64,000 bases of DNA from Yponomeuta sedellus (Eukaryota; Arthropoda; Insecta; Lepidoptera; Yponomeutidae). A program made the position numbers and the translations under genes. Positions 1-64,000 of this stretch are shown here, piece by piece. The notes beneath the pieces were generated by a model that was given only the letters and a program-made list of their open reading frames with translations, made no database searches and was not told where the DNA came from. The number at the start of each line of letters is the position of its first letter. Position 1 is the first letter of the stretch. The stretch lies in the NCBI GenBank assembly GCA_934045075.1, contig OW203726.1:13800037-13864036 (forward strand), written 5' to 3'.

Positions 1-60
1 TGTCGCAGCCCCGAGTTCGCTGGAAGAAATCTGTCATAGATATTAGCTCGGCTTTGTGGG
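1..60 (+). repeat. LINE 3' tail fragment
   Basis: A short stretch reading CTGGAAGAAATCTG, then a stem-loop-like segment, then TTAGCTCGGCTTTG. The same block recurs at 52505-52570 and 62645-62730 and inverted near 54140 and 56970. It resembles the 3' untranslated end of lepidopteran non-LTR retrotransposons. It is cut by the window edge. Confidence 0.45.
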
Positions 61-240
61 TACCACGGATATAAATTTACATCCGTGGTGGGTACATGTA
101 TTTTCTTTTGTTACTTTTTAAATTACATTCTAAATATTTATATTAGTTATATTTTAACATATTACTCTGCCGTGTGAACTATTCTTTACCTCACCATGTT
201 TGTATCACGTGTTTAACTTTTTTTAACATACATCCTTCTA

Positions 241-809
241 TTACACTATTTTTATTTTTAATGCACTAACCCTAACTGCAAAGTAGGTGGTCGGGGCTTT
301 AAGTAATGCAATTTGGTTAAGTCAGATGTCGCTGCCTGTACGTAATACAGAGAAATATTGTAAAGAGGTTCGAAATTTCACTGATGCCGTGAGTCGCCCA
401 TTGGCTCAATTGGTAGAGCGCTGGTACGGATAGCCAGAGGTTGCGGGTTCGAATCCCGGCATGGGTGAAATTTTTAGCCTCTAAATAGGTTTTTAAATTT
501 GTTCCTTAGCACGGGTTAGTGCATTAAAAATAAAAATAGTGTAATCATGTGGGTACAGTGATATCGTTCCGATGTTAAAAAACCTAACTGCAAAGTAGGT
601 GGTCGGGGCTTTAAGTAATGCAATTTGGTTAAGTCAGATGTCGCTGCCTGTACGTAATACAGAGAAATATTGTAAAGAGGTTCGAAATTTCACTGATGCC
701 GTGAGTCGCCCATTGGCTCAATTGGTAGAGCGCTGGTACGGATAGCCAGAGGTTGCGGGTTCGAATCCCGGCATGGGTGAAATTTTTAGCCTCTAAATAG
801 GTTTTTAAA
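241..809 (-). mobile_element. LR retroposon, tandem dimer of tRNA-like core
   Basis: Two near-identical tRNA-like cores lie in tandem at 395-467 and 707-779. Each is preceded by the same upstream block and followed by the R block. On the minus strand the insertion starts with L (809 leftward) and ends with the R tail at 271-241. The 31-bp tail motif occurs inverted at 241-271 and direct at 514-544. The whole 569-bp unit is bracketed by TACATCCTTCTA at 229-240 and 810-821, a 12-bp target duplication, so the dimer inserted as one piece. Each core folds as a cloverleaf: acceptor CGCCCAT/ATGGGTG, D stem GCTC/GAGC, anticodon stem CTGGT/GCCAG, B box GGTTCGAATCC. The loop has C rather than U at position 33, so a functional tRNA is unlikely. 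Confidence 0.8.
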
Positions 810-821
810 TACATCCTTCTA

Positions 822-1134
822 ATCAAAGATCAAAGGCTGTTTATACGAAGGTGTGAATTATGTAAACTAAAAAAAAACGTGCACAGCGAGTTACTTGTAT
901 CAAACAAGATCTATCATTTGTGATTGTTAGCATTGACGTCTACCTGTTTAGCAGTTATACCGGCGCATTACTATAATTCATTCTACTCAGCCTTACTATA
1001 GATGGTAACAAACAGTTCATAGAAAACGACAAAAACGGAAAGTAATGTCAAATATGTAGTAAGATCGCCGTAGGTTAATTCGAGAAATATTTGAACTTCA
1101 TAAAATTGGCTACACACAGAAAACATAACGTAAC
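822..1134. other. no feature recognised
   Basis: AT-rich single-copy DNA. I see no coding, RNA or repeat signal. Confidence 0.5.
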
Positions 1135-1285
1135 ATAACCTCACGCCTGTATCCCAGACGGGTAGGCAGGGACCAGTGACAGATCACCTTCGCTTCATCA
1201 CGTTCATTAGTCGTTGCTGGCATCCACGCCGGTTCCGAGTGCTCTTTATCTTCCCCTATTTTAATACATCCCCTATTTGGTCGAA
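1135..1285 (-). pseudogene. RTE-like LINE C-terminal relic
   Basis: Minus-strand copy of a family that also occurs at 8835-9052, 32412-32625, 41100-41420, 53130-53370 and 54565-54788. In the best-preserved frame it encodes a peptide with GRPRRTYIDQIGDV and later DEAKGICQDRGRW. That pattern fits the extreme C terminus of a non-LTR retrotransposon polymerase, followed by a short 3' end that runs into TATG repeats. The exact clade is inferred. This copy has several indels. Confidence 0.55.
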
Positions 1286-2183
1286 GTACAGTTTATTTAT
1301 CCTTACTTGTCCATTTTAATAAACAAGATTCTACCCGTAAAGTATGGATTTTAGTCGTAAAGCGCCATATTCCCGTAAATGACGTAATCGGGGAGACTAT
1401 TTTTGATAATACGATATATTTTAGATAGTTGCGAGAAATTAGGTCGTTTTGGCATCAAATATCAATTTTGAGGTTAGAATCTTGTTTACTAAATTGGCCA
1501 AGTAAGAATAAATAGACTGTATGTCCGCCTGGCATGCCCCTTACCTGCTCTATACAGAAAAGACAGAACGAAATGGAATATTTATACAAATAGGTATGTT
1601 TATGCAAATTACGGGAAGCAAAGATAATGATTAGTAATCGCACAGGTTGCTCGTCCTAGGTCAAGAATTCAAGAAATATCACCCTTATTGTTATGTAAAT
1701 TTGTTGTTATTTAAGTTTTTGAGTAACTGAAATAATTGCGACATAAATTGGCTATTCAAGTCAAGGTTTCAGGATCAGTGTACGCCAAGATCTTGAGAAA
1801 TATGTCATAATTTAAAATAAACTACAGTATCGCTCCAATTAGCGTGAAACTTCCCGATCATGTTTCAAAAGCTTGGTCGTTTCAAAATGGCGGCCGTGGA
1901 AAGCAGGTCACTGATGTGGGTTTTGTATGTGGTCCATTGTGGACGATTTCCTAGGAGGCACTGAAGCTAATGATATTAAAGCATTCAACTAGAACTGGTT
2001 TATACCCGCACTGATACAAGATAGTAGAACCGTTCTCATTACCTAATAGAAAATATCTTGGCAATACCTGAACTAAAGGTAAGAAATTACCGGTTGTTAT
2101 TATACTCACAACGCGCTGGTTTGTGCCTAATGTCTTGATATGAATAAAACGTCTAAGTATGTTTTTATAGTATAACATGTACC
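1286..2183. other. no feature recognised
   Basis: AT-rich DNA with scattered stops in all frames. No repeat family or RNA gene identified. Confidence 0.5.
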
Positions 2184-2191
2184 TAGTATGA

Positions 2192-2315
2192 ATTTAAAAA
2201 AATACCTATTTAGAGGCTAAAAATTCCACCAATGCATGGGTGGAATTTTCAGCCTCTAAATAGGTTTTTTAAAATTGTTCTTAGCACGGGTTAGTGCATT
2301 AAAAGGAATATAATG
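2192..2315 (+). mobile_element. LR retroposon, core almost deleted
   Basis: L is followed after only a few bases (around CATGGG) by its inverse complement and then the R tail ending in TTAGTGCATTAAAAGG. TAGTATGA at 2184-2191 and 2316-2323 flanks it as an 8-bp duplication. This copy shows that the tRNA-like core is not needed for the L/R ends to be present as a mobile unit. Confidence 0.75.
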
Positions 2316-2323
2316 TAGTATGA

Positions 2324-3424
2324 GTGTTTAAATGTCGGGAACGGAGTGGCAATTAATCAAACGCACGCACGCACTCGATAAATGAATATAGGAACGCAAG
2401 AAATAGGCTAAATACATAAACTAGTTTGATTTAGAAAGAAAGATTACCCTTCACCTCTACTTTCAAGAAATGTTTGTTTACTTTTTGTATCAAAAATATC
2501 GCATAAACATATAAGGTGAAGACACGGATGTCAAATTTTGACATCTGTGGGTGAAGAGTGTTAGAATTGTGAAAACATTCAGTAGCTTCGTATTAATCTG
2601 TGGCTTCGTACGTACAACGTTTCATTAAATGCTAAACCTGAAAATATTTTCTTCGGTATCGATAATAAAACCAGTTTTTAATAAGTAAAAGTTTAAACAA
2701 GATTTTCTGGTATTCTTCGAACTTTAAAGAATAATTTAGAAAAACAATTTACTCTTTCCGAAAACAATTAGTGATGTCCTCCCAGCATATTAAAAGTTTC
2801 ATAACATGTCGTTTGTAAATTAAAACTAAAGTATGTTTGTGTAGAAATCGCCTCATGCGGATCCCTCTCCTAAAAATCACTATAACACATCTGACTGAGA
2901 GATTCATCTGACCCTTTTTCCAAAAATAATCTGTAAAAACATGACTGTAACTCCCGCGGATTAATAAAATGCAATTACAATTTAAGTCCTACTTTTGTAC
3001 GTTATATTTTGTGCAATAAGGAATGGATAAATAAATATGACTTTTTTCCATTAGTTTATTAGTGGCTCACTGAACCCATGAATACAAAAGATTCGTTCGG
3101 AAATGGCAACAAATTGTCCAAACCCTCTGACAAACGTCTAAAAACAAAAATCAAACTTATTTTAGTAGGTAAATGCGAGATCTGATGGCTGTACCCTTTC
3201 TACCCGGACGAACGGTTCCAAGTCCCAAGATGTCTTGATATCGAGACGGCGGTCTTGATTTTACTCATTCTATTTATGTATGAATGGGTTTGAATCCCGA
3301 ATTTGAATCCATGTACCAATGACGTCGTTCTTCAAGTTACGTAAAATAGTGAAATTGTAGTAGATTGCTACGCTTCATGACAGTAAGGCTTAGTTACTGT
3401 AAACAAAAACATTATGAGGAAACG
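2324..3424. other. no feature recognised
   Basis: AT-rich single-copy DNA. A small palindrome near 2526-2548 (GATGTCAAATTTTGACATC) is the only structure noticed. Confidence 0.5.
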
Positions 3425-3560
3425 TGAGTTTCTGAGGTGTCTGAATATCTTAGCGCATGAATTGCAATCCGCGGTGGGTACGCGTGGTAAATAAGCCAAT
3501 TCTCTCTCTAAGAGAAAGCCTGTGGCCTAAGTAGGACGTACATACTCGAAGGCTACATAA
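3425..3560 (+). repeat. lepidopteran retroposon with GGTGGGTACGCGTGGTAA core
   Basis: Member of a dispersed family also at 10625-10765 and 54405-54560 (same strand) and at 9745-9895, 25040-25095 and 33000-33115 (opposite strand). Shared landmarks are GAGTTTCTGAGGTGT, ACGCGTGGTA and a CTCTCTCT...GAGAAAG imperfect stem. No protein coding was seen. Probably a SINE or LINE-tail derivative. Confidence 0.55.
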
Positions 3561-3760
3561 GAATGAAAAAATAGTATGTATGTAATGTACTCCTCCCATC
3601 AAGATTGCTCTTGAGTGCATATTTCAAGATACTATTCGAAGAAAACCAGCGTATTCAAGACCGACCTCTTGGAAACGCTGTTGTTATAACAGACATTACA
3701 GGACGTATAAGACGTTCAGGACATACAGAATTAAAAGATGTACAATTCCTGAAACACTCT

Positions 3761-4290
3761 GATTAGAATTGGTGTTTTACAAAAACTTTTATTGTATGAT
3801 TTTTTAGAAATATCATAACATAACATTTACATACATGCACATTCATTGCTTCTAGCCCCACACTAGGATACCCGGTATCGTGGGTACCAGAAACAGCGAC
3901 ATCATAAACATGTAAACATCCAAGACCTGGTGTTTTTTTTTCTCAGCCGGGATCGAACCCGGGACCTCTCGCTTGGTAGGCAGATGCACTACCGCTGCGC
4001 CACAGAGGCCGTCATGAGCATCTACATAAGTGAACTCAATTCGTGCTTTACAACCACCGCCAAATCATTGTCATACATAAAAAAGGTCCATTAACCTGTT
4101 AACAATACGGACATACAGACTTATCTCTAAAATGCACGATTAGAATTGGTGTTCCACAAGTACTTTTATTGTATAAGTTATTTTTTTTTTAGAAATATCA
4201 TAAGTGCTTACATAATTGGATTTAATTCGCGCTTAAAAAATCGTCGCCACCAGGAAAGCATTGACCTACATATAAAAAAGGTCCATATAT
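3761..4290. repeat. local direct duplication, one copy interrupted by a SINE
   Basis: The block GATTAGAATTGGTGTT...TTTTATTGTAT...AGAAATATCATAA occurs at about 3761-3820 and again at 4138-4202. Each is followed by related sequence ending AAAAAAGGTCCAT (to 4092 and 4287). The first copy carries the SINE at 3830-4012 between its halves and the second does not. The second copy therefore approximates the empty site. Confidence 0.55.
3830..4012 (-). mobile_element. tRNA-derived SINE, 'accagaaacaacgacatc' family
   Basis: On the minus strand it has an A-box-like GTGGCGCAGCGGTAG and a B box GGGTTCGATCCCGGC, then a T/A-rich linker and a conserved body (TTACATGTTTGTGATGTC, TCTGGTTCCCACGA, GGCCAGAAGCAATG). 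Other copies are at 11105-11270, 55855-56035, 59855-60045 and 61155-61350. The head looks like a glycine-type tRNA, but that assignment is tentative. Confidence 0.75.
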
Positions 4291-4939
4291 ATTGTTTTAA
4301 GGGACTCCATAGAAAACCCATGACGTTTTTTACGTTTTTGCATAAAGTGTCTTTCTGTTCTCTCAATCATATAAATAGTACATAACATTATACACATAAA
4401 ACAACAACAAAAGTACAATTATGGTACTTTCAAGAAAATAATATTTCTTGATGGATCAATGTCGAAGGACCTTGGATCAGAGATCAGACAAGATAGCATT
4501 AATCGCAACAACGGCAGCTTTTAGCGTTAATGCTAAACTAAAATCTATAATTTAATCTTCAGCAGTCCTTAGCGTATCCCCAGTTATGATTTAAGATCTT
4601 ACTTCCTCTCATTTTGCTACGCGATTTCGGTCAAAAGCATTGTGAAGGTTTAGCAACAACTTTTTTTAATCAGTGGACATTTACCTACTTTATTATCTAT
4701 GCGAGTACTTTGTTTATATTACGAAAAAGAAATCTACACGAAAAATAAACAGAATCATAATTAAGAATACCCAAATGTAACAATGATCTAATAATATCTT
4801 TGTTAGATCTAAACATCCCACCGCAGTGAAGGACGTCATCGTGAGGAAAACCGAGTCCTTGAGATGTAAATACATAAATTGACAATCCTGCGTCGTGAAT
4901 AAAACTGTGAGAAATTACTGTTTTCTACGGTGGGGCATA
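4291..4939. other. no feature recognised
   Basis: AT-rich DNA. No named repeat. Confidence 0.45.
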
Positions 4940-4942
4940 TTA

Positions 4943-5859
4943 GGGTCACCGCACACGGGCCACCGGCCACAACCACAAAACGCCGCCACTGGCATATTTT
5001 CTGTAATTTTCATACATTTTATATGGACTCGCCGCACACGGTTGGCGCCGGTGGCGGCCACACGCTACAAATCGTCGCAGCTTGCTTCTTGTGGCTCGCA
5101 CCGGCCACTAAACGTCGACACAAAAAGCCGCCACACGCCACTCGCGCGATTCCGCGCCCCCCTCTCCTTTGCCTCAGTTAACCTGTGCTGTAAAGTCGAC
5201 GGTAACGCACGGTACGGTAGTATTGGTTCATATAGGTAGATAAATATGGATATATATTTATTTATATCAGGGATACAATCCCGGCCTGAGATTTGGGATT
5301 CAAAAAGTGATAGTTGTAGTAATAGAGGAGAAAAAGTGAAGGCCTGGGAAGAAATCTGCGAATTGTTTATTGAAATTGTTGTGAAACTTACCTTAATGTA
5401 ATAGCTAGTCTTTCCGCAGGTGCGAATCGCACCTGCGATGCTTTTCCGCATGTTGGTGTCGTGGTGCTTTAATCCAGCATATAATAAAGCATGTAGTTCC
5501 CAAAACGTACCTATACTTAAACGAAAATGTTTGAAAAACTTTTTAGAATGGTTTAGAAGATTATCGAAATGTTCGTTGCATTTGTGTACATTCGTTAAAA
5601 CTGGATGTATCCAATAACTACAGTGTCGTCTTCTACGACGACGTCTTTTTATCAAAAGTAGCGCAATTAAACCTTCTTCGTCAGAGTCCATTATGATACT
5701 GCACGCCACGCAAGGGTTAAAAAAAGTAGCAGCCACCGACCGCAAGTGTCGACCACCGGCCACAAGTGGCTGTCGCGCGCTTCAGCTACCTTTGCAGCCG
5801 CTTCTAGCTTCTCGTGGCGGCGTTTGTGGCTGTCGCGTGTGGCCCGTGTGCGGCGACAC
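4943..5859 (-). mobile_element. PIF/Harbinger-type transposon, internally deleted
   Basis: The termini are inverted repeats: GGGTCACCGCACACGGGCC on the left and the complement of GTGTCGCCGCACACGGGCC on the right, with similarity extending to about 45 bp. A 3-bp TTA lies at 4940-4942 and 5860-5862, the TWA target duplication typical of PIF/Harbinger. GC-rich subterminal repeats of CGCCGCACACG and GTGGCTGTCGCG type fill both ends. At 917 bp it is shorter than autonomous elements, and only the transposase N terminus remains (5065-5691). Confidence 0.85.
5065..5691 (-). pseudogene. Harbinger transposase (HARBI1-like) N-terminal fragment
   Basis: The start is taken at the ATG at 5691 (MDSDEEG). 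A run of arginines (about residues 15-22) is followed by WIHPVL, then a region with FFKHFRLSIGTFWEL and DTNMRKSI. This matches the N-terminal arrangement of HARBI1-like nucleases (R-rich, W-hP, Y/FFRMS-FDEL, DTN-RxxI). The DDE catalytic domain that should follow is absent. Instead there is a splice-donor-like AAG/GTAAGT around 5388-5397 on the minus strand, then unrelated sequence to the stop. The whole fragment lies between the element's inverted ends. Unlikely to encode an active enzyme. Confidence 0.75.
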
Positions 5860-6107
5860 TTAGTCTGCATTGTTATACATACATAAGAGGTGTGTCAGGA
5901 TCGTGGCAAGTGGCAACCCATGATCTGTGCCTACCTGGAACTCTGAACAGACGAGATTTTATTTAAGCCTCAGTGGTTAAACACTCATGTATAAATCTGT
6001 CAACGCGGCGTATGTCTCTACTCTACTAAACTTAGTCGGACTCTTCCGGTTAAAATACAAATAAGTAAGGGTATATGGATTAATCCAGAATAAGGTAGAT
6101 AGATGAA

Positions 6108-6540
6108 AAACACATAATATAACAACAAAAAATTACAAAAGTATTACAAAGCAAAATTTTGCACCAATGACAAAAACAACTAAAAAAACATCACTGACGC
6201 AAACAATTGTACAAGGGAACAAATAAGAAAAATAAAAATAAGAAACAAGGAAAGAAAAGGAATAAGATTGTTTTTGAAGGTATATTATTTTTGATCCGGA
6301 CATGACAAGGTTGGTACATAGGTAAAACACACACACACAATATAACAATAAAAAAATGTCACAAGTATAAGAAAGCTGAATTTTACACCAATGAGACAAA
6401 CAACAACAAAAGTAAGCATAGGCTCTTCAACGTAGAGTACAAGGGAAACAATTAAGAAATAAGACTAAGAAACGGAAATAAAAGTAATAAGATTTTGAAG
6501 GCTATTTTGTAATAAGATTTTGAAAAGTAATAAGATTATA
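6108..6540. repeat. imperfect tandem duplication, ~220-bp units
   Basis: Two diverged units (about 6108-6290 and 6330-6512) share AATATAACAA, TTTTACACCAATGA, TACAAGGGAA and a terminal GTAATAAGATTTTGAAGG. A partial third unit straddles the LR insertion, resuming at 7201-7240. This array is the target into which the lipase-carrying element inserted. Confidence 0.6.
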
Positions 6541-6603
6541 TTATTTTTAATGCACTAACCCGTGCTAAGGACAATTTTTAAAAAACCTATTTAGAGGCTA
6601 AAA

Positions 6604-6930
6604 ATTTCATTTGCCACTCACAACTCCAAATCGATATCTTCCGCCGTTTTCGTCAAGTACTCATTGACACCGTATAGAGCTTCCTTGCCTAAGTAATAAG
6701 GCGCGATTTCATTGGTAGGTAAATAATAGATGCCTTGTCGTGTGAAATTAGTCTTTGGACCTAGAAGGTTAGTGACTAGATTTCCGTCGTAGCAGTCGCC
6801 GCGTCTCGCGTGTGCAATGGAATCGCATCGCACGGCGAGAAATTTGTCGGGATTTCGGTTGGCGTAGGTCCAGTAGAAGGCGGCGCGCACGTGGCTGCAT
6901 AGCAGGAAACACGGCAGGATGAAGTTACCA
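6604..6930 (-). pseudogene. lipase-family 3' fragment (left arm plus loop)
   Basis: The minus frame contains CSHVRAAFYW, then NPDKFLAVRCDS, GIYYLPTNEIAPYYLG and ends AEDIDLEL before TGA. This corresponds to the part of insect pancreatic-lipase-like (PF00151-type) proteins from the catalytic histidine (in CSH) to the C terminus: CSHxRA, F-AxxC, GxYYLxT and P-xxG are family landmarks. About 95 codons remain of a protein usually over 300 residues. The nucleophile serine and aspartate regions are missing. There is no frameshift within the fragment. The source gene is not in the window. Confidence 0.7.
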
Positions 6931-7161
6931 GCCGTGCGATGCGATTCCATTGCACACGCGAGACGCGGCGACTGCTACGACGGAAATCTAGTCACTAACC
7001 TTCTAGGTCCAAAGACTAATTTCACACGACAAGGCATCTATTATTTACCTACCAATGAAATCGCGCCTTATTACTTAGGCAAGGAAGCTCTAACGCAAAG
7101 GAGATACGGTGTCAATGAGTACTTGACGAAAACGGCGGAAGATATCGATTTGGAGTTGTGA
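6931..7161 (+). pseudogene. lipase-family 3' fragment (right arm)
   Basis: Inverted copy of the C-terminal part of the left arm, from AVRCDSIAHARRG to DLEL and the same TGA. It begins after the catalytic histidine. It differs from the left arm mainly by an in-frame 12-nt insertion (adds four residues, TQRR, after GKEAL). Otherwise the arms appear nearly identical. Confidence 0.7.
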
Positions 7162-7439
7162 GTGGCAAATGAAATTTTTAGCCTCTAAATAGGTTTTTAA
7201 AAAAGTAATAAGATTTTGAAGGTATACTATTTTGAGCCTGACCTAAATACTATTCGACTGGAAGTGTGTGTAGACCGTGCTAATTTTATTGAGCTCGGTT
7301 ATTGTGATTGATTTCAGCATTATTATTATTAAACTACTATTTTCCAGACCAATAGTTGAATATTTGGCGACAATTAACAATGTTGAACAGTAAGGAGTTA
7401 AAGATTGTTTAGAAGTGCCAACTTAGATTGAGTGCAAGA

Positions 7440-7610
7440 AAGGGAATACCTTAGGCCAGTTTCTGAATTGAGAATGTCGCTAAGTACATACTTAGCTGTA
7501 GTGCTGTCTCTTCGAATTTCTCAACAAAGAGCGTGACAGAACGTTACTTTAGTAGTTTCTTAGTGAAATTTTCAATTCAGATACCCGACCCTTGAGTAAT
7601 ATTAAACTCG
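7440..7610. mobile_element. MITE with TTCTGAATTGAGAAT inverted ends
   Basis: The left end GGCCAGTTTCTGAATTGAGAA and the right end complement (GGGTCGGGTATCTGAATTG) are inverted. The middle carries AGCGTGACAGAACG. Relatives: 50821-50967 (most complete), 57945-58046 (truncated) and a degraded piece around 8510-8575. Confidence 0.55.
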
Positions 7611-7671
7611 ACATCGAAACCCATGTTATTTTATATTACGACGTAAAGCTCGTATACGTTTAAAAAAATGT

Positions 7672-8280
7672 TATATTCTATTTAATGTACTAACCCGTGC
7701 TAAGGACAATTTTAAAAACCTATTTAGAGGCTAAAAATCCTATGTAAGTAGTTATGATATTTCTATAAATATTACGAGTATACTTACCCAATAAAAGTAG
7801 TTGTGAAACATGTATTACGTACAGGCAGCAATCAAGAGAGTATTGTAAGGAGGTTCAAAATTTCACTGATGCCCATTCGCCATTAGCTCAGTTGAGAGAG
7901 CGCTGGCACGGTTAGCCAGAGGTCGCGGGTTCGAGTCACCGGCATGGGTGGAATTTTTAGCCTCTAAATAGGTTTTTAAGATTGTCCTTAGCGCGGTTAA
8001 GTGCTTTAAAAGAATATAATCATGTGGGTACAGCGATATCATTCCGATGTAAAACCTAAGTGTAAAGTAGGTGCTCGAGGCTGCAAGTGATGCAAATTAC
8101 TTCAGCCAGTTGTTGCTGCTGGTACGTAATACAGAGAGTATTGTAAAGAGGTTCGAAATTTCACTGATGCCGGTGAGTCGCCCATTAGCTCAGTTAGGAG
8201 AGCGCTGGCACGGTTAGCCAGAGTTCGCGGGTTCGAATCCCGGCATGGGTGGCATTTTAGCCGCTAAATAGGTTTTTAAA
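7672..8280 (-). mobile_element. LR retroposon, composite with two tRNA-like cores
   Basis: On the minus strand L begins near 8280. tRNA-like cores lie at 8179-8251 and, more damaged, about 7877-7950, separated by an R tail and upstream block in tandem. A further R lies at 7735-7675. Both cores have anticodon-loop ACGGTTA (anticodon position GGT) rather than the ACGGATA of the 241-809 copy. It belongs to the subfamily with a GAATATAATC tail. A flanking duplication is not clear. Confidence 0.7.
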
Positions 8281-8834
8281 TATATTGTTTTTCCAAGATG
8301 AAAATTTTGTGGTGTGTAATGATTACAACGACTTGGACGATCAAAACACATTCTCTTTTTCTAATTCTAAAAGCACACAAGTTTACTGTCGGCAAAAACT
8401 TTATACAGGAGGAAAATACGATTGAAATTGTTTGCGACACGGGCTTAGTAGAAATCAAAGTCAAAGTACGTTAGTGAAACATAATTCAATATTCCCAGGC
8501 TCGTATTAAATGGAATATTGTGGCTTTCTCCGAATTGAGAGAGAGTCACTAAGTCGCTAAATATTACTTACCCTATCTACAACAGGGATCTTGTTTTCAA
8601 TTTCGTATTTAAGCTCTATAGCTATGTATTCCTCTGCATTTTAAAGGAAAAACGGAAGCGAATTTATTGACCGTTGGTCCATCTGTCTGTTTGAGACAAA
8701 CATACCTACTCGTACATCAGACAGAGATACAATTTACAGATTTATTATATCTACAAATCACTTCGATGTGCATTACCTAGTCGATAATTACAATTTGTCA
8801 GGGTGAGGCGTGGGTTAATAATACATTACATACA
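8281..8834. other. no gene; degraded MITE piece only
   Basis: Holds the GAATTGAGAGAGAGTCACTAAG fragment of the 7440-type MITE around 8510-8575. Otherwise single-copy AT-rich DNA. Confidence 0.45.
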
Positions 8835-9052
8835 TTACATAACCTCACGCGTGTATCCCAGAGGGGTAGGCAGAGGACTGGGACCAAGGACTGCCACCTG
8901 CCACGATCCTGACAGATCCCCTTCGCTTCATCAACGTTCATAAGTCGTTGCATCCACGCACGCCGGTTCCGGGTACTTTTTATCTTCCCTTTTGCTAACA
9001 CATCCCCTATTTGGTCGATGTATGTTCGCCTGGGACGTCCCTTACTAGCCAA
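8835..9052 (-). pseudogene. RTE-like LINE C-terminal relic
   Basis: One of the longest open copies of the family: the minus frame reads GRPRRTYIDQIGDVLAKGKI, then RNRRAWMQRLMNVDEAKG and ends shortly after DRGRW. It is flanked on the left by the short ACATTACATA tail. It is 5'-truncated, as is usual for LINEs. No RT motifs remain. Confidence 0.6.
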
Positions 9053-9744
9053 CTGTAATACATTGAATACAATACCATACATCGAATTGTCATAGTACCT
9101 ACGAGTATAATATATCATATTATTAATTGTAGTTTCATGAAATCCAGGCGGCCGACTCTCGCCTATGTGAATTAAAAGCTTAGACGCATAATATTCGAAG
9201 ACATTCGTCGCATAAAAATAGGATCCCTTGACAGATTCATTAGACATTTAGTTGAATTAGAAAATTCGAATTAAAGGGGCGTCAAAAAAATCGACGCGGA
9301 GCGGTCCCCCGATGCAAAGCGTGTGACTCCGGTCAAGATCCGAGGTCCGGATAAAAAATTATGGGGGTTTGAAAAGTACAAATTTCCAAAAAAATTGTAT
9401 GGAGACGAAAAACTGAAAATCGTCGCAGCTCCCCCGAGCATGGCGTTCAGAGTTCAGAATGCAGATTTTGGCTGTCGCTTGACTTTTTACCTACAATTCC
9501 AAGTTATAAGCCTTAAAGTGGTATACGATTTATTTTCTAATGAAATGAGAATTGGCTCCCACGTTACGCAACCCAGCCCGCGTTGCACGATGAAGCAATA
9601 AACCGTCTTATAATGCTATTGTATAGCGCCATCCTGCTCTACTTAGAGCTATGAAGTGAGATGAGTATAATTGACGGGAAAATAAAAAGGTGTAGCGGTT
9701 CGGGCTCTTTTACGCTAGGGTTAAATAATAGTTTTTTTTACGTA
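9053..9744. other. no feature recognised
   Basis: Includes a modestly GC-rich stretch at 9280-9460 with a 92-codon open frame. Nothing in its peptide is recognisable and I do not call it a gene. Confidence 0.4.
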
Positions 9745-9895
9745 GCTTATAAACGTCCCACTGCAGGGCATAGGCCTTCTCTCAGAGAGAGATTATGGGT
9801 TTAATTACCACGCGTGCCCCCCGGATTGGCAATTCCAAGCGCTGAGGTATTTGAACACCTCAGATACTTAGGTTTCCTCACGAATAGAAGAACAG
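9745..9895 (-). repeat. lepidopteran retroposon, 'GTCCCACTGCAGGGCA' family
   Basis: Opposite-strand copy of the family described at 3425. It shows CCACTGCAGGGCATAGGCC, CTCTCTCAGAGAGAG and ACCACGCGTG. Confidence 0.6.
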
Positions 9896-10234
9896 TTATG
9901 TCATATTGCTGTTAGGGCCAGAGTATGAGAACAGTGACAAAGAATGTTTGAAGTAGAACGTTGTTCAAAGGAAAATACTTAATGCATAAAAGGATACAGA
10001 ACATTTTATTGCAGAACCAGAAAAAAAGAATCTTATTATCTAATTGTCTAATAAAGTAAAGAAATTTAAACTTTACGAAACGACGTTGCCCGTTCCCTTT
10101 TCTGCGTTTCTAATTAGTTTTAAGGCGGCGGAATTAAGGGTGACTTAACAAAGGAGTATGTCACGGTCACCAACTATCAAGATACTAAATAAATCATAGC
10201 GATAAAATTTTTGGTAACATAATGTTCCGGAAAA
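9896..10234. other. no feature recognised
   Basis: AT-rich. A TTTATTGCAGAACCAG motif near 10000 hints at an old LINE tail, not resolved. Confidence 0.4.
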
Positions 10235-10590
10235 TGACCAAAGCTATGGAAGCGCAGCGGTAGAACGTCCACTTCACATTCGGGAGGTCGCGGGTTCGGA
10301 TCTCGGCATGTACCGCATGACTTTCTTTGAATTTACGTACATTAATGAAGTTGCCTAGAGAATAGCACCAACCCAAATTCTTCCTGCGGGTGTCGTAAAA
10401 GACGACTAAGGGACTCAAACCGGAGGGTGGGCAGCAGCGCCCCCTGCAGTACAATTCTACTAAATCCCCAACCCGCATGCCCTGCGTGGGGATTATGGGC
10501 ATTACCCAAGATGGCACAACCTTGCGCTCATTTGGGGAGGGCTATGTCCAGCAGTGGACTAATCTGAAGAAGAAGAAGAAGATGAAGTTG
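10235..10590 (+). mobile_element. tRNA-derived SINE with (GAA)n tail
   Basis: The head has GCGCAGCGGTAGAACG (A box) and GGTCGCGGGTTCGGATCTC (B box). The body contains GGGTGTCGTAAAAGACGACT, CCGGAGGGTGGGCAGCAG and CCCAACCCGCATGCCC, ending TGTCCAGCAGTGGACT and a GAAGAAGAAG tail. Fragments on the minus strand are at 32030-32170, 56100-56215 and 61370-61615. This is the most complete copy. Confidence 0.7.
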
Positions 10591-10624
10591 TAGTCGCATG
10601 CCAGCTGGTAACCGTGAAGAAAAT

Positions 10625-10765
10625 ACAAAACCTGAGTGTCTAAGCTGTTCATATATTTCAGGGCTTGAAATAGCCAATCCGCACTGGGCAAGCGTGGTAA
10701 CCAGGCCCTTAATATCACTCTGACATAAGGCATGTGGGACGTATATAGGCTACTTAAAAATACGT
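10625..10765 (+). repeat. lepidopteran retroposon (same family as 3425)
   Basis: AACCTGAGTGTCTAAG, GCAAGCGTGGTAA and CATGTGGGACGTATATAGGCTAC mark it as a same-strand member. Confidence 0.55.
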
Positions 10766-11104
10766 TCAGTCTTTTAGGCTATGGATTTTGTTGGTGAGGC
10801 AAGATGGGCAGTCACTACGCTTCGTAGCATGTCCTAGAGGTTGCCCGGGACTGTTTTTACTCTCAAAGTACTATACCAGCTGAAACGACTCTGATCGTTT
10901 ACGTTAGTTCTCATTTGCGACTCTCTAGTACTGTCTAAGTTAACTTATGCCTAATTGTTTACGGTCCCTGCATTTACGGTAAAACTAAGGAACTACTTCA
11001 ACGTGTCCGTAATGCATGCGTTCATTTTTGTTTCCACATGCCTGCTCAAGCTCACGTAACATCCTATATGACATAAAATTTACTCGTACATACAGACACA
11101 TACA
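10766..11104. other. no feature recognised
   Basis: Single-copy-looking sequence. No feature supported. Confidence 0.45.
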
Positions 11105-11270
11105 TTACTACTGGACCCACTCACTAGGATGCCCTGTATCGTAGGAACCAGAAACAACGACATCACAAACATGTAAACATCCTGCGGTTTTTTTTTGTCC
11201 CCAGCCGGGGTTCAAACCCGGGATCTTGCATGGAAGGCAGATGCGCAACCACTGCGCTACAATGGTCGTC
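11105..11270 (-). mobile_element. tRNA-derived SINE, 'accagaaacaacgacatc' family
   Basis: Minus-strand copy of the family at 3830. B box complement GGGGTTCAAACCCGGG, oligo-T linker, and ACCAGAAACAACGACATCAC body. Confidence 0.7.
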
Positions 11271-11379
11271 ATATGAATAAAACCAACCTGTAAAAAATTA
11301 CATTGTACTAAAAAATATCGTGGCAAATTTATTGTTTGGTGTAGTTATATCGCAGAAACAAAATCTCCTTCGGAGGAGA

Positions 11380-11560
11380 GTAATGGGGGATTGCATTAAA
11401 ATCACTTCGATCCCATTTTGTGTGCCGCCTCACCGTATTGCCGCCTTTTGCGGTAGCTTCAGGTTTCAGGTCACAAAGTGCTGGAACGATATATCGGCAC
11501 CTCTCCGCAAAAGACACTTTGAGAGTGCATATTATTAGAAAGCTTCTCCTGGTCTAACAG
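11380..11560 (+). pseudogene. non-LTR retrotransposon RT C-terminal fragment
   Basis: The plus frame reads PFCVPPHRIAAFCGSFRFQ then VTKCWNDISAPLR. This resembles the C terminus of insect LINE reverse transcriptases (P-xPxxRTxxFRxSF..xxxxWNxLP). It is open to a stop at 11536-11538. No upstream RT domain is present. Clade is uncertain (Jockey or R1 group). Confidence 0.55.
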
Positions 11561-11609
11561 ATATTCTTGCTCTAGTAAGTTTAAGGAATCATGAATTATT
11601 GTTAGTTAG

Positions 11610-11655
11610 ATAGATATAATATTCTTTATTGCATGTACACCAGGAATTACATTTT
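11610..11655 (-). repeat. LINE 3' tail piece
   Basis: AGATAGATATAATATTCTTTATTGCATGTACACCAGGAATTAC-type tail (ATCT repeat next to a polyadenylation-like AATAAAG complement), split from 11863-11950 by the RTE fragment at 11660-11862. GGAATTACAT lies at both junctions, consistent with insertion of that fragment. Confidence 0.45.
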
Positions 11656-11659
11656 TTTT

Positions 11660-11862
11660 TTACGTAGCCTCTTTGTTTGTGTCCCACTGCTGGGCAAAGG
11701 CCTCCCCCAATTCAGTCCAGAGTTTCCTGTCCTGGGCCACCTCAGGCCACTCCGGCAGATGGTTGTCGAGATCTTCTCTCCACCGTCTTCTAGGCCGGCC
11801 TCGATTACGATGTCCATCGTGTGGCACCCACTCGGTGGCGAGTTTCGCCCACCTGTCACAGG
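11660..11862 (-). pseudogene. RTE-clade LINE polymerase C terminus
   Basis: The minus frame reads WAKLATEWVPHDG, then RGRPRRRWREDLDNHL and WTELGEAFAQQWD before a stop. GRPxxRW-DDL followed by RxxW--LGEAFxQQW is the usual C-terminal signature of RTE elements in insects. It is heavily 5'-truncated. A GGAATTACAT on both sides suggests a ~10-bp target duplication inside an older LINE tail. Confidence 0.7.
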
Positions 11863-11950
11863 AATTACATAAGAGACTTAAAAAACAACAGTACAGTACA
11901 AGTGGCGGCCTTGTCACTAAAATTAATTGCTTCCAGACAACCATTGATGG
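11863..11950 (-). repeat. LINE 3' tail
   Basis: Continuation of the tail interrupted at 11655. Landmarks are AAACAACAGTACAGTACAAGTGGCGGCCTTGTCACTAAA and TTGCTTCCAGACAACC. Confidence 0.5.
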
Positions 11951-11954
11951 AAAG

Positions 11955-12090
11955 GAAAGGAAAGATAGTTTGAGCACTTTATTGCACAATCAGAAAAAAA
12001 ATGACTACCATGATTTCTTAAACCTACGTAGTATTATACAATTGGCGGTCTTATCGCTTAGAGTGATGTCATCCAGACAACCTTTGGATG
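11955..12090 (-). repeat. LINE 3' tail
   Basis: Second, related tail directly downstream: TTTGAGCACTTTATTGCAC, GGCGGTCTTATCGCTTAGAG and ATCCAGACAACCTTTGGATG. Reverse complement of the family at 16240-16372. Confidence 0.55.
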
Positions 12091-13467
12091 GTGTGGATTG
12101 CATGAAGAATATTGTCGGTAGGTGCAAAATTATGTACAAAAATAATAAAATCGAAAATATATTGATACTAGATAGCGAAAGATGACAATTATACCTAAGT
12201 ACTAAAAATTTAATAAAATGAAATAAAAAATATCAAATTACACATTATTATTTGAACATGTGTGCAATATTAATTATAATTATGTTTTTATTTTATTTTA
12301 TTACAAGAAGCTCACAGCGCAAATACAATTTAGATAGACAATTTTAACTTTTACTTACAAATACTTAACTTTTTTTTTATACGGTTAAAATTACAATAGT
12401 AAATTTGTTTTATGAGGATTTTACAAAAAATAAGCAAAGGCATGCAATTTGGAAGAAACACTAAGCTAAAAAAAATATATTGAACTTTGGTACACGACAG
12501 TTATGCATTTAATAAATATTACTAATACTAAGAGGGGATTAAATTTCGGTGTGGTTGTGTGTGTGTGTGTTTAATTTATGTGTGTAGTAGTGATAAAGTA
12601 TTTAAGGTGCTCAGCTTTGTTCGTTAGGGATACTTTGCAGCGTGTCCTTTAGCCGTCTTTTGAATACGGATTTGTTTGCGTGGAAAATGTCTTAGTCGAA
12701 GAACTTGGCGTTAACAGTGTATGGTAGTCGATGGCTGATTGAGTTCATTGTAATGATAATATTACATTCTTACAAGTAATAAATTTGGTATGATTGTTCG
12801 AAATTTGGTATGAATATTCCCTGTGTATCCCCTTAGCACTTTGTAATAACAAATAATAAGTGCTAAGGGGCTAAGATCGTGAACCGAATGAAAGAAAACA
12901 AATTTTAAGTAACATAAATAAATATTATGCACGGACCCCTCGTTACGTGTGTCTTTCTCGCGCTTGGCCAGTTTATACTATTATTGGAGTAATTTATTGT
13001 ATGACCAATGATGGGTCTCATCCGGTCGACTGATACTATTCGATTCTAACCAATTCGTAGGCAAATTGGGTTTGAGCCAGATTCAGATAGAAGGACCTAA
13101 TAAGGCAATATTGAAATTATTTGGTTCTGATACGAAATGGTGCATAATTCTCAAGGCCTTTCGGTTTTTGTACGTTCTGATTTATTTAAATCTATTCGGT
13201 CTTCGGTTTGGGCGAGGACCTTTTGTTATACCTTCTTGGGAAATATAAATGATGTCTTCCAATTGATCTTTTCGTATATCTAGAATATAAGTAATATATT
13301 TTTTTAATCTGACCCGGGTCAATGTGGAATGCCACATTTATCCATCGTTGGACTAAGCACACTCTTCTCTATCATTATCATTAAATTACGCAGGGTGTAA
13401 CAAATACCCAATAACTATCCGAAAATGGGAGATTCTAACCGTTAACACTTACAACTTTTACTTTTTA
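12091..13467. other. AT-rich DNA with one hairpin
   Basis: No gene. It contains a short (TG)n at about 12551-12571 and an 18-bp-arm hairpin at 12828-12872 (CCCCTTAGCACTT and AAGTGCTAAGGGG around a 15-nt AT loop). The hairpin may be the remains of a small inverted-repeat element. Confidence 0.45.
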
Positions 13468-13570
13468 GGGTTCCGTACCTCAAAAAAAGAAGGAACCGTT
13501 ATGGAATCACTGTCGTTTGTCCGTCACTCCGTCTGTTGGTCTGTCAAGACCCTTTACCTCGGAATGCGTG
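13468..13570 (+). repeat. GGGTTCCGTA repeat family
   Basis: AGGGTTCCGTACCTC, GGAACCGTTATGG and a GTCCGTC/CTGTC run. Related pieces are at 51936-52020 (+), 55763-55830 (+, the GGCCAAGTGCG half) and 56395-56580 (-). I recognise it as common in lepidopteran genomes. Its mobilising machinery is not evident here. Confidence 0.55.
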
Positions 13571-15534
13571 GAGGTATCGGTCGAAATTAATATTCAACTA
13601 AACTATGTACTCAAGTCTACGGACGCGACGCGCGCTCTCCCGTAGTGTGAGTTGAGCAACCGACGATGCGAGCTCCGTCTCCGCTCACCATGATTAAGCT
13701 CTGCGAATTGGAGCGAAACCTGGTCGGACTCTTCCGATATAACAACAATCATAAGTAGATCCGGACTAAAAGTCTACAATGTGTTGTGCTTACGAAAGTG
13801 TTGGTTCAAAAACAAGTCTACGGGGTTTGAAACAATCAAACTTTTAAGTTAGGACAAGAAACACTCACGGCCGACTATGCCAAGTAAGTCTTATGCTGCA
13901 AATACAGGAAAAAACTGATAACTACACATTTGCCATGAAATCATAAAAAAATCGTCTTTGAAGGTCGGAAAAAACTACAAGACTAGATGCCTACACTATT
14001 TATAATATGTAAGTACCTAATTACCTGCAGATTTGAACAGAACTCTCCGTGCGCGATTCCGACTCGCACATGGCCGATTTTATTTATTTTGGTACACTTT
14101 GAAACAACAAAAACAGTCCGTCAAACCAATCGATGTAAACTTACCTGGACTACTATGTCAAATATGTACAATTTGAACTTGGTTCTAGGCAATCTACTTA
14201 TCAAACAAACTTTGCTTTTTGTGAACCATTAAAACAAGTCGTAAAGGCTTTCAAACTCGTACCAAACGGAGATTCGTCGAAGCAGTGCCGACTCCACGGT
14301 AAATTAAACAGCATTTTAGCAACAAATCAATCCAACAGAAGGACAGTTTTGACATACTCAGGTATCCAAGCGGGTTAGGCAGAGACCAGCCCGGGAAACT
14401 CGATGGCGATAGTTGCGTGTTTTAAATGTCAAAAGTCGCGAATTTCCAGTACATTTGTAGTTAGATTCTGAAGTTTTATTGTCACAAAACGCGTGACTAG
14501 TGCCATCGTACTACCCAGGCCACTTACCACGATCCCGTCAAATATCAGTTTATCTCCTGATCGATTGCTTGCCACTCATCCAATTTATTACAAGACTATT
14601 CAACATTGCATTAAAACGCAAACTATTACCGCGCGTTTCATCAAAGTTTTAAAAAATAATTTCAAAAGTCAAAGTAAAAGACAAAAGAATTTTATTCACT
14701 ATAAAAACAAAATGTTTACTCAATGAACGTTAAAGCTGTTAGTTCCAGAATTAATAGATTATGTGGAAAATAAACAAACAAAGAAACTCCACATTTCATA
14801 AAGTTTCATAAAATGTTGTTTCATAATTCATAACGTACTTTACGCACTCAATTGTAGAGCTGAACTGTATAATTGTTCTGTGAAGCAAGGCACTTCAAAC
14901 CACCAAACACCATGTTTTCATAAAAGTACTTCTATGACTTACTTGGCATATTGTCCTGTTGAAAAATTAAGGTTTTTACAAATTTTCGCCATTATTGTTG
15001 TCAGAAATATGGACATTTTAATTTTTGCTTCTATTTACGAAAAAAGTTCAGTTGTATCAAGAAATGCATGCCTTTAAGAGTTATGTATTCTAAAGTTTAA
15101 TCTCAAAGTCCTCTCAAACAAAGTTACCAATAGCTAATGTTGCATAAATTTGCGTCGTTCTTCTGCTATATATTTATCGGCTATTCGGAGCTTTGATTTA
15201 GCACAGCTACGCCAACCCGCTTTCGCCTCGTTTTCCGGAAACAAATATCCGTTACTAGACAGAAAGACTTCCTCAGTTGTTTTAACCATTTTATGATCTT
15301 AAAGGGCTGCATAAAACTAGCCACACGCTATTTCAAACCCCTTATTCACATTATTTTATATGTTCAATTAATTTATTAAAATATACATGGCCCCACGGCT
15401 GTGCAGCAACAAAAATAATTAAATGTGTTGATGGCATATTTTGTTTTGTACACATGTAATTTTATTTTTAAGTAGGTAATACCTGCATTAATACGTATTA
15501 ACTAGTGGGTTAGGCCGACTAAGCTGTCAGTATG
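13571..15534. other. no feature recognised
   Basis: Mostly single-copy AT-rich DNA. GGTCGGACTCTTCC at about 13724 recurs near 6036. No open frame looks real. Confidence 0.45.
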
Positions 15535-15640
15535 GTCAAGGTGCTGGGCAGACCTACAACATCTAAAACAATGTCCCAGGCACTGCAGCGTCCGAGTGGT
15601 CCCTTCACCCATCTAGTGTGAGTTAAGATGCCACTAGACG
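15535..15640. repeat. unnamed dispersed repeat
   Basis: ACATCTAAAACAATGTCCCAGGCACTGCAGCG is found in inverse complement at about 44346-44380. Two copies only, family unknown. Confidence 0.35.
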
Positions 15641-15894
15641 CTGTATAAATCATCTCATCAAGACGATGCAGAGGCCAATACCTGCATAAATTTGGTTATA
15701 CTTATTATGTAACATTACTTTTCACAGCTATCTGTGGAAACTTTTAATGACTGCCTGTTTTTATATCTGCTATGTAATAATTATTATGTTTGTTTAGTCA
15801 CTAGTTTTCCTAAATATGGTAAATAAATAGAAAAATAATTGCCCAACTTATTTGGAAAATAAACCGACTAAACGTATAAAATTATTAATCTGAC

Positions 15895-16095
15895 CACATT
15901 CGTCCACTGCTGCCTGCATAGTGCCTCTAGGGTACGCTACTTCTTTCTGTCCCGGGCCATCCTTATCCAGCCGCTACCAGTAACCTACCTCAGTTCATCG
16001 GTCGCGAGGGTGTCCTGCGCTGCATTTGCTAGTCTGTGGTCTTCACTTGAGAACCTTTGCACCCAACTGACCATCGGTTCTTCGGCATGATGAGC
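15895..16095 (-). pseudogene. RTE-clade LINE polymerase C-terminal relic
   Basis: On the minus strand it shows NRWSVG, then a region of the EDHRLANAAQD type, GSGWIRMARDR and QQWT, broken by frame changes and stops. The order matches the RTE C terminus (WAGH..DxRW, W-DD, GxxWxxxAxDR, LGEAYVQQWT). The CCACTGCTGCCTGCATAGTGCCTC end is the conserved QQW-encoding segment in reverse. Confidence 0.55.
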
Positions 16096-16239
16096 AGCTC
16101 ACGAAAAAAAATATCTGTAATTTTATGATACCAGTCGAGAGGCTAAATAAGGCATAAGTCCTCTTAAGTAGTATAGTATTATTATTTTCTATGTTTTTCT
16201 GTACATCTACTTCCTTCTCTAATGTATTAGTCCAGTTCA

Positions 16240-16372
16240 TCCAAAGGTTGTCTGGAAGAGATCACTCTTAGTGAGAAGGCTGCCGTCTGTACTCTTAGGT
16301 TAAGAAATGTCCGTGTAATTTCCATTTTATGTACAATAAAGTGTTTTCTATCTATCTATAGTTAGTATCTTA
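16240..16372 (+). repeat. LINE 3' end with (TCTA)n tail
   Basis: GTCTGGAAGAGATCACTCTTAGTGAGA forms a stem-loop. Then come AATGTCCGTGTAATTTCC, TACAATAAAGTG and a (TATC)n tail. Reverse copies are at 59310-59405 and, related, 33495-33600 and 11955-12090. Typical 3' end of a lepidopteran CR1- or Jockey-like LINE. Confidence 0.6.
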
Positions 16373-16460
16373 AATAGCTATATAGTAACACTGGTAAATG
16401 AGACAATGAAACGAAGTAACGTAATATTCCCAATATATTGTTCAATTATTAGCACACTAT

Positions 16461-16606
16461 AAAAACTGTATTTACACGGATTTTACGCGGTACTTGAAAA
16501 AGTGCCGAGACGTCGGAAAATTGTAAAAATGTAAAATTAAACGAGTAAAACCCGTGTAAATACAGTTTTTATTATGTCTAGTGCTCGTGTTAACCTTCGA
16601 AAATAC
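16461..16606 (+). mobile_element. short inverted-repeat retroposon, 'AAGTGCCGAGACGTCGG' family
   Basis: The 146-bp unit has internal inverse repeats AAAAACTGTATTTACACGG and CCGTGTAAATACAGTTTTT. It is bounded by a perfect 14-bp duplication TATTAGCACACTAT at 16447-16460 and 16607-16620. A second copy at 62080-62215 lacks the left arm. The long duplication suggests LINE-type integration despite the MITE-like fold. Confidence 0.7.
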
Positions 16607-16620
16607 TATTAGCACACTAT

Positions 16621-17194
16621 TAAGCTAACACGTGTAATGATTACGCAAGTTTTATTTAAAAAATCTTGTTCAAAATGTGACCGCTCATCCTGATCGTTAT
16701 ATCAACGCATTGTAAAACCATTGTTTGGGAAGCATGAGGTAGTAATTATATCCTTGGATTTCATTACGACTTTTTTTCTCTATAGTCACAATAAAATACA
16801 AACAAGACACCAAAAATACGTGGGTATTTATACATACCTATATATAAACCACATTGCAAATAAAGACTTACTAGGTAATGGATTACTCCATTATATATAG
16901 AGAGATATATTCTCGTCTTGCATTTGTACAATTAGGTATTATTAAAATGGTTGAGCGGGAGCGGTACCACTCAAATGGCAAATGGATCAATTCAATCAAA
17001 GCGGTATTTAAATAAGATAGTTTTTATGACTCATTCGAGATTTGGCAGTCGGAAATGATTTATACCTAGCTGGAGCTGTAAACGCAAACACACCACAGGG
17101 TTTCAAATGCCGGCCTATTTCGGGCTCTTAATACAACTTTCCCCACTCATTAGAACCCTCTCTCATTAGTACCTACGTAGCGCGTAGAGCGAAC
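16621..17194. other. no feature recognised
   Basis: AT-rich DNA. No feature supported. Confidence 0.45.
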
Positions 17195-17197
17195 TAA

Positions 17198-17622
17198 GGC
17201 TGGGCGCATGCTGAGACGCAGGCGACGCTGCTGCGTCGCATCTGCGCTGCGCTGTGCTGCGCAGCGCAGATTTTGTAAAGCATGTAACGTCATTGAGCTA
17301 CGTACTCTGCGGCACAGGCACGTTCGACGCAGACATGTGTCTGCCCTGCTCTGCGTCTCGTTGCAGTGCCGGCACAGATTTCAGCGCGACGCGTGGACGT
17401 CGAGGCGTGTTTACTAATAATTTTGTTGCAATAACAGAACATTTAATTGAATCATCCAGACTAATCAAAAAAGATATTGAAAGAGTTATTATGGGAGAGA
17501 ATTGCCAAGGAATGGAGCGAATAGTTGCATCGCAGCATGCGGTGGGGGCCTATGTCTGCCTCAACTGCCCTGCCCAGTACTGAACTGTGCTGCGTCGCCT
17601 GCGTCTCATCATGCGCCCAGCC
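17198..17622. mobile_element. GC-rich DNA transposon remnant, Harbinger-like ends
   Basis: GGCTGGGCGCATGCTGAGACG on the left is matched by the inverse complement at the right (GGCTGGGCGCATGATGAGACG), about 31 bp with one mismatch. The flanks are TAA at 17195-17197 and TTA at 17623-17625, a TWA-type site with one mismatch. The interior has an open stretch with TEHLIESSRLIKKDIERV, possibly transposase-derived but unrecognised. Superfamily assignment is tentative. Confidence 0.55.
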
Positions 17623-17841
17623 TTATACGCGCTGCATGCAAACGCGACACACAAAGTCATCTTTCAACGTAGATCAACGTGGGTGGGTTATCTGCAAGCG
17701 TTAAAAACGTTATGTAGAGCATCAGTCTGAGTTTACAAAGTGAAAAAAAAACTAGTCAACTTATTACGTAGCGTAGCCAGTTGTCAGTGTGTCACTGTAA
17801 ATGCCAATGTGTGCGTGTCTGCGGACGTCACTTACCTTGGT

Positions 17842-18060
17842 CTGTTAGCTTTTAGAATAAACCTCGGGCTCTAGAGTAGGCTTCGGTTTTCGCCGAAAGC
17901 TCACGAGTGTACTACTTCCTGCTCTGTATAAAACTTTTCTTCACTATTTTGAAAAGTTATGTAAAGTTAAGTGTCATATTTGGTTCGATATTTCTATTAC
18001 ACGAATATATCAGATTCTATCCGATAGTAGCCGAGGTATCTATATTCTAAAAGCTAACAG
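17842..18060. mobile_element. MITE, CTGTTAGCTTTTAGAATA ends
   Basis: Perfect ~18-bp inverted termini (CTGTTAGCTTTTAGAATA at both ends) continuing weakly through CCTCGG. Includes a small stem CTTCGGTTTTCGCCGAAAG. A homologous copy at 58599-59005 is interrupted by an LR retroposon. Confidence 0.7.
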
Positions 18061-18149
18061 CCTATACGTAGATGTTGTGTGGGGATCGCATCGCTTTTGA
18101 GCGAAATTTTGTTCAACACGTTCGTTCGTTCGATTTTTGTCTTTGCGTG

Positions 18150-18475
18150 GTATGTCTATGTAAAAATTTTCGGTTTGTCTTTTACAAAGCGTCTTATCAG
18201 TTACCGCCTCAAGCGTCTAGATGTAGATTAGGCAGGATACTTAGATATACATATATCTGTGTCACATCTGTGTACCTTCTTTTAGTAGTCACCCACTTAT
18301 TCTATAAAATGGAGCTGTTATGTTTATGTAAAAAATATTTCGGTGTCTGTTTGTAAAAAACACGGCGTCTTATCAGTTATCGCCTCAAGCCTCTAGATGT
18401 AGATTAGGCAGATACTTAGATCTATATCTTTTAGTACCCGCTTATGCTATAATTTGGAGATGTTATCTTAAGTGC
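18150..18475. repeat. tandem duplication, ~170-bp unit
   Basis: TATGTxTATGTAAAAA...TTTCGG...GCGTCTTATCAGTTA, GCCTCAAGC and TCTAGATGTAGATTAGGCAG occur twice, starting about 18150 and 18318. Confidence 0.6.
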
Positions 18476-18639
18476 ATTTGAGTGTTTGATATTCAGAAAC
18501 ATCATAAACCTTATCTAATATTTAAAAAAATATAGGTGTTTTGACAAGTGAAGAGTTCAATAAATTTAGGTTTTCAAGTATTTACGGAGATTAGGAATGG
18601 AGACTAGAACTGAGTCAATACAGACATCGATATCAACCC

Positions 18640-18740
18640 TTTGTATGTCCCACTGCTGGGGCACGGGATCTGACCTGACCTTCCTGCGATGCAGGAAGAG
18701 ACTTGTGCCCCAATTGAGACATATCATGGAGGATTTATGT
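18640..18740. repeat. 5S-derived SINE tail, inverted pair
   Basis: The tail GTCCCACTGCTGGGGCACGGG (reverse) abuts a forward TTCCTGCGATGCAGGAAGAGACTTGTGCCCC, giving a small snap-back structure of the 3' end of the SINE described at 21385. Confidence 0.55.
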
Positions 18741-19799
18741 TATTTCAGTCTACGTGTGAACAAATCGTTAGTACCTAGAAATCGGAAAAAAACAATAATG
18801 TCTGTCTATGTCCGTATACCCAGCAGGACCCTACGTCTGATTCGATTAACGATTAAAGTTTTACTTACCTAGTAATTAGTACCTTCTGAAAAGTATAAGT
18901 AAAATAATAGTACCTTAACAGTTAGCCAGAAAACTTACATGTTTTGCCAGTAGGACCCTCCGTTGTTAGAAGGTCTTCAGATCAGTAGTGTATGTCCCCG
19001 TATAGCGGTCAATTAGTACCTATAGATTTTCCTCCTTTTCTTAGAAAAAAGTTATTAGTTTATAAGAAACAAAAGATTTATTTTGCCAGCAGGACCCTTT
19101 TTAGTTTTAGGGTTTTCAGTCCAGACATACATATTTCCGAACAGCTTAATATTAGTACCTTTCATGTTTATGAGGTTCGTAATTAAATAACATCGAAATA
19201 AATAAAAAAAATGCTTTTCATTTTTAGGTAATATTAGACAGAGCTAGTCTATGCATATAAAGAATTTAAGGGAGTGTAGCTTCTGAAAACTGGTTGATCT
19301 GTGAACTGCTATCAGTGTTACCAGTATACTCAGTGTTACCAAAGGAGTTTGGTCAACAGCATACAAATATCAGTAAGAATAAATAAAACTGACGATTTCC
19401 GTCGAATCCAATTACCTAATTTCAAAGACTAATTTGGCATGGATACATTAGGGTGAATTTCATCAAAAGTTTTTTTTGTGTAATTTCGGTGATATTTTTT
19501 TTATTCCAGCCCCATTCTAATATGTTTCTTTGGTAACAAATAAAAATTTAGCCTTTTTTGTAACATGCGTGCGAGTGGGCGTCAATTATCATCAAAACTT
19601 ACTTATATATTCAGTAATAAAATTTGATGTGTCCACTGAAATGAAAAGTATCCACTGAAATAATAACTTTGGTTGTCTGTCTGTTATTATTGTGCGGAAT
19701 ATAAACAATGTTCAAACAAAAATAAATTTAATACACAATTTTGAAATAAATGAAATGAATATAAAACTAGTTAATAATTATAGTAATGAATGTTCTTTT

Positions 19800-19870
19800 T
19801 CTTATGCACTAACCCGTGCTAAGGACAATTAAAAAAAAAAATTAGGCGCTAAATAGGTTTTGTAAGTTTT
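19800..19870 (-). mobile_element. LR retroposon, minimal
   Basis: TGCACTAACCCGTGCTAAGG (R tail in reverse) is joined through an oligo-A run to GGCGCTAAATAGGTTTTGTAA (L in reverse). The core is absent. It lies in the centre of the foldback element. Confidence 0.55.
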
Positions 19871-20381
19871 GTTGTAAATGGCCACCGAAACGAAAAAAAA
19901 AATGTCCCCATGTCAATGAAATGATAAACTAAATTTTTTGGCGGGAAACAACAAGACGTTGCGACCGCTGCAAACGCACCGAGCGCTCGAGCCGGACTCA
20001 ACCGAAATGAGTAAATTTGAGGGAGGCGCAGCAATGCAATGTTGACGGAGCTATTTTTTTACTAAAACTTTCTGTCCACTAAAATGATAACTTTTTTCCG
20101 GACAAAAGTTGTCTGCCTGCCAAATGTATAAGGAGGAACATTTTAGACAAAGAAATGGTTTTTTTGATAGGCTATTTAATTTGATGAAATGAAAATAGAT
20201 TCAAATCCATATAATATATCGTATGTTCAGGCTATGATTTTTATGAGCGGAATTGGGTTCAGGACAGGTCACAGTGATGATAAAATGACTGACATTTTTT
20301 TTTGGGTGTAATACACGCAGTAAGTCATTTTTTTTTTGCCAAGGTAGAGAAGTACTTACTTTACTAAGAAAAAATATAGCA

Positions 20382-20559
20382 AAAAACCTTGTTAGATATC
20401 AAAAATTCCACCCATGCCGAGACTCGAACCCGCGACTTCTGGCTAACCGTGCCAGCGCTCTCCTAACTGAGCTAATGGGCGACTTACCGACATCTGTGAA
20501 ATTTCGAACCTCTTTAAAATACTCTCTCTTAGCACGGGTTACTGCATTAAAAAGAATAT
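20382..20559 (+). mobile_element. LR retroposon with one reverse tRNA-like core
   Basis: A degraded L is followed by the tRNA-like core on the minus strand (20409-20481), then directly by the R tail TTAGCACGGGTTACTGCATT. AAAAATATAGCA at 20370-20381 and 20560-20571 is a perfect 12-bp duplication. R's inner half is missing here, so L has little to pair with. Confidence 0.75.
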
Positions 20560-21384
20560 AAAAATATAGCACATCATAAAACAGCATTTTGCCCTACCCT
20601 TCTCAGGTTTGCCATGTGTTTTTTTGCTTCGGCAATTCCCCCTAATAAAGTGTACACATTTTTTAAATTCTACGGTAACTGGTTTCGACGGAAATCGTCG
20701 GTTTTTTTATTCGTACTGATATTTATTTCTATGCTGTTGACCAAACTCCTTTGGTAACACTGAGTATACTGGTAACACTGATAGCAGTTCACAGATCAAC
20801 CAGTTTTCAGAAGCTACACTCCCTTAAATTCTTTATATGCATAGACTAGCTCTGTCTAATATTACCTAAAAATGAAAAGCATTTTTTTTATTTATTTCGA
20901 TGTTATTTAATTACGAACCTCATAAACATGAAAGGTACTAATATTAAGCTGTTCGGAAATATGTATGTCTGGACTGAAAACCCTAAAACTAAAAAGGGTG
21001 CTGCTGGCAAAATAAATCTTTTGTTTCTTATAAACTAATAACTTTTTTCTAAGAAAAGGAGGAAAATCTAAAGGTACTAATTGACCGCTATACGGGTACA
21101 TACACTACTGAAGACCTTCTAACAACGGAGGGTCCTGCTGGCAAAACATGTAAGTTTTCTGGCTAACTGTTAAGGTACTATTATTTTACTTATACTTTTC
21201 AGAAGGTACTAATTACTAGGTAAGTGAAACTTTAATCGTTAATCGAATCAGACGTAGGGTCCTGCTGGGTATATGGACATTCAGTTGCTTGCTCTTCTTT
21301 GATAATTTAATTTCATAATACTAGAAATATCGATCACTATTTAAAAGTTCTTGATTTTGATAGTATTCAAACTAAATATTGTGA

Positions 21385-21700
21385 GATTGGAATCAATAAT
21401 TTGAGTTAAGCAAGAACAGGCGTGGTCAGGTACAGGATGGGTGACCGTCCCGTGACTACCGCTAGTGGCATTTTTCCGAGCGCTTCCGTGCTTCGCAAGG
21501 CACGTTAGGCAGGCAGTCGTTAAGCCATGTGAGACGCCTTATGGGCGGCTTTGATAACTTCTGACAGTAAGGCCCGCCACTGTCACAATTCTCCGCCAAT
21601 CCGGACTTGGCCCCCGTGGTGGAGCATGGCCTAACCTTCCTGCGATGCAGGAAGAGACCCGTGCCCCAACAGTGGGGACATATAAGGGTTGATAAATATT
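21385..21700 (+). mobile_element. 5S rRNA-derived SINE (SINE3-type)
   Basis: The head carries AGTTAAGCAAGAACAGGCG and GGATGGGTGACCG in the order and spacing of the 5S rRNA internal promoter (box A AGTTAAGCAAC, intermediate element GGCGCGG, box C GGATGGGTGACC). The body has CGAGCGCTTCCGTGCTTCGC, CTTCTGACAGTAAGGCC and CCTTCCTGCGATGCAGGAAG (a stem), and ends GTGCCCCAACAGTGGGGACAT then GGGTTGATA. Other copies: 26195-26410, 40325-40735 (-), 53795-54225, 56682-56945, and a head at 57008-57085. Fuller copies (near 53795) begin upstream with GTGGCCGAGTGATTGGAATC. Confidence 0.8.
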
Positions 21701-22285
21701 CTTTACAGGCCAAATCGGTTAATTGCACTAAGGAATATAATGCTATAGTCCAGCTGCCTGAACATAACTTGTCGACAAATGTTTGTTTTAAAAAGAGACT
21801 TTTGAGTATTAAACTTCCGCCGAAAGTAGTAACACATCAAACTTATTTTGCAGTTTCATAAAACCGGTTACATTCAATCACAAGAGACCTATGCTACCAA
21901 TAACGTGTTTATTTAATATATAACTATGTATGAGTATCGCGAATCATTAAGAAATACTACTTAGTTTACATGATGTTATGAGTTTTGTTAAGCAGGTAAA
22001 AAATTCATCCTTCTACCCCTGCATTGCGCGTGGGCCGACACATATTTAACTTGTTTTACTATTCGTTGTTGTACAGTTGATACACACTTTTATCACTCTA
22101 ACCCCCTGTTTCTCGTACACTAACAATCTGTTACTGTACAATTATAATTAAACTACAACAGTTCTCAGGCAGTATTTTTTTATAGCTGTTAACAGTACAT
22201 TCACAGATTCTTAGTGAGTGAGAAACCCGGTTGAATTTGACGCTTGTACTCATTACCGAGAATGTTTGTTACTTATTATTTGTTA
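21701..22285. other. no feature recognised
   Basis: AT-rich. Contains the recurring motif CGAATCATTAAGAAATACTAC at about 21940, also near 43007 and, diverged, at 29690, 33630 and 40310. Confidence 0.4.
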
Positions 22286-22287
22286 TA

Positions 22288-22500
22288 TAGTGCGTTCACA
22301 TTAACTTGACGCGTGAGAGAATTGGTAGCACTGAGATGTTTACTGTTACCATGTTAAATAAGAAATCATTCCCATTACTTGGGGAAAATAAAAGGATTGA
22401 GGGCTTGTTTTACCATCTTCCGATTAGGTCCAAAAGCTAATTCACATGTTATGTCCTTGTTACCAATTCTCTCACGCGTCAAGTTAATGTGAACGCACTG
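22288..22500. mobile_element. Tc1/mariner-like MITE
   Basis: Terminal inverted repeats of about 40 bp (YAGTGCGTTCACATTAACTT then GACGCGTGAGAGAATTGGTA) are nearly identical. TA flanks both ends. 213 bp, non-coding. Ends and TA duplication fit a Tc1/mariner-mobilised MITE. Confidence 0.75.
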
Positions 22501-22604
22501 TAAACGTCACCATAATGACATATATTCTGTGAATTTTTTAGGTAACTATTTATTAAAACTTTCGACGGCACTTATACCTTTCGAAATCAGGGCTAGTAAA
22601 TAAG

Positions 22605-22730
22605 TGGCCTGGAAGAGGAGAGCCGAAGATCGGGCTCAGTGGCGTGTCTTGGGGGAGGCCTATGCCCAGCAGTGGACTGACACTAGCTGATTATTATGAG
22701 GATGACGAAATAAATTATTAAGGGAGCGAG
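22605..22730 (+). pseudogene. RTE-clade LINE C terminus and 3' end
   Basis: The plus frame gives WKRRAEDRAQWRVLGEAYAQ then QWTDTS and stop, the RTE terminal signature, followed by CTAGCTGATTATTATGAGGATGACGA, the decayed (TGA)n tail. 5'-truncated to the last ~30 codons. Confidence 0.65.
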
Positions 22731-24108
22731 TTAATAAAAAAATATTTATTATTCTCCTAACCGTCTAACGTACGCAAAGGGTTGCGTACGTAACCCTAAA
22801 GGACATACTTTACATAGGATTATATTTAAAACATAGCTAATTTTGAGGTTATACCTACGTTAAGAAAATTTCAATTACACATAGCGAGACCTGTCGCGAA
22901 TACAATTCATGGAAATAATACTGTGTTACAGTTTCTTTTTTTATTTTGCGATACCGCTCCGGTGCGAGGACAAATATTTGCATAGTTAAAATCTGTTGAC
23001 ATTATAAATAGAACCGCGTGAGCGCCCCGTGATAACAAGTAGTTGTGTCCTTCTTAAGGTTGCGGCACGTCTGGCATGCTATCTCGCTCGCACAATGTAA
23101 TATCTTTTTTTCTAAATAAAATGGGTATTTTTGTGAAACATTTGGTCTGATGATATATAATAAAATCACTATTATATATCATGCATGACTTATCTATGAC
23201 TTTGGACAACTTTTCTTTACGACGAAATTGGTATAGGAAAGGAAAGATAAAACGTCAGGAATTTTATTGTCTAGCAAAATTTAAGTGCCCATGGGTGTTC
23301 TAGTTCGTTTTAAAATCTCTAAATCCCACTTAGAGACTTTCTAGTAATTAGTAACAATATTGAAAAGAGTATAGTTTTGATTATGGATTTGTTTTCTGAC
23401 ATACGTTTATTAGATCTCTAAACCAATTTTATGACAGTTTAAGAAAAACTTCTAAAATTTATTTTTAGCATTTAAATTTTTGAAGTTCAAAAATCCACTA
23501 AAACCTTTTACTAAATTACTTTGTCTAAGTTAAGCGAAACTTTCTTTTCGCCACGTCAAGCAAACTTATCTAATTAAAGATGACTCTAAAAATAGTTTCA
23601 AGTTTAAAGCAAATTCAAACGTTTTTAATTAATGTACGAAATAGAAGATGTAGTGTTAGCAAAGGGCAAGATAGAAAGTATCCATGCGAAAAGTAAACAA
23701 CAACGCAACGACTAATTCATCTTGTTGATTTATCAGAATCGTGACAAGTGGAAAACCCGTGGGCTCTACCTAACCTTCCGGGATACAGGCGTTTGTTAAG
23801 CAATTTAAATTATGTACAAAAATAGGTATACTTTTAAATATGGTCTTAGACTTTCCTAGATGTGTATCACATATTTTTTCATCCTATAATTAGTATTTAT
23901 TGAGCAAATTTGCTACTGAAATAAATAATTTTGGAAATTTCTTCTCTGTGTCTCTATCAGAAAATAAGTGTGAAAAACAAAAAGAAAATTTAAATGTAAG
24001 TAAAATGTTCTTTTAGGCGTCCTCAATAATGAGAAAACTCCAATTTAAGTTATTATTTTATTTCTTATTTACATTGTAAAAACACAATGACATAGAACAA
24101 TAACAAAA
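22731..24108. other. no feature recognised
   Basis: AT-rich DNA. No coding or repeat signal I can name. Confidence 0.45.
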
Positions 24109-24116
24109 ATTAAGAC

Positions 24117-24999
24117 TAGGAGCACCCACTCCCGTTGTCCGATTTTTCGACGGCGAAATGCAACCGTTTTTTCTGGAACGAAAACAGGTCCTCAAAACGG
24201 TCCTCGTTCGCAACTGGTTTCATTGTATGCGAACGAGCAAGGCGCAGAGGACGGTCAAACGAGAGAAACTCTCGTTTCGTCTCGTCGATATTCGTCTCGA
24301 AGACTAGTAAAAGAAATGGTTGCGGAGTGAGGTTGGGGACTAGTTAACGTTTTGCGTTCGATTTCAATATTTTTTTCTTTAAATTAATGAACTTCCCTTC
24401 ATCCTTTTCCAGGCTTAGGACTAAACATTAAAACTAAACTTTAACTTGAGTAAAAAATAAATACAAAATTACATAATTAACATTCACAATCAGTAAGTAG
24501 CGTTGAATTATTAATTCAAACTGAAAAAATGTAAACAATAACCGTCACCCACGAGCTGCGCGATCGAGGAAGCGAGCGAGCGTCGCGACTCGTTGCCATT
24601 TATTGCTAAACGACCTTAGACGCTATATCAACGACATTAAGATACACAGCAATGACCACCGCTTTGCGAACAAGACGAAATCACGAAACATCGGAAAAAA
24701 TAAGTTGTTTTACACGATATTCGACTGTATACTCATAGACATAAAGATTACTTTATTGTATCACAGACTAAAACGAACGGAACGAGCAAGGAGCCGACGA
24801 CGACGTCGCAACGATCTGATTACGTTCTAGGCTCTATTAATATTGTATTAAAGGACACATCCGCGTCAAACAATCTAAGGACTGGTCTCGTGACGAACAA
24901 ACGCTGGCACTGCTTTAGAATGAAACGTAAAACGGTCCTATCGTCGCGGAACACAAAACGGTCTTATAAAACGGTTCGTCTTTGCAACGATCACGCCTA
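24117..24999 (+). mobile_element. hAT-type non-autonomous transposon, 883 bp
   Basis: The ends TAGGAG... and ...CACGCCTA are imperfect inverted termini (TAGGMGTG core). ATTAAGAC is a perfect 8-bp duplication at 24109-24116 and 25000-25007, the hallmark length for hAT. It shares both ends with the inverted copy at 30950-31446, but has an extra internal segment of roughly 380 bp (about 24280-24660). No BED finger or hATC dimerisation domain is visible. Short open frames here look non-coding. Confidence 0.85.
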
Positions 25000-25039
25000 A
25001 TTAAGACAGCGGTCAACAAAGAAAAGATATTAAACTTTC

Positions 25040-25095
25040 TATCAGAGAGAGATTATGGGCTTAATTACCACGCGTTCCCACCGCTATTGCCAATT
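25040..25095 (-). repeat. fragment of 3425-type retroposon
   Basis: Only TCAGAGAGAGATTATGGGCTTAATTACCACGCG remains. Confidence 0.45.
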
Positions 25096-25703
25096 TTAAT
25101 CATTGACATATGTTGATCCTGGCAGAAATAGTCGACATCGGCTAGTTGCAATTTCACCAAAAAGTTAATTGAATTGAAGGTGCGAGAGAAAGAAAAATAA
25201 GTTCCATACACAATAAGATGAAATATGTAGGCCTACACTTTATTAAATAAAAATGGTTACAAGCAGATTAATAGTTCACCGTGGTCACCACGTATTTAAT
25301 TACACGTATACGTATAAAGTTTCACTTTTTATACGTACTTATGTAAAAGGTGGAGGGGTAACTTAGATTTTTTAAAATCTTTGGTTACTCAATTTTTTGT
25401 AAGGTAGCTTTCTTTCTAATATGTTCATTGAATTATAGATATTATTTACATAATTAAATTATTTCATATTATAATTCAGTAGGATAATGTGTAACAGTTG
25501 TTTGAAGTGGCGCGCAGTCGGCTTAAAACGATAGTATAGTAGACACACAACACACTAGTACACAGATAATAATAGGTACCTACAGTGTGTAAAAAGGTGG
25601 AAACGCTAACCTAGTTGGTAAACAATATACAACGCGTAATAACTATTTTAGTAGTGTATTGTCCAATGGACATATTCCTCCCTCGTAGTTCTCCAAGCGT
25701 CCC
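25096..25703. other. no feature recognised
   Basis: AT-rich. Includes a local palindromic TACACGTATACGTATA stretch near 25300. Confidence 0.4.
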
Positions 25704-26007
25704 GAGTGCTTAGTGCGAGTTTTTTAACTACTCGATCGCGTTAACGTAAACTCATATTTCTATGGCATCGAGGAAGCGCCACCTAGCGACAAGTATGGAA
25801 ATTAAAATTGCTGAGTGCGAGTTGTAATGGTTTACGTTGAGAAGTGAACACGTTTACCAGCCAAAACACGAATAAACGCGAGTACGAGTTGTACTGTGAC
25901 AGCGTTTTGCCAGTTCGAACGGTTAACTTACTCATACTCACTACTCCATGCTCGATTAACGCGGTAGTAAAGTTATAAGTTTTTTTTCTTACTCGCACTA
26001 AGCACTC
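25704..26007. mobile_element. MITE with GAGTGCTTAGTGCGAG ends
   Basis: GAGTGCTTAGTGCGAGT at the left is exactly matched by the inverse complement at the right. Similarity continues through the TAACGCGRTMGAG blocks. The target duplication is not resolved, so superfamily is unknown. Confidence 0.6.
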
Positions 26008-26194
26008 TGGTCTTATGCGCGCATCCAGGAACTCCTCGCCAACGTAAGCAGGTCATGCAGTGGGCGTCAAATGGCTAGTGGTGAAGATGATGATTCACCG
26101 ATGGTCGCAGGATATCGTTGATTCGGTGGAGAGTAAAGAAGAAAACGACCTAGTCGTGGGCACCGGTGGGCTGATGATGCTGAATTGAAATAAC

Positions 26195-26410
26195 GTGAAG
26201 CCTTTGGTTGGTGCCGGCTGTCATGTAATGGCAGTCGTTGAGCCATGTCAGAGGCCTTATGAGCAGCTTGATAACTTCTGACAGTAAGGTCCGCCACTGT
26301 CTTAAAATCCTCTGCCAACCCGAACTTGGCCTCCGTGGTATAGCCTATCCTTCGTCCGATGCAGGAGTAGACCCGTGCCCCAGCAGTGGGGACATACAAA
26401 GAGAGGCTTG
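26195..26410 (+). mobile_element. 5S-derived SINE, 5'-truncated
   Basis: Starts within GTGCCGGCTGTCATGTAATGG and runs to CCCCAGCAGTGGGGACAT. The promoter head is missing. Confidence 0.65.
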
Positions 26411-26479
26411 ACACCGTTTCTTTAGTATTAATAATTTCACCAAGCTAAAGTTAATTAAACCGAGTTTTTAAATAAAATA

Positions 26480-26830
26480 TTTACGGTCTTGTTCATAAAA
26501 CCACAATTCCTCTAAAACCCATTTCAGAGGAAGTTTAAATAATCTGTGGTTACATTCCCTTTACCACAAACTCTTTAAACTACCTTTGAAGTGTATTTTA
26601 AGGACTCGTTTGATTTATAAATAAAACAGTAACGGCCTTATAAAAGTACGATTTCTCTATAGCACTTCTCAGAGGTAGTTAAAAAAATCTGTGGTTACAT
26701 TTTTTCTTTGTAAAATTTCCACCACAACATATTTTAATCGGCTAGAATTTTCTAGGAAACATAACTATCATTGAATAAAGTACATCTGAGGAGTTGTTTA
26801 GAGGAATCGTGTTTTTATAAATAAGGCCCT
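26480..26830. mobile_element. MITE with AATTCCTCTAAA ends
   Basis: Left GTCTTGTTCATAAAACCACAATTCCTCTAAA and the right-end complement (GGCCTTATTTATAAAAACACGATTCCTCTAAA) are inverted. A third related block sits in the middle near 26635. This may be a nested or tandem arrangement. Confidence 0.5.
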
Positions 26831-27739
26831 TAGAGTTTAATAGAAAGATAGCCAAATTTTGATCGGTCAATACTGATGAAATGTTTATTATTAGATACGT
26901 AAGTACATATACAGCTACTGTGGGTAGAGTAGGTCTTTCTTTTAGTAACCTTCGTCCTGACACACAGTGCCTACAAGAATAATTTATCGACATTGAGGAA
27001 ATAGTTTACAGGTACAAGACAAATATTGTAAGAAATAAACTTATCACAAGAAAAAAAAGGCTTACCACTCATAGACAAGTATATTTGTATATCTCAACTC
27101 CCACTCAAGTATATTTGTATATTTCAATTTCACATTGTACTTTTGCCTTTGATAAACTGTTCCAGGTACCTATATAAGGTAAAGCAGCTTTTTTGCCGCC
27201 GCGAGAAGGCCTTATCTAGTTACCTACCTACTTCTAGTTGACCAAGTTCAAGACAATCTTGCGAAAACTGGAAAAGAATTAAATCTACAATAACGAGCCA
27301 ACTTCTCGTGTATCAACTAAATGATATGTAGGAACAAGTTTTTCATCTACAAAGATTACGAGTATTTTGATGAAATAAATTGTGCAACTTTAGATTTTAA
27401 TCCCTCTGCAAATTCCCTGATCTGTAATATAACATGGCTCTAAAGACTTAACGAGTCGACCTAACGAGCCTGTTTTTTGAGTCTTTAATATTGGATATGA
27501 AAATATTGGAGCAGGACACGTGTTTCTTTTGTTTTACGAGGTATATCTAAAATGTTTATCTCTAGTAAAATTATGAGATATGTCTGTACAAAATTGTATG
27601 CAAGAACTATGTTATCGAGAAGCTGAGCAATGCTTGCTGGTAACACCTTTTTTTTATTCAGTGCATCAAGTGCAAACACAGTTGACACAATAAAAGTATA
27701 TAATTCTATTTTGTAAAATGATAATTAAATTCTTTTTGT
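26831..27739. other. no feature recognised
   Basis: AT-rich. A small direct repeat of CAAGTATATTTGTATAT at about 27077 and 27107. Confidence 0.4.
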
Positions 27740-27830
27740 AGCACTAACCCGTGCTAAGGACAATTTTAAAAAGCTATTTAGAGGCTATGTGTGTAATTTT
27801 TAGCCACCGTGATGATTGTTATTACATTTT
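27740..27830 (-). mobile_element. LR retroposon fragment
   Basis: GCACTAACCCGTGCTAAGG, then TTAAAAAGCTATTTAGAGG (R in reverse), then TGTGTG and TTTTTAGCC. Core lost, boundaries uncertain. Confidence 0.55.
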
Positions 27831-27878
27831 TTTTATTGAATTTGTTTTGTAATTTAGTCAAAATGTAATGTATATTAA

Positions 27879-28100
27879 ATGAAGTATAATAATGCTCTCA
27901 GGATGCTGTTGGGACTGCCTCGACACTGTAGTGCATCCAAGATGTTTGTGGAACCACACGTGGAGGACTTCTATGCCGTCATCCGCAAACGGTCAGCTTC
28001 GCTGATGCACAGAAACCGAGCCAGTAATAACAGCATTCTGAGGACGCTAACTGAAAAATATGAAAACCCGTTTCTGCGTAAGACTCCATTTACTTTATTT
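27879..28100 (+). pseudogene. non-LTR retrotransposon C-terminal fragment
   Basis: The plus frame reads KYNNALRMLLGLPRHCSASK, then a region ending RKRSASLMHR and NNSILRTL. This resembles the post-RT C-terminal region of insect LINEs (YNxxLRxLLGLPR--SAS-MF). No RT core is upstream. The upstream neighbour is an LR fragment. Confidence 0.6.
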
Positions 28101-28934
28101 TTCTTGAGCTATAACCTACAACCTATTTTAATAATTAGCAAACTTTGTTAAGTTAAATTTAAACACTGTAAGAAAATTGGGTCTTTAGTTGTCATTAAAC
28201 GAATTTAATTATTATTATAAAGCCTCAGAAAAATTTACTGGTGGCTAAAAAGTCAAGAATAATATATGTGGAGGGCCAGGCGAAGTTCTTGGCACACTGT
28301 ACGCAGTGCGCCTAGCTAGAGACAGTCCAATCAATGTTATTGCTAAGAAAGTAAACATCTTCTTTTATATAACGTAAGAGAAAGGATTTAATAAAGCGTG
28401 GCCCTGAATTTTCTCTTGCTCATAAAACCTAAGTCTCCCTGAAGATGTTTCAACATGTAAAATACAGAAAATGTTCATTGGGTTCTTGTAAAGAGCGTCT
28501 GGGTAAAGTAATTTAATTTCAGGAGGGTTAAGTCCGTGTAAAAAGTTTGTATGTCACGCTCGTTACCAATGGTGGTTGATGGAGCGAAAGACGTTTGCCA
28601 GGAATGTCATCAAGCATCAGGATGTGGCAAATCCTCTCTGCCTATCTCTGAGTAACATATTTGCGTGAGTTTTCTGTATGTAGTTGGAGTGTAATGTTTG
28701 AACCTTGTATATTGTAGTGGCGAAAATTAAAGACTTCGCTGCAGAAAATTCAAATATATCCACTAAATGTTTATCGAAAATCATAGTACAGGGTGACCTA
28801 GTTTGATTTTCAATATGTCGTAATAATAAACATACGTCTTTGTCACACATTACCTACATAAATTTAAAAATAATGTTTGTACTTTTCTGAAGTATATAAG
28901 ATGTTTGTCTAAATAATAAAATTTCTTTATTCTT
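28101..28934. other. no feature recognised
   Basis: AT-rich DNA. No support for a gene. Confidence 0.45.
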
Positions 28935-29166
28935 TATTCTTCTAAAGTGTGACAAACTCCCACTTGGCCGCTTTTAATAATAAATATTGTTACATATAAA
29001 GTATACGACGATAGATTTAATGCAATAAGCACATAGATAACATCCAAGACCCGAGACAAACAGACTAGAAAATTTCGTTTCCTGGTTTGATCCGGCCGGG
29101 GATCGAACCCGAGACCTTCGGTGAGACAGTTAGCGTGCCAAACCGCTGCGGCGCCGCCGAGGCCAT
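28935..29166 (-). mobile_element. tRNA-derived SINE, third family
   Basis: The minus-strand head GGCCTCGGCGGCGCCGCAGCGG and B box GGGTTCGATCCCCGGCC are followed by a body with GTCTCGGGTCTTGGATGTTA. Distinct from the 3830 family although the TCTTGGATG linker is shared. One copy seen. Confidence 0.5.
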
Positions 29167-29204
29167 CAAAAATATTTATATAACATACATGAAAACACAT
29201 CCAG

Positions 29205-29400
29205 ACAAAGGCAACTTGTACAAATATACGGCTGCCCCCAGCAGGAATCGAATCCACGACCTCTGTCTTGGTACCCAAGTACCTTAACGGCTAGAATAAC
29301 GAGGCAGGCAATACGTGCGATTTTCCTACACTGGGGGACAGGACACCCCACATCATACGTGCACATGTCAACTCAGTAAGGCCGTGGTTGCGTAACTGGC
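29205..29400 (-). repeat. tRNA-like SINE head fragment
   Basis: The B-box complement AGGAATCGAATCCACGACCTC and a reverse A-box-like segment suggest a further tRNA-derived SINE adjoining the previous one. Boundaries are not defined. Confidence 0.4.
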
Positions 29401-30583
29401 CAATCCCGAGAAAGTAACACTAGGATACGCATAAACCTGTGCATTGAAAATTAGAGGAGGTAAGAAAGATAAAATGCCATGGGGTGCTCCAGCACCCTTG
29501 GGTAGGGTTCCACGGTTAACAAACACGTTTTACGTATGGGGACCTCCTTAATTTAAAAGATTATTAATTTTATTATTTGTGAGTAATAGCAAGGCGATAC
29601 TATTTGTTTTCTATTAAACGGTTCTAATCGCGATTATTTATAAGGCAAAACGTAATTACGTTTTAACTAATAACTAATCGCCTATGGACATCGCAAGTCA
29701 TTAAGAAATACTAATAATTTGTATTAGTCCGCCATAATAAAGCGTATTCTGTAAAATTTTAAACTTTTTTAATATGTCTTAAGCCCCTTTTTTTTGTTTT
29801 ACAGGAACCGTTTGCGGTTCCTATAAAACAAAAAAAAACATGCTGACAATACAACTTAATGCATAATGTGCTTATATATTCCATTCCACAAATCATACAT
29901 CCACGTATTATAGTGCTACCATCTTAGCTGTTCAGTTGAGAGCGGCGCTAGTGGAGAATTACGGGGTGGCATTTTAAAAATTAACTTAGAAAAAATGAAA
30001 AATTCAAAGTCAAAGGCCCGTCTTTAAATGTAAGTAAAATATATCTATAAATCAACAGACGGCGGAATGTTTCTTTTTAATATGGCGGATGACTAGGCCG
30101 TTATTACAATTTTGCCCACCTGAACGGATAACTTGGTGGCGCTGTACCTTAATTTTAGTTAAATTAATCTGTGTGTCGACGTTTAATTTATTTGTGGGTC
30201 AGATTTTCCATCCGCCTCTCACACAAAAGCATGATTATTTCGCGTACATTTATACAATGATTCAGTTCAATTTTGTATGTTGTTTGTGTAGGTAGCTAAT
30301 ATGTTTGTAAGTACGGCTTTACTAGGTCCTATAGGGTCGTAAATAGACTGGTCGCAAACAGTCAGGCTTGAGCAGTGAATCATGCTCATAAAACCTATCA
30401 TCCAAATAGACGAAACTTGACTGTACTTGGGAGAATATTTTTTGTGATTGGATCCACGTAATAAGGATAGGTGAGTATCGGACAAAATTCTCTTTTTGAA
30501 TGTTAAGGGGTCATCCTTAGATTATTAGGGGTGACCGGAGGGATAACTATTGTAACCTACCTATATTGTACGTAATATATATT
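29401..30583. other. no gene; one hairpin
   Basis: Single-copy-looking. 29795-29842 forms a perfect-looking hairpin: TTTTTTTGTTTTACAGGAACCG and its complement around TTTGCGG. Confidence 0.45.
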
Positions 30584-30597
30584 GTAATATTATTATT

Positions 30598-30836
30598 TAA
30601 AAACCTATTTAGAGGCTAAAAATTTCACCCATGCCGGGATTCGAACCCGCAACCTCTGGCTATCCGTACCAGCGCTCTACCAATTGAGCCAATGGGCGAC
30701 TCACGGCATCAGTGAAATTTCGAACCTCTTTACAATATTCTCTGTATTACGTACAGCTATTTACCTATTTAACCCTTTAAATAGGTTTTTAAATTTGTTC
30801 CTTAGCACGGGTTAGTGCATTAAAAATAAAAATAGT
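30598..30836 (+). mobile_element. LR retroposon with one reverse tRNA-like core
   Basis: L, tRNA-like core on minus strand (30626-30698), short reverse upstream block to GTATTACGTACAG, then R ending AAAAATAGT. GTAATATTATTATT at 30584-30597 and 30837-30850 is a 14-bp duplication (simple sequence, so its length is approximate). Confidence 0.75.
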
Positions 30837-30949
30837 GTAATATTATTATTGTTAAAATATCTCATGAGTTTATTAACTTAACTATAAACCAGTGTAAACT
30901 ATAATTAATACATTAAGTCCTCAAGTAACTTCATACTAACGGTGCATGT

Positions 30950-31446
30950 TAGGCGTGATCGTTGCAAAGACGAACCGTTTTATAAGACCGTTTTGTGTTC
31001 CGCGACGATAGGACCGTTTTACGTTTCATTATAAAGCAGTGCCAGGGACTCTAAAGCAGTGCCAGCGTTTGTTCGTCGCGAGACCAGTCCTTAGATTGTT
31101 TGACGCGGATATGTCCTTTAGTGCTATATTAATAGAGCCTAGAACGTAATGAGATCATTGCGACGTCGTCGTCGGCTCCTTGCTCGTTCCGTTCGTTTTG
31201 GTCTGTGATACAATAAAGTAATCTTTATGCCTATGAGTATACAGTCGAATATCGTGTAAAACAACTTATTTTTTCCGATGTTTCGTGATTTCGTCTCGTT
31301 CGCACTCGTTTGACCGTCCTCTGCGCCTTGCTCGTTCGCATACAATGAAACCAGTTGCGAACGAGGACCGTTTCGAGGACCTGTTTTCGTTCCAGAAAAA
31401 ACGGTTGCGTTTCGTCGTCGAAAAATCGGACAACGACCCACTCCTA
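30950..31446 (-). mobile_element. hAT-type MITE, 497 bp
   Basis: Inverse orientation relative to 24117-24999, nearly identical over shared parts. Ends TAGGCGTGATCGTTG and the complement of TAGGAGTGGGTCGTTG. Perfect 8-bp duplication GTGCATGT at 30942-30949 and 31447-31454. It lacks the ~380-bp internal segment of the longer copy. Confidence 0.85.
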
Positions 31447-31454
31447 GTGCATGT

Positions 31455-32029
31455 TGTGACTACCTGTAAGTGAGGTAACACTTAATTTATTCCTAGTTAC
31501 GGTCTATTGTAAATGTATTGGTGTATATCTTGTTGGTAATCCTAATAAATAAAATAAATAAATAAGTAATCTTCTTCTTAGCGTGTCTTATATACAGTAC
31601 ACGCGGTGCCGGTTTTAAGGTTGGACAGTCTGAGCTTGTCATCGCGGTGAACGGATTTGCGATCAACATTTGAAACTCGCTGATTGTTGCCCAGTCTGCG
31701 CCAGATGTACAGGCTCAGTAAATACCTTCAGCCAGGGTTGTACGATGGCACGAGTCACGGGGTTTGAGGGGCTAAAATGTCAGAATTTGACTATGAATGT
31801 ACTGCTGGAAAGTCGAGGTTTTTGATTAACTTACTTATTAGTGAAAATATGTAAAGTACCTATATAAGTTAATTAAGAGTCTTGTTGTGCATAGAGTTCA
31901 ATATTATACTCGTCAAAACCGTTTATTGCTCGCGGACATTTCATATATTTTTGTGTCTCTTGTTAGAAAAATAATAAAATCACCTACGATAAAATCATTA
32001 TGACTTCTCACCTACGAATGCCTTTCGTC
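31455..32029. other. no feature recognised
   Basis: No feature supported. Confidence 0.4.
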
Positions 32030-32170
32030 GTCGTCGTCAGGCTATACTAGTCCACTGCTGGACATAGCCCTCCCCTAAAGAGCTCTACGTTGTGCTAACA
32101 TAGGGGGTAATGCCCATAATCCCCACGCTGGGCATGCGGGTTGGGGATCGCAATTTGGTGGAATTGTACG
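32030..32170 (-). repeat. 3' fragment of the 10235 SINE family
   Basis: (GTC)n then TAGTCCACTGCTGGACATAGCCC, CCCACGCTGGGCATGCGGG and TTGGTGGAATTGTAC, in reverse. Confidence 0.65.
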
Positions 32171-32411
32171 AATGCCTTTATTTAAGTCCCTATTATTGTA
32201 TTGGATTGTATTGATAAAGAAAACAATCCCGTGAAATCTATAAAAAATGCATCTACTTCTAGGTTCATACAGAATATCAACCTTTATGTTTTAGTTACAA
32301 AGTCATCCATAACATAAGAGTAGAACGCATGGGTCTAAAGGTATTGTCGACTATTCTTGGACTTCTACAACAGAATGAAAATGAAATCTTTGTTAATTTT
32401 ACTGTATACCT

Positions 32412-32625
32412 ACATACATACATAACCTCACGCCTGTATCCCAGAGGGGTAGGCAGAGACCAGGGACTGCCACATGCCACGATCCTGACAGATCACCTTC
32501 GCTTCATCAACGGTCATAAGTCGTTGCACGCACGCCGGTTCTGGGTACTTTTTATCTTTCCCTTTGCTAATACATCCCCTATTTGGCCGATGTAAGTCCG
32601 TCTGGGAAGTCCATTACCAGCCCTT
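32412..32625 (-). pseudogene. RTE-like LINE C-terminal relic
   Basis: Reverse copy of the 1135 family with ACATACATACATAACCTCACG tail at its 3' side (left). GGAAGTCCATTACCAG marks the 5' truncation. Confidence 0.6.
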
Positions 32626-32999
32626 CCACTCAAAAAATTATTAAATTCGTTTCTTATGTTACACAGCATGATCTAGTACATATGTCAATTCGTAAGGCAC
32701 AAACGATATTAATATACAATATGAATTTGAAGATTTTCAACTGAACTGAATAGAAACATTCCTAAAATCCTTTTCTTAACAGACGCCAAAGAAATACGAC
32801 AAGAATAGGTACGGATTTGGGCAACAACAAATTTTTCAATGCGCGCTATAGAATTTGGATCGTTTAGCTTACAATATGTTTTGTTCGACGATTACCTACA
32901 CGTCCATTGTAGCATTTCAGTGAATAAGCAGACAGGGTTGGTAAATGCTCAAGACTCACTTATATAGAATTTCTTTTGTGATACATAACAGAACATAAC
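32626..32999. other. no feature recognised
   Basis: No feature supported. Confidence 0.4.
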
Positions 33000-33115
33000 A
33001 CAGCCTAAAACGTCCCACTGTAAAGCACCGGCCCGCTTTCAGAAAGAGAGAGTAAGGGCTTAATCTCCAAGTGTGCCCACCACGGATTGGCGAATTCAAA
33101 CGCTCAGGTATGTTA
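33000..33115 (-). repeat. fragment of 3425-type retroposon
   Basis: ACGTCCCACTGTAAAGCACC, AGAAAGAGAGAG and GGATTGGCGAATTC in reverse orientation. Confidence 0.55.
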
Positions 33116-33324
33116 ATAAAAATAATCCCCTTTTGTACGTGAACGTTCAGCAGCGTATATGGGTTTGTTGTCGTCTATATCAACAAGATTTACTATTCCG
33201 AAAACCTAAAAAATAATCGCGTTTTAGACCCGTTTAATATACGAGTATAGATAGATAGATAGACAGAATATTATTTATTGTAATACTATTTATTTATTAA
33301 TATAATATAATAATTATTTATTAA

Positions 33325-33502
33325 TTTTCATTTTTAATGCACTAACCCGTGCTAAGGACAATTTTAAAAACTACTTAGAGGCTAAAAAATCCACCCATGC
33401 CGGGATTCGAACCCACGACCTTTGATGTACGGATAGCTAGAGGTCGCGGGTTCGAATCCCGGCATGGGTGGAATTTTTAGCCTCTAAATAGGTTTTTAAA
33501 AT
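33325..33502 (-). mobile_element. LR retroposon, inverted half-cores
   Basis: R tail in reverse (TGCACTAACCCGTGCTAAGG), then the 3' half of the tRNA-like core in reverse, switching within TTTGATGTACGG to the same half forward, then L in reverse. The result is a near-perfect snap-back of the T-arm half. No clear duplication. Confidence 0.7.
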
Positions 33503-33605
33503 TCTTTATTGTACATAGTAATTACATTACCAGAAATTATATAAAAATATAGTACAATTGGCGGCAGCATGTTACTAAAAGCAATTTCTCCAAGCAAGCA
33601 AGTAT
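33503..33605 (-). repeat. LINE 3' tail
   Basis: TTCTTTATTGTACATAG, GTACAATTGGCGGCAGCATG and TCTCCAAGCAAGCA in reverse. It directly abuts the LR element. Confidence 0.5.
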
Positions 33606-35246
33606 AATTTTGTACGAGCATGGCGAATCATTAAGACGTACCTACGTATTGGGAAAAGTTCAAAAACGCGAAAAAACACTATCTGTTCCATACATTTTAA
33701 TGCCTCGACTAAATAACTAAATAGCTATCTATTTAGTTATTTAGTCACTTTAGATCACTTTATTGTACAGAAAAATGGAAATAAGTAGCTTTTATCTCCA
33801 TAGTAAAAGTTTTATTTGTTTTTAACATAATATAACAAAATTCAGGCTAATACAATAAGACTCATAGATATAATACATTACAACTAGCCAAACTGTTTCG
33901 TTTGATGACGAGAGCTATTGATAAATGAAATGAAATAAAATTAACTCTTTAGATCGCTAAAGAGTTTATTTTAATTTTATTTTGTGAATTCACGGTCTTC
34001 TTATATAAGGGGTGTAATATGTAAAACAGGGTGTAATTGCAATGTTAGTAAAATAACATTTTTAGTTGTCAAATGTCTATCAAAATGTTATTTTATTTCC
34101 AAAAATAATGAATAAAAAAAAAACAAACTATGTACATTAAAATCTTAAATAAAATAAACTATCCACAACTAAATATAAAAAAACTGTACCGAGATCATGG
34201 CTGCCTCCGGGAAGGGTCCCCAGTATGCTGGCTACGTTGCCTCGCTGGATGGCGAGACTTATCCTCTGACCGAGGTAATAGCCAGCCCTGGGGTCCAGTT
34301 ATTTATGTTATTTATATATGGATCTATTTAACTATTTCACAAAAATGCTATTGTTTACAAAAGTAGTTTTGTTCCCCAGCTGTCCAGTGCCCACTAACTA
34401 CAACGTGTCTCCTTACTTAATACGTAATTGTATCGTCGTGGGACATCTGGCACGTTTCAAGCGTTAACAAGTCGTTCCAAAACTTCTTTATTGGTTTTCT
34501 GACCAACGACCGTCGGCCCCAAACAGAAGTTTCTACGTATTCTTAACGAACAACGTGTGTATACAGAAGAAATTTATTTTAATAGTTTTTTTCCACTCGC
34601 TCTCCATTGTTTTTTACCTAATTGTTAGCAACCAGACACTGTAGTTTGCTTCGCCGAATAGTTATAATTTGTCAAATCGATGTTGGCAATACGAATGATG
34701 GATCCGATTACTATAACACACAAAGAATGTTCTCTAGATCTTCCCATACTTATTGATGGGAAGATTCTGATTTCTCTTTATAAGGACTGTTTACAGTTTA
34801 GTTAGAAAACAAAAAGTATCAAATTTTCTTTCTTCACAAAAGCTAGTGAAACAATAACAAAATAAACAATAATCTAATTAAATAACTTGCTTTCAATTTA
34901 ACGGTAATGTTAAATTTAAATAATTCGATGAATTAACTTATTTGGTGGTATTTGGTCTGAAGTCGGGTTATTTGATTTAATTTATTAATTATCTACGATG
35001 TAAAATGTTACTTCTTGTAGAAATTAATGGCTTGGCTCTGTACGAGATAAAAAATAGAAAATATTTAAGATCTCACTTAGATCTGAGGGCGCGGAAATGG
35101 TTAGTTACCTAAGCCATTAACACCAAATTCTGTCGGAATCCTGTCGTTGCCGATAGCAATTGTTTAGAATTAGGTGTGCGTGAATATAGCTGATAACGTT
35201 TAAACGGTTCTGGCAACCTACTTCTGAGCCGACGCAACCTACCTAC
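33606..35246. other. no gene; small GC-rich island
   Basis: AT-rich except 34190-34310, which has a short frame beginning MAASGKGPQYAGYVASLDG with no stop for 37 codons. Too short and context-free to call. Confidence 0.4.
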
Positions 35247-35259
35247 ATTACTTGAGATT

Positions 35260-35481
35260 TAAAAACCTATTGAGAGGCTAAAAATTCCACCCATGCCAGG
35301 ACTCGAACCCGCGACCTCTGGCTAACCGTGCCAGCGCTCTCCCAAGTGAGCTAATGGGTGGCTCACCGGCATCAGTGAAATTTCGAACCATTTTACAATA
35401 CTTTCTGTATTACGTGGAATTTTTAGCCTCTAAATATGTTTTTAAATTGTCCTTAGGGTTAGTGCATTAAAAAAGAATACA
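35260..35481 (+). mobile_element. LR retroposon with one reverse tRNA-like core
   Basis: L, reverse core (35288-35360), short upstream block, then R. ATTACTTGAGATT at 35247-35259 and 35482-35494 is a perfect 13-bp duplication. R has lost GCACG of its tail. Confidence 0.8.
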
Positions 35482-35989
35482 ATTACTTGAGATTGTTTAC
35501 GTGAATAATCCTAAAATATAAACATATAGTTAACTAGCAGACCCAATATATATATCAAAATGTGGGTATAGGTACATTTTATACCTATACTCACATTTTT
35601 ATTCTTTAAACTATTCCTTAGGTTAGAGTCGTATGTAATTTCATTCGTTCCCTATCTCATACCTTATTTGTTCGAAATATGGTTCATCTACGAATGATTC
35701 TTCGAACGATTGATTGTTCGACGCCTTATTCAATCGAATGTTTATACACCGATTGGTTCGATGCCTCGTTACATCGAAAACTTTACTGCGGTGCTTTTTA
35801 ATGCGACGGTTAATTTTATCGAATATTGATGCACCCACAGAACATAAAAAAAGAGTAGAAGTCGTAAGTGGGCGGTGCCCGCGTGCCTCACATTAGCAAT
35901 GTATTGCCTATGCGTAGTCGGTGACAGTTTTGTTGACTTCAGTTGCCGTGTGCTTCTAGTAAAGAAAAAATGGTGAAAACTTTATTAAA

Positions 35990-36073
35990 ATGCCTTGTTG
36001 TGCTGTGTTAGAGAGCAAAAATAAAAGTTGGGGACCAAAATATACCGATCATGCCGTAACATTTCATCTTTAG
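35990..36073 (+). pseudogene. THAP zinc finger, N-terminal piece
   Basis: MPCCAVLESKNKSW then KYTDHAVTFHL and TAG. THAP domains start M-x-x-C-x2-4-C and reach an aromatic-His (FH-FP) near residue 25-30. Here the two-cysteine start and TFH are present but a stop follows. The rest of the domain resembles 37476-37625, which suggests an intron, now broken, or decay. Confidence 0.5.
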
Positions 36074-36872
36074 GACGTATTTCATTGTATTTTTAATTAA
36101 ATTTTTAATGACATGAACACGGAAAGCAATGCGAAAATGAGAAAGTGAAATAACCTTTATTTACTGGTTAGTAAAGTTAAATTTTCATTGAAGAAAGTGT
36201 ACATTCTCTAGAAATTTCTATCGAAATTTGAATTCTATTCGATTACGGATGGGGGCACACATGATAAAAATCTATCGATAATTAGTTGTCTATGACTTAG
36301 TAGTCATACATACTTAACGGTACTTATGTATTGTAAATTCCAATTCGTCTAAGTAGGTAAAATAATTATTTTTATTTTATACCTACCTACTTCCTAAGTG
36401 CCTTTTCATATGCACCCGGTCGCCGTCCGGTCGCCGGGCCGGGTAAAGTAGTAATGTATGAGCTCTGGTCGCCGGCTGGTCGTTGTGCATGTGAAAACTG
36501 TCATTGGAGCTCATACATTACTTTTCATACAAGACATGACATGAGCACATACGCACAGCTAGATTGCGATATAGTTTTTCTTGACCAGTTTATCAGGGAC
36601 TGAAATATTTAAGAAACTATCAAAGTAATTTTAATCTTACATTTTTAAATATTCCAACCGAGATGTAAAGTGAGGTTATCGAAAACGACTCATATGGTTT
36701 TTTTTTACTTCAGTTCAAAACATTAAGTAGTTTACTACTGTTTACCTGTTCGAGTGGTTGTTCTCTTGGCGAGCATAAGATTTTTGTTTTGTTATGTTAT
36801 TTGTTTTATGGTTTTTTTATTATTCTGCTATTTACCCTTAATACTTCAACCCCTTTGACAACAGCAAACTGA

Positions 36873-37407
36873 TTTAAAAACCTATTTAGAGGCTAAAAAT
36901 TTCACCCATGCCGGGATTCGAACCCGCAACCTCTGGCTATCCGTGCCAGCGCTCTACCAATTGAGCCAATGGGCGACTCACGGCATCAGTGAAATTTCGA
37001 ACCTCTTTACACTATTCTCTGTATTACGTACAGGCAGCGACATCTGACTTAAGCAAATTGCATTACTTACAGTCCCGACTACCTACTTTGCAGTTAGGTT
37101 TAACATCGGAACGATATCACTGTACCCACATGATTATACTATTTTTATTTTTAATACAAATAGTAATGCAATTTGCTTAAGTCAGATGTCGCTGCCTAGA
37201 ATATTAGTATAATATTAGGATAGTGTAAAGAGGTTCGAAATTTCACTGATGCCGTGAGTCGCCCATTGGCTCAATTGGTAGAGCGCTGGCACGGATAGCC
37301 AGAGGTTGCGGGTTCGAATCCCGGCATGGGTGAAATTTTTAGCCTTCAAATAGGTTTTTAAATTTGTTCCTTAGCACGGGTTAGTGCATTAAAAATAAAA
37401 ATAGTAT
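36873..37407 (+). mobile_element. LR retroposon, head-to-head dimer
   Basis: L, reverse core (36903-36975), full reverse upstream block and reverse tail to about 37155, then a forward upstream block, forward core (37260-37332) and R. AACAGCAAACTGA at 36860-36872 and 37408-37420 is a perfect 13-bp duplication, so the 535-bp inverted dimer integrated once. It lies between the two THAP pieces. Confidence 0.85.
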
Positions 37408-37475
37408 AACAGCAAACTGAGGCAATGACAAAACAACCCTCTGGGATTCAAAACAATTTGGAAGTGAGTTTTTGT

Positions 37476-37625
37476 TTAGTTTTCCTAGGGAAACCGGATA
37501 TGAAATTAAAATGGAAGGCAGCGATAAGAAGGCAACATTGGTTCCCAACGAAGATGAGCACAATATATTCAGAGCATTTTCATGAACACTTCATAATAAC
37601 TGAAAAAGGCGGAAGGTGGCACTAA
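37476..37625 (+). pseudogene. THAP zinc finger, C-terminal piece
   Basis: The frame KPDMKLKWKAAIRRQHWFP then STIYSEHF and FIITEKGGRWH ends in TAA. It matches the second half of THAP domains (P-x-L-xKWxxAIRRxxWxPT, CSEHF, GRRxLKxDAVP). The zinc-ligand cysteine of C-S-E-H is a tyrosine here, and the stop falls just before CDAAIPE, the expected end of the domain. It is preceded by an acceptor-like TTTTTGTTTAG at about 37467-37477. Non-functional. Confidence 0.6.
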
Positions 37626-37784
37626 TGTGATGCAGCAATACCAGAAAAAATGTGCTTCACTTCCAGGTTAGACTCCTGCGTATAAATGAAATTATATTAG
37701 TCCAGTCATCAATTCGTATTACGTATGAAACATGGCGTACAGATAGACAAAGATCTGAATTGAGTCGTAGAATAATATTTCCCG

Positions 37785-37835
37785 TGTTATAATTTCTAAC
37801 GCCGGCGAAGCAGCGGGTTAAAGCTAGTTTTAATA
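37785..37835. repeat. Metulj-like fragment
   Basis: AACGCCGGCGAAGCAGCGGGTTAAAGCTAG is the inverse complement of the AACCCGC-GCTTCG-CGG start of lepidopteran Metulj-type retroposons. Fragment only. Confidence 0.4.
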
Positions 37836-39011
37836 AGAGATAACATTTTAAAATATTATGAAATCTACCACATTGTTTTATTTGAGTGCATCTATCCACC
37901 CTATTAGTATTAATTCTTTATTGCACAAAAGATAATGTAAAAAGATGTTTTTTCTACCAGTAAAGCCGGTACCAGTAGTTACCAGTATTCGTATTCGGCC
38001 GTTAATGTGTTAAACTGTTCGTATAATTTGTCGATAGGTTCACCCTATCGACAAACTAGAACTTGCATTGTCCCATCCCAAACTGAGAATGTACTTGTTT
38101 TTCAATTTTGAACTTTATGTCTTACTAGGTAAAAGTTATTTTCGGTCCGACGCGGTGGTAGTTCCATCTAGTGTAGAGTAGCGTTACTACAAAATGTCAA
38201 CCTTAATTTCATCATTGTCATTTGACTTTGATCATTGTTAACATTACGAAACGGTGCATATTTTACTTGAAACTTTTATGATGTACACCTTTTCGGCATT
38301 GACTTTATTTACCAATGGCAGCTGGGCATTCGTAGTGTGCGTTTGGTTTATGTGTATCAGTTTGGTTACACTGGTTTTCGTACTAATGTGTCATGTCACT
38401 ACTTCTACTCTTTTTTTATGTTCTGTGGATGCACCGATTGCTGTTAGTTCGGTGCCTTGTTACATCATTATCATCTAGTGCTGAATTATTGTAAAAGTAC
38501 CTACATAGAAGTTTTAATGCTTAAATCCTTTTAATTTTTCATTGACATACTTAAGAGTAGTTCACATTTTCTTCGCGATCGGATGTCGTGAAGAATGTTT
38601 ATTCATTAAGAAATTCGGCGATCATTTAAATTATGTATTTTATTCCACAGAGATGAAAAAATACTATAATAAAAATAAATAGGTCTTCAAAGTTATACAT
38701 TAATTTAGGTATCATCCAATCGTAAAGTAAATAAATACCAGGAAGTCAACCCTTAAATATGTAATATTATCATATTCTGTTACGGCGTGTGACATCGGTA
38801 AAATCGGGTTTTTTTTAAGCAACGAATGCACCGGTGTAACATTTTTCGAAGCAACAAGGCATCGGCAAAACGTTTTCGAAGTAACAAGGCACCGAACAAC
38901 AGAAACATCGGATAAAAAAAGGTATCGAAAAATCAATCGTTCGAAGTATCATTCGTAGGTGAACCGTATTTCGAACAAAGAAGTTTCGGTGTGAAATAGG
39001 GAACCCCATTC

Positions 39012-39987
39012 AGATAAATGGTTTAAGGGTACTTTTGACTTTAATAGATTAAAATAAATCCTAGTACATAGAATGTTCATGGTCTTACGATTTTCTTAAC
39101 GCGACGTCGAACTCGCTAAGAAACCTTCTGGGTCAGCGAGTTTCTGACTTATGTACCACAAGAAAGCGGAGGAAAAGTTTGAAAAGCCAATGTGAATCAA
39201 TCTCAAACTTCTCAATAAAGCATCAATGATGTATTGAGTGAGACTGAGGGCGTTTCCTGACTTGCGGGCGAAGGTGGGCTCAGCGTACCTGAGACATTTG
39301 CATTTATATTAACCCTTAAGGGAACAGCTTTGTGAAAATTTATCTAAATTAGATTATGACGGCGCGTTTCGCTTTCGATAAGCTTGAATGAACTCAACGC
39401 CATTCTAAAGCTTTCAAGAAACGGAGACAGACAAAATGCTTCACGGGCGTCGTTAACTCCTAAGAGAGTTTAGCCAAAACTTAGCCGGTCGAGTGCACAT
39501 TTTTCATCAAAACTTTCTTAGATTAATTAACAATGATTTTATTGAGCTATTGATTATAAGACTTTATAGAGATTAACTGGATAATTGTTCACAGAAAGGC
39601 TCGTTATGAATAAATGAGAGCCACGTGGATTGGACCCGAAGCTCAACTTAATCCAGTTATAATTAGTCTCTGATTGCGTGGGGACTCTAATTGCTCAGAA
39701 ATTAAGAACTTGGAAGGAACTCACTTTGTTAACACTAAGAAACTTCCAACGACTTAAGCCTCTGTATAACCATAAAGTATGTTTCACGAATAAATACGAC
39801 ACAAAGGTAAACCTTAAATATTGTAGATAGGGTTAAAAAAGGACTAGGACGTCCTGTATGCGCCTTTTCATATGAAAACGATAGCGACCATTATATATAT
39901 CTCGAATAAGGAGATTTTGTAAAACCCAAGGAGGGTTTGAAACTCGCTTTCAAAATCGGATAAAATTTGTAAATCATGCGAATATGC

Positions 39988-39990
<3 letters not shown>
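39012..39990. other. no feature recognised
   Basis: AT-rich with moderate GC near 39100-39300. No coding frame supported. Confidence 0.4.
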
Positions 39991-40020
<30 letters not shown>

Positions 40021-40246
40021 TGTATGTATGTATGTATGTATGTATGTATGTATGTATGTATGTATGTATGTATGTATGTATGTATGTATGTATGTATGTA
40101 TGTATGTATGTATGTATGTATGTATGTATGTATGTATGTATGTATGTATGTATGTATGTATGTATGTATGTATGTATGTATGTATGTATGTATGTATGTA
40201 TGTATGTATGTATGTATGTATGTATGTATGTATGTATGTATGTATG
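39991..40246. repeat. (TATG)n microsatellite, ~64 units
   Basis: 256 bp of uninterrupted tetranucleotide. It is followed by CGGACATGCAT/ATGCATGTCCG (perfect hairpin, 40248-40273) and (CCGT)n, (CTGT)n runs to about 40305, then the tail of the minus-strand 5S-derived SINE. Open frames across it (YVCM or IHTY repeats) are artefacts. Confidence 0.95.
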
Positions 40247-40324
40247 ACGGACATGCATGCGTATGCATGTCCGTCCGTCCGTCCGTCCGTCTGTCTGTCT
40301 GTTTGTATCAAATCATTAAGAAAT

Positions 40325-40735
40325 GCTTCGATATCAACCCATGCGTCATGTCCCCACTGCTGGGGCACCGATCTTTTCCTGCATCGTAGGAAGGTTAGGC
40401 CATATTCCACCACGGGGGTCAAGTCCGGGTAGGAGGGTGGGTGGTGGAGGTGGAGGGTGGAGGATTGTAAGACAGTGGCGGGCCGTACTGTCAGAAGTTG
40501 TAAAGCCACCCATAAAGCCTCTGAAATGGCTTAACGCCTGTCATTTCATGTCAGCCGGCACCAACGGCTTAATACGCCTTGCGAAGCACGGAAGCGCTCG
40601 GAAAAGTGCCACTAGCGGTAGTCACAGGATGGTCACGCATCCTGCACCTGACCGCGCCTGTTGTTGCTTAACTCAAGTGATTGATTCCAATCACTCGGTT
40701 CGACTAGGCCACGGGTGCTTCGAAAAAAATGCTTC
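40325..40735 (-). mobile_element. 5S rRNA-derived SINE, near full length
   Basis: Reverse copy: CCACTGCTGGGGCAC at 3' side, CTTGCGAAGCACGGAAGCGCTCGG, then the 5S promoter in reverse (CACGCATCCTGCACCTGACCG and GTTGTTGCTTAACTCAAG) and TGGCCTAG. A GGAGGGTGGGTGGTGGAGGT insertion lies in the body at about 40430-40462. Confidence 0.75.
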
Positions 40736-41099
40736 GAAGAAGTGCTTGCCTACAATTAACATCTTCGCTTTAAAAACTTTATTATGGACAATTTATAATC
40801 TAATCCCGAGGCTCACGCAAGAATGGCATGGGAAGAATGGTACCTACCTCAGTCTGTTACTAAGCAAGGTCTCAGCAAAATGTTAATTTTCGGTACTTTT
40901 ATATTGTGCGATGTACGTAGAATGTACATATATTAAGGAAATTGTTAACGGGAAGGCTTCGCGGTTCACGAAATTTAATTTCTTGTGTAGCAGGGCCACC
41001 AGTCGGGGCTTCACTGAATGATGCTATAATGAACGTATCATCTACGCAGAAGTACGTGTGTGTTTATCTCAGCATAATTTACACACGTCTGTCACTCAT
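40736..41099. other. no feature recognised
   Basis: No feature supported. Confidence 0.4.
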
Positions 41100-41420
41100 A
41101 CATACATAAACTCACGTCTATACTCCGGAGGGGTAGGCAGAGACCAAGGTCTGCCACTTGTTACGATTCTGACAGATGTATTTCGCTTCATCAACATTAA
41201 TTATTCCGCCAACATTACTTACATCTTAATCTTAAGAAATCATGGTTGTATTCTTTTCTGGTTATGCAATAAAGTGTTCTCTATATCTCTATCTATCTGT
41301 CTATCCATCTATTAGTCGTTTGATGCACGCACGCTGGTTCGGGTATTTTTTATATTGCCCTTTGCTACTAAATCCTCTATTTAGTCGAAGTGTCCTCCTG
41401 GGACGTGCCTCTAGCCACAT
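41100..41420 (-). pseudogene. RTE-like LINE relic interrupted by another LINE tail
   Basis: Reverse copy of the 1135 family (AACTCACGTCTATACTCC to GTCCTCCTGGGACG). At about 41203-41313 a forward LINE 3' tail of the 16240 type (TAATCTTAAGAAATCATGG, TGCAATAAAGTG, (TCTA)n) is nested inside it. Confidence 0.6.
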
Positions 41421-44400
41421 TCCTCGATATATTTCACTGTTAGTCACTAGATCACCAAAACGCCTAAATGGTCTTTTTGTTCGGGTAGTGCGTTAAACTA
41501 TTTTATTTTTGTCCTGTTTTTGGAATCTCACGTAAATAAGCTCGCCATGTACACTTTTTTATTCTATAATTTTGTGCTTTCCCTATGATTTTTATTCAAT
41601 GTGATTTTTATATATGTGTGCAATAAAGTATAAAGTAGATCGTTATGGGCGTACTTCCCTCCTCCCCCTATCTAAAATAACGTGTATCTTGAAAAAAAAT
41701 TTCACTGGGATATCAAGGTCATGCACCGTTGTCGGTTTAGATATCGCGCGTGCAAAGAAAAAAATCATACACGTAATGTCTCACTTCACCCCCTCCCCCT
41801 AGTTATATTTTGTGTTTTTTTCTGAATCTCACCTTTTCCATCCTAAGGTGATTAATGGAAGACCCCTAAATGTTCTCTCGTAAAATAATGTTTTGTAGGA
41901 AATATGAATTGGTGCCACCTGCTCAAGCTGAAAATTCAGCAGCCTCATTTTAAGTAACTTTAGTAAAAGTACACCTTTCATGTGACACCTCATTTGTCAC
42001 AATTGGTCCAGCCGTTTGGGCTCAGAATGTTCATAACAAAACTAACATATTTACATAAAACACATACGAGTATATACACCCGAATAACATCCCTTCTTTA
42101 CTTTCATAGTTAGACCGCGTTCAGGTTTTAAGTTTTCTTTTTTATTTTCAGTTTTAGCTGGTTATTTACATTCTAAAATAAAAATCTAAGTGTTTTTACT
42201 AAGTGTATAAATCTGCTTCGGAAGTACTGAGTAGCTGAAGAAATTGTCGTACATATTGTTTTACACAAGTAATACGATAAGCTGTTATAGCGTACACTTT
42301 TAAAGAAAACACCCATTTGCCAGCCAACAGAATGAAACTCCACTGGGTATTTGTATTTCTTATGAAATACAAATATTTTTGCAATCAGTTTGCTTGCCAA
42401 AATATTTTTCCACGGTAGTATTTGACAAAGATCTTTAATAATTGTAAATAGGAAAGTCAAGTCTCTTTGGTGTCAAAATGCATTAGCTCAGTGACTCGTT
42501 AATTTTCCAAATATAATTGAAGCCATATCTACTCCAATTTACCTATATCTATAGCTTTGATGTAGCAAAATAATTAATTCATGCGACGGACCGCAGCGCT
42601 CTGTTAGCTCGGTGTTGCTATAAGGGTCCATCGTAATCATACAGAGTACCTTGTGATGTGACTAATGAAGTTCGTTTTACGTAAAACGCAAATTTAATAT
42701 TGTGCCAAATATTTACTCTTTGTGGGATCTAGGACGCAACGTTTGAGTCCAATATTGGTGATGGTAAACCTCTACTGTCTGCGGGTTCTTTCCCGCAGAT
42801 ATTGGTCTTTATTAAACACGACGAACAGGCTTCTTTATATTTGTGTACGGCAATTCTTCTCTCAAAGGCTTATTAAATATTTACTATTGCAAATTAAGAT
42901 ACTTAGTGACTTTGCAAATCAATGGGATATGAGACTACGTGTGCTGTAAAATACCAGAGAAAACATAGGAGGATAGAACCCTACTCTACATGTATGAGTA
43001 TCGCGAATCATTAAGAAATACTACTGGTGGAATTATCTAAGCACGTCTCAATATGGCAATTATGATGATGATAGAATCAGATATTTGCGATGACTAGTGC
43101 GTACACCGTCTCGATTTTTATTAGGAATTCGGTCAATTGTATCCATCATTGCGGCAAAAACTGGCATGGCCCTTCACGTGCACCTGAAATTGTGATATTT
43201 GGTAGGAATCAAAGGGTACAATAGAAGGAAAAAATTCAAAAATATTTATTGTATATGTCAAAATACAAAAACATAATTTGGGTTGCACAGGAGTGCATAC
43301 TTTTCCACTGCAAAATTTGAAATTGTTTCTTCAAAACTCTCGAGGCTCGTGTCTTGCTCGCACTTGAAAGGTTATTTTTACCTAGCCTCTTCTTTGTCCC
43401 GCTTCTGGTCATTCGATAAGAATTTCCTGTCCTACCTGAACAGGAAGCCGCCAGTCACGCCTTTATACTGATATATCAAAATTTCACGATTGTACTGGAA
43501 AGTCGTGTCTTCGGGCGCGATACCATTCATGATGTTATTATTACTGGGCCCCTGACTGACTTGTCACTTCTTGGTCACTCGGCGGCAATTCTTGCCCAAC
43601 TAATCAGTGCACAGCTATAAATTCCATGGTCTTAAGTCATAAAAACAAAATTGATGTCAAACAAAGGTGCAAAAGCACTGAATGGGATTATTTTCTTTCA
43701 GATTTTTGTGAATTAATTTTCAATAGTGTTTATTTTATCTTGTGATTGAAATACTGTTCTCAAAGTGTACACCAAATACGTACTTTAAATGTAATTTAAC
43801 AAATTAAAATAAAAGTTTATAAATATACAAAGCTCTCTTATGCGTCCCTCTCCAATTTTCTGGAGAGGTGTTAGAATAATAATTAATTTTAAATTACATA
43901 CCGACTGATGTTCGCTCAAGTTATAATTGCCCCTCACACACTGAAATCTCTTCTGTAATTAATTAGTCAGGAAATGTTTAATTTAGAGTTAGTATTTTAA
44001 CCATTCAAACACGAATAATTTTCCCTTGAACAATTGTTGGGCGAACATTTAAAGAATGAATGTACCTACTTTATTTTTAAAGTTTCACAGGTACGTGACT
44101 TAGTTCAATTAAGTTAGATTTTTGGCAAAGCTATCAGGTTTGTTAGGTAAAACGTTCTTGGCTTACGTTTTATAAAAATAACGCAAAAGCTAAAAAGCGT
44201 TTTTTCCGCATTGATAATTTAAACCACGCCTAATAAACAAAGGTATACCTACTTTGGCCTTTACATCCACGTAATGAGAGGATTTATACAACGTACGTAC
44301 GTGGCTCCTTCACTCATACTAGATCGGTGAATCGACTACCTACTCGGTCGCTGCAGTGCCTGGGACATTGGTTTTAGTTGGAGTAGGTTTGCTCAGAACC

Positions 44401-44618
44401 TCGCAAAGCAAATATCAAAGCCTTAATTACGCGCACCTTTTCAATCCAACCCTTTTGAAATGCCAACCTGGCTCTCGGCCATTAACCATGGACTTATACA
44501 ATAACTGGAAAGTGAATCATGCCATAAAAAGTTCAAAACATCTGAAAACATTAAATTTTTGAGTGGAAGTTATACGATACGAATACGTTAATACGGAGAA
44601 TAATTTTTGAAATACGAG
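41421..44618. other. mostly single-copy DNA, decayed repeat pieces
   Basis: Around 41990-42080 a Metulj-like tail (TTGGTCCAGCCGTTTGGGC, ATACGAGTATATAC). Around 43375-43445 a very decayed RTE C-terminal relic in reverse (AATTTCCTGTCCTACCTG). 44346-44380 shares the repeat at 15535. No gene supported. Confidence 0.45.
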
Positions 44619-44825
44619 TGTAATATATTAACAAAAGGGAAAAACTGCAAAGCTCAATTTTAAACTTTTATTCTCCTCTTTACAACTGTTTTCAAAAAGT
44701 CCCTCCGAAAATTAATGTCTTCCCGCCAAAAACGAACACCACAGATTAACTGCATCTTCCCAGATAGCACAGATTAGGATATCCTTCCTAGATGCCACGG
44801 TGCCACATACACCATGGAGTTAACA
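44619..44825 (-). repeat. 3' LTR
   Basis: About 207 bp, TGTTAACTCC...TTACA reading minus. It differs from the 5' LTR by roughly four substitutions plus small indels near the inner end (about 2% substitutions), so the insertion is fairly young. Confidence 0.85.
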
Positions 44826-45010
44826 TCGGCCATCCTGAAAAGTGAATACCCGTGGGTATTCACGAATATGTATTAGTTGCCAATCATGGTTCTACTAAAA
44901 ATATCTTATGTGAACAGACTTAACCCGACTCAACAGACACATATTATATGGGGAAATCAGTTATTTTATAATGTATACAGAAGTTTTCAGAACCAGCTAA
45001 CTTACTTAAT

Positions 45011-45240
45011 TTAGCTCTCTAGGAGATCAATTAGATCTTGACGGTCAATTATTTCCCCGTCACTTCCAGAATCAGAATCATAACTGACAGAACTTTTGTA
45101 TGGGCGCAGGGAATCGGCTGGTACGATTGCAATGAAACTTTTGTACCCCTTCATCCCTTTTATGCTACGAATTTGGTAACGGTCGTTCTGTAGTACTTTT
45201 GCCACTTTATAAGGTCCAGCGTAATCTTTGTCTTAATCTT
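45011..45240 (-). pseudogene. integrase C-terminal remnant
   Basis: The frame opens with GPYKVAKVLQNDRYQIRSI-type sequence and continues to an acidic tail (SYDSDSGSDGEIIDRQDLI) and stop. That is the GPY/F module at the end of Gypsy integrases. It lies in a different frame from the upstream pol segment, across the deletion junction near 45216-45255. Confidence 0.7.
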
Positions 45241-45882
45241 AATCTTCGTTATTGGATATATCTTGCCGACAGGTTTTCCGTAATTACCTTTCTTGTACAA
45301 GCAGTCCAGACACGCGGTAACGTACTTTTTTATAAAACGTGTCATACGCGGAAACCAATAATCTGCTTTGATAACCTCGTCACAACGTGTTAACCCTACA
45401 TGGCCAATGTCATCATGATGCATTTTCGCAATGCGCCAACGAGCTTGTTTAGGGACTAGTAGTCGTTCTCCAGTCAGTGTTTTTCGGAATACTCTACCGT
45501 CTCTAATGCAATAGTTGGCCTTTACATCGCCACTCGCCTCATCACTCCGCAATTGGTTGTAAAAAGATTGTATTTTATCGTCTTGCAACTGTGCTGCCAA
45601 TAACCAATCGTCGATGTTATCCGCACCTAATACAGTGGGAACTGGATTCCGGCTCAATGCATCAACATGCCGCATGCGTGTTCCAGGTCGATACATGACT
45701 TCTATGTCAAAATCTTGAATCTGCAGCCACCAGCGAGCAATACGTGGAATAATATCCTGTTTTGTAAGGGTGCTCCTTACTGCAGAACAATCGGTGACAA
45801 CCTTCACGTGAATTCCAGTGATATAGATTTGGAATCGCTTTAGTGATTCTACCACTGCAAGAGTCTCTAACTCATAACTGTC
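45160..45882 (-). pseudogene. pol segment: RNase H end and integrase zinc finger
   Basis: Begins after an in-frame stop at 45883-45885. It includes the end of RNase H (VVTDCSAVRSTL, RPGTRMRHVDALSR) and the integrase HHCC finger (HHDDIGHVGL to CLDC). After KKGNYGKP the frame enters lysine/isoleucine-rich junk (KIKIKTKI). The D-D-E catalytic core that should follow is missing, so integrase cannot be active. Confidence 0.8.
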
Positions 45883-47259
45883 TTAAACCATTTCTTCCTT
45901 ACTAGTCACTCTACTGAAATACATTACTGGCTTTAAGTCTCCGTTAGATTGTTTCTGCATCAATATACCGGCTATACCCATTTTACAGGCGTCTGTATGT
46001 ATTTCCGTTGCATTTTCCCTATTATATAAAGCCAAAACAGGTTTGCTCACCAGCAGTGATTTTAACTTTCCGAACGACTCCGTTTCACGATCTCCCCATG
46101 TCCAGGCAACATTCTTCTTCGTTAATTCTGTTAGAGGCTTAGCTATCATCGCGAAGTTGAAAATGAACTTTCTAAAATATGAACACAGACCGATGAACTG
46201 ACGTACCTGATGCACGTTACAAGGAGTGGGGAAGTTTTCCACAGCGTTCAACTTTTTGTCACCTGGTCTTATACCGTCCGGTGTCACAATATATCCCAGG
46301 TATTCTATCTCCGTTTTTAGGAAGGTACATTTGTCAATGTTAAGTTTCAGGTTTTTCTCTCTCAGAAGTTTTAACACCTTTTCTAGCAAGACTAGACCAC
46401 CGTCAACATCAATTGAAGGCAAAAGCAGGTCATCCATGAAAGTGAGTACCTCCTCGTATCTTAATGTTCCAAGCAATTTGAAAATCGCCCGTTGGAAGAC
46501 GGCAGGCGCATTAGCCAACCCAAATGGAATCCGCGTATATTCCCATTAACCATCCGGCGTAATAAAAGCAGTATACTTCATGGAGTCTTTAGCCATCGGG
46601 ATCTGATGGTATCCTTGGGCTAAATCTAAGCTTGAGAAAAAACACTTTCCAGCTAGCTTACTCAGTTGATCGTCTATGTGTGGTAAAGGAAAACGATCCT
46701 TTATTGTCACTGCGTTTAAGGCACGGTAATCTACACAGAGTCTGGTATCGCCATTCTTTTTCTTCACTAACACGACTGGTGAAGCGTAATTAGATTGTGA
46801 CTCCTTTACAACTCCGGCATCAAGTAAGTCCTTAACTTTATTTCTGACTGTATCTAAATCTTTTTGGGCAAGTCTATAAGGTCTATGAAACACCGGTGTG
46901 GTAGTAGAGAGCTCAATATTCATTTTAGCTAAATCTGTCTTTCCTATAGCTTTAGTATTCTTGGCGAAGCAGTCTTCATATGATAATAGAAGTTCAAATA
47001 AGCGGCCCTGATCCTGTGCTGACAATTCGCCTACTTCGAGTCTGGATAGTGGAGTATCAGCAATCTTGCAGTCTTTTAGGCAGGAAAGTGTACGTTCGAG
47101 AACCAATTCTCCCACATGGCTCACATCACTAGATGTTACGCATTTATTAGCTGATCCCTGGAATGAAATTAGTGAGAATGTGCAAAAACACTTGAATCGG
47201 GTGAAATCGTTCTTTAAATCGTGAATAACACTTGGACTTTTTCTTTTGAACGCAACCAA
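45883..47259 (-). pseudogene. pol segment: reverse transcriptase and RNase H start
   Basis: Same frame throughout but broken by TAA at 46543-46545, between TPDG and the WEYTRIPFG block, and ending at TAA 45883-45885 inside RNase H. Upstream part: RT fingers/palm with VDYRALN and LAQGYHQI. Downstream part: FGLANAPAVFQR, TFMDDLL (the xxDD catalytic motif), LGYIV and RNase H TDACKMG. RT of this family copies element RNA in cytoplasmic particles. This copy needs other elements' proteins. Confidence 0.85.
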
Positions 47260-47838
47260 TTATCATTGTTCTGTGATATCAAACTTCAAAAAAGTCTGTG
47301 AACTAGAAAAAAAAGAAATTGTGTTTTGATCGTAGATAGCTCTACGGTTTTGATTGAACTTCTGTAAATCTAATTCTATTTTTATAACAAGTAAACAACA
47401 GACAGACACTGTAAACAATCTGTTATGATAAGTAAAATTATTCTATGGAAACTACATTCTAGGATAATCACTAACGAATGACGCACTCAAGTTTTATTAG
47501 AGTGATACTTGTGCTTAAAAGTAGTTGGAGTATTACACTTTGTTCCCGTCATAAAACCAATAACTCTCGCAGCATCAGGAGTAGGTATATGAATCAGACT
47601 GACAGAAATAATCAGGTATCTAGTCAGAAAAGGTTAGTTGGACAGACAGAAATTAGTCAGACGTACAGAAAGTAATTGAAATCAGGTAACTACGACAGAC
47701 AGAAATTCTTCAGATGTACAGAAAGTTGAAATCGAGTATCTAATCCGTAAAGGTTAGTTGGACAGACAGAAATTGTTCAGACATACAGAAAGTAATTGAA
47801 CAGAATCAGACAGACAGAATATTGTCAGACAGATTAAA
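47260..47838. repeat. gag-pol spacer with CAGACAGA-type tandem repeat
   Basis: Between gag-protease and RT is about 580 bp without a frame. 47580-47830 repeats units with AGTTGGACAGACAGAAATT and CAGACxTACAGAAAGTAATTGA (three to four imperfect copies of about 60-90 bp). Such a gap is not expected in a Gypsy element and may be an insertion or local expansion. Confidence 0.6.
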
Positions 47839-49605
47839 TTACATAAATTTGCCCCATACCATTAAAGTGTTGATCACAGGCCTTTGAAGATTGCCCTCAG
47901 TAGTAGATTCTTTGGTCATCTCTGTCTCATTACTGGGAACTTCCATACAGGGAGTGGCACGTGTGATCAGCCTGCCCTCACACCATACAATTTCGCTGCT
48001 TCCTAAATTGTACACACGAACATATCCCTTGCATCCATTTAGCAATGTTGCAGGTAAAGCATAGAACTCATGCCTCATGTTGTGAATCCGTCGAGCAGTG
48101 CAGATATTGTTTTCTTTAGGGTTTCCAATCACATTTACTTCCACATAAAATGACTCTCCTGGAGGGATACAAACTCCAGCACAGGTTGTTATCTTGTAAC
48201 TGTCTTCCTCAGTAACCCTTACAAGCTTGGCTGAAGATTGAGTGGTGACTAATGAAATGCCTTCAGCGTTGATCACTGGTTGTCCAATTAGTATATCAGC
48301 GTCAGCTGGTAGTTTCAGGTGAGTAACAGTAGCTCTTGTATCAAATGGCAGTCCATCCACAACCAAAGAAATATTTATTTCACCCACAGCTGGCACAGTG
48401 CTGCCTGTGAAGCCCTTCAGTAAAGTTGTACTTTCATTTATCATGCATTTCAGTGAATTTGCCATGGAAAGGGTCACAACATTCACTCGAGCTCCTGTGT
48501 CTATATATGCTTCACAAGTTTGGCCACTTACCTGCACAAGTTTTTTATAAATCTCATTGGTATCTTGTACCATATTTATTGTGGCTGTTTCAGCCTTATT
48601 TTTCCTCATCTTGTCAAGGTTAGGACATCTTGTTATGACATGACCTCCTTCAGAACAGAAATTACAAATTCGTTTGTCAGGTACTGGACAGTCTTTAACT
48701 ATATGATCCGTGGAGTTGCATCTGAAACAGTTGAGCTTGCGGGCACTGTTGATTGGTGCAGGCATTGTGTGTGTCATAGCATTACGGTTACGATTGTCGG
48801 GAAACCTTTTTCTTTCAGTATTACGGTAAACAGTGGGTGTATATTCAGTTTTCTTTAGTCCTTGTTTATGGCTGTAAGTTTCGAAAGCTGACAAATATCC
48901 AGAATAGAACTCCTCTGGTGTGTCACACTTATAAGCTTTTGCATTATTCTGTAAATCTGCTGGCAACCCCTTGATGATACAAGATAATGATGCATTGTCA
49001 TCAAACCGTAGACGTCGACACATAGCAAGTTTATCATGATAATAATGGGTTACTGTTTCTGTATGAACTTTCTTTCTAGACACAAACTGCTCAAGTAAAT
49101 CTGCATATTCGAAATTTCGTGGAAAGGCATTAATGAGCAGTGATTTCCACTGGTCCCATGTATAATTGTATTCTTCCAGTCTACTGAACCACAGTTGCGC
49201 TTGACCTGCTAGTGTGGTTTGCATAATCAATATTTTTGAGTAGTCATCCCATTTATGGACTAAGCCTAACTGATCTATTTTAGCCAGCCAATTCTTTATG
49301 TTCCCCTCACTATCATCGGGATCGAATGGGATGACAATTTTCTCGCCTGAAATAGCCCTAGGCCTTGTTTGGTTCATCAAACATCTTTCTACCATCCTCT
49401 CCAATTTTTGAGTCATTAACTGTTCTAGTATTACATTTGGCAAAACGTCGTCCTCAGAATCTGCTTCAGCCTGATGGCACGGCGACAAGTCCGGAAGCAC
49501 GTCCACGCGTAAGGAGCCCGCGCTCGTAGTAGGTGTGGCTGACAAGCGAGCCTTCTTTGTTGCCCGGCCGTACGGGCTGGTGCGATTACCTAGGAAACGT
49601 TTCAT
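47839..49605 (-). CDS. gag: Gypsy gag-protease polyprotein
   Basis: Open frame of about 588 codons from the first ATG (MKRFLGNRTSPYG); the frame is open slightly further upstream without ATG. Residues about 95-250 match the retrotransposon gag capsid region (WLAKIDQL, YSKILIMQTTLAG, AQLWFSRLE, LEQFVSRKK). Two CCHC zinc knuckles follow: CFRCNSTDHIVKDC and CNFCSEGGHVITRC. The aspartic protease has YIDTGARVNVVT (active-site DTG) and DILIGQPVI. These parts form the particle, bind element RNA and cleave polyproteins. No stop interrupts it, unlike pol, so it could still supply gag in trans. Confidence 0.85.
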   Translation of the reverse strand: MKRFLGNRTSPYGRATKKARLSATPTTSAGSLRVDVLPDLSPCHQAEADSEDDVLPNVILEQLMTQKLERMVERCLMNQTRPRAISGEKIVIPFDPDDSEGNIKNWLAKIDQLGLVHKWDDYSKILIMQTTLAGQAQLWFSRLEEYNYTWDQWKSLLINAFPRNFEYADLLEQFVSRKKVHTETVTHYYHDKLAMCRRLRFDDNASLSCIIKGLPADLQNNAKAYKCDTPEEFYSGYLSAFETYSHKQGLKKTEYTPTVYRNTERKRFPDNRNRNAMTHTMPAPINSARKLNCFRCNSTDHIVKDCPVPDKRICNFCSEGGHVITRCPNLDKMRKNKAETATINMVQDTNEIYKKLVQVSGQTCEAYIDTGARVNVVTLSMANSLKCMINESTTLLKGFTGSTVPAVGEINISLVVDGLPFDTRATVTHLKLPADADILIGQPVINAEGISLVTTQSSAKLVRVTEEDSYKITTCAGVCIPPGESFYVEVNVIGNPKENNICTARRIHNMRHEFYALPATLLNGCKGYVRVYNLGSSEIVWCEGRLITRATPCMEVPSNETEMTKESTTEGNLQRPVINTLMVWGKFM

Positions 49606-49632
49606 TTGGCGTAGGAACTGATATCCCACTTC

Positions 49633-49836
49633 TGAATATTAACAAAAGGGAAAAACTGCAAAGCTCAATTTTAAACTTTCATTCTCCTCTTTACAACTGT
49701 TTTCAAAAAGTCCCTCCGAAAATTAATGTCTTCCCGCCAAAAACGAACACCACAGATTAACTGCATCTTCCCAGATAGCACAGATTAGGATATCCTTCCT
49801 GAATGCCACGGTGTCACATACACCATGGAGTTAACA
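49633..49836 (-). repeat. 5' LTR
   Basis: About 204 bp. Immediately inside it the minus strand reads CAGAAGTGGGAT, which resembles a primer-binding region seen in some insect Gypsy elements (tentative). It contains the promoter by position; no TATA box was verified. Confidence 0.8.
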
Positions 49837-50820
49837 AATACCTAAACGTTGTGACTTTCAAAATTATGCAAATATTCTTTTAACGTCAAGATTATGGAGC
49901 ACAAGTTAAGGAAAAATTTGGATTATTAAGAAGTTATTCTTTTGACTAACAAATTATTTGACATGAATGGCCGCCTCGTTTTGATTATTAAAAGAACCGT
50001 GAGATTTTCGTGCTCTTAATATTTCATTTAATTTCAAATTGATAGCTTTATATCTTATTAATAAAATTACGATTCCTTAAAACACTCGACAAACGCCGTG
50101 TAAAATAGTCTGTCGTAGAAACTGCAAGGAAACGACATAACCATAAATTATTTATTTATGAGGTTCTTGAGATAAAATCTGGCGTATACATTAATTCACA
50201 CACACTGTGTTTTTATTATTTTTTAATCTGTGGTGAGAATCCAAAAGAAGTCTTGAGTGGGTGACGTAATTTAAAATGTTGAATTTAAAAATGATAAAAC
50301 AGAATGAAAAGAATAAAAAAAAAATGTCTAAAAAGGTTATACCATTACAAACATCCTCTGCGGGGTCTTTAGAGGCATCACGTTTCTAGAAATTGGACCT
50401 GTAGACATTACCGGTACAGACGGATAACAAACTGATCCTACAAAGGTTTTAATTAACTTTGAAGTTTATTTCAGATTTAAGAGACAAATTGAATTTCCTC
50501 AGAAACATTATGATTAACAATACCGTTTGATTTTAACTTAGAACTACAAATATATTGTAACAGTTACTGAACCTCAGACCTAGAAATACAGAGTGCGCTA
50601 GTTTGAGTTCTCGGCCGATTTACACAAAGTTATATTTACACGAACCGATTAGAGCCTTTTTCGATCCCTTCTATCTCCGCAGGCAATCATGGGATTGAAT
50701 TTTTTTACAGGGATTAAGGTTCCAAAATTTAACATTACTTTGAAGTTTGCATCCAAACAGTAACTTTGTTTCCAAAATGTTAAAGTTCTAAATGCAAAAA
50801 AGTTCTGCACTCGTAATTGA
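49837..50820. other. no feature recognised
   Basis: AT-rich. No feature supported. Confidence 0.45.
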
Positions 50821-50967
50821 CTAAGGGCCGGTCACGGTTGACATCCGTGGGGCCGGTATTTAAATTGAAAATTTCACAGAGTAACTTTCTGTCACGCTCA
50901 AATTCGATGAGACTACAGTTAACTATTTACTTAGTGATATTCTCAATTCAGAAATTGGCCCTTACTA
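50821..50967. mobile_element. MITE with AGGGCC...GAATTGAGAAT ends, TA target
   Basis: AGGGCCGGT at the left and GGCCCT at the right are inverted and flanked by TA on both sides. The inner part carries TTTCTGTCACGCTC and CTTAGTGATATTCTCAATTCAG, matching the 7440 and 57945 copies. TA flanks suggest Tc1/mariner mobilisation. Confidence 0.6.
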
Positions 50968-51935
50968 ACTGATAGATACACTGTTCAGCCAAACTCTACT
51001 GTACATCTAATATGTGAATATTTTTAGAGGTTTGAAATTTGGAGTATACCTAAGCAATTAAAACATGAGTGACTGTGGTCATATTTAAAAAAATATTAAT
51101 TATAACAATATTCAAGAATTTTTAAAAACTTGCTAATTTTTGTCCGTATAAAAGTAGCACAATATTTTCTGATTTCCTAAATAATTGATGTATAATTTGA
51201 GAAAACTTTTTTACACTTATGTTTTGGTAGAATTAGAACTTTCATTCCGCTGAAAGCCACGTCTCAGGCCCATCTCCAAATATATCAAATCCTTACAGAT
51301 GCCAACCGACCGTGTTTCAACATCGTTTACTGCTTACCCTTTGCAGAATCCTTCTTAGATCGTCCTCGATACGATACCTACCTACTACATAGCGCTTTAC
51401 GCACTTTCGCACTTTACGCAATAGAACTATCATTTGTTAGTGTTATCCGGCTCAGAATTTATTGCCCCTGATTTTAAATTCCTATTTTCTAGCAGGCCCA
51501 TACGTTCACATCACTTTGTACTTTACACTTAGACCGTATAGACGCTGAACAATTTCTAGGTGTAATCGAAATTTCTCATCATGTTACTGAACAATGGCCT
51601 CCACGAGAGAAATGGTTTCAGGAATCTTCTCAATTGTCCAACAATAAGCCTTAGTTCTACAAGCTGAAGTACCGTTTCTAATAAAAGAGAGACATTTACT
51701 TTATGTAGGTCACGGGCAGGTGCGCCGTATGTCGACAGTCGACAGCAGGGCAACATTTACAGTTTTATTGCAAAGCCGCCGTTAACGTAATATTTAGAGT
51801 GCACGTATGTAACACTTGATGTGCTATCGAATATACCCGTTAGCTTGCACTCTGTTGTGTTTGTTTCTTTCATACTTATCTGAGCTGTGATGATTGTTAA
51901 CGCAACCGATCGTATTTTAACAACTGTTTTTTTCG
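50968..51935. other. no feature recognised
   Basis: AT-rich. No feature supported. Confidence 0.45.
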
Positions 51936-52020
51936 GGTTCCGTAGTCAACAAGGAACCCTTATAGTTACGACATGTACGTCTGTTTGCCTGCCCATCTGT
52001 CTGTCCGGGGCTTAAGCCAG
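51936..52020 (+). repeat. GGGTTCCGTA repeat family
   Basis: TCGGGTTCCGTAGTCAACAAGG, AACCCTTATAG and a CTGTCTGTCCG run. Confidence 0.5.
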
Positions 52021-52504
52021 AGATGACAAGTTTAGATTTTTGGCATAAATTTATTAATCACGCCCACAAAATGCTCGGATATAATCTTAAAAATTTAAAT
52101 TGTTTTGGTGTCTCCCTTACACCTAATTCTGGAATGTATTTTTTTTTGCCTAAACCATAGTGTTAGGTCTCGTTATATTAGTCGTTTAAAAATATGAAGT
52201 ATAGAAAAACCCTTGTTCGATCTATGTGTTCGTTTGTGACATTTTAAGCTTAAAAGACAATTTAATTTTTGATATTTTTACAGGTAATCAAAATTTTCAA
52301 GTATTTTGTAGAAAAATGGCGTTTTAGCGTATATCGCTCAATGTCATATGCCATTGAAAGTAGTTTCAAGGCTGTAGTTTTCTCGACACAAAAATATATA
52401 TAGATCATAAAAATGGTCATACATACGTGTATAGACCTCAAACGTAGCATGATTGTGAGGCTTGATAAATTTTTTTACTGGTTCCCTTTTTTACTGGTTC
52501 TCCG
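52021..52504. other. no feature recognised
   Basis: AT-rich DNA downstream of the GGGTTCCGTA repeat. Possibly its decayed continuation. Confidence 0.35.
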
Positions 52505-52570
52505 ACTCTCAGGTTTGCTGGAAGAAATCTCTTTCAGAGATAAGTTCGCCTTTGTACAAGTTATTTCTTA
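52505..52570 (+). repeat. LINE 3' tail
   Basis: TTTGCTGGAAGAAATCTC, TCAGAGATAAGTTCGCCTTTGTAC. Same family as 1-60 and 62645-62730. Confidence 0.5.
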
Positions 52571-52614
52571 TTTATTGACCTGTTAAATGTTTCGTGTGCA
52601 ATAAATTATAACAA

Positions 52615-52662
52615 ATGTAATTTATATTCTTTTTAATGCATTAACCCGTGCTAAGGAATAAT
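52615..52662 (-). mobile_element. LR retroposon, R-tail fragment
   Basis: TTTTTAATGCATTAACCCGTGCTAAGGA only. Core and L absent. Confidence 0.5.
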
Positions 52663-53129
52663 CGAACTCTTTGAAGTGTGGTGTGGTGTGGTTGTACGGA
52701 CCCTCCGGTGCGCGATTCCCTGGCACTTGGATGGTTTTTCTCTAATATTTAGCTAAGCTGTTGCCATCAAATAGTTTTGTTTGATATAAATAAATAATTT
52801 CTTTACTGTTATTCCCCTCTTACTCTCAAAAATCAAATTACTCTGAGACAGAAAACGTGAGTAGTAGATTAGGATTTTTCATTGAAATCTAAATATTTCC
52901 CAATAAGGATGAAGGAAGGACACGTAGTTCAAAATTTTACGAGATAACACAAATATTGGTAAAATGCTTCATACATTGCAAGGCCTTTCTTACGACGTTG
53001 TAATTTAATCTCGATTATTTCTCAAGCATTTTTGTACCACATTACTTTTAGTCAGGTTACGTTATAAAACTATTAGTGGCACAGGAACATCCTAACCACG
53101 ATTATTACCTTTTAACATGGCATCTTAAA
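52663..53129. other. no feature recognised
   Basis: AT-rich DNA. No feature supported. Confidence 0.4.
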
Positions 53130-53375
53130 CAAATATATATTGCAAATGTGGGTGGAAGGGCTGGTGAGGGACGTCCCAGACGGACAAACATCGACCAGAT
53201 AGGGGATGTAATAAAGGGGGAAGATAAAAAGTACCCGGAACCGGCGTGCGTGCATGCAACGACTTATGAACGTTGATGAAGCGAAGGTGATTTGTCAGGA
53301 TCGTGGCAAGTGGCAGTCCCGGGTCTCTGCCTCCCCCTCTGGGGTACAAGCGTGAGGTTATGTATGTATGTAACA
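53130..53375 (+). pseudogene. RTE-like LINE C-terminal relic
   Basis: Plus frame GRPRRTNIDQIGDVI, then frame changes. Ends GCGTGAGGTTATGTATGTATG, the unexpanded version of the tail that is hugely expanded at 54789. Confidence 0.6.
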
Positions 53376-53794
53376 TGGCATCTCCAATTATATTAAAACA
53401 TTTTTTTTGCACACTCCATTCACTGTATAATACTTTACGAGTAATATACACGAGATCCTGTGTCCGCTCGATGGGTCCTCGCGGGGCGTAAGTACAGTCG
53501 ACAGCAGGACCTCATTTTCGTTTTAGTTGCAAAATCACCCGTAACGTAACTAAGTAGAGTGCACACGTGTAAAGGTGATGTGCTTTCAACTGTACAATTG
53601 TTACACGCGGAACAGCGGGATGAAGCGCCAAATTGCAGCATAATGTCCTGACTTGGGAGCTCGCTCGCTCGCCTTGATTAAATTGCGTGAACTTTTTACA
53701 GCAACCATAGAAGTTACTAGGTTAATTTTTACCTAATGATTTTTTCGTGTATAAAATAAAGTATCCACTATTATTATAACATTATAAAAGTTTG
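53376..53794. other. no feature recognised
   Basis: Moderate GC, no gene. GTCGACAGCAGG at about 53497 also occurs near 51737, suggesting an unnamed short repeat. Confidence 0.35.
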
Positions 53795-54225
53795 AAGCGC
53801 TCGTGGCCGAGTGATTGGAATCAATCACTTGAGTTAAGCAACAACAGGCGCGGTCAGATGCAGGATGACCGTCCCGGGACTTAATGGTGGCATAATAAGT
53901 GGCATTTTTCCGAGCGCTTCCGTGCTTTGTAAGGCACATTAAACCGTTGATGCCGGCTGTCATGTAATGGGAGTTGTTAAGCCATGTGAGAGGGCTTATA
54001 TCCATAAGATAACTTGATAAATTCTGACAGTAAGGCCTGCCATTGTCTTACAATCCTACACACGGACTTGGCCCCCGGAGTATGGTCTAACCTTACTTAC
54101 TTACTTTATATTTTACTTACTCACAAAGACGAGCTAATCCCTGTAAGAGATTTCTTCCTTCCTTTGATGCCCGAAGCGACCCGTGCCCAAGCAGTGGGAA
54201 CATAAAAGGGTTGATATCGAATCGA
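53795..54225 (+). mobile_element. 5S rRNA-derived SINE, interrupted
   Basis: The fullest head: CGCTCGTGGCCGAGTGATTGG then CACTTGAGTTAAGCAACAACAGG and CAGGATGACCG. The body runs to CCAAGCAGTGGGAACATAAAAGGGTTGATATCG. Around 54092-54165 the body is replaced by (TTAC)n plus AATCCCTGTAAGAGATTTCTTCC, part of a LINE tail in reverse. Confidence 0.7.
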
Positions 54226-54239
54226 AAAAAAAGTATTCT

Positions 54240-54355
54240 CTACTACTTTTATCTATCTAATATTGTTCATTGGTACATTGGCACTGGGAATCGAACATGG
54301 GTCTCTCGTTTCAGACTCTGTTGTTTTACCCTCTGGATCACTGCCGCACTTCTAA
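54240..54355 (-). repeat. tRNA-like SINE head fragment
   Basis: GGGAATCGAACATGGGTCTCTCG reads as a B box in reverse; TCTGGATCACTGCCGCA resembles a reverse A-box region. Confidence 0.35.
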
Positions 54356-54404
54356 GTTACCTACATTTGTGAAGGTCTAGTAGCACAACCACTCGCTAAC
54401 TGTG

Positions 54405-54560
54405 GGGGAAACCTGAGTGTCTGAGGTGTTCAAATACCTCAGCCCTTGAAATTGCCAATCAGCGGTGGGCACGCGTGGTAGTGAAGCCCATATTCAAAAG
54501 CCCATATTATCTCTCTGAAAGAAGACCTGTGTCTTGCCGTGAGATGTTTATAGGCTACAT
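54405..54560 (+). repeat. 3425-type retroposon
   Basis: CTGAGTGTCTGAGGTGTTC, GGTGGGCACGCGTGGTAG and TTATAGGCTACATA. Confidence 0.6.
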
Positions 54561-54564
54561 AAAA

Positions 54565-54788
54565 ACATTGAATGTGAGTGGAAGCGCTGGTAAGGGACGT
54601 CCCAGGCGGATATACATCGACCAAAATAGGGGATGTATAAGCAAAGGGAAAAATAAAAAGTACCCGGAACCGGCGTGCGTGCATGCAACGACTTATGAAC
54701 GTTGATGAAGCGAAGGTGATCTGTCAGGTACATGGCAAGTGGCAGTCCCTGGTCTCTGCCTACCCCTCTGGGATACAGGCGTGACGTT
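54565..54788 (+). pseudogene. RTE-like LINE C-terminal relic
   Basis: GGACGTCCCAGGCGG onward, same family as 53130. Ends GCGTGACGTTATG and passes directly into the TATG microsatellite. Confidence 0.65.
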
Positions 54789-55068
54789 ATGTATGTATGT
54801 ATGTATGTATGTATGTATGTATGTATGTATGTATGTATGTATGTATGTATGTATGTATGTATGTATGTATGTATGTATGTATGTATGTATGTATGTATGT
54901 ATGTATGTATGTATGTATGTATGTATGTATGTATGTATGTATGTATGTATGTATGTATGTATGTATGTATGTATGTATGTATGTATGTATGTATGTATGT
55001 ATGTATGTATGTATGTATGTATGTATGTATGTATGTATGTATGTATGTATGTATGTATGTATGTATGT
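54789..55068. repeat. (TATG)n microsatellite, ~70 units
   Basis: 280 bp, uninterrupted, beginning at the 3' end of the LINE relic. Confidence 0.95.
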
Positions 55069-55337
55069 TTGTAAACATTGGTAGACTACACAATCATTTC
55101 TTCGGGCTCTAGAGTCCAATACTCAAACAGTTTTCCTATAGAATACAAACACAACCATACTTGTCATTTACCTCTGTTTCGTAGCCTACAAAGAAACAGC
55201 AAAACAAGATCATTCCAATGGTATTGTACTGTTCTAACCAGCGCAAATTAAATAGGCATCTCTCGCAAGGAATAAGATAGGTTGCACGGGTTAAATGCGA
55301 TTTGTAACTAAACTACTAATAGCATTAAAGAGTAAAA

Positions 55338-55470
55338 ATTACTTTGCTAAATTCCGCCAAAAATCTCAAAATTAACTAACCGCATGGTGCTTGTGGGATT
55401 TTCGGCGGAATTTAGCAAATTTTAATTTTTTAATGCTATTATGAATTTCCGCAAAGTAACACCTCATTCT
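55338..55470. mobile_element. MITE with GCTAAATTCCGCCAAAAAT ends
   Basis: ACTTTGCTAAATTCCGCCAAAAAT and the inverse TTTTCGGCGGAATTTAGCAAA face each other; AACCGCATGGTGCTTGTGGG lies between, and AATGCTATTATGAATTTCCGC follows. A longer relative is at 59435-59750. Confidence 0.6.
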
Positions 55471-55762
55471 ATACAATAGACTACTAATAGTTTCATTGAA
55501 ACACCCTTTAACATACTATTGTTACTCCATTAAACAACTATGCATTTAGAGATCAACCCTCCTGACCCCAAGTTATAAGGTACCCTGTGCTATGGTAGAC
55601 CGGCAACGACGTCATAATTATGGGGAAACAGCCAGAATGAAGCCATTTGTATTAATTAAGGTACGGCGGAAATAGACCCTCGACCTCTGTCATGGTAATC
55701 AGACGTGATAACGCTAGACCAACGATGCAGTCGGCGAGGAGTGGTTTGAATTAGTTTAAAGA
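55471..55762. other. no gene; tRNA-like trace
   Basis: Around 55675-55735 a reverse tRNA-like stretch (AGACCCTCGACCTCTGTCATGG) is present. No gene. Confidence 0.35.
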
Positions 55763-55830
55763 CCGGCCAAGTGCGTGTGAGGCCCGCGCAGTGTAGGGTC
55801 CCGTAGAAGAACAGGTTTTACCTGCTTTAC
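55763..55830 (+). repeat. GGGTTCCGTA family, 5' half
   Basis: GACCGGCCAAGTGCGTGTGAGG then GTAGGGTCCCGTAG. Confidence 0.5.
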
Positions 55831-55854
55831 GAACCTGGCAACTTCATTAGACGA

Positions 55855-56035
55855 CCTCTGTGGCGTAGCGGTAGCGCGTCTACCATGCAAGAGGTCCCGG
55901 GTTCAAACCTCGGCTGCGGAAAAAAAAGCCCAGGTCTTGGATTTTTACATGTTTGTGATGTCGTTGTTTCTGGTTCCCACGATACAAGGTATCCTAGTGT
56001 CGGGCCAGAAGCAATGTATGTGCCTGTATGTATAT
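55855..56035 (+). mobile_element. tRNA-derived SINE, 3830 family
   Basis: CTGTGGCGTAGCGGTAGCGCG (A box), GGTCCCGGGTTCAAACC (B box), then CCCAGGTCTTGGAT and GGTTCCCACGATACAAGG. Confidence 0.75.
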
Positions 56036-56099
56036 GTTAGGTTATCAAAGTAATTTTCCATGGAATTTGTACGAAGATTCCATTTTATAAGTTGGTCGT

Positions 56100-56215
56100 C
56101 AAATCATCATCATCGTCATCATTAGGCTACATTAGTTTACTGCTGGACATAGCCCTTCCCTAATAAGCGCCATACCTGTCTTCAGCTTGTCGCATCCTGC
56201 ATCTGCCTGGCCTTT
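56100..56215 (-). repeat. 3' fragment of 10235 SINE family
   Basis: (ATC)n then TACTGCTGGACATAGCCC in reverse. Body diverged. Confidence 0.5.
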
Positions 56216-56394
56216 TCACAGTTGGTCGTCTCTTACACGTTTACTTGTAAACCCCATTTAACTGTGACAGTTTTCCTTGCAAGTTAATTATAGGTGGTAA
56301 TTATCTGATTTTTTTACGTTTCTATCTATTTTCTCTGTTCTGTGATCACAATATTAAAAAAAAATGCATCCCTAATTTATGTGCACCATAAAAA

Positions 56395-56580
56395 GATATT
56401 TTTTCAGATTTTGTCCTACCTTTTTGTCGGAATGATGATTATGTAGGTGTATCTATGCCAAATTTCAGCTTTCTAGTACTTGTCTCAGTGCTAAGCCGCG
56501 GACAGACACAGATAGACGGCCGAACATGGCGAAACTACGAGTATATTGGTTTTTTGTTGACTATAGAACCCTAAAAATAA
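56395..56580 (-). repeat. GGGTTCCGTA family, reverse
   Basis: ATGCCAAATTTCAGCTTTCTAG, ACAGACACAGATAGACGG and TATAGAACCCTAAAAA. Confidence 0.5.
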
Positions 56581-56681
56581 CCTCTTATACAGTGGTTGTA
56601 ATTTACTTGTTAATTTGCTGGTCCGTTGTAGTTTGAGACTTATGTAAAATAAATAAATGGTTGCATTTAGATAAACTACCG

Positions 56682-56945
56682 CTAATGGCATTTTTTCGAG
56701 CGATTCCGTGCTTCGCAAGGCACGTTAAGCCGTTGGTGCCGGCTGTCATGTAATGGCAGTCGTTAAGCCATGCCAGAGGCCTTATGGGTGGCTTTATAAC
56801 TTCTGACAGTAAGGCCCGCTATTGTCTTACAATCCTCCACCAACCTGGACTTGGCCCTCGTGGTGGAGTATGGCCTAACCTTCCTGCGATGCAGGAAGAG
56901 ACCCCTGCCCCAGCAGTGGGGACATACAAGGGTTGATAGCGACAT
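56682..56945 (+). mobile_element. 5S-derived SINE, head missing
   Basis: Begins at CTACCGCTAATGGC (just after the 5S part) and is otherwise complete to CAGTGGGGACATACAAGGGTTGATA. Confidence 0.7.
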
Positions 56946-57007
56946 AAGAAATAACATGTACAAAGGGTAGCTTATCTCTGTAAGAGATTTCTTCCAGCAA
57001 ACCTTAG

Positions 57008-57210
57008 AGAGTCTGAGAATCACTTGAGTTGAGCAACAACAGGCGCGGCCAGGTGCAGAATGGGTGACCGTCCCGTGACGTGAGCGGTGGGGCGGAGCGG
57101 CAAAACTGGCGTTTCACCGTTTCGCCACCACCGCCGGCTTATCGTCCCGGAGGTCGTGGTTTCGAATCCCGGCATCTACCAATGAATTTGTATTCTAAGT
57201 TACGTAAATT
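57008..57210 (+). repeat. chimera of 5S-SINE head and tRNA-SINE 3' part
   Basis: TTGAGTTGAGCAACAACAGG and GAATGGGTGACCG (5S head) run into a GC-rich GGCGGAGCGGCAAAACTGG segment and then GGAGGTCGTGGTTTCGAATCCCGG with the GAATTTACGTAC-like continuation of the 10235 family. It is preceded by a reverse LINE tail (GTAAGAGATTTCTTCCAGC). Confidence 0.5.
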
Positions 57211-57944
57211 TGTGAACATTTAGATACAGTATTATATACATAGAATAATAATAAGTTGCCCGTAGATATTTATTGTTGTATTTCGATAATTGGATTAACG
57301 TTTGAAGGAGGCCCGTTCGGGGTGCTCCTGAAGGGTGGACTAATGAGATACGGCCGGTAGCGCCGCGGTCGCCCTTCGCCCCTTAGCTGTCATTGTGGCC
57401 CTACGTAGTTGTTTATTTCATTACAGGTTATGCCTAAGTGCCGAAAGACGTTCGGAAAAGATTCTGATGAAGAATAAGGCTTCTCGAGGGATTAAACCAC
57501 CTTGTCACTGTTTCTCGGATTGTTTCGCATGTACATTATGAAATTCCTTCTGAGTGTCTCAAAATTTTAAGATTGTAGGGGTTCTTTCATTTTTGTCACT
57601 TTATTCTTTGGGATAAGCGCTCCGTTAAGACAAAATAAAATGAAGTTCCTTTTTATACGTTTTCCTTTGTCGCAGGCGAGATGTATCGAGCCCAAAAATC
57701 CTATTTCGTCCCACGATTCAGATTCTGAAAAGCAATTGGAAATCGGTTATTGAAGACAATAAATGCCTGTGTAACGTTTGAACTTACTTTTTTTATTTAT
57801 TTATTCAGATTGAACAATCATCAGCTGAAAAATTATATAAGAATAATAAAAAAGGGGAATAAAAGCTAATAACAGATTCTCGCCAATAGATACAGCGTAA
57901 CCAAAAAATGTATGGACTTCATGCTTTGTCACACATATAACTTA
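57211..57944. other. no gene confirmed
   Basis: Moderately GC-rich at 57305-57410. A TTTCATTACAG acceptor-like site precedes ATGCCTAAGTGCCG, a 16-codon frame. Not enough for a call. Confidence 0.35.
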
Positions 57945-58046
57945 CACTAAGTACCAGTTTTTGAATTGAGAATTTCACTAAGTAAATAATTCACTGCAGT
58001 GATGTCCCTTGAAATTTCTCAGAAAAGAGCGTGACAGTCTTACTTA
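57945..58046. mobile_element. MITE of the 50821 family, truncated by LR insertion
   Basis: GTACCAGTTTTTGAATTGAGAA to AAGAGCGTGACAG; the other terminus is lost where the LR composite begins. Confidence 0.5.
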
Positions 58047-58580
58047 GAAACCTATTTAGAGGCTAAAAATTCCATCCATGCCGGGATTCGAACCCGCGAC
58101 CTCTGGCTATCCGTGCCAGCGCTCTTTCCAACTGAGCTAATGGGCTACTCACCGGCATCAGTGAAATTTCGAGTACCTACTTTGCAGTTAGGTTTCACAT
58201 CGGAATGATATCGCGGTACCTACATAATTTTTTTAATGCACTAACCCGTGCTAAGGACAATTTAAAAACCTATTAAAAAAGAGCGCTGTACCCACATGAT
58301 TTTTTTTTAATGCACTGATCATGTGGGTACAGCCATATCATTCCGATGTAAAACCTAACTGCAGAGTAGGTACTCGGGGCTGCAAGTGATGCAAATTACT
58401 TCAGCCAGATGTCGCTGCCTGTACGTAATACAGAGGGCATTGTAAAGAGGTTCGAAATTTCACTGATGCCGGTTAGTCGCTCATTAGCTCAGTTGGGAGA
58501 GCGCTGGCACGGTTAGCTAGAGGTCGCGGGTTCGAGTCCCGGCATGGGTGGAATTTTTAGCATCTAAATAGGTTTTTAAA
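58047..58580. mobile_element. LR retroposon composite, two cores in opposite orientation
   Basis: L, reverse core (58073-58146), reverse upstream block and reverse R tail, a piece of L, a second reverse tail stub, then forward upstream block, forward core (58478-58550) and the inner half of R. Both outer ends are L-type. Probably two overlapping or nested insertions. No clean duplication. Confidence 0.65.
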
Positions 58581-58598
58581 ACATCAATTAAGTACTGT

Positions 58599-59005
58599 CT
58601 GTTAGCTTATAGAATATTCCTCGGGCTCTAGAGAAGGCTTCGGTTTTCACCGAAAGCACATGAGTGTAATACTATTTCCTGCGCTGTATAAAACTTTTCT
58701 TCTCTATTTTGAAAAGTTACATATTTAAAAACCTATTTAGAGGCTAAAAATTTCACCCATGCCGGGATTCGAACCCGCAACCTCTGGCTATCCGTGCCAG
58801 CGCTCTACCAATTGAGCTCAATTGGTAGAGCGCTGGCAGAGCCTCTAAATAGGTTTTTAAATTTGTTCTTAGCACGGGTTAGTGCATTAAAAATAAAAAT
58901 AGTATAAGTTACATATGTAAAGTTAAGTGTCATATTAGTTGCGATATTTCTAATACACGAATATATCCGATTCTATCCTATATTCTATATTCTAACAGCT
59001 AACAG
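58599..59005. mobile_element. MITE of the 17842 family, interrupted by LR
   Basis: CTGTTAGCTTATAGAATA start and TCTAACAGCTAACAG end match 17842-18060, with the LR element at 58725-58905 inside. Confidence 0.7.
58725..58905 (+). mobile_element. LR retroposon, snap-back of half core
   Basis: L, reverse core up to its D-arm, then an immediate switch at GAGCTC into forward D-arm sequence, then R. AAGTTACATAT at 58714-58724 and 58906-58916 is a perfect 11-bp duplication. Comparison with 17842-18060 shows the uninterrupted MITE sequence, confirming the borders. Confidence 0.85.
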
Positions 59006-59309
59006 ACTGTATCTCCGGTTTTTATATTAAGTATAGATCATCTTGGATGAAATAATTATTTTGCGGAATAAATACTATTATGAAGTGGTGCTAACAAAAA
59101 AGGGCTAACAAAGTTTTGTCATTAGAACTCGAGTAGCGCAGATAGCTGCGTGATCCGACCTTCTTGAGCACAATGTCTCTAATGAATAGGAACCTATTAC
59201 GTATCGCTAAGTTACTTGCTACTTATAGGCACTGAAAGTATTAGCGAAAGTTAGCTGGCTCGCTCCCTCTTGGTTTATACCTACAAACGAAACCCATCTA
59301 GAAAGCATC

Positions 59310-59405
59310 GTTTTAGATAGATAGAGAACACTTTATTGTACATGAAAAAGGAAATTACACGGATATTTCTTAACCTAAGAGTACAGACGGCGGCCTTATC
59401 ACTAA
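59310..59405 (-). repeat. LINE 3' end (16240 family)
   Basis: (TAGA)n, CACTTTATTGTACATG, AATTACACGGATATTTCTTAACC in reverse. Confidence 0.6.
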
Positions 59406-59434
59406 AAGTTTTAAAATGTGAAACCAAAAATGTC

Positions 59435-59750
59435 AAAATTACTTTGCTAAATTCCGCCAAAAATCCCACAACATTGACTAACATGCGGTTAGTCAATGCA
59501 CCGCCCTCCCTCCCACTTTTTTACGCACAAGCAAGACACGAACACACCACCACCGACACCAATACTTGTGTAAGAAAATACGCGACGCGTTTCGCCTCTA
59601 ACACGAGGCATCCTCAGGCTCACAAGTGCAAGTGCAAGTTATACTAACCGCATGGTGCTTGTGGGATTTTTGGCGGAATTTAGCAACGTAATTTTCACAT
59701 TTTAATGCTATTATGGATTTCCGCAAAGTAACGCCTGATTCCATACAATA
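59435..59750. mobile_element. MITE of the 55338 family, longer copy
   Basis: Ends GCTAAATTCCGCCAAAAATCCC and the inverse. The extra middle carries a GACTAACATGCGGTTAGTC hairpin and a GC-rich CACCACCACCG segment, then ACTAACCGCATGGTGCTTGTGGG. Confidence 0.6.
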
Positions 59751-59854
59751 ACTAAAAGTTTTGCTATTGTAAGTATGACTTTTAAAACCAGTACGTTCAT
59801 AGGCACTACGAATTTTAGTTATAGACGGATTACACACCCTTTGATCGTGTAAAT

Positions 59855-60045
59855 AACATTTACATACAGGCACATACATTGCTTCTGGCCCACACTAGTA
59901 TACCCTGTGTCGTGGGAACCAGAAACAATGACATCACAAACATGTAGACATCCAAGACCTGGGCTTTTTTTTCAAGCCGGGGTTTGAACCCGGGACCTCT
60001 TGCATGGTTTTAGATGCGCTACCGCTACGCGACAGAGGTCGTCGA
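59855..60045 (-). mobile_element. tRNA-derived SINE, 3830 family
   Basis: ACATACATTGCTTCTGGCC, GTGGGAACCAGAAACAATG, CCAAGACCTGGGC and the B box in reverse. Confidence 0.75.
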
Positions 60046-60164
60046 TAACCGATATTATGACTATTTTTCATCGAAGTCATCGTTCTTTCGACATTGTGAG
60101 TCGTTTTATTCACCTCTGTTGTTTGCGCAAACCGTTAGCAACCTAATGGTTATTTAAAGGTACA

Positions 60165-60870
60165 CTAGCTGGTGTCCGCGACTTTGTCTGCGCAGGATTA
60201 ATATTTCTTTGCTTATATTAGCGTGGCGTAAAAAAGAACTAACATGATGGCATTAAAATTATCACATAAATCATTTTTGGGTCCTATTTGAAAAATATGA
60301 CACAATATCTTTTAAAATTGTAGCCTGCGCGTTATTCTGATCTATAAGCTATAATATAGAAAAGTGTCATTAAAATCCATTCAGTTTTTACGTGAAAGAG
60401 TAACCAACATCCATCCATCCATACTTAAGAACTTTTGCGTTTATAGTCTTAGTAGGATAAAAATTATCACATAAATAATTTTTGGGTCGTATTTGAAAAG
60501 TATGACACAATATCTTTATAAATTGTAGCCTATTGTTAGTCTGATGTATACGCTATATTATATTAAAGTTTCCTTAAAATCCATAAAGTAGTTTTTACGT
60601 GAAAGAGTAACCAACATCCATCCATACATAAGAACTTTTGCGTTTATATTATTCGTAGGATAAAAATTATCACATAAATAATCTTTGGGTCGTATTTGAA
60701 AAATGTGACACAATATCTTTATAAATTGTAGCCTATGTGTTATTCTGATGTATAAGCTATATTAAAGTAAAGTTTCATTAAAATCCATTCAGTAGTTTTT
60801 ACGCGAAAGAGTAACAAACATCCATCCATCCATACTTACTTTCGCGTTTATTAATATTAGTAGGATAGAC
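60165..60870 (+). repeat. Metulj-like retroposon with 3' part tandemly triplicated
   Basis: Starts CTAGCTGGTGTCCGCGACTT then TGTCTGCGC. A ~200-bp unit (AAAATTATCACATAAAT, TGACACAATATCTTT, TAAAATCCATTCAG, AACATCCATCCATCCATA, TAGTAGGATA) is repeated at about 60258, 60460 and 60660. I recall this start and end from lepidopteran Metulj elements; naming is tentative. Confidence 0.6.
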
Positions 60871-61104
60871 GTCAGCGTCTCCCTACTGAAACAGGAAACG
60901 GGTTCAACGATCAGATCTAACGTCACTTGTGGCGCAGTGTAGTATAGGTACTACCTGTAACAAAGGAATATGGGTGACAGTCTCAATTTGTTTCGCAGAC
61001 ATATAATATATAGATGAGTGGCCGTTCGTGCCAAAACATGTAGGTACAGTGCCAAGAGAGTATTGTGTTTATTAATCTTTCCTATGAGGTTTGTCCAATA
61101 GTAG

Positions 61105-61140
61105 TTACAGCGGTTCGAGAGGTCGTGGGTTCGAATCCTG
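61105..61140 (+). repeat. tRNA-like B-box stub
   Basis: GAGAGGTCGTGGGTTCGAATCCTGG then CTTCTTCTTC, a stub of the 10235 SINE head just upstream of another SINE. Confidence 0.45.
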
Positions 61141-61154
61141 GTATCTTCTTCTTC

Positions 61155-61350
61155 TCTACGACCTCTGTGGCGTAGCGGTAGTGCATCTACCTACCACGCA
61201 AGAGGTCCCGGGTTCGAATCCCGGCTGGAAACAAAAAAAAAACCCCAGGTCTTGGATGCTTACATGTTTGTGATGTCGCTGTTTCTGGTTCCCACGACAC
61301 AGGGTATCCTAGTGTGGGGCCAGAAGCAATGTATGTAAATGTACCGCCCT
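61155..61350 (+). mobile_element. tRNA-derived SINE, 3830 family
   Basis: GGCGTAGCGGTAGTGCATCTACC (A box), GTCCCGGGTTCGAATCCC (B box), body to GGGCCAGAAGCAATGTATG. The cleanest copy in the window. Confidence 0.8.
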
Positions 61351-61369
61351 GTATGTAAATGTTATGTTA

Positions 61370-61615
61370 TGTTCTTTTTCAGGCTATATTAGTCCATTGC
61401 TGGACATAGCCCTCCCCTAATGAGCGCCATAGCGCAAGGTTGTGCCATCATTGGGGGGTAGTGCCCTTAATCCCCATGCTGGGCATGCGGGTTGGGGATC
61501 GCAGTTTGGTGGAATTGTACTGCAGGGGGCGCTGCTGCCCACCCGCCGGTTTGTGTTCCTTAGTCGCCTTTTACGACACCTGCGGGTAGAATTTGGGTTG
61601 GTGCTATTCTCTAGG
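61370..61615 (-). repeat. 10235 SINE family, body
   Basis: ATTAGTCCATTGCTGGACATAG, CCCCATGCTGGGCATGCGGG, TGTACTGCAGGGGGCGCTGC and TTAGTCGCCTTTTACGACACC in reverse. Head absent. Confidence 0.7.
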
Positions 61616-62079
61616 CCGGCACCACACAGATTCCTGGTATGCAATTTGGCATTTTCCACAAGTGGCTTCCTGACTTTGTTCTCTACGCCGCTTGTAAATA
61701 CCGTTACTAATGGTGACGTAAAACTTCGTCGTAAAGTAATTGGATTGCTTCCCATAGCCCAGAGCTTGGAATAGCGAAAATGTAACTTTCCTTCCACGCA
61801 ACACAATCACTTGTCATGGCCTTTAACTAGGTTACCTTGTGCTAACAAACAAAGACATCACCGACACGGAGAAACACCATGTCGCCTTAAGTCCATATCC
61901 ATAGGTCCTATATTACTATTAAATCATTTGTAGAGGTGTTTAGGGGTAAGATTCATGATCATTACTTTGGGCTTTAATAGAGTTATCCAGTATCTATGTA
62001 TCAGTTAGTCAGTATCGGTAGTAAACTAACCGTTATTGCTTTCTAAAAGACGCCTACCACCTCAGTCATCCGGAACCAC
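61616..62079. other. no feature recognised
   Basis: No feature supported. Confidence 0.4.
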
Positions 62080-62215
62080 GGCACCTGAAAAAGTGCCGAA
62101 ACGTCGGAAAATTGTAAAAATGTAGTAAACGAGCATAAATCCGTGTAAAAACAGTTTTAATTATGTCTACTGCTCGTGTTAACCTTAGAAAATACTATAT
62201 ACTATTGTATGTAAG
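62080..62215 (+). repeat. copy of the 16461 element, left arm missing
   Basis: CACCTGAAAAAGTGCCGAAACG, then CCGTGTAAAAACAGTTTTAAT and GCTCGTGTTAACC. Confidence 0.55.
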
Positions 62216-62644
62216 TAATATTGATTATGAGTATGTATGTAGATTGCAGTAAATATGTATTTGATTCATTTTATAATTTTCGTACTAGTTTATATACGTA
62301 TGTGTATTTAAACTATTATAATTATTTTAAAAACCTATTTTTATTATCATTATTATTAAAATTATTTAATGCATAAAATTTTTGCACATTGGCGAGCTTA
62401 ATGCTACTTAGCATTATCTACCAGCTAACTTAATGTTGGAGACAACATTAGCAGGTAGTGCAATATTAAACAATATCAAATTTACTAATTATATCTAGAT
62501 TATATATGAATTTTAACAAAGTGGGAAATATTATATAACATAACAAGAAAACATAACTGTGTTTGTATTATTTAGTTAATCTGCCTAGTTTATGTAATCA
62601 ATCACTCCTATATTAAAGCGTTTACTGGCAGTACTCCTTCCACT
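62216..62644. other. no feature recognised
   Basis: AT-rich. A short AAAAACCTATTTTTATTAT at about 62330 resembles only the first bases of L and is not called. Confidence 0.4.
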
Positions 62645-62745
62645 GTCCGAATCATCGTGGGTTAGCTGGAAGAAAATACTATCTAGTATTAAGCTCGCCT
62701 TTTGTACAAATTTGTTTTTAGTGCAATAAAAAGTTTCCATTCATT
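62645..62745 (+). repeat. LINE 3' tail with (CATT)n
   Basis: GTTAGCTGGAAGAAAATACT, TATTAAGCTCGCCTTTTGTAC, GCAATAAAAAG and CATTCATTCATT. Confidence 0.5.
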
Positions 62746-62789
62746 CATTAAAATGATTGCGAGATTTTTTTTTTTTTACATCATTGCTG

Positions 62790-62850
62790 CTAGTGTTACT
62801 GCATGGAGACCCTTAAGCCCGCTTTCTTTTTTTCTCTGAGAGAAAGCGTG
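62790..62850 (-). repeat. 3425-type retroposon fragment
   Basis: CTTAAGCCCGCTTTC...TCTCTGAGAGAAAGCGTGTGC; weak. Confidence 0.3.
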
Positions 62851-63399
62851 TGCAATGGAACGAATATCGGCTGTATTGTTGCCCAAAAGTTGGCAGGAGC
62901 GCTTGATATGTACGTACAATTTATCCTCTGTGGTACAATGTACAGGTACATAGATTTTTATTAGAATTAGAATTTTTATTTGTTTCAAAAAAATCATACA
63001 AGTTGTTTCTTAAATTAGAATTATGCTAGGTACATTTTTCAAAAAGCAAATAGTACCATCTTTTGCTAAACTAGGCGTGAACCTGTACTGCAGCAAACAG
63101 CGAAAATTATACGGATAGAACTAGCTACAAAAAAATTCAGTACATCGAGAAGATTAAACCCAGGAAACCTATAGCTGATCGGGTCAGACGTATAATAAAA
63201 CTTTCCGTCGCCCGTAAATATTTCCTCATCCATTGGTAGCCGATATAAAACTCATTTCCTCGGCATCCCTCCCGCTGGCTCATCCTGGCATTCTTAAAGG
63301 TTGACAAAATATCTACAGGGTTATTTATAAAATGCGCAATGTCCGCGTGTTAACATGGTGGTAACAGTTTTTCTGTTCTTATCTCATACTTTCTGTAAC
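62851..63399. other. no feature recognised
   Basis: No feature supported. Confidence 0.4.
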
Positions 63400-63600
63400 C
63401 CGCGGTGTTACCCGTGGTTTATTAGGGAAAATAATTTGTGTATTATCAGTAAAAGATGTTTTCTCGCAGTAAAACCCGCCGTAGCCTATGTGTTAATTCC
63501 GGATGTCAGCTAACTGTATACCAAATTTGATTAAAATCGCTCCAGCCGTTTAGACGCGAAGAAGCAACAAACTTTCGCCTTTGTAATATAAAGGTTTAAT
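63400..63600 (+). repeat. Metulj-like retroposon
   Basis: ACCCGCGGTGTTACCCGTGG, AACCCGCCGTAGCCTATG, AAATTTGATTAAAATCGCTCC, AGCCGTTTAGACGCGAAG and TTTCGCCTTTGTAATATAAAGG, in the usual order for this family. Confidence 0.55.
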
Positions 63601-63894
63601 ATGGTTTTGGTGTATCCTGAAGAACCCGGAGTGATGCTTGTCATGCAACTTTTAAAGAGAACTAAATTCCTAGTGGACAAAGGGTCCATGCCAAAGGCTA
63701 TGATTTAAATTGACAATATAATGAAACAATGTCACCTAGTGAAAAGATATAGTTCTCCATAGAGGTAGATCTTCTTACTGGGTGTCATTGTAATAAGTTC
63801 TTATTTTTTGCACATGGGCTATGTTAACTAGGTTAACAAAGTAATGCATTAGATGAGAGGTTAATAAGATTAAACCCCTAAAAGCCTTTAACGC
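63601..63894. other. no feature recognised
   Basis: No feature supported. Confidence 0.4.
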
Positions 63895-64000
63895 GCACAC
63901 GCACACATTCGGGAGGTCGTGGGTTGTAACGTACCAATGACCGAGATTAGCAGAGGATTCGCGGGGTTAGAGTGACTGTGGAGAGGCCTATGCTCAGTGG
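63895..64000 (+). repeat. SINE/RTE 3' end, cut by window edge
   Basis: ACATTCGGGAGGTCGTGGGTT (B-box region of the 10235 family) is followed by TGTGGAGAGGCCTATGCTCAG, the RTE-type QQW-encoding 3' end. It continues beyond the window. Confidence 0.45.

Follow-up and report, generated by a model that had tools for sequence, protein, structure and literature searches.

A hairpin copy of a lipase last exon in Yponomeuta sedellus, its donor gene and a proposed Penelope-type origin

Positions 6538-7200 of the window (64,000 nt of contig C5 of Yponomeuta sedellus, 13800037-13864036) form a near-perfect palindrome, in which the last exon of a lipase H-like gene and the ends of a repeat family lie between 15-bp repeats. 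We consider it likely that this copy was made by two-step retroposition with the machinery of Penelope-like elements (PLEs), an RNA of lipase, R and tail being copied twice. The steps can be read at base level because the donor gene, with the repeat inserted in its 3′ UTR, and the product occur in one genome: the first step is visible as sequence, and the second as the product between the 15-bp repeats.

The lipase palindrome and its donor gene

The order along 6538-7200 is antisense tail, antisense R, antisense lipase, a single-copy middle, sense lipase and sense R. The features are as follows.

6523..6537, unstranded: left target-site duplication AAAAGTAATAAGATT, 15 bp, a length reached by 0/47 mismatched-pair controls
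6538..6576, minus: tail (‘outer’), antisense; putative cDNA start at site 2
6577..6606, minus: R module, antisense; the inner half of what the preliminary description called L
6618..6933, minus: lipase last-exon segment, antisense, long arm; stop codon at 6618-6620
6837..6930, unstranded: single-copy middle, lipase sequence in the long arm only (read from sequence and alignment)
6931..6933, unstranded: head-to-head junction with a 3-nt microhomology, GCC (alignment)
6931..7161, plus: lipase last-exon segment, sense, short arm with the 12 bp; stop codon at 7159-7161
7173..7200, plus: R module, sense; ends at site 1, inside an A run
7201..7215, unstranded: right target-site duplication AAAAGTAATAAGATT

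The preliminary description had reported two inverted copies of a lipase C-terminal segment, and the repeat search, the alignment and the reading frames running to the stop all confirm them. In the repeat search of the window, the arms match at 99 per cent (6575-6675 with 7104-7204) and 98 per cent (6675-6845 with 6922-7092), and when the left arm is aligned in full with the right, a single mismatch and a single 12-bp indel are the only differences. The single-copy middle is ~94 nt long. Both arms stay in frame up to the lipase stop codon and specify the C terminus of a lipase H-like protein; the copied piece starts inside the last exon. The 12 bp are absent from the long (left) arm at 6674/6675; because they encode residues present in lipase homologues, we read their absence as a deletion in that arm. 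Pfam Lipase scored 25.6 bits against the longer fragment, slightly below the cut-off of 27, and the Pfam search of the shorter fragment gave no match. Among thirty-four lipase homologues, twenty-nine carry an organism name (five are unnamed), and all twenty-nine are what we take to be Lepidoptera.

The lipase copies had been described as bracketed by two modules, L and R. This holds for R, while L is not a separate module; it is the reverse complement of R plus a tail of ~36-39 nt. R is indeed fused to the lipase just past the stop codon, at a spacing of 11 nt rather than the ~10 bp first given. The tail agrees with the donor 3′ UTR through GCATTAAAAATAATATAATC, after which flanking sequence begins, and the left outer end of the palindrome overlaps the target duplication by 4 nt (AATC). 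The predicted RNA fold of 6549-7204 has an energy of -528.4 kcal/mol (mean of 20 shuffles -175.4, sd 6.05), and the locus, if transcribed, would give a long hairpin RNA.

Both copies of AAAAGTAATAAGATT sit exactly at the element ends and in register with both, and none of the 47 mismatched-pair controls for the left end gave a match as long. Further copies of the word occur in the local array. A freer flanking-repeat search (14 copies, 300 random stretches each) was concordant for several copies of the repeat family and, for the lipase copy, favoured a 16-nt array word that is out of register. Removal of the insert and one repeat restores a 22-nt array word as found at 6480-6501. The array as sole source of the 15-bp repeat, a condition under which the earlier reading was to be abandoned, mostly fails, since the repeat is in register with both ends and excision restores the array word; as the array holds the word, it keeps some probability at this locus.

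A search of the genome (657.5 Mb, 57 contigs) with the lipase exon alone returned two loci, both scored: the window copy on C5 and a multi-exon lipase gene on C1. The latter is the source gene, with R in its 3′ UTR, that the preliminary description had proposed to look for. Its discovery supports the view that a small non-autonomous retroposon captured and mobilised the 3′ end of a lipase gene, and its position on C1 rules out a nearby source with a simple local inversion.

The donor exons lie in order on the plus strand of C1 between 8068537 and about 8075628-8075630. The last exon is C1:8075315-8075630 (+), and upstream exon matches follow one another on the same strand at 8068537, 8069517, 8070414 and 8074260. 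These tblastn matches cover homologue residues from ~32 onward, the first exon not being located, and one tblastn stretch has a stop ahead of its likely exon start. Splice signals are present as GTGAG after the penultimate exon and as an acceptor, TTTGCAG, ahead of the last. The last intron also contains a lone antisense R-like piece of 28-34 bp, just 5′ of the last 3′ splice site (L009, ~3220-3260).

As in the window, R begins 11 nt past the donor stop codon. The 3′ UTR reads R-outer-body-tRNA-R-outer and is bracketed by AAATGAAATT; this copy of the repeat family has one arm only, is in gene sense and 5′-truncated, and ends at site 2. With the copy placed just 3′ of the stop, the donor 3′ UTR starts with R, the tail and another unit. 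The 10-bp duplication was equalled in length by 1/47 controls, and it terminates in the same letters with which R starts. For this reason the lipase-R fusion seems to lie exactly where R follows the tRNA-like core elsewhere, as had been noted; the coincidence is apparent, and the 10-bp duplication together with the 5′-truncated donor copy accounts for it. A template jump at the tRNA 3′ end was considered as the origin of the fusion and rejected, since the 3′ UTR insertion with AAATGAAATT explains it.

The family copy in the donor 3′ UTR is the source of the R joined to lipase in the window. Three C-to-T differences from the donor are common to the two window arms. They account for the 3 of 273 aligned positions that differ in the right arm; the left-arm alignment, 407 long, has 13 gap columns in addition to its 3 mismatches. 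The donor holds a single lipase copy, so the palindrome most likely arose on insertion. The 15-bp repeat had been taken to suggest that a ready-made palindrome moved as one; its place at the element ends stands, but that movement is not supported.

The tRNA-bearing retroposon family

R and the tail belong to a protein-less, tRNA-bearing family with a 312-bp unit of tRNA-like and short segments (outer 1-48, body, tRNA 209-284, R 284-312) and no reverse transcriptase (RT) or GIY-YIG ORF of its own. The tRNA-like region is supported by ARAGORN and Rfam in several copies, and eight of the nine ARAGORN tRNAs in the window fall within copies of the family. Two-arm copies are joined head to head with variable inner junctions. 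Three copies from the window show the range.

240..809, plus: 33-nt inverted arm and almost two tandem 312-bp units (outer-body-tRNA-R); 13-bp duplication ATACATCCTTCTA
7681..8280, plus: copy beside the lipase copy, with an inverted L arm, ~72-bp filler and nearly 1.5 units
36872..37409, minus: copy with the tRNA-like core in both arms; 13-bp duplication, AACAGCAAACTGA on the plus strand

The filler of the second copy, between its L arm and its unit, occupies 7739-7810 and is for the most part unassigned, and no clear target duplication was found for this copy. All ten tabulated two-arm copies in the window have one end at site 1 (unit 309-318) and the other at site 2 (31-48 of the next unit), the two sites being 31-48 nt apart. 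The tabulation leaves aside four incomplete or complex window copies (near 19.8, 27.7, 52.6 and 58.2 kb) and three bare tRNA-like matches of 27-29 bp. Several further copies, including the one in the donor 3′ UTR, have one arm and end at site 2, while L029, L035 and L036 apparently have site 2 at both ends and carry no target duplication.

An ATTAAA lies in the tail ~15 nt ahead of the site-2 start. Site 2 is also A-rich, and the start there may instead have been at a processed RNA 3′ end. In any RNA that includes the tail, site 1 has an internal position. The R-tail alone folds no better than its shuffles (73/200 fold as well, z -0.27), and pattern scans of IMG/VR with R and with L gave 0 matches each.

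Target duplications were scored in forty-eight family copies: ten from the window, thirty-six entries from thirty-five regions, the array on C2 described below and the donor 3′ UTR copy. The thirty-six extra regions came from the top L-end matches in the genome (best 40 of 788 candidates) and are biased towards site-2 copies because they were chosen by that match. Duplications of 10-15 bp flank 20/48 copies, and at least 10 bp were found in 9/2256 mismatched left-right pairs; at a threshold of at least 11 bp, the counts are 18/48 copies versus 0/2256 pairs. The 28/48 copies without a duplication of at least 10 bp include some with possibly misplaced boundaries, and one copy (35257-35473) gave a 13-bp near-match in the freer search.

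Two copies contain additional DNA. In L027 (528-1016), flanked by a 12-bp duplication, ~130 bp of non-family DNA lie between two tail segments, and this may be a second transduction. L019 (~702-1005) has ~300 bp inside a family copy with similar inverted words at its ends, as judged by eye; we rejected this segment as cargo, its inverted ends looking like those of a separate small insertion.

The largest copy is C2:4516189-4524690, a single insertion with a 13-bp duplication, ACTCGTACTAGAT (it includes L034 and L050-L054). Sixteen complete units in the inverted arm and ten in the sense arm make twenty-six nearly identical units of 313-315 bp, with seven variable alignment columns among them, five of which are run-length differences. 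The variants of one arm are not mirrored in the other, an argument for independent synthesis of the arms, although run-length noise may contribute. A tandem or circular template would account for the many units, as would a later expansion of the array, and the copy may reflect reverse transcription rolling around a circular RNA.

Elsewhere in the window, 45160-49638 (minus strand) holds retroelement pieces with gag, protease, RT, RNase H and integrase zinc-binding matches, the gag piece including a weak Ty3 capsid match. Long simple repeats at 39891-40389 and 54548-55112 are open in several reading frames. In the wider genome, L063-L068 are six near-identical open frames of 1249 aa, five of them no more than 70 kb from a contig end, which we presume may be telomeric LINEs.

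Resident Penelope-like elements and the proposed mechanism

PLEs are present in this genome, with an RT and a GIY-YIG match of 18.7 bits that falls below the Pfam cut-off of 22.6. At E≤0.001, PF01541 found one locus, presumably SLX1 judging from its reading frame, and PLE loci appear only at E up to 10 (21 candidates). A PLE without a stop is represented by the query copy and three near full-length matches at 97-98 per cent identity (69 matches, best 62 of 1845 candidates). Among these sixty-nine matches, neighbours within 1.5 kb form fourteen head-to-head, nine same-direction and zero tail-to-tail pairs, and the query copy itself is palindromic over 2405 bp. The resident PLEs, some with open frames, include L079 (C20:18478866-18481007). 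A copy on C3 that could be read to both ends has its own site 2 on the left, its own site 1 on the right and a 12-bp target duplication, TACGTTTTGTGA; other PLE copies end at either of two sites ~38 nt apart. This layout is the same as that of the tRNA-bearing and lipase copies.

The ends themselves are a different matter. Local alignment of the PLE end with the R-tail is no better than shuffles (123/500 reach the score), an anchored comparison over 60 nt is weak (33/1000 shuffles as good; R alone, 226/1000), and the two tails are unlike (984/1000 shuffles as good). The local, R-alone and tail tests give no support for direct homology of the ends. A PLE is therefore a candidate partner, and with ends that are not clearly homologous, either a PLE family escaped detection, or recognition is of structure, or the partner is not a PLE.

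A PLE mechanism for the tRNA-bearing family is proposed from the matching architecture and a published PLE assay. The first step is seen in the one-armed copy that lies in gene sense just past the lipase stop on C1. The second is seen in its product, last-exon sequence with R and the tail as two head-to-head arms at C5; here both nicked target strands would have primed reverse transcription on the lipase-R-tail RNA. Priming would be PLE-like and internal to the RNA, at site 2 where the tail ends and at site 1 where R ends. The two cDNAs would then halt at different points of the exon and be joined through three shared bases, with the enzyme supplied by a PLE of this genome.

The assay concerns an anole PLE (Poseidon, PAc, from Anolis carolinensis). 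As its available text describes (PMC11167929), the purified protein extends both target strands in vitro. It initiates cDNA synthesis at two neighbouring positions inside the RNA, and the interval between them corresponds to the 30-40 bp tail. The family resembles PAc in its two start sites, 30-40 bp tail, tandem copies and AT-rich targets; PAc, by the same text, differs in being autonomous and in having a hammerhead ribozyme and no captured gene. Two adjacent end sites with an optional tail of 30-40 bp, inverted head-to-head arms, tandem units and target duplications are features that the tRNA-bearing family shares with PLEs, and the lack of its own RT and GIY-YIG ORF sets it apart from autonomous ones. 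Hammerheads have been reported in PLEs without being held universal, and none was found here by Rfam, either at gathering threshold in the window or at E≤10 in 36830-37440.

The same searches led us to reject a retrozyme identity. Metazoan non-LTR retrozymes, in the available description (PMC7229834), are likewise short tandem non-coding units with a suggested PLE partner, but they have a hammerhead ribozyme where the present family has a tRNA-like domain. The lepidopteran tRNA SINEs PxSE and HaSE share the tRNA-related region in a short retroposon (PMC8010984, PMC3272025). They are set apart by description: consensus sequences of the PxSE type mostly end in simple repeats (PMC8010984), HaSE1 has a 3′ tail in common with an RTE LINE (PMC3272025), and the available portions of both papers make no mention of head-to-head arms. 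In the monarch butterfly, PLEs rank with the most numerous elements (PMC8848866), so their machinery is not unexpected in Lepidoptera.

Copying of a host gene by PLEs is already known from rotifers. There, the available text reports (PMC3846280), PLEs have placed a copy of a host gene, introns included, between their pLTRs, and palindromes were ascribed to self-priming, which would need antisense templates. The parallels are a host gene copied in trans between terminal sequences with a target duplication, inverted terminal sequences (pLTRs in the rotifer) with an optional tail (31 bp there) and head-to-head order. In the rotifer case, however, pLTRs of a known PLE form the flanks, and direct pLTRs enclose the gene with its introns, whereas the termini here are protein-less and tRNA-bearing, the cargo is part of one exon and present in both arms, and the donor is still present. 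New with respect to that account (PMC3846280) are the donor in place, the tRNA carrier and the unequal ends. Our literature search, covering titles and abstract openings and few subscription papers, turned up neither a tRNA-bearing PLE-type SINE nor a captured lipase.

Self-priming is also the closest rival here. In a snap-back version of the Penelope-type reaction, the first arm, made from a sense or antisense transcript, would fold back and template the second. Head-to-head palindromes are what it would yield, the GCC of the junction could pair with GGC at 6834-6836, and it is the mechanism proposed for the rotifer PLEs in the text available (PMC3846280). Arms made in this way should share their outer end, though, and in 10/10 tabulated window copies one arm ends at site 2 and the other at site 1. 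The seven variable columns of the C2 arms are unmirrored (five of the seven are run lengths, and may be noise), and the 4-nt overlap of the left outer end with the target flank also speaks against it. The unequal outer ends lead us to favour two-strand priming, and we regard snap-back as unlikely.

Conventional LINE-driven SINE retroposition with twin priming would fit the tRNA-like core, the eight of nine window tRNAs that lie in family copies, the A-rich end at site 2 and the target duplications of 10-15 bp. Twin priming yields 5′ inversions, in which an adjacent segment is inverted, while both arms here copy the same segment. No long poly(A) or simple-repeat tail is seen, the two ends fall at fixed sites inside a tandem unit, and the PLE copies of this genome share the layout; we hold this reading to be quite unlikely.

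Long, asymmetric inverted termini could also point to capture of the lipase fragment by a TIR DNA transposon or a Helitron-type element, and a Helitron with asymmetric inverted repeats was our first idea. Helitrons leave no target duplication, and TIR families have duplications of fixed length and constant inverted termini. The duplications found here contradict a Helitron or Helentron, and they vary from 10 to 15 bp, unlike those of a TIR transposon or MITE. The inner extent of the arms differs by copy, a single copy divides twenty-six tandem units between two arms of opposite direction, and the copy in the donor 3′ UTR is one-armed, leaving a DNA element very improbable. Long-read artefacts can produce palindromes, and the local array has further copies of the flanking word; but a local gene inversion or an assembly artefact is hardly credible with the source on another contig, a 12-bp indel between the arms, which also have different end sites, and duplications of at least 10 bp at 19/47 other family copies.

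Implications for the host

More tentatively, and with rather less confidence than we have in the two-step origin, we suggest that the tRNA-bearing family may parasitise PLE machinery, sometimes as a circular or multimeric RNA, and that the R-tail of ~70 nt could act as a portable tag that writes hairpin copies of genes. If so, landing in a 3′ UTR in gene sense would turn the host transcript into a PLE template and lead to dsRNA-forming copies elsewhere, and the parent gene could face siRNAs. The lipase case hints at how little sequence may suffice to make a host transcript a Penelope-type template. It would be a direct path to new inverted-repeat loci that match a host gene, and a possible origin of hairpin-derived small RNAs.
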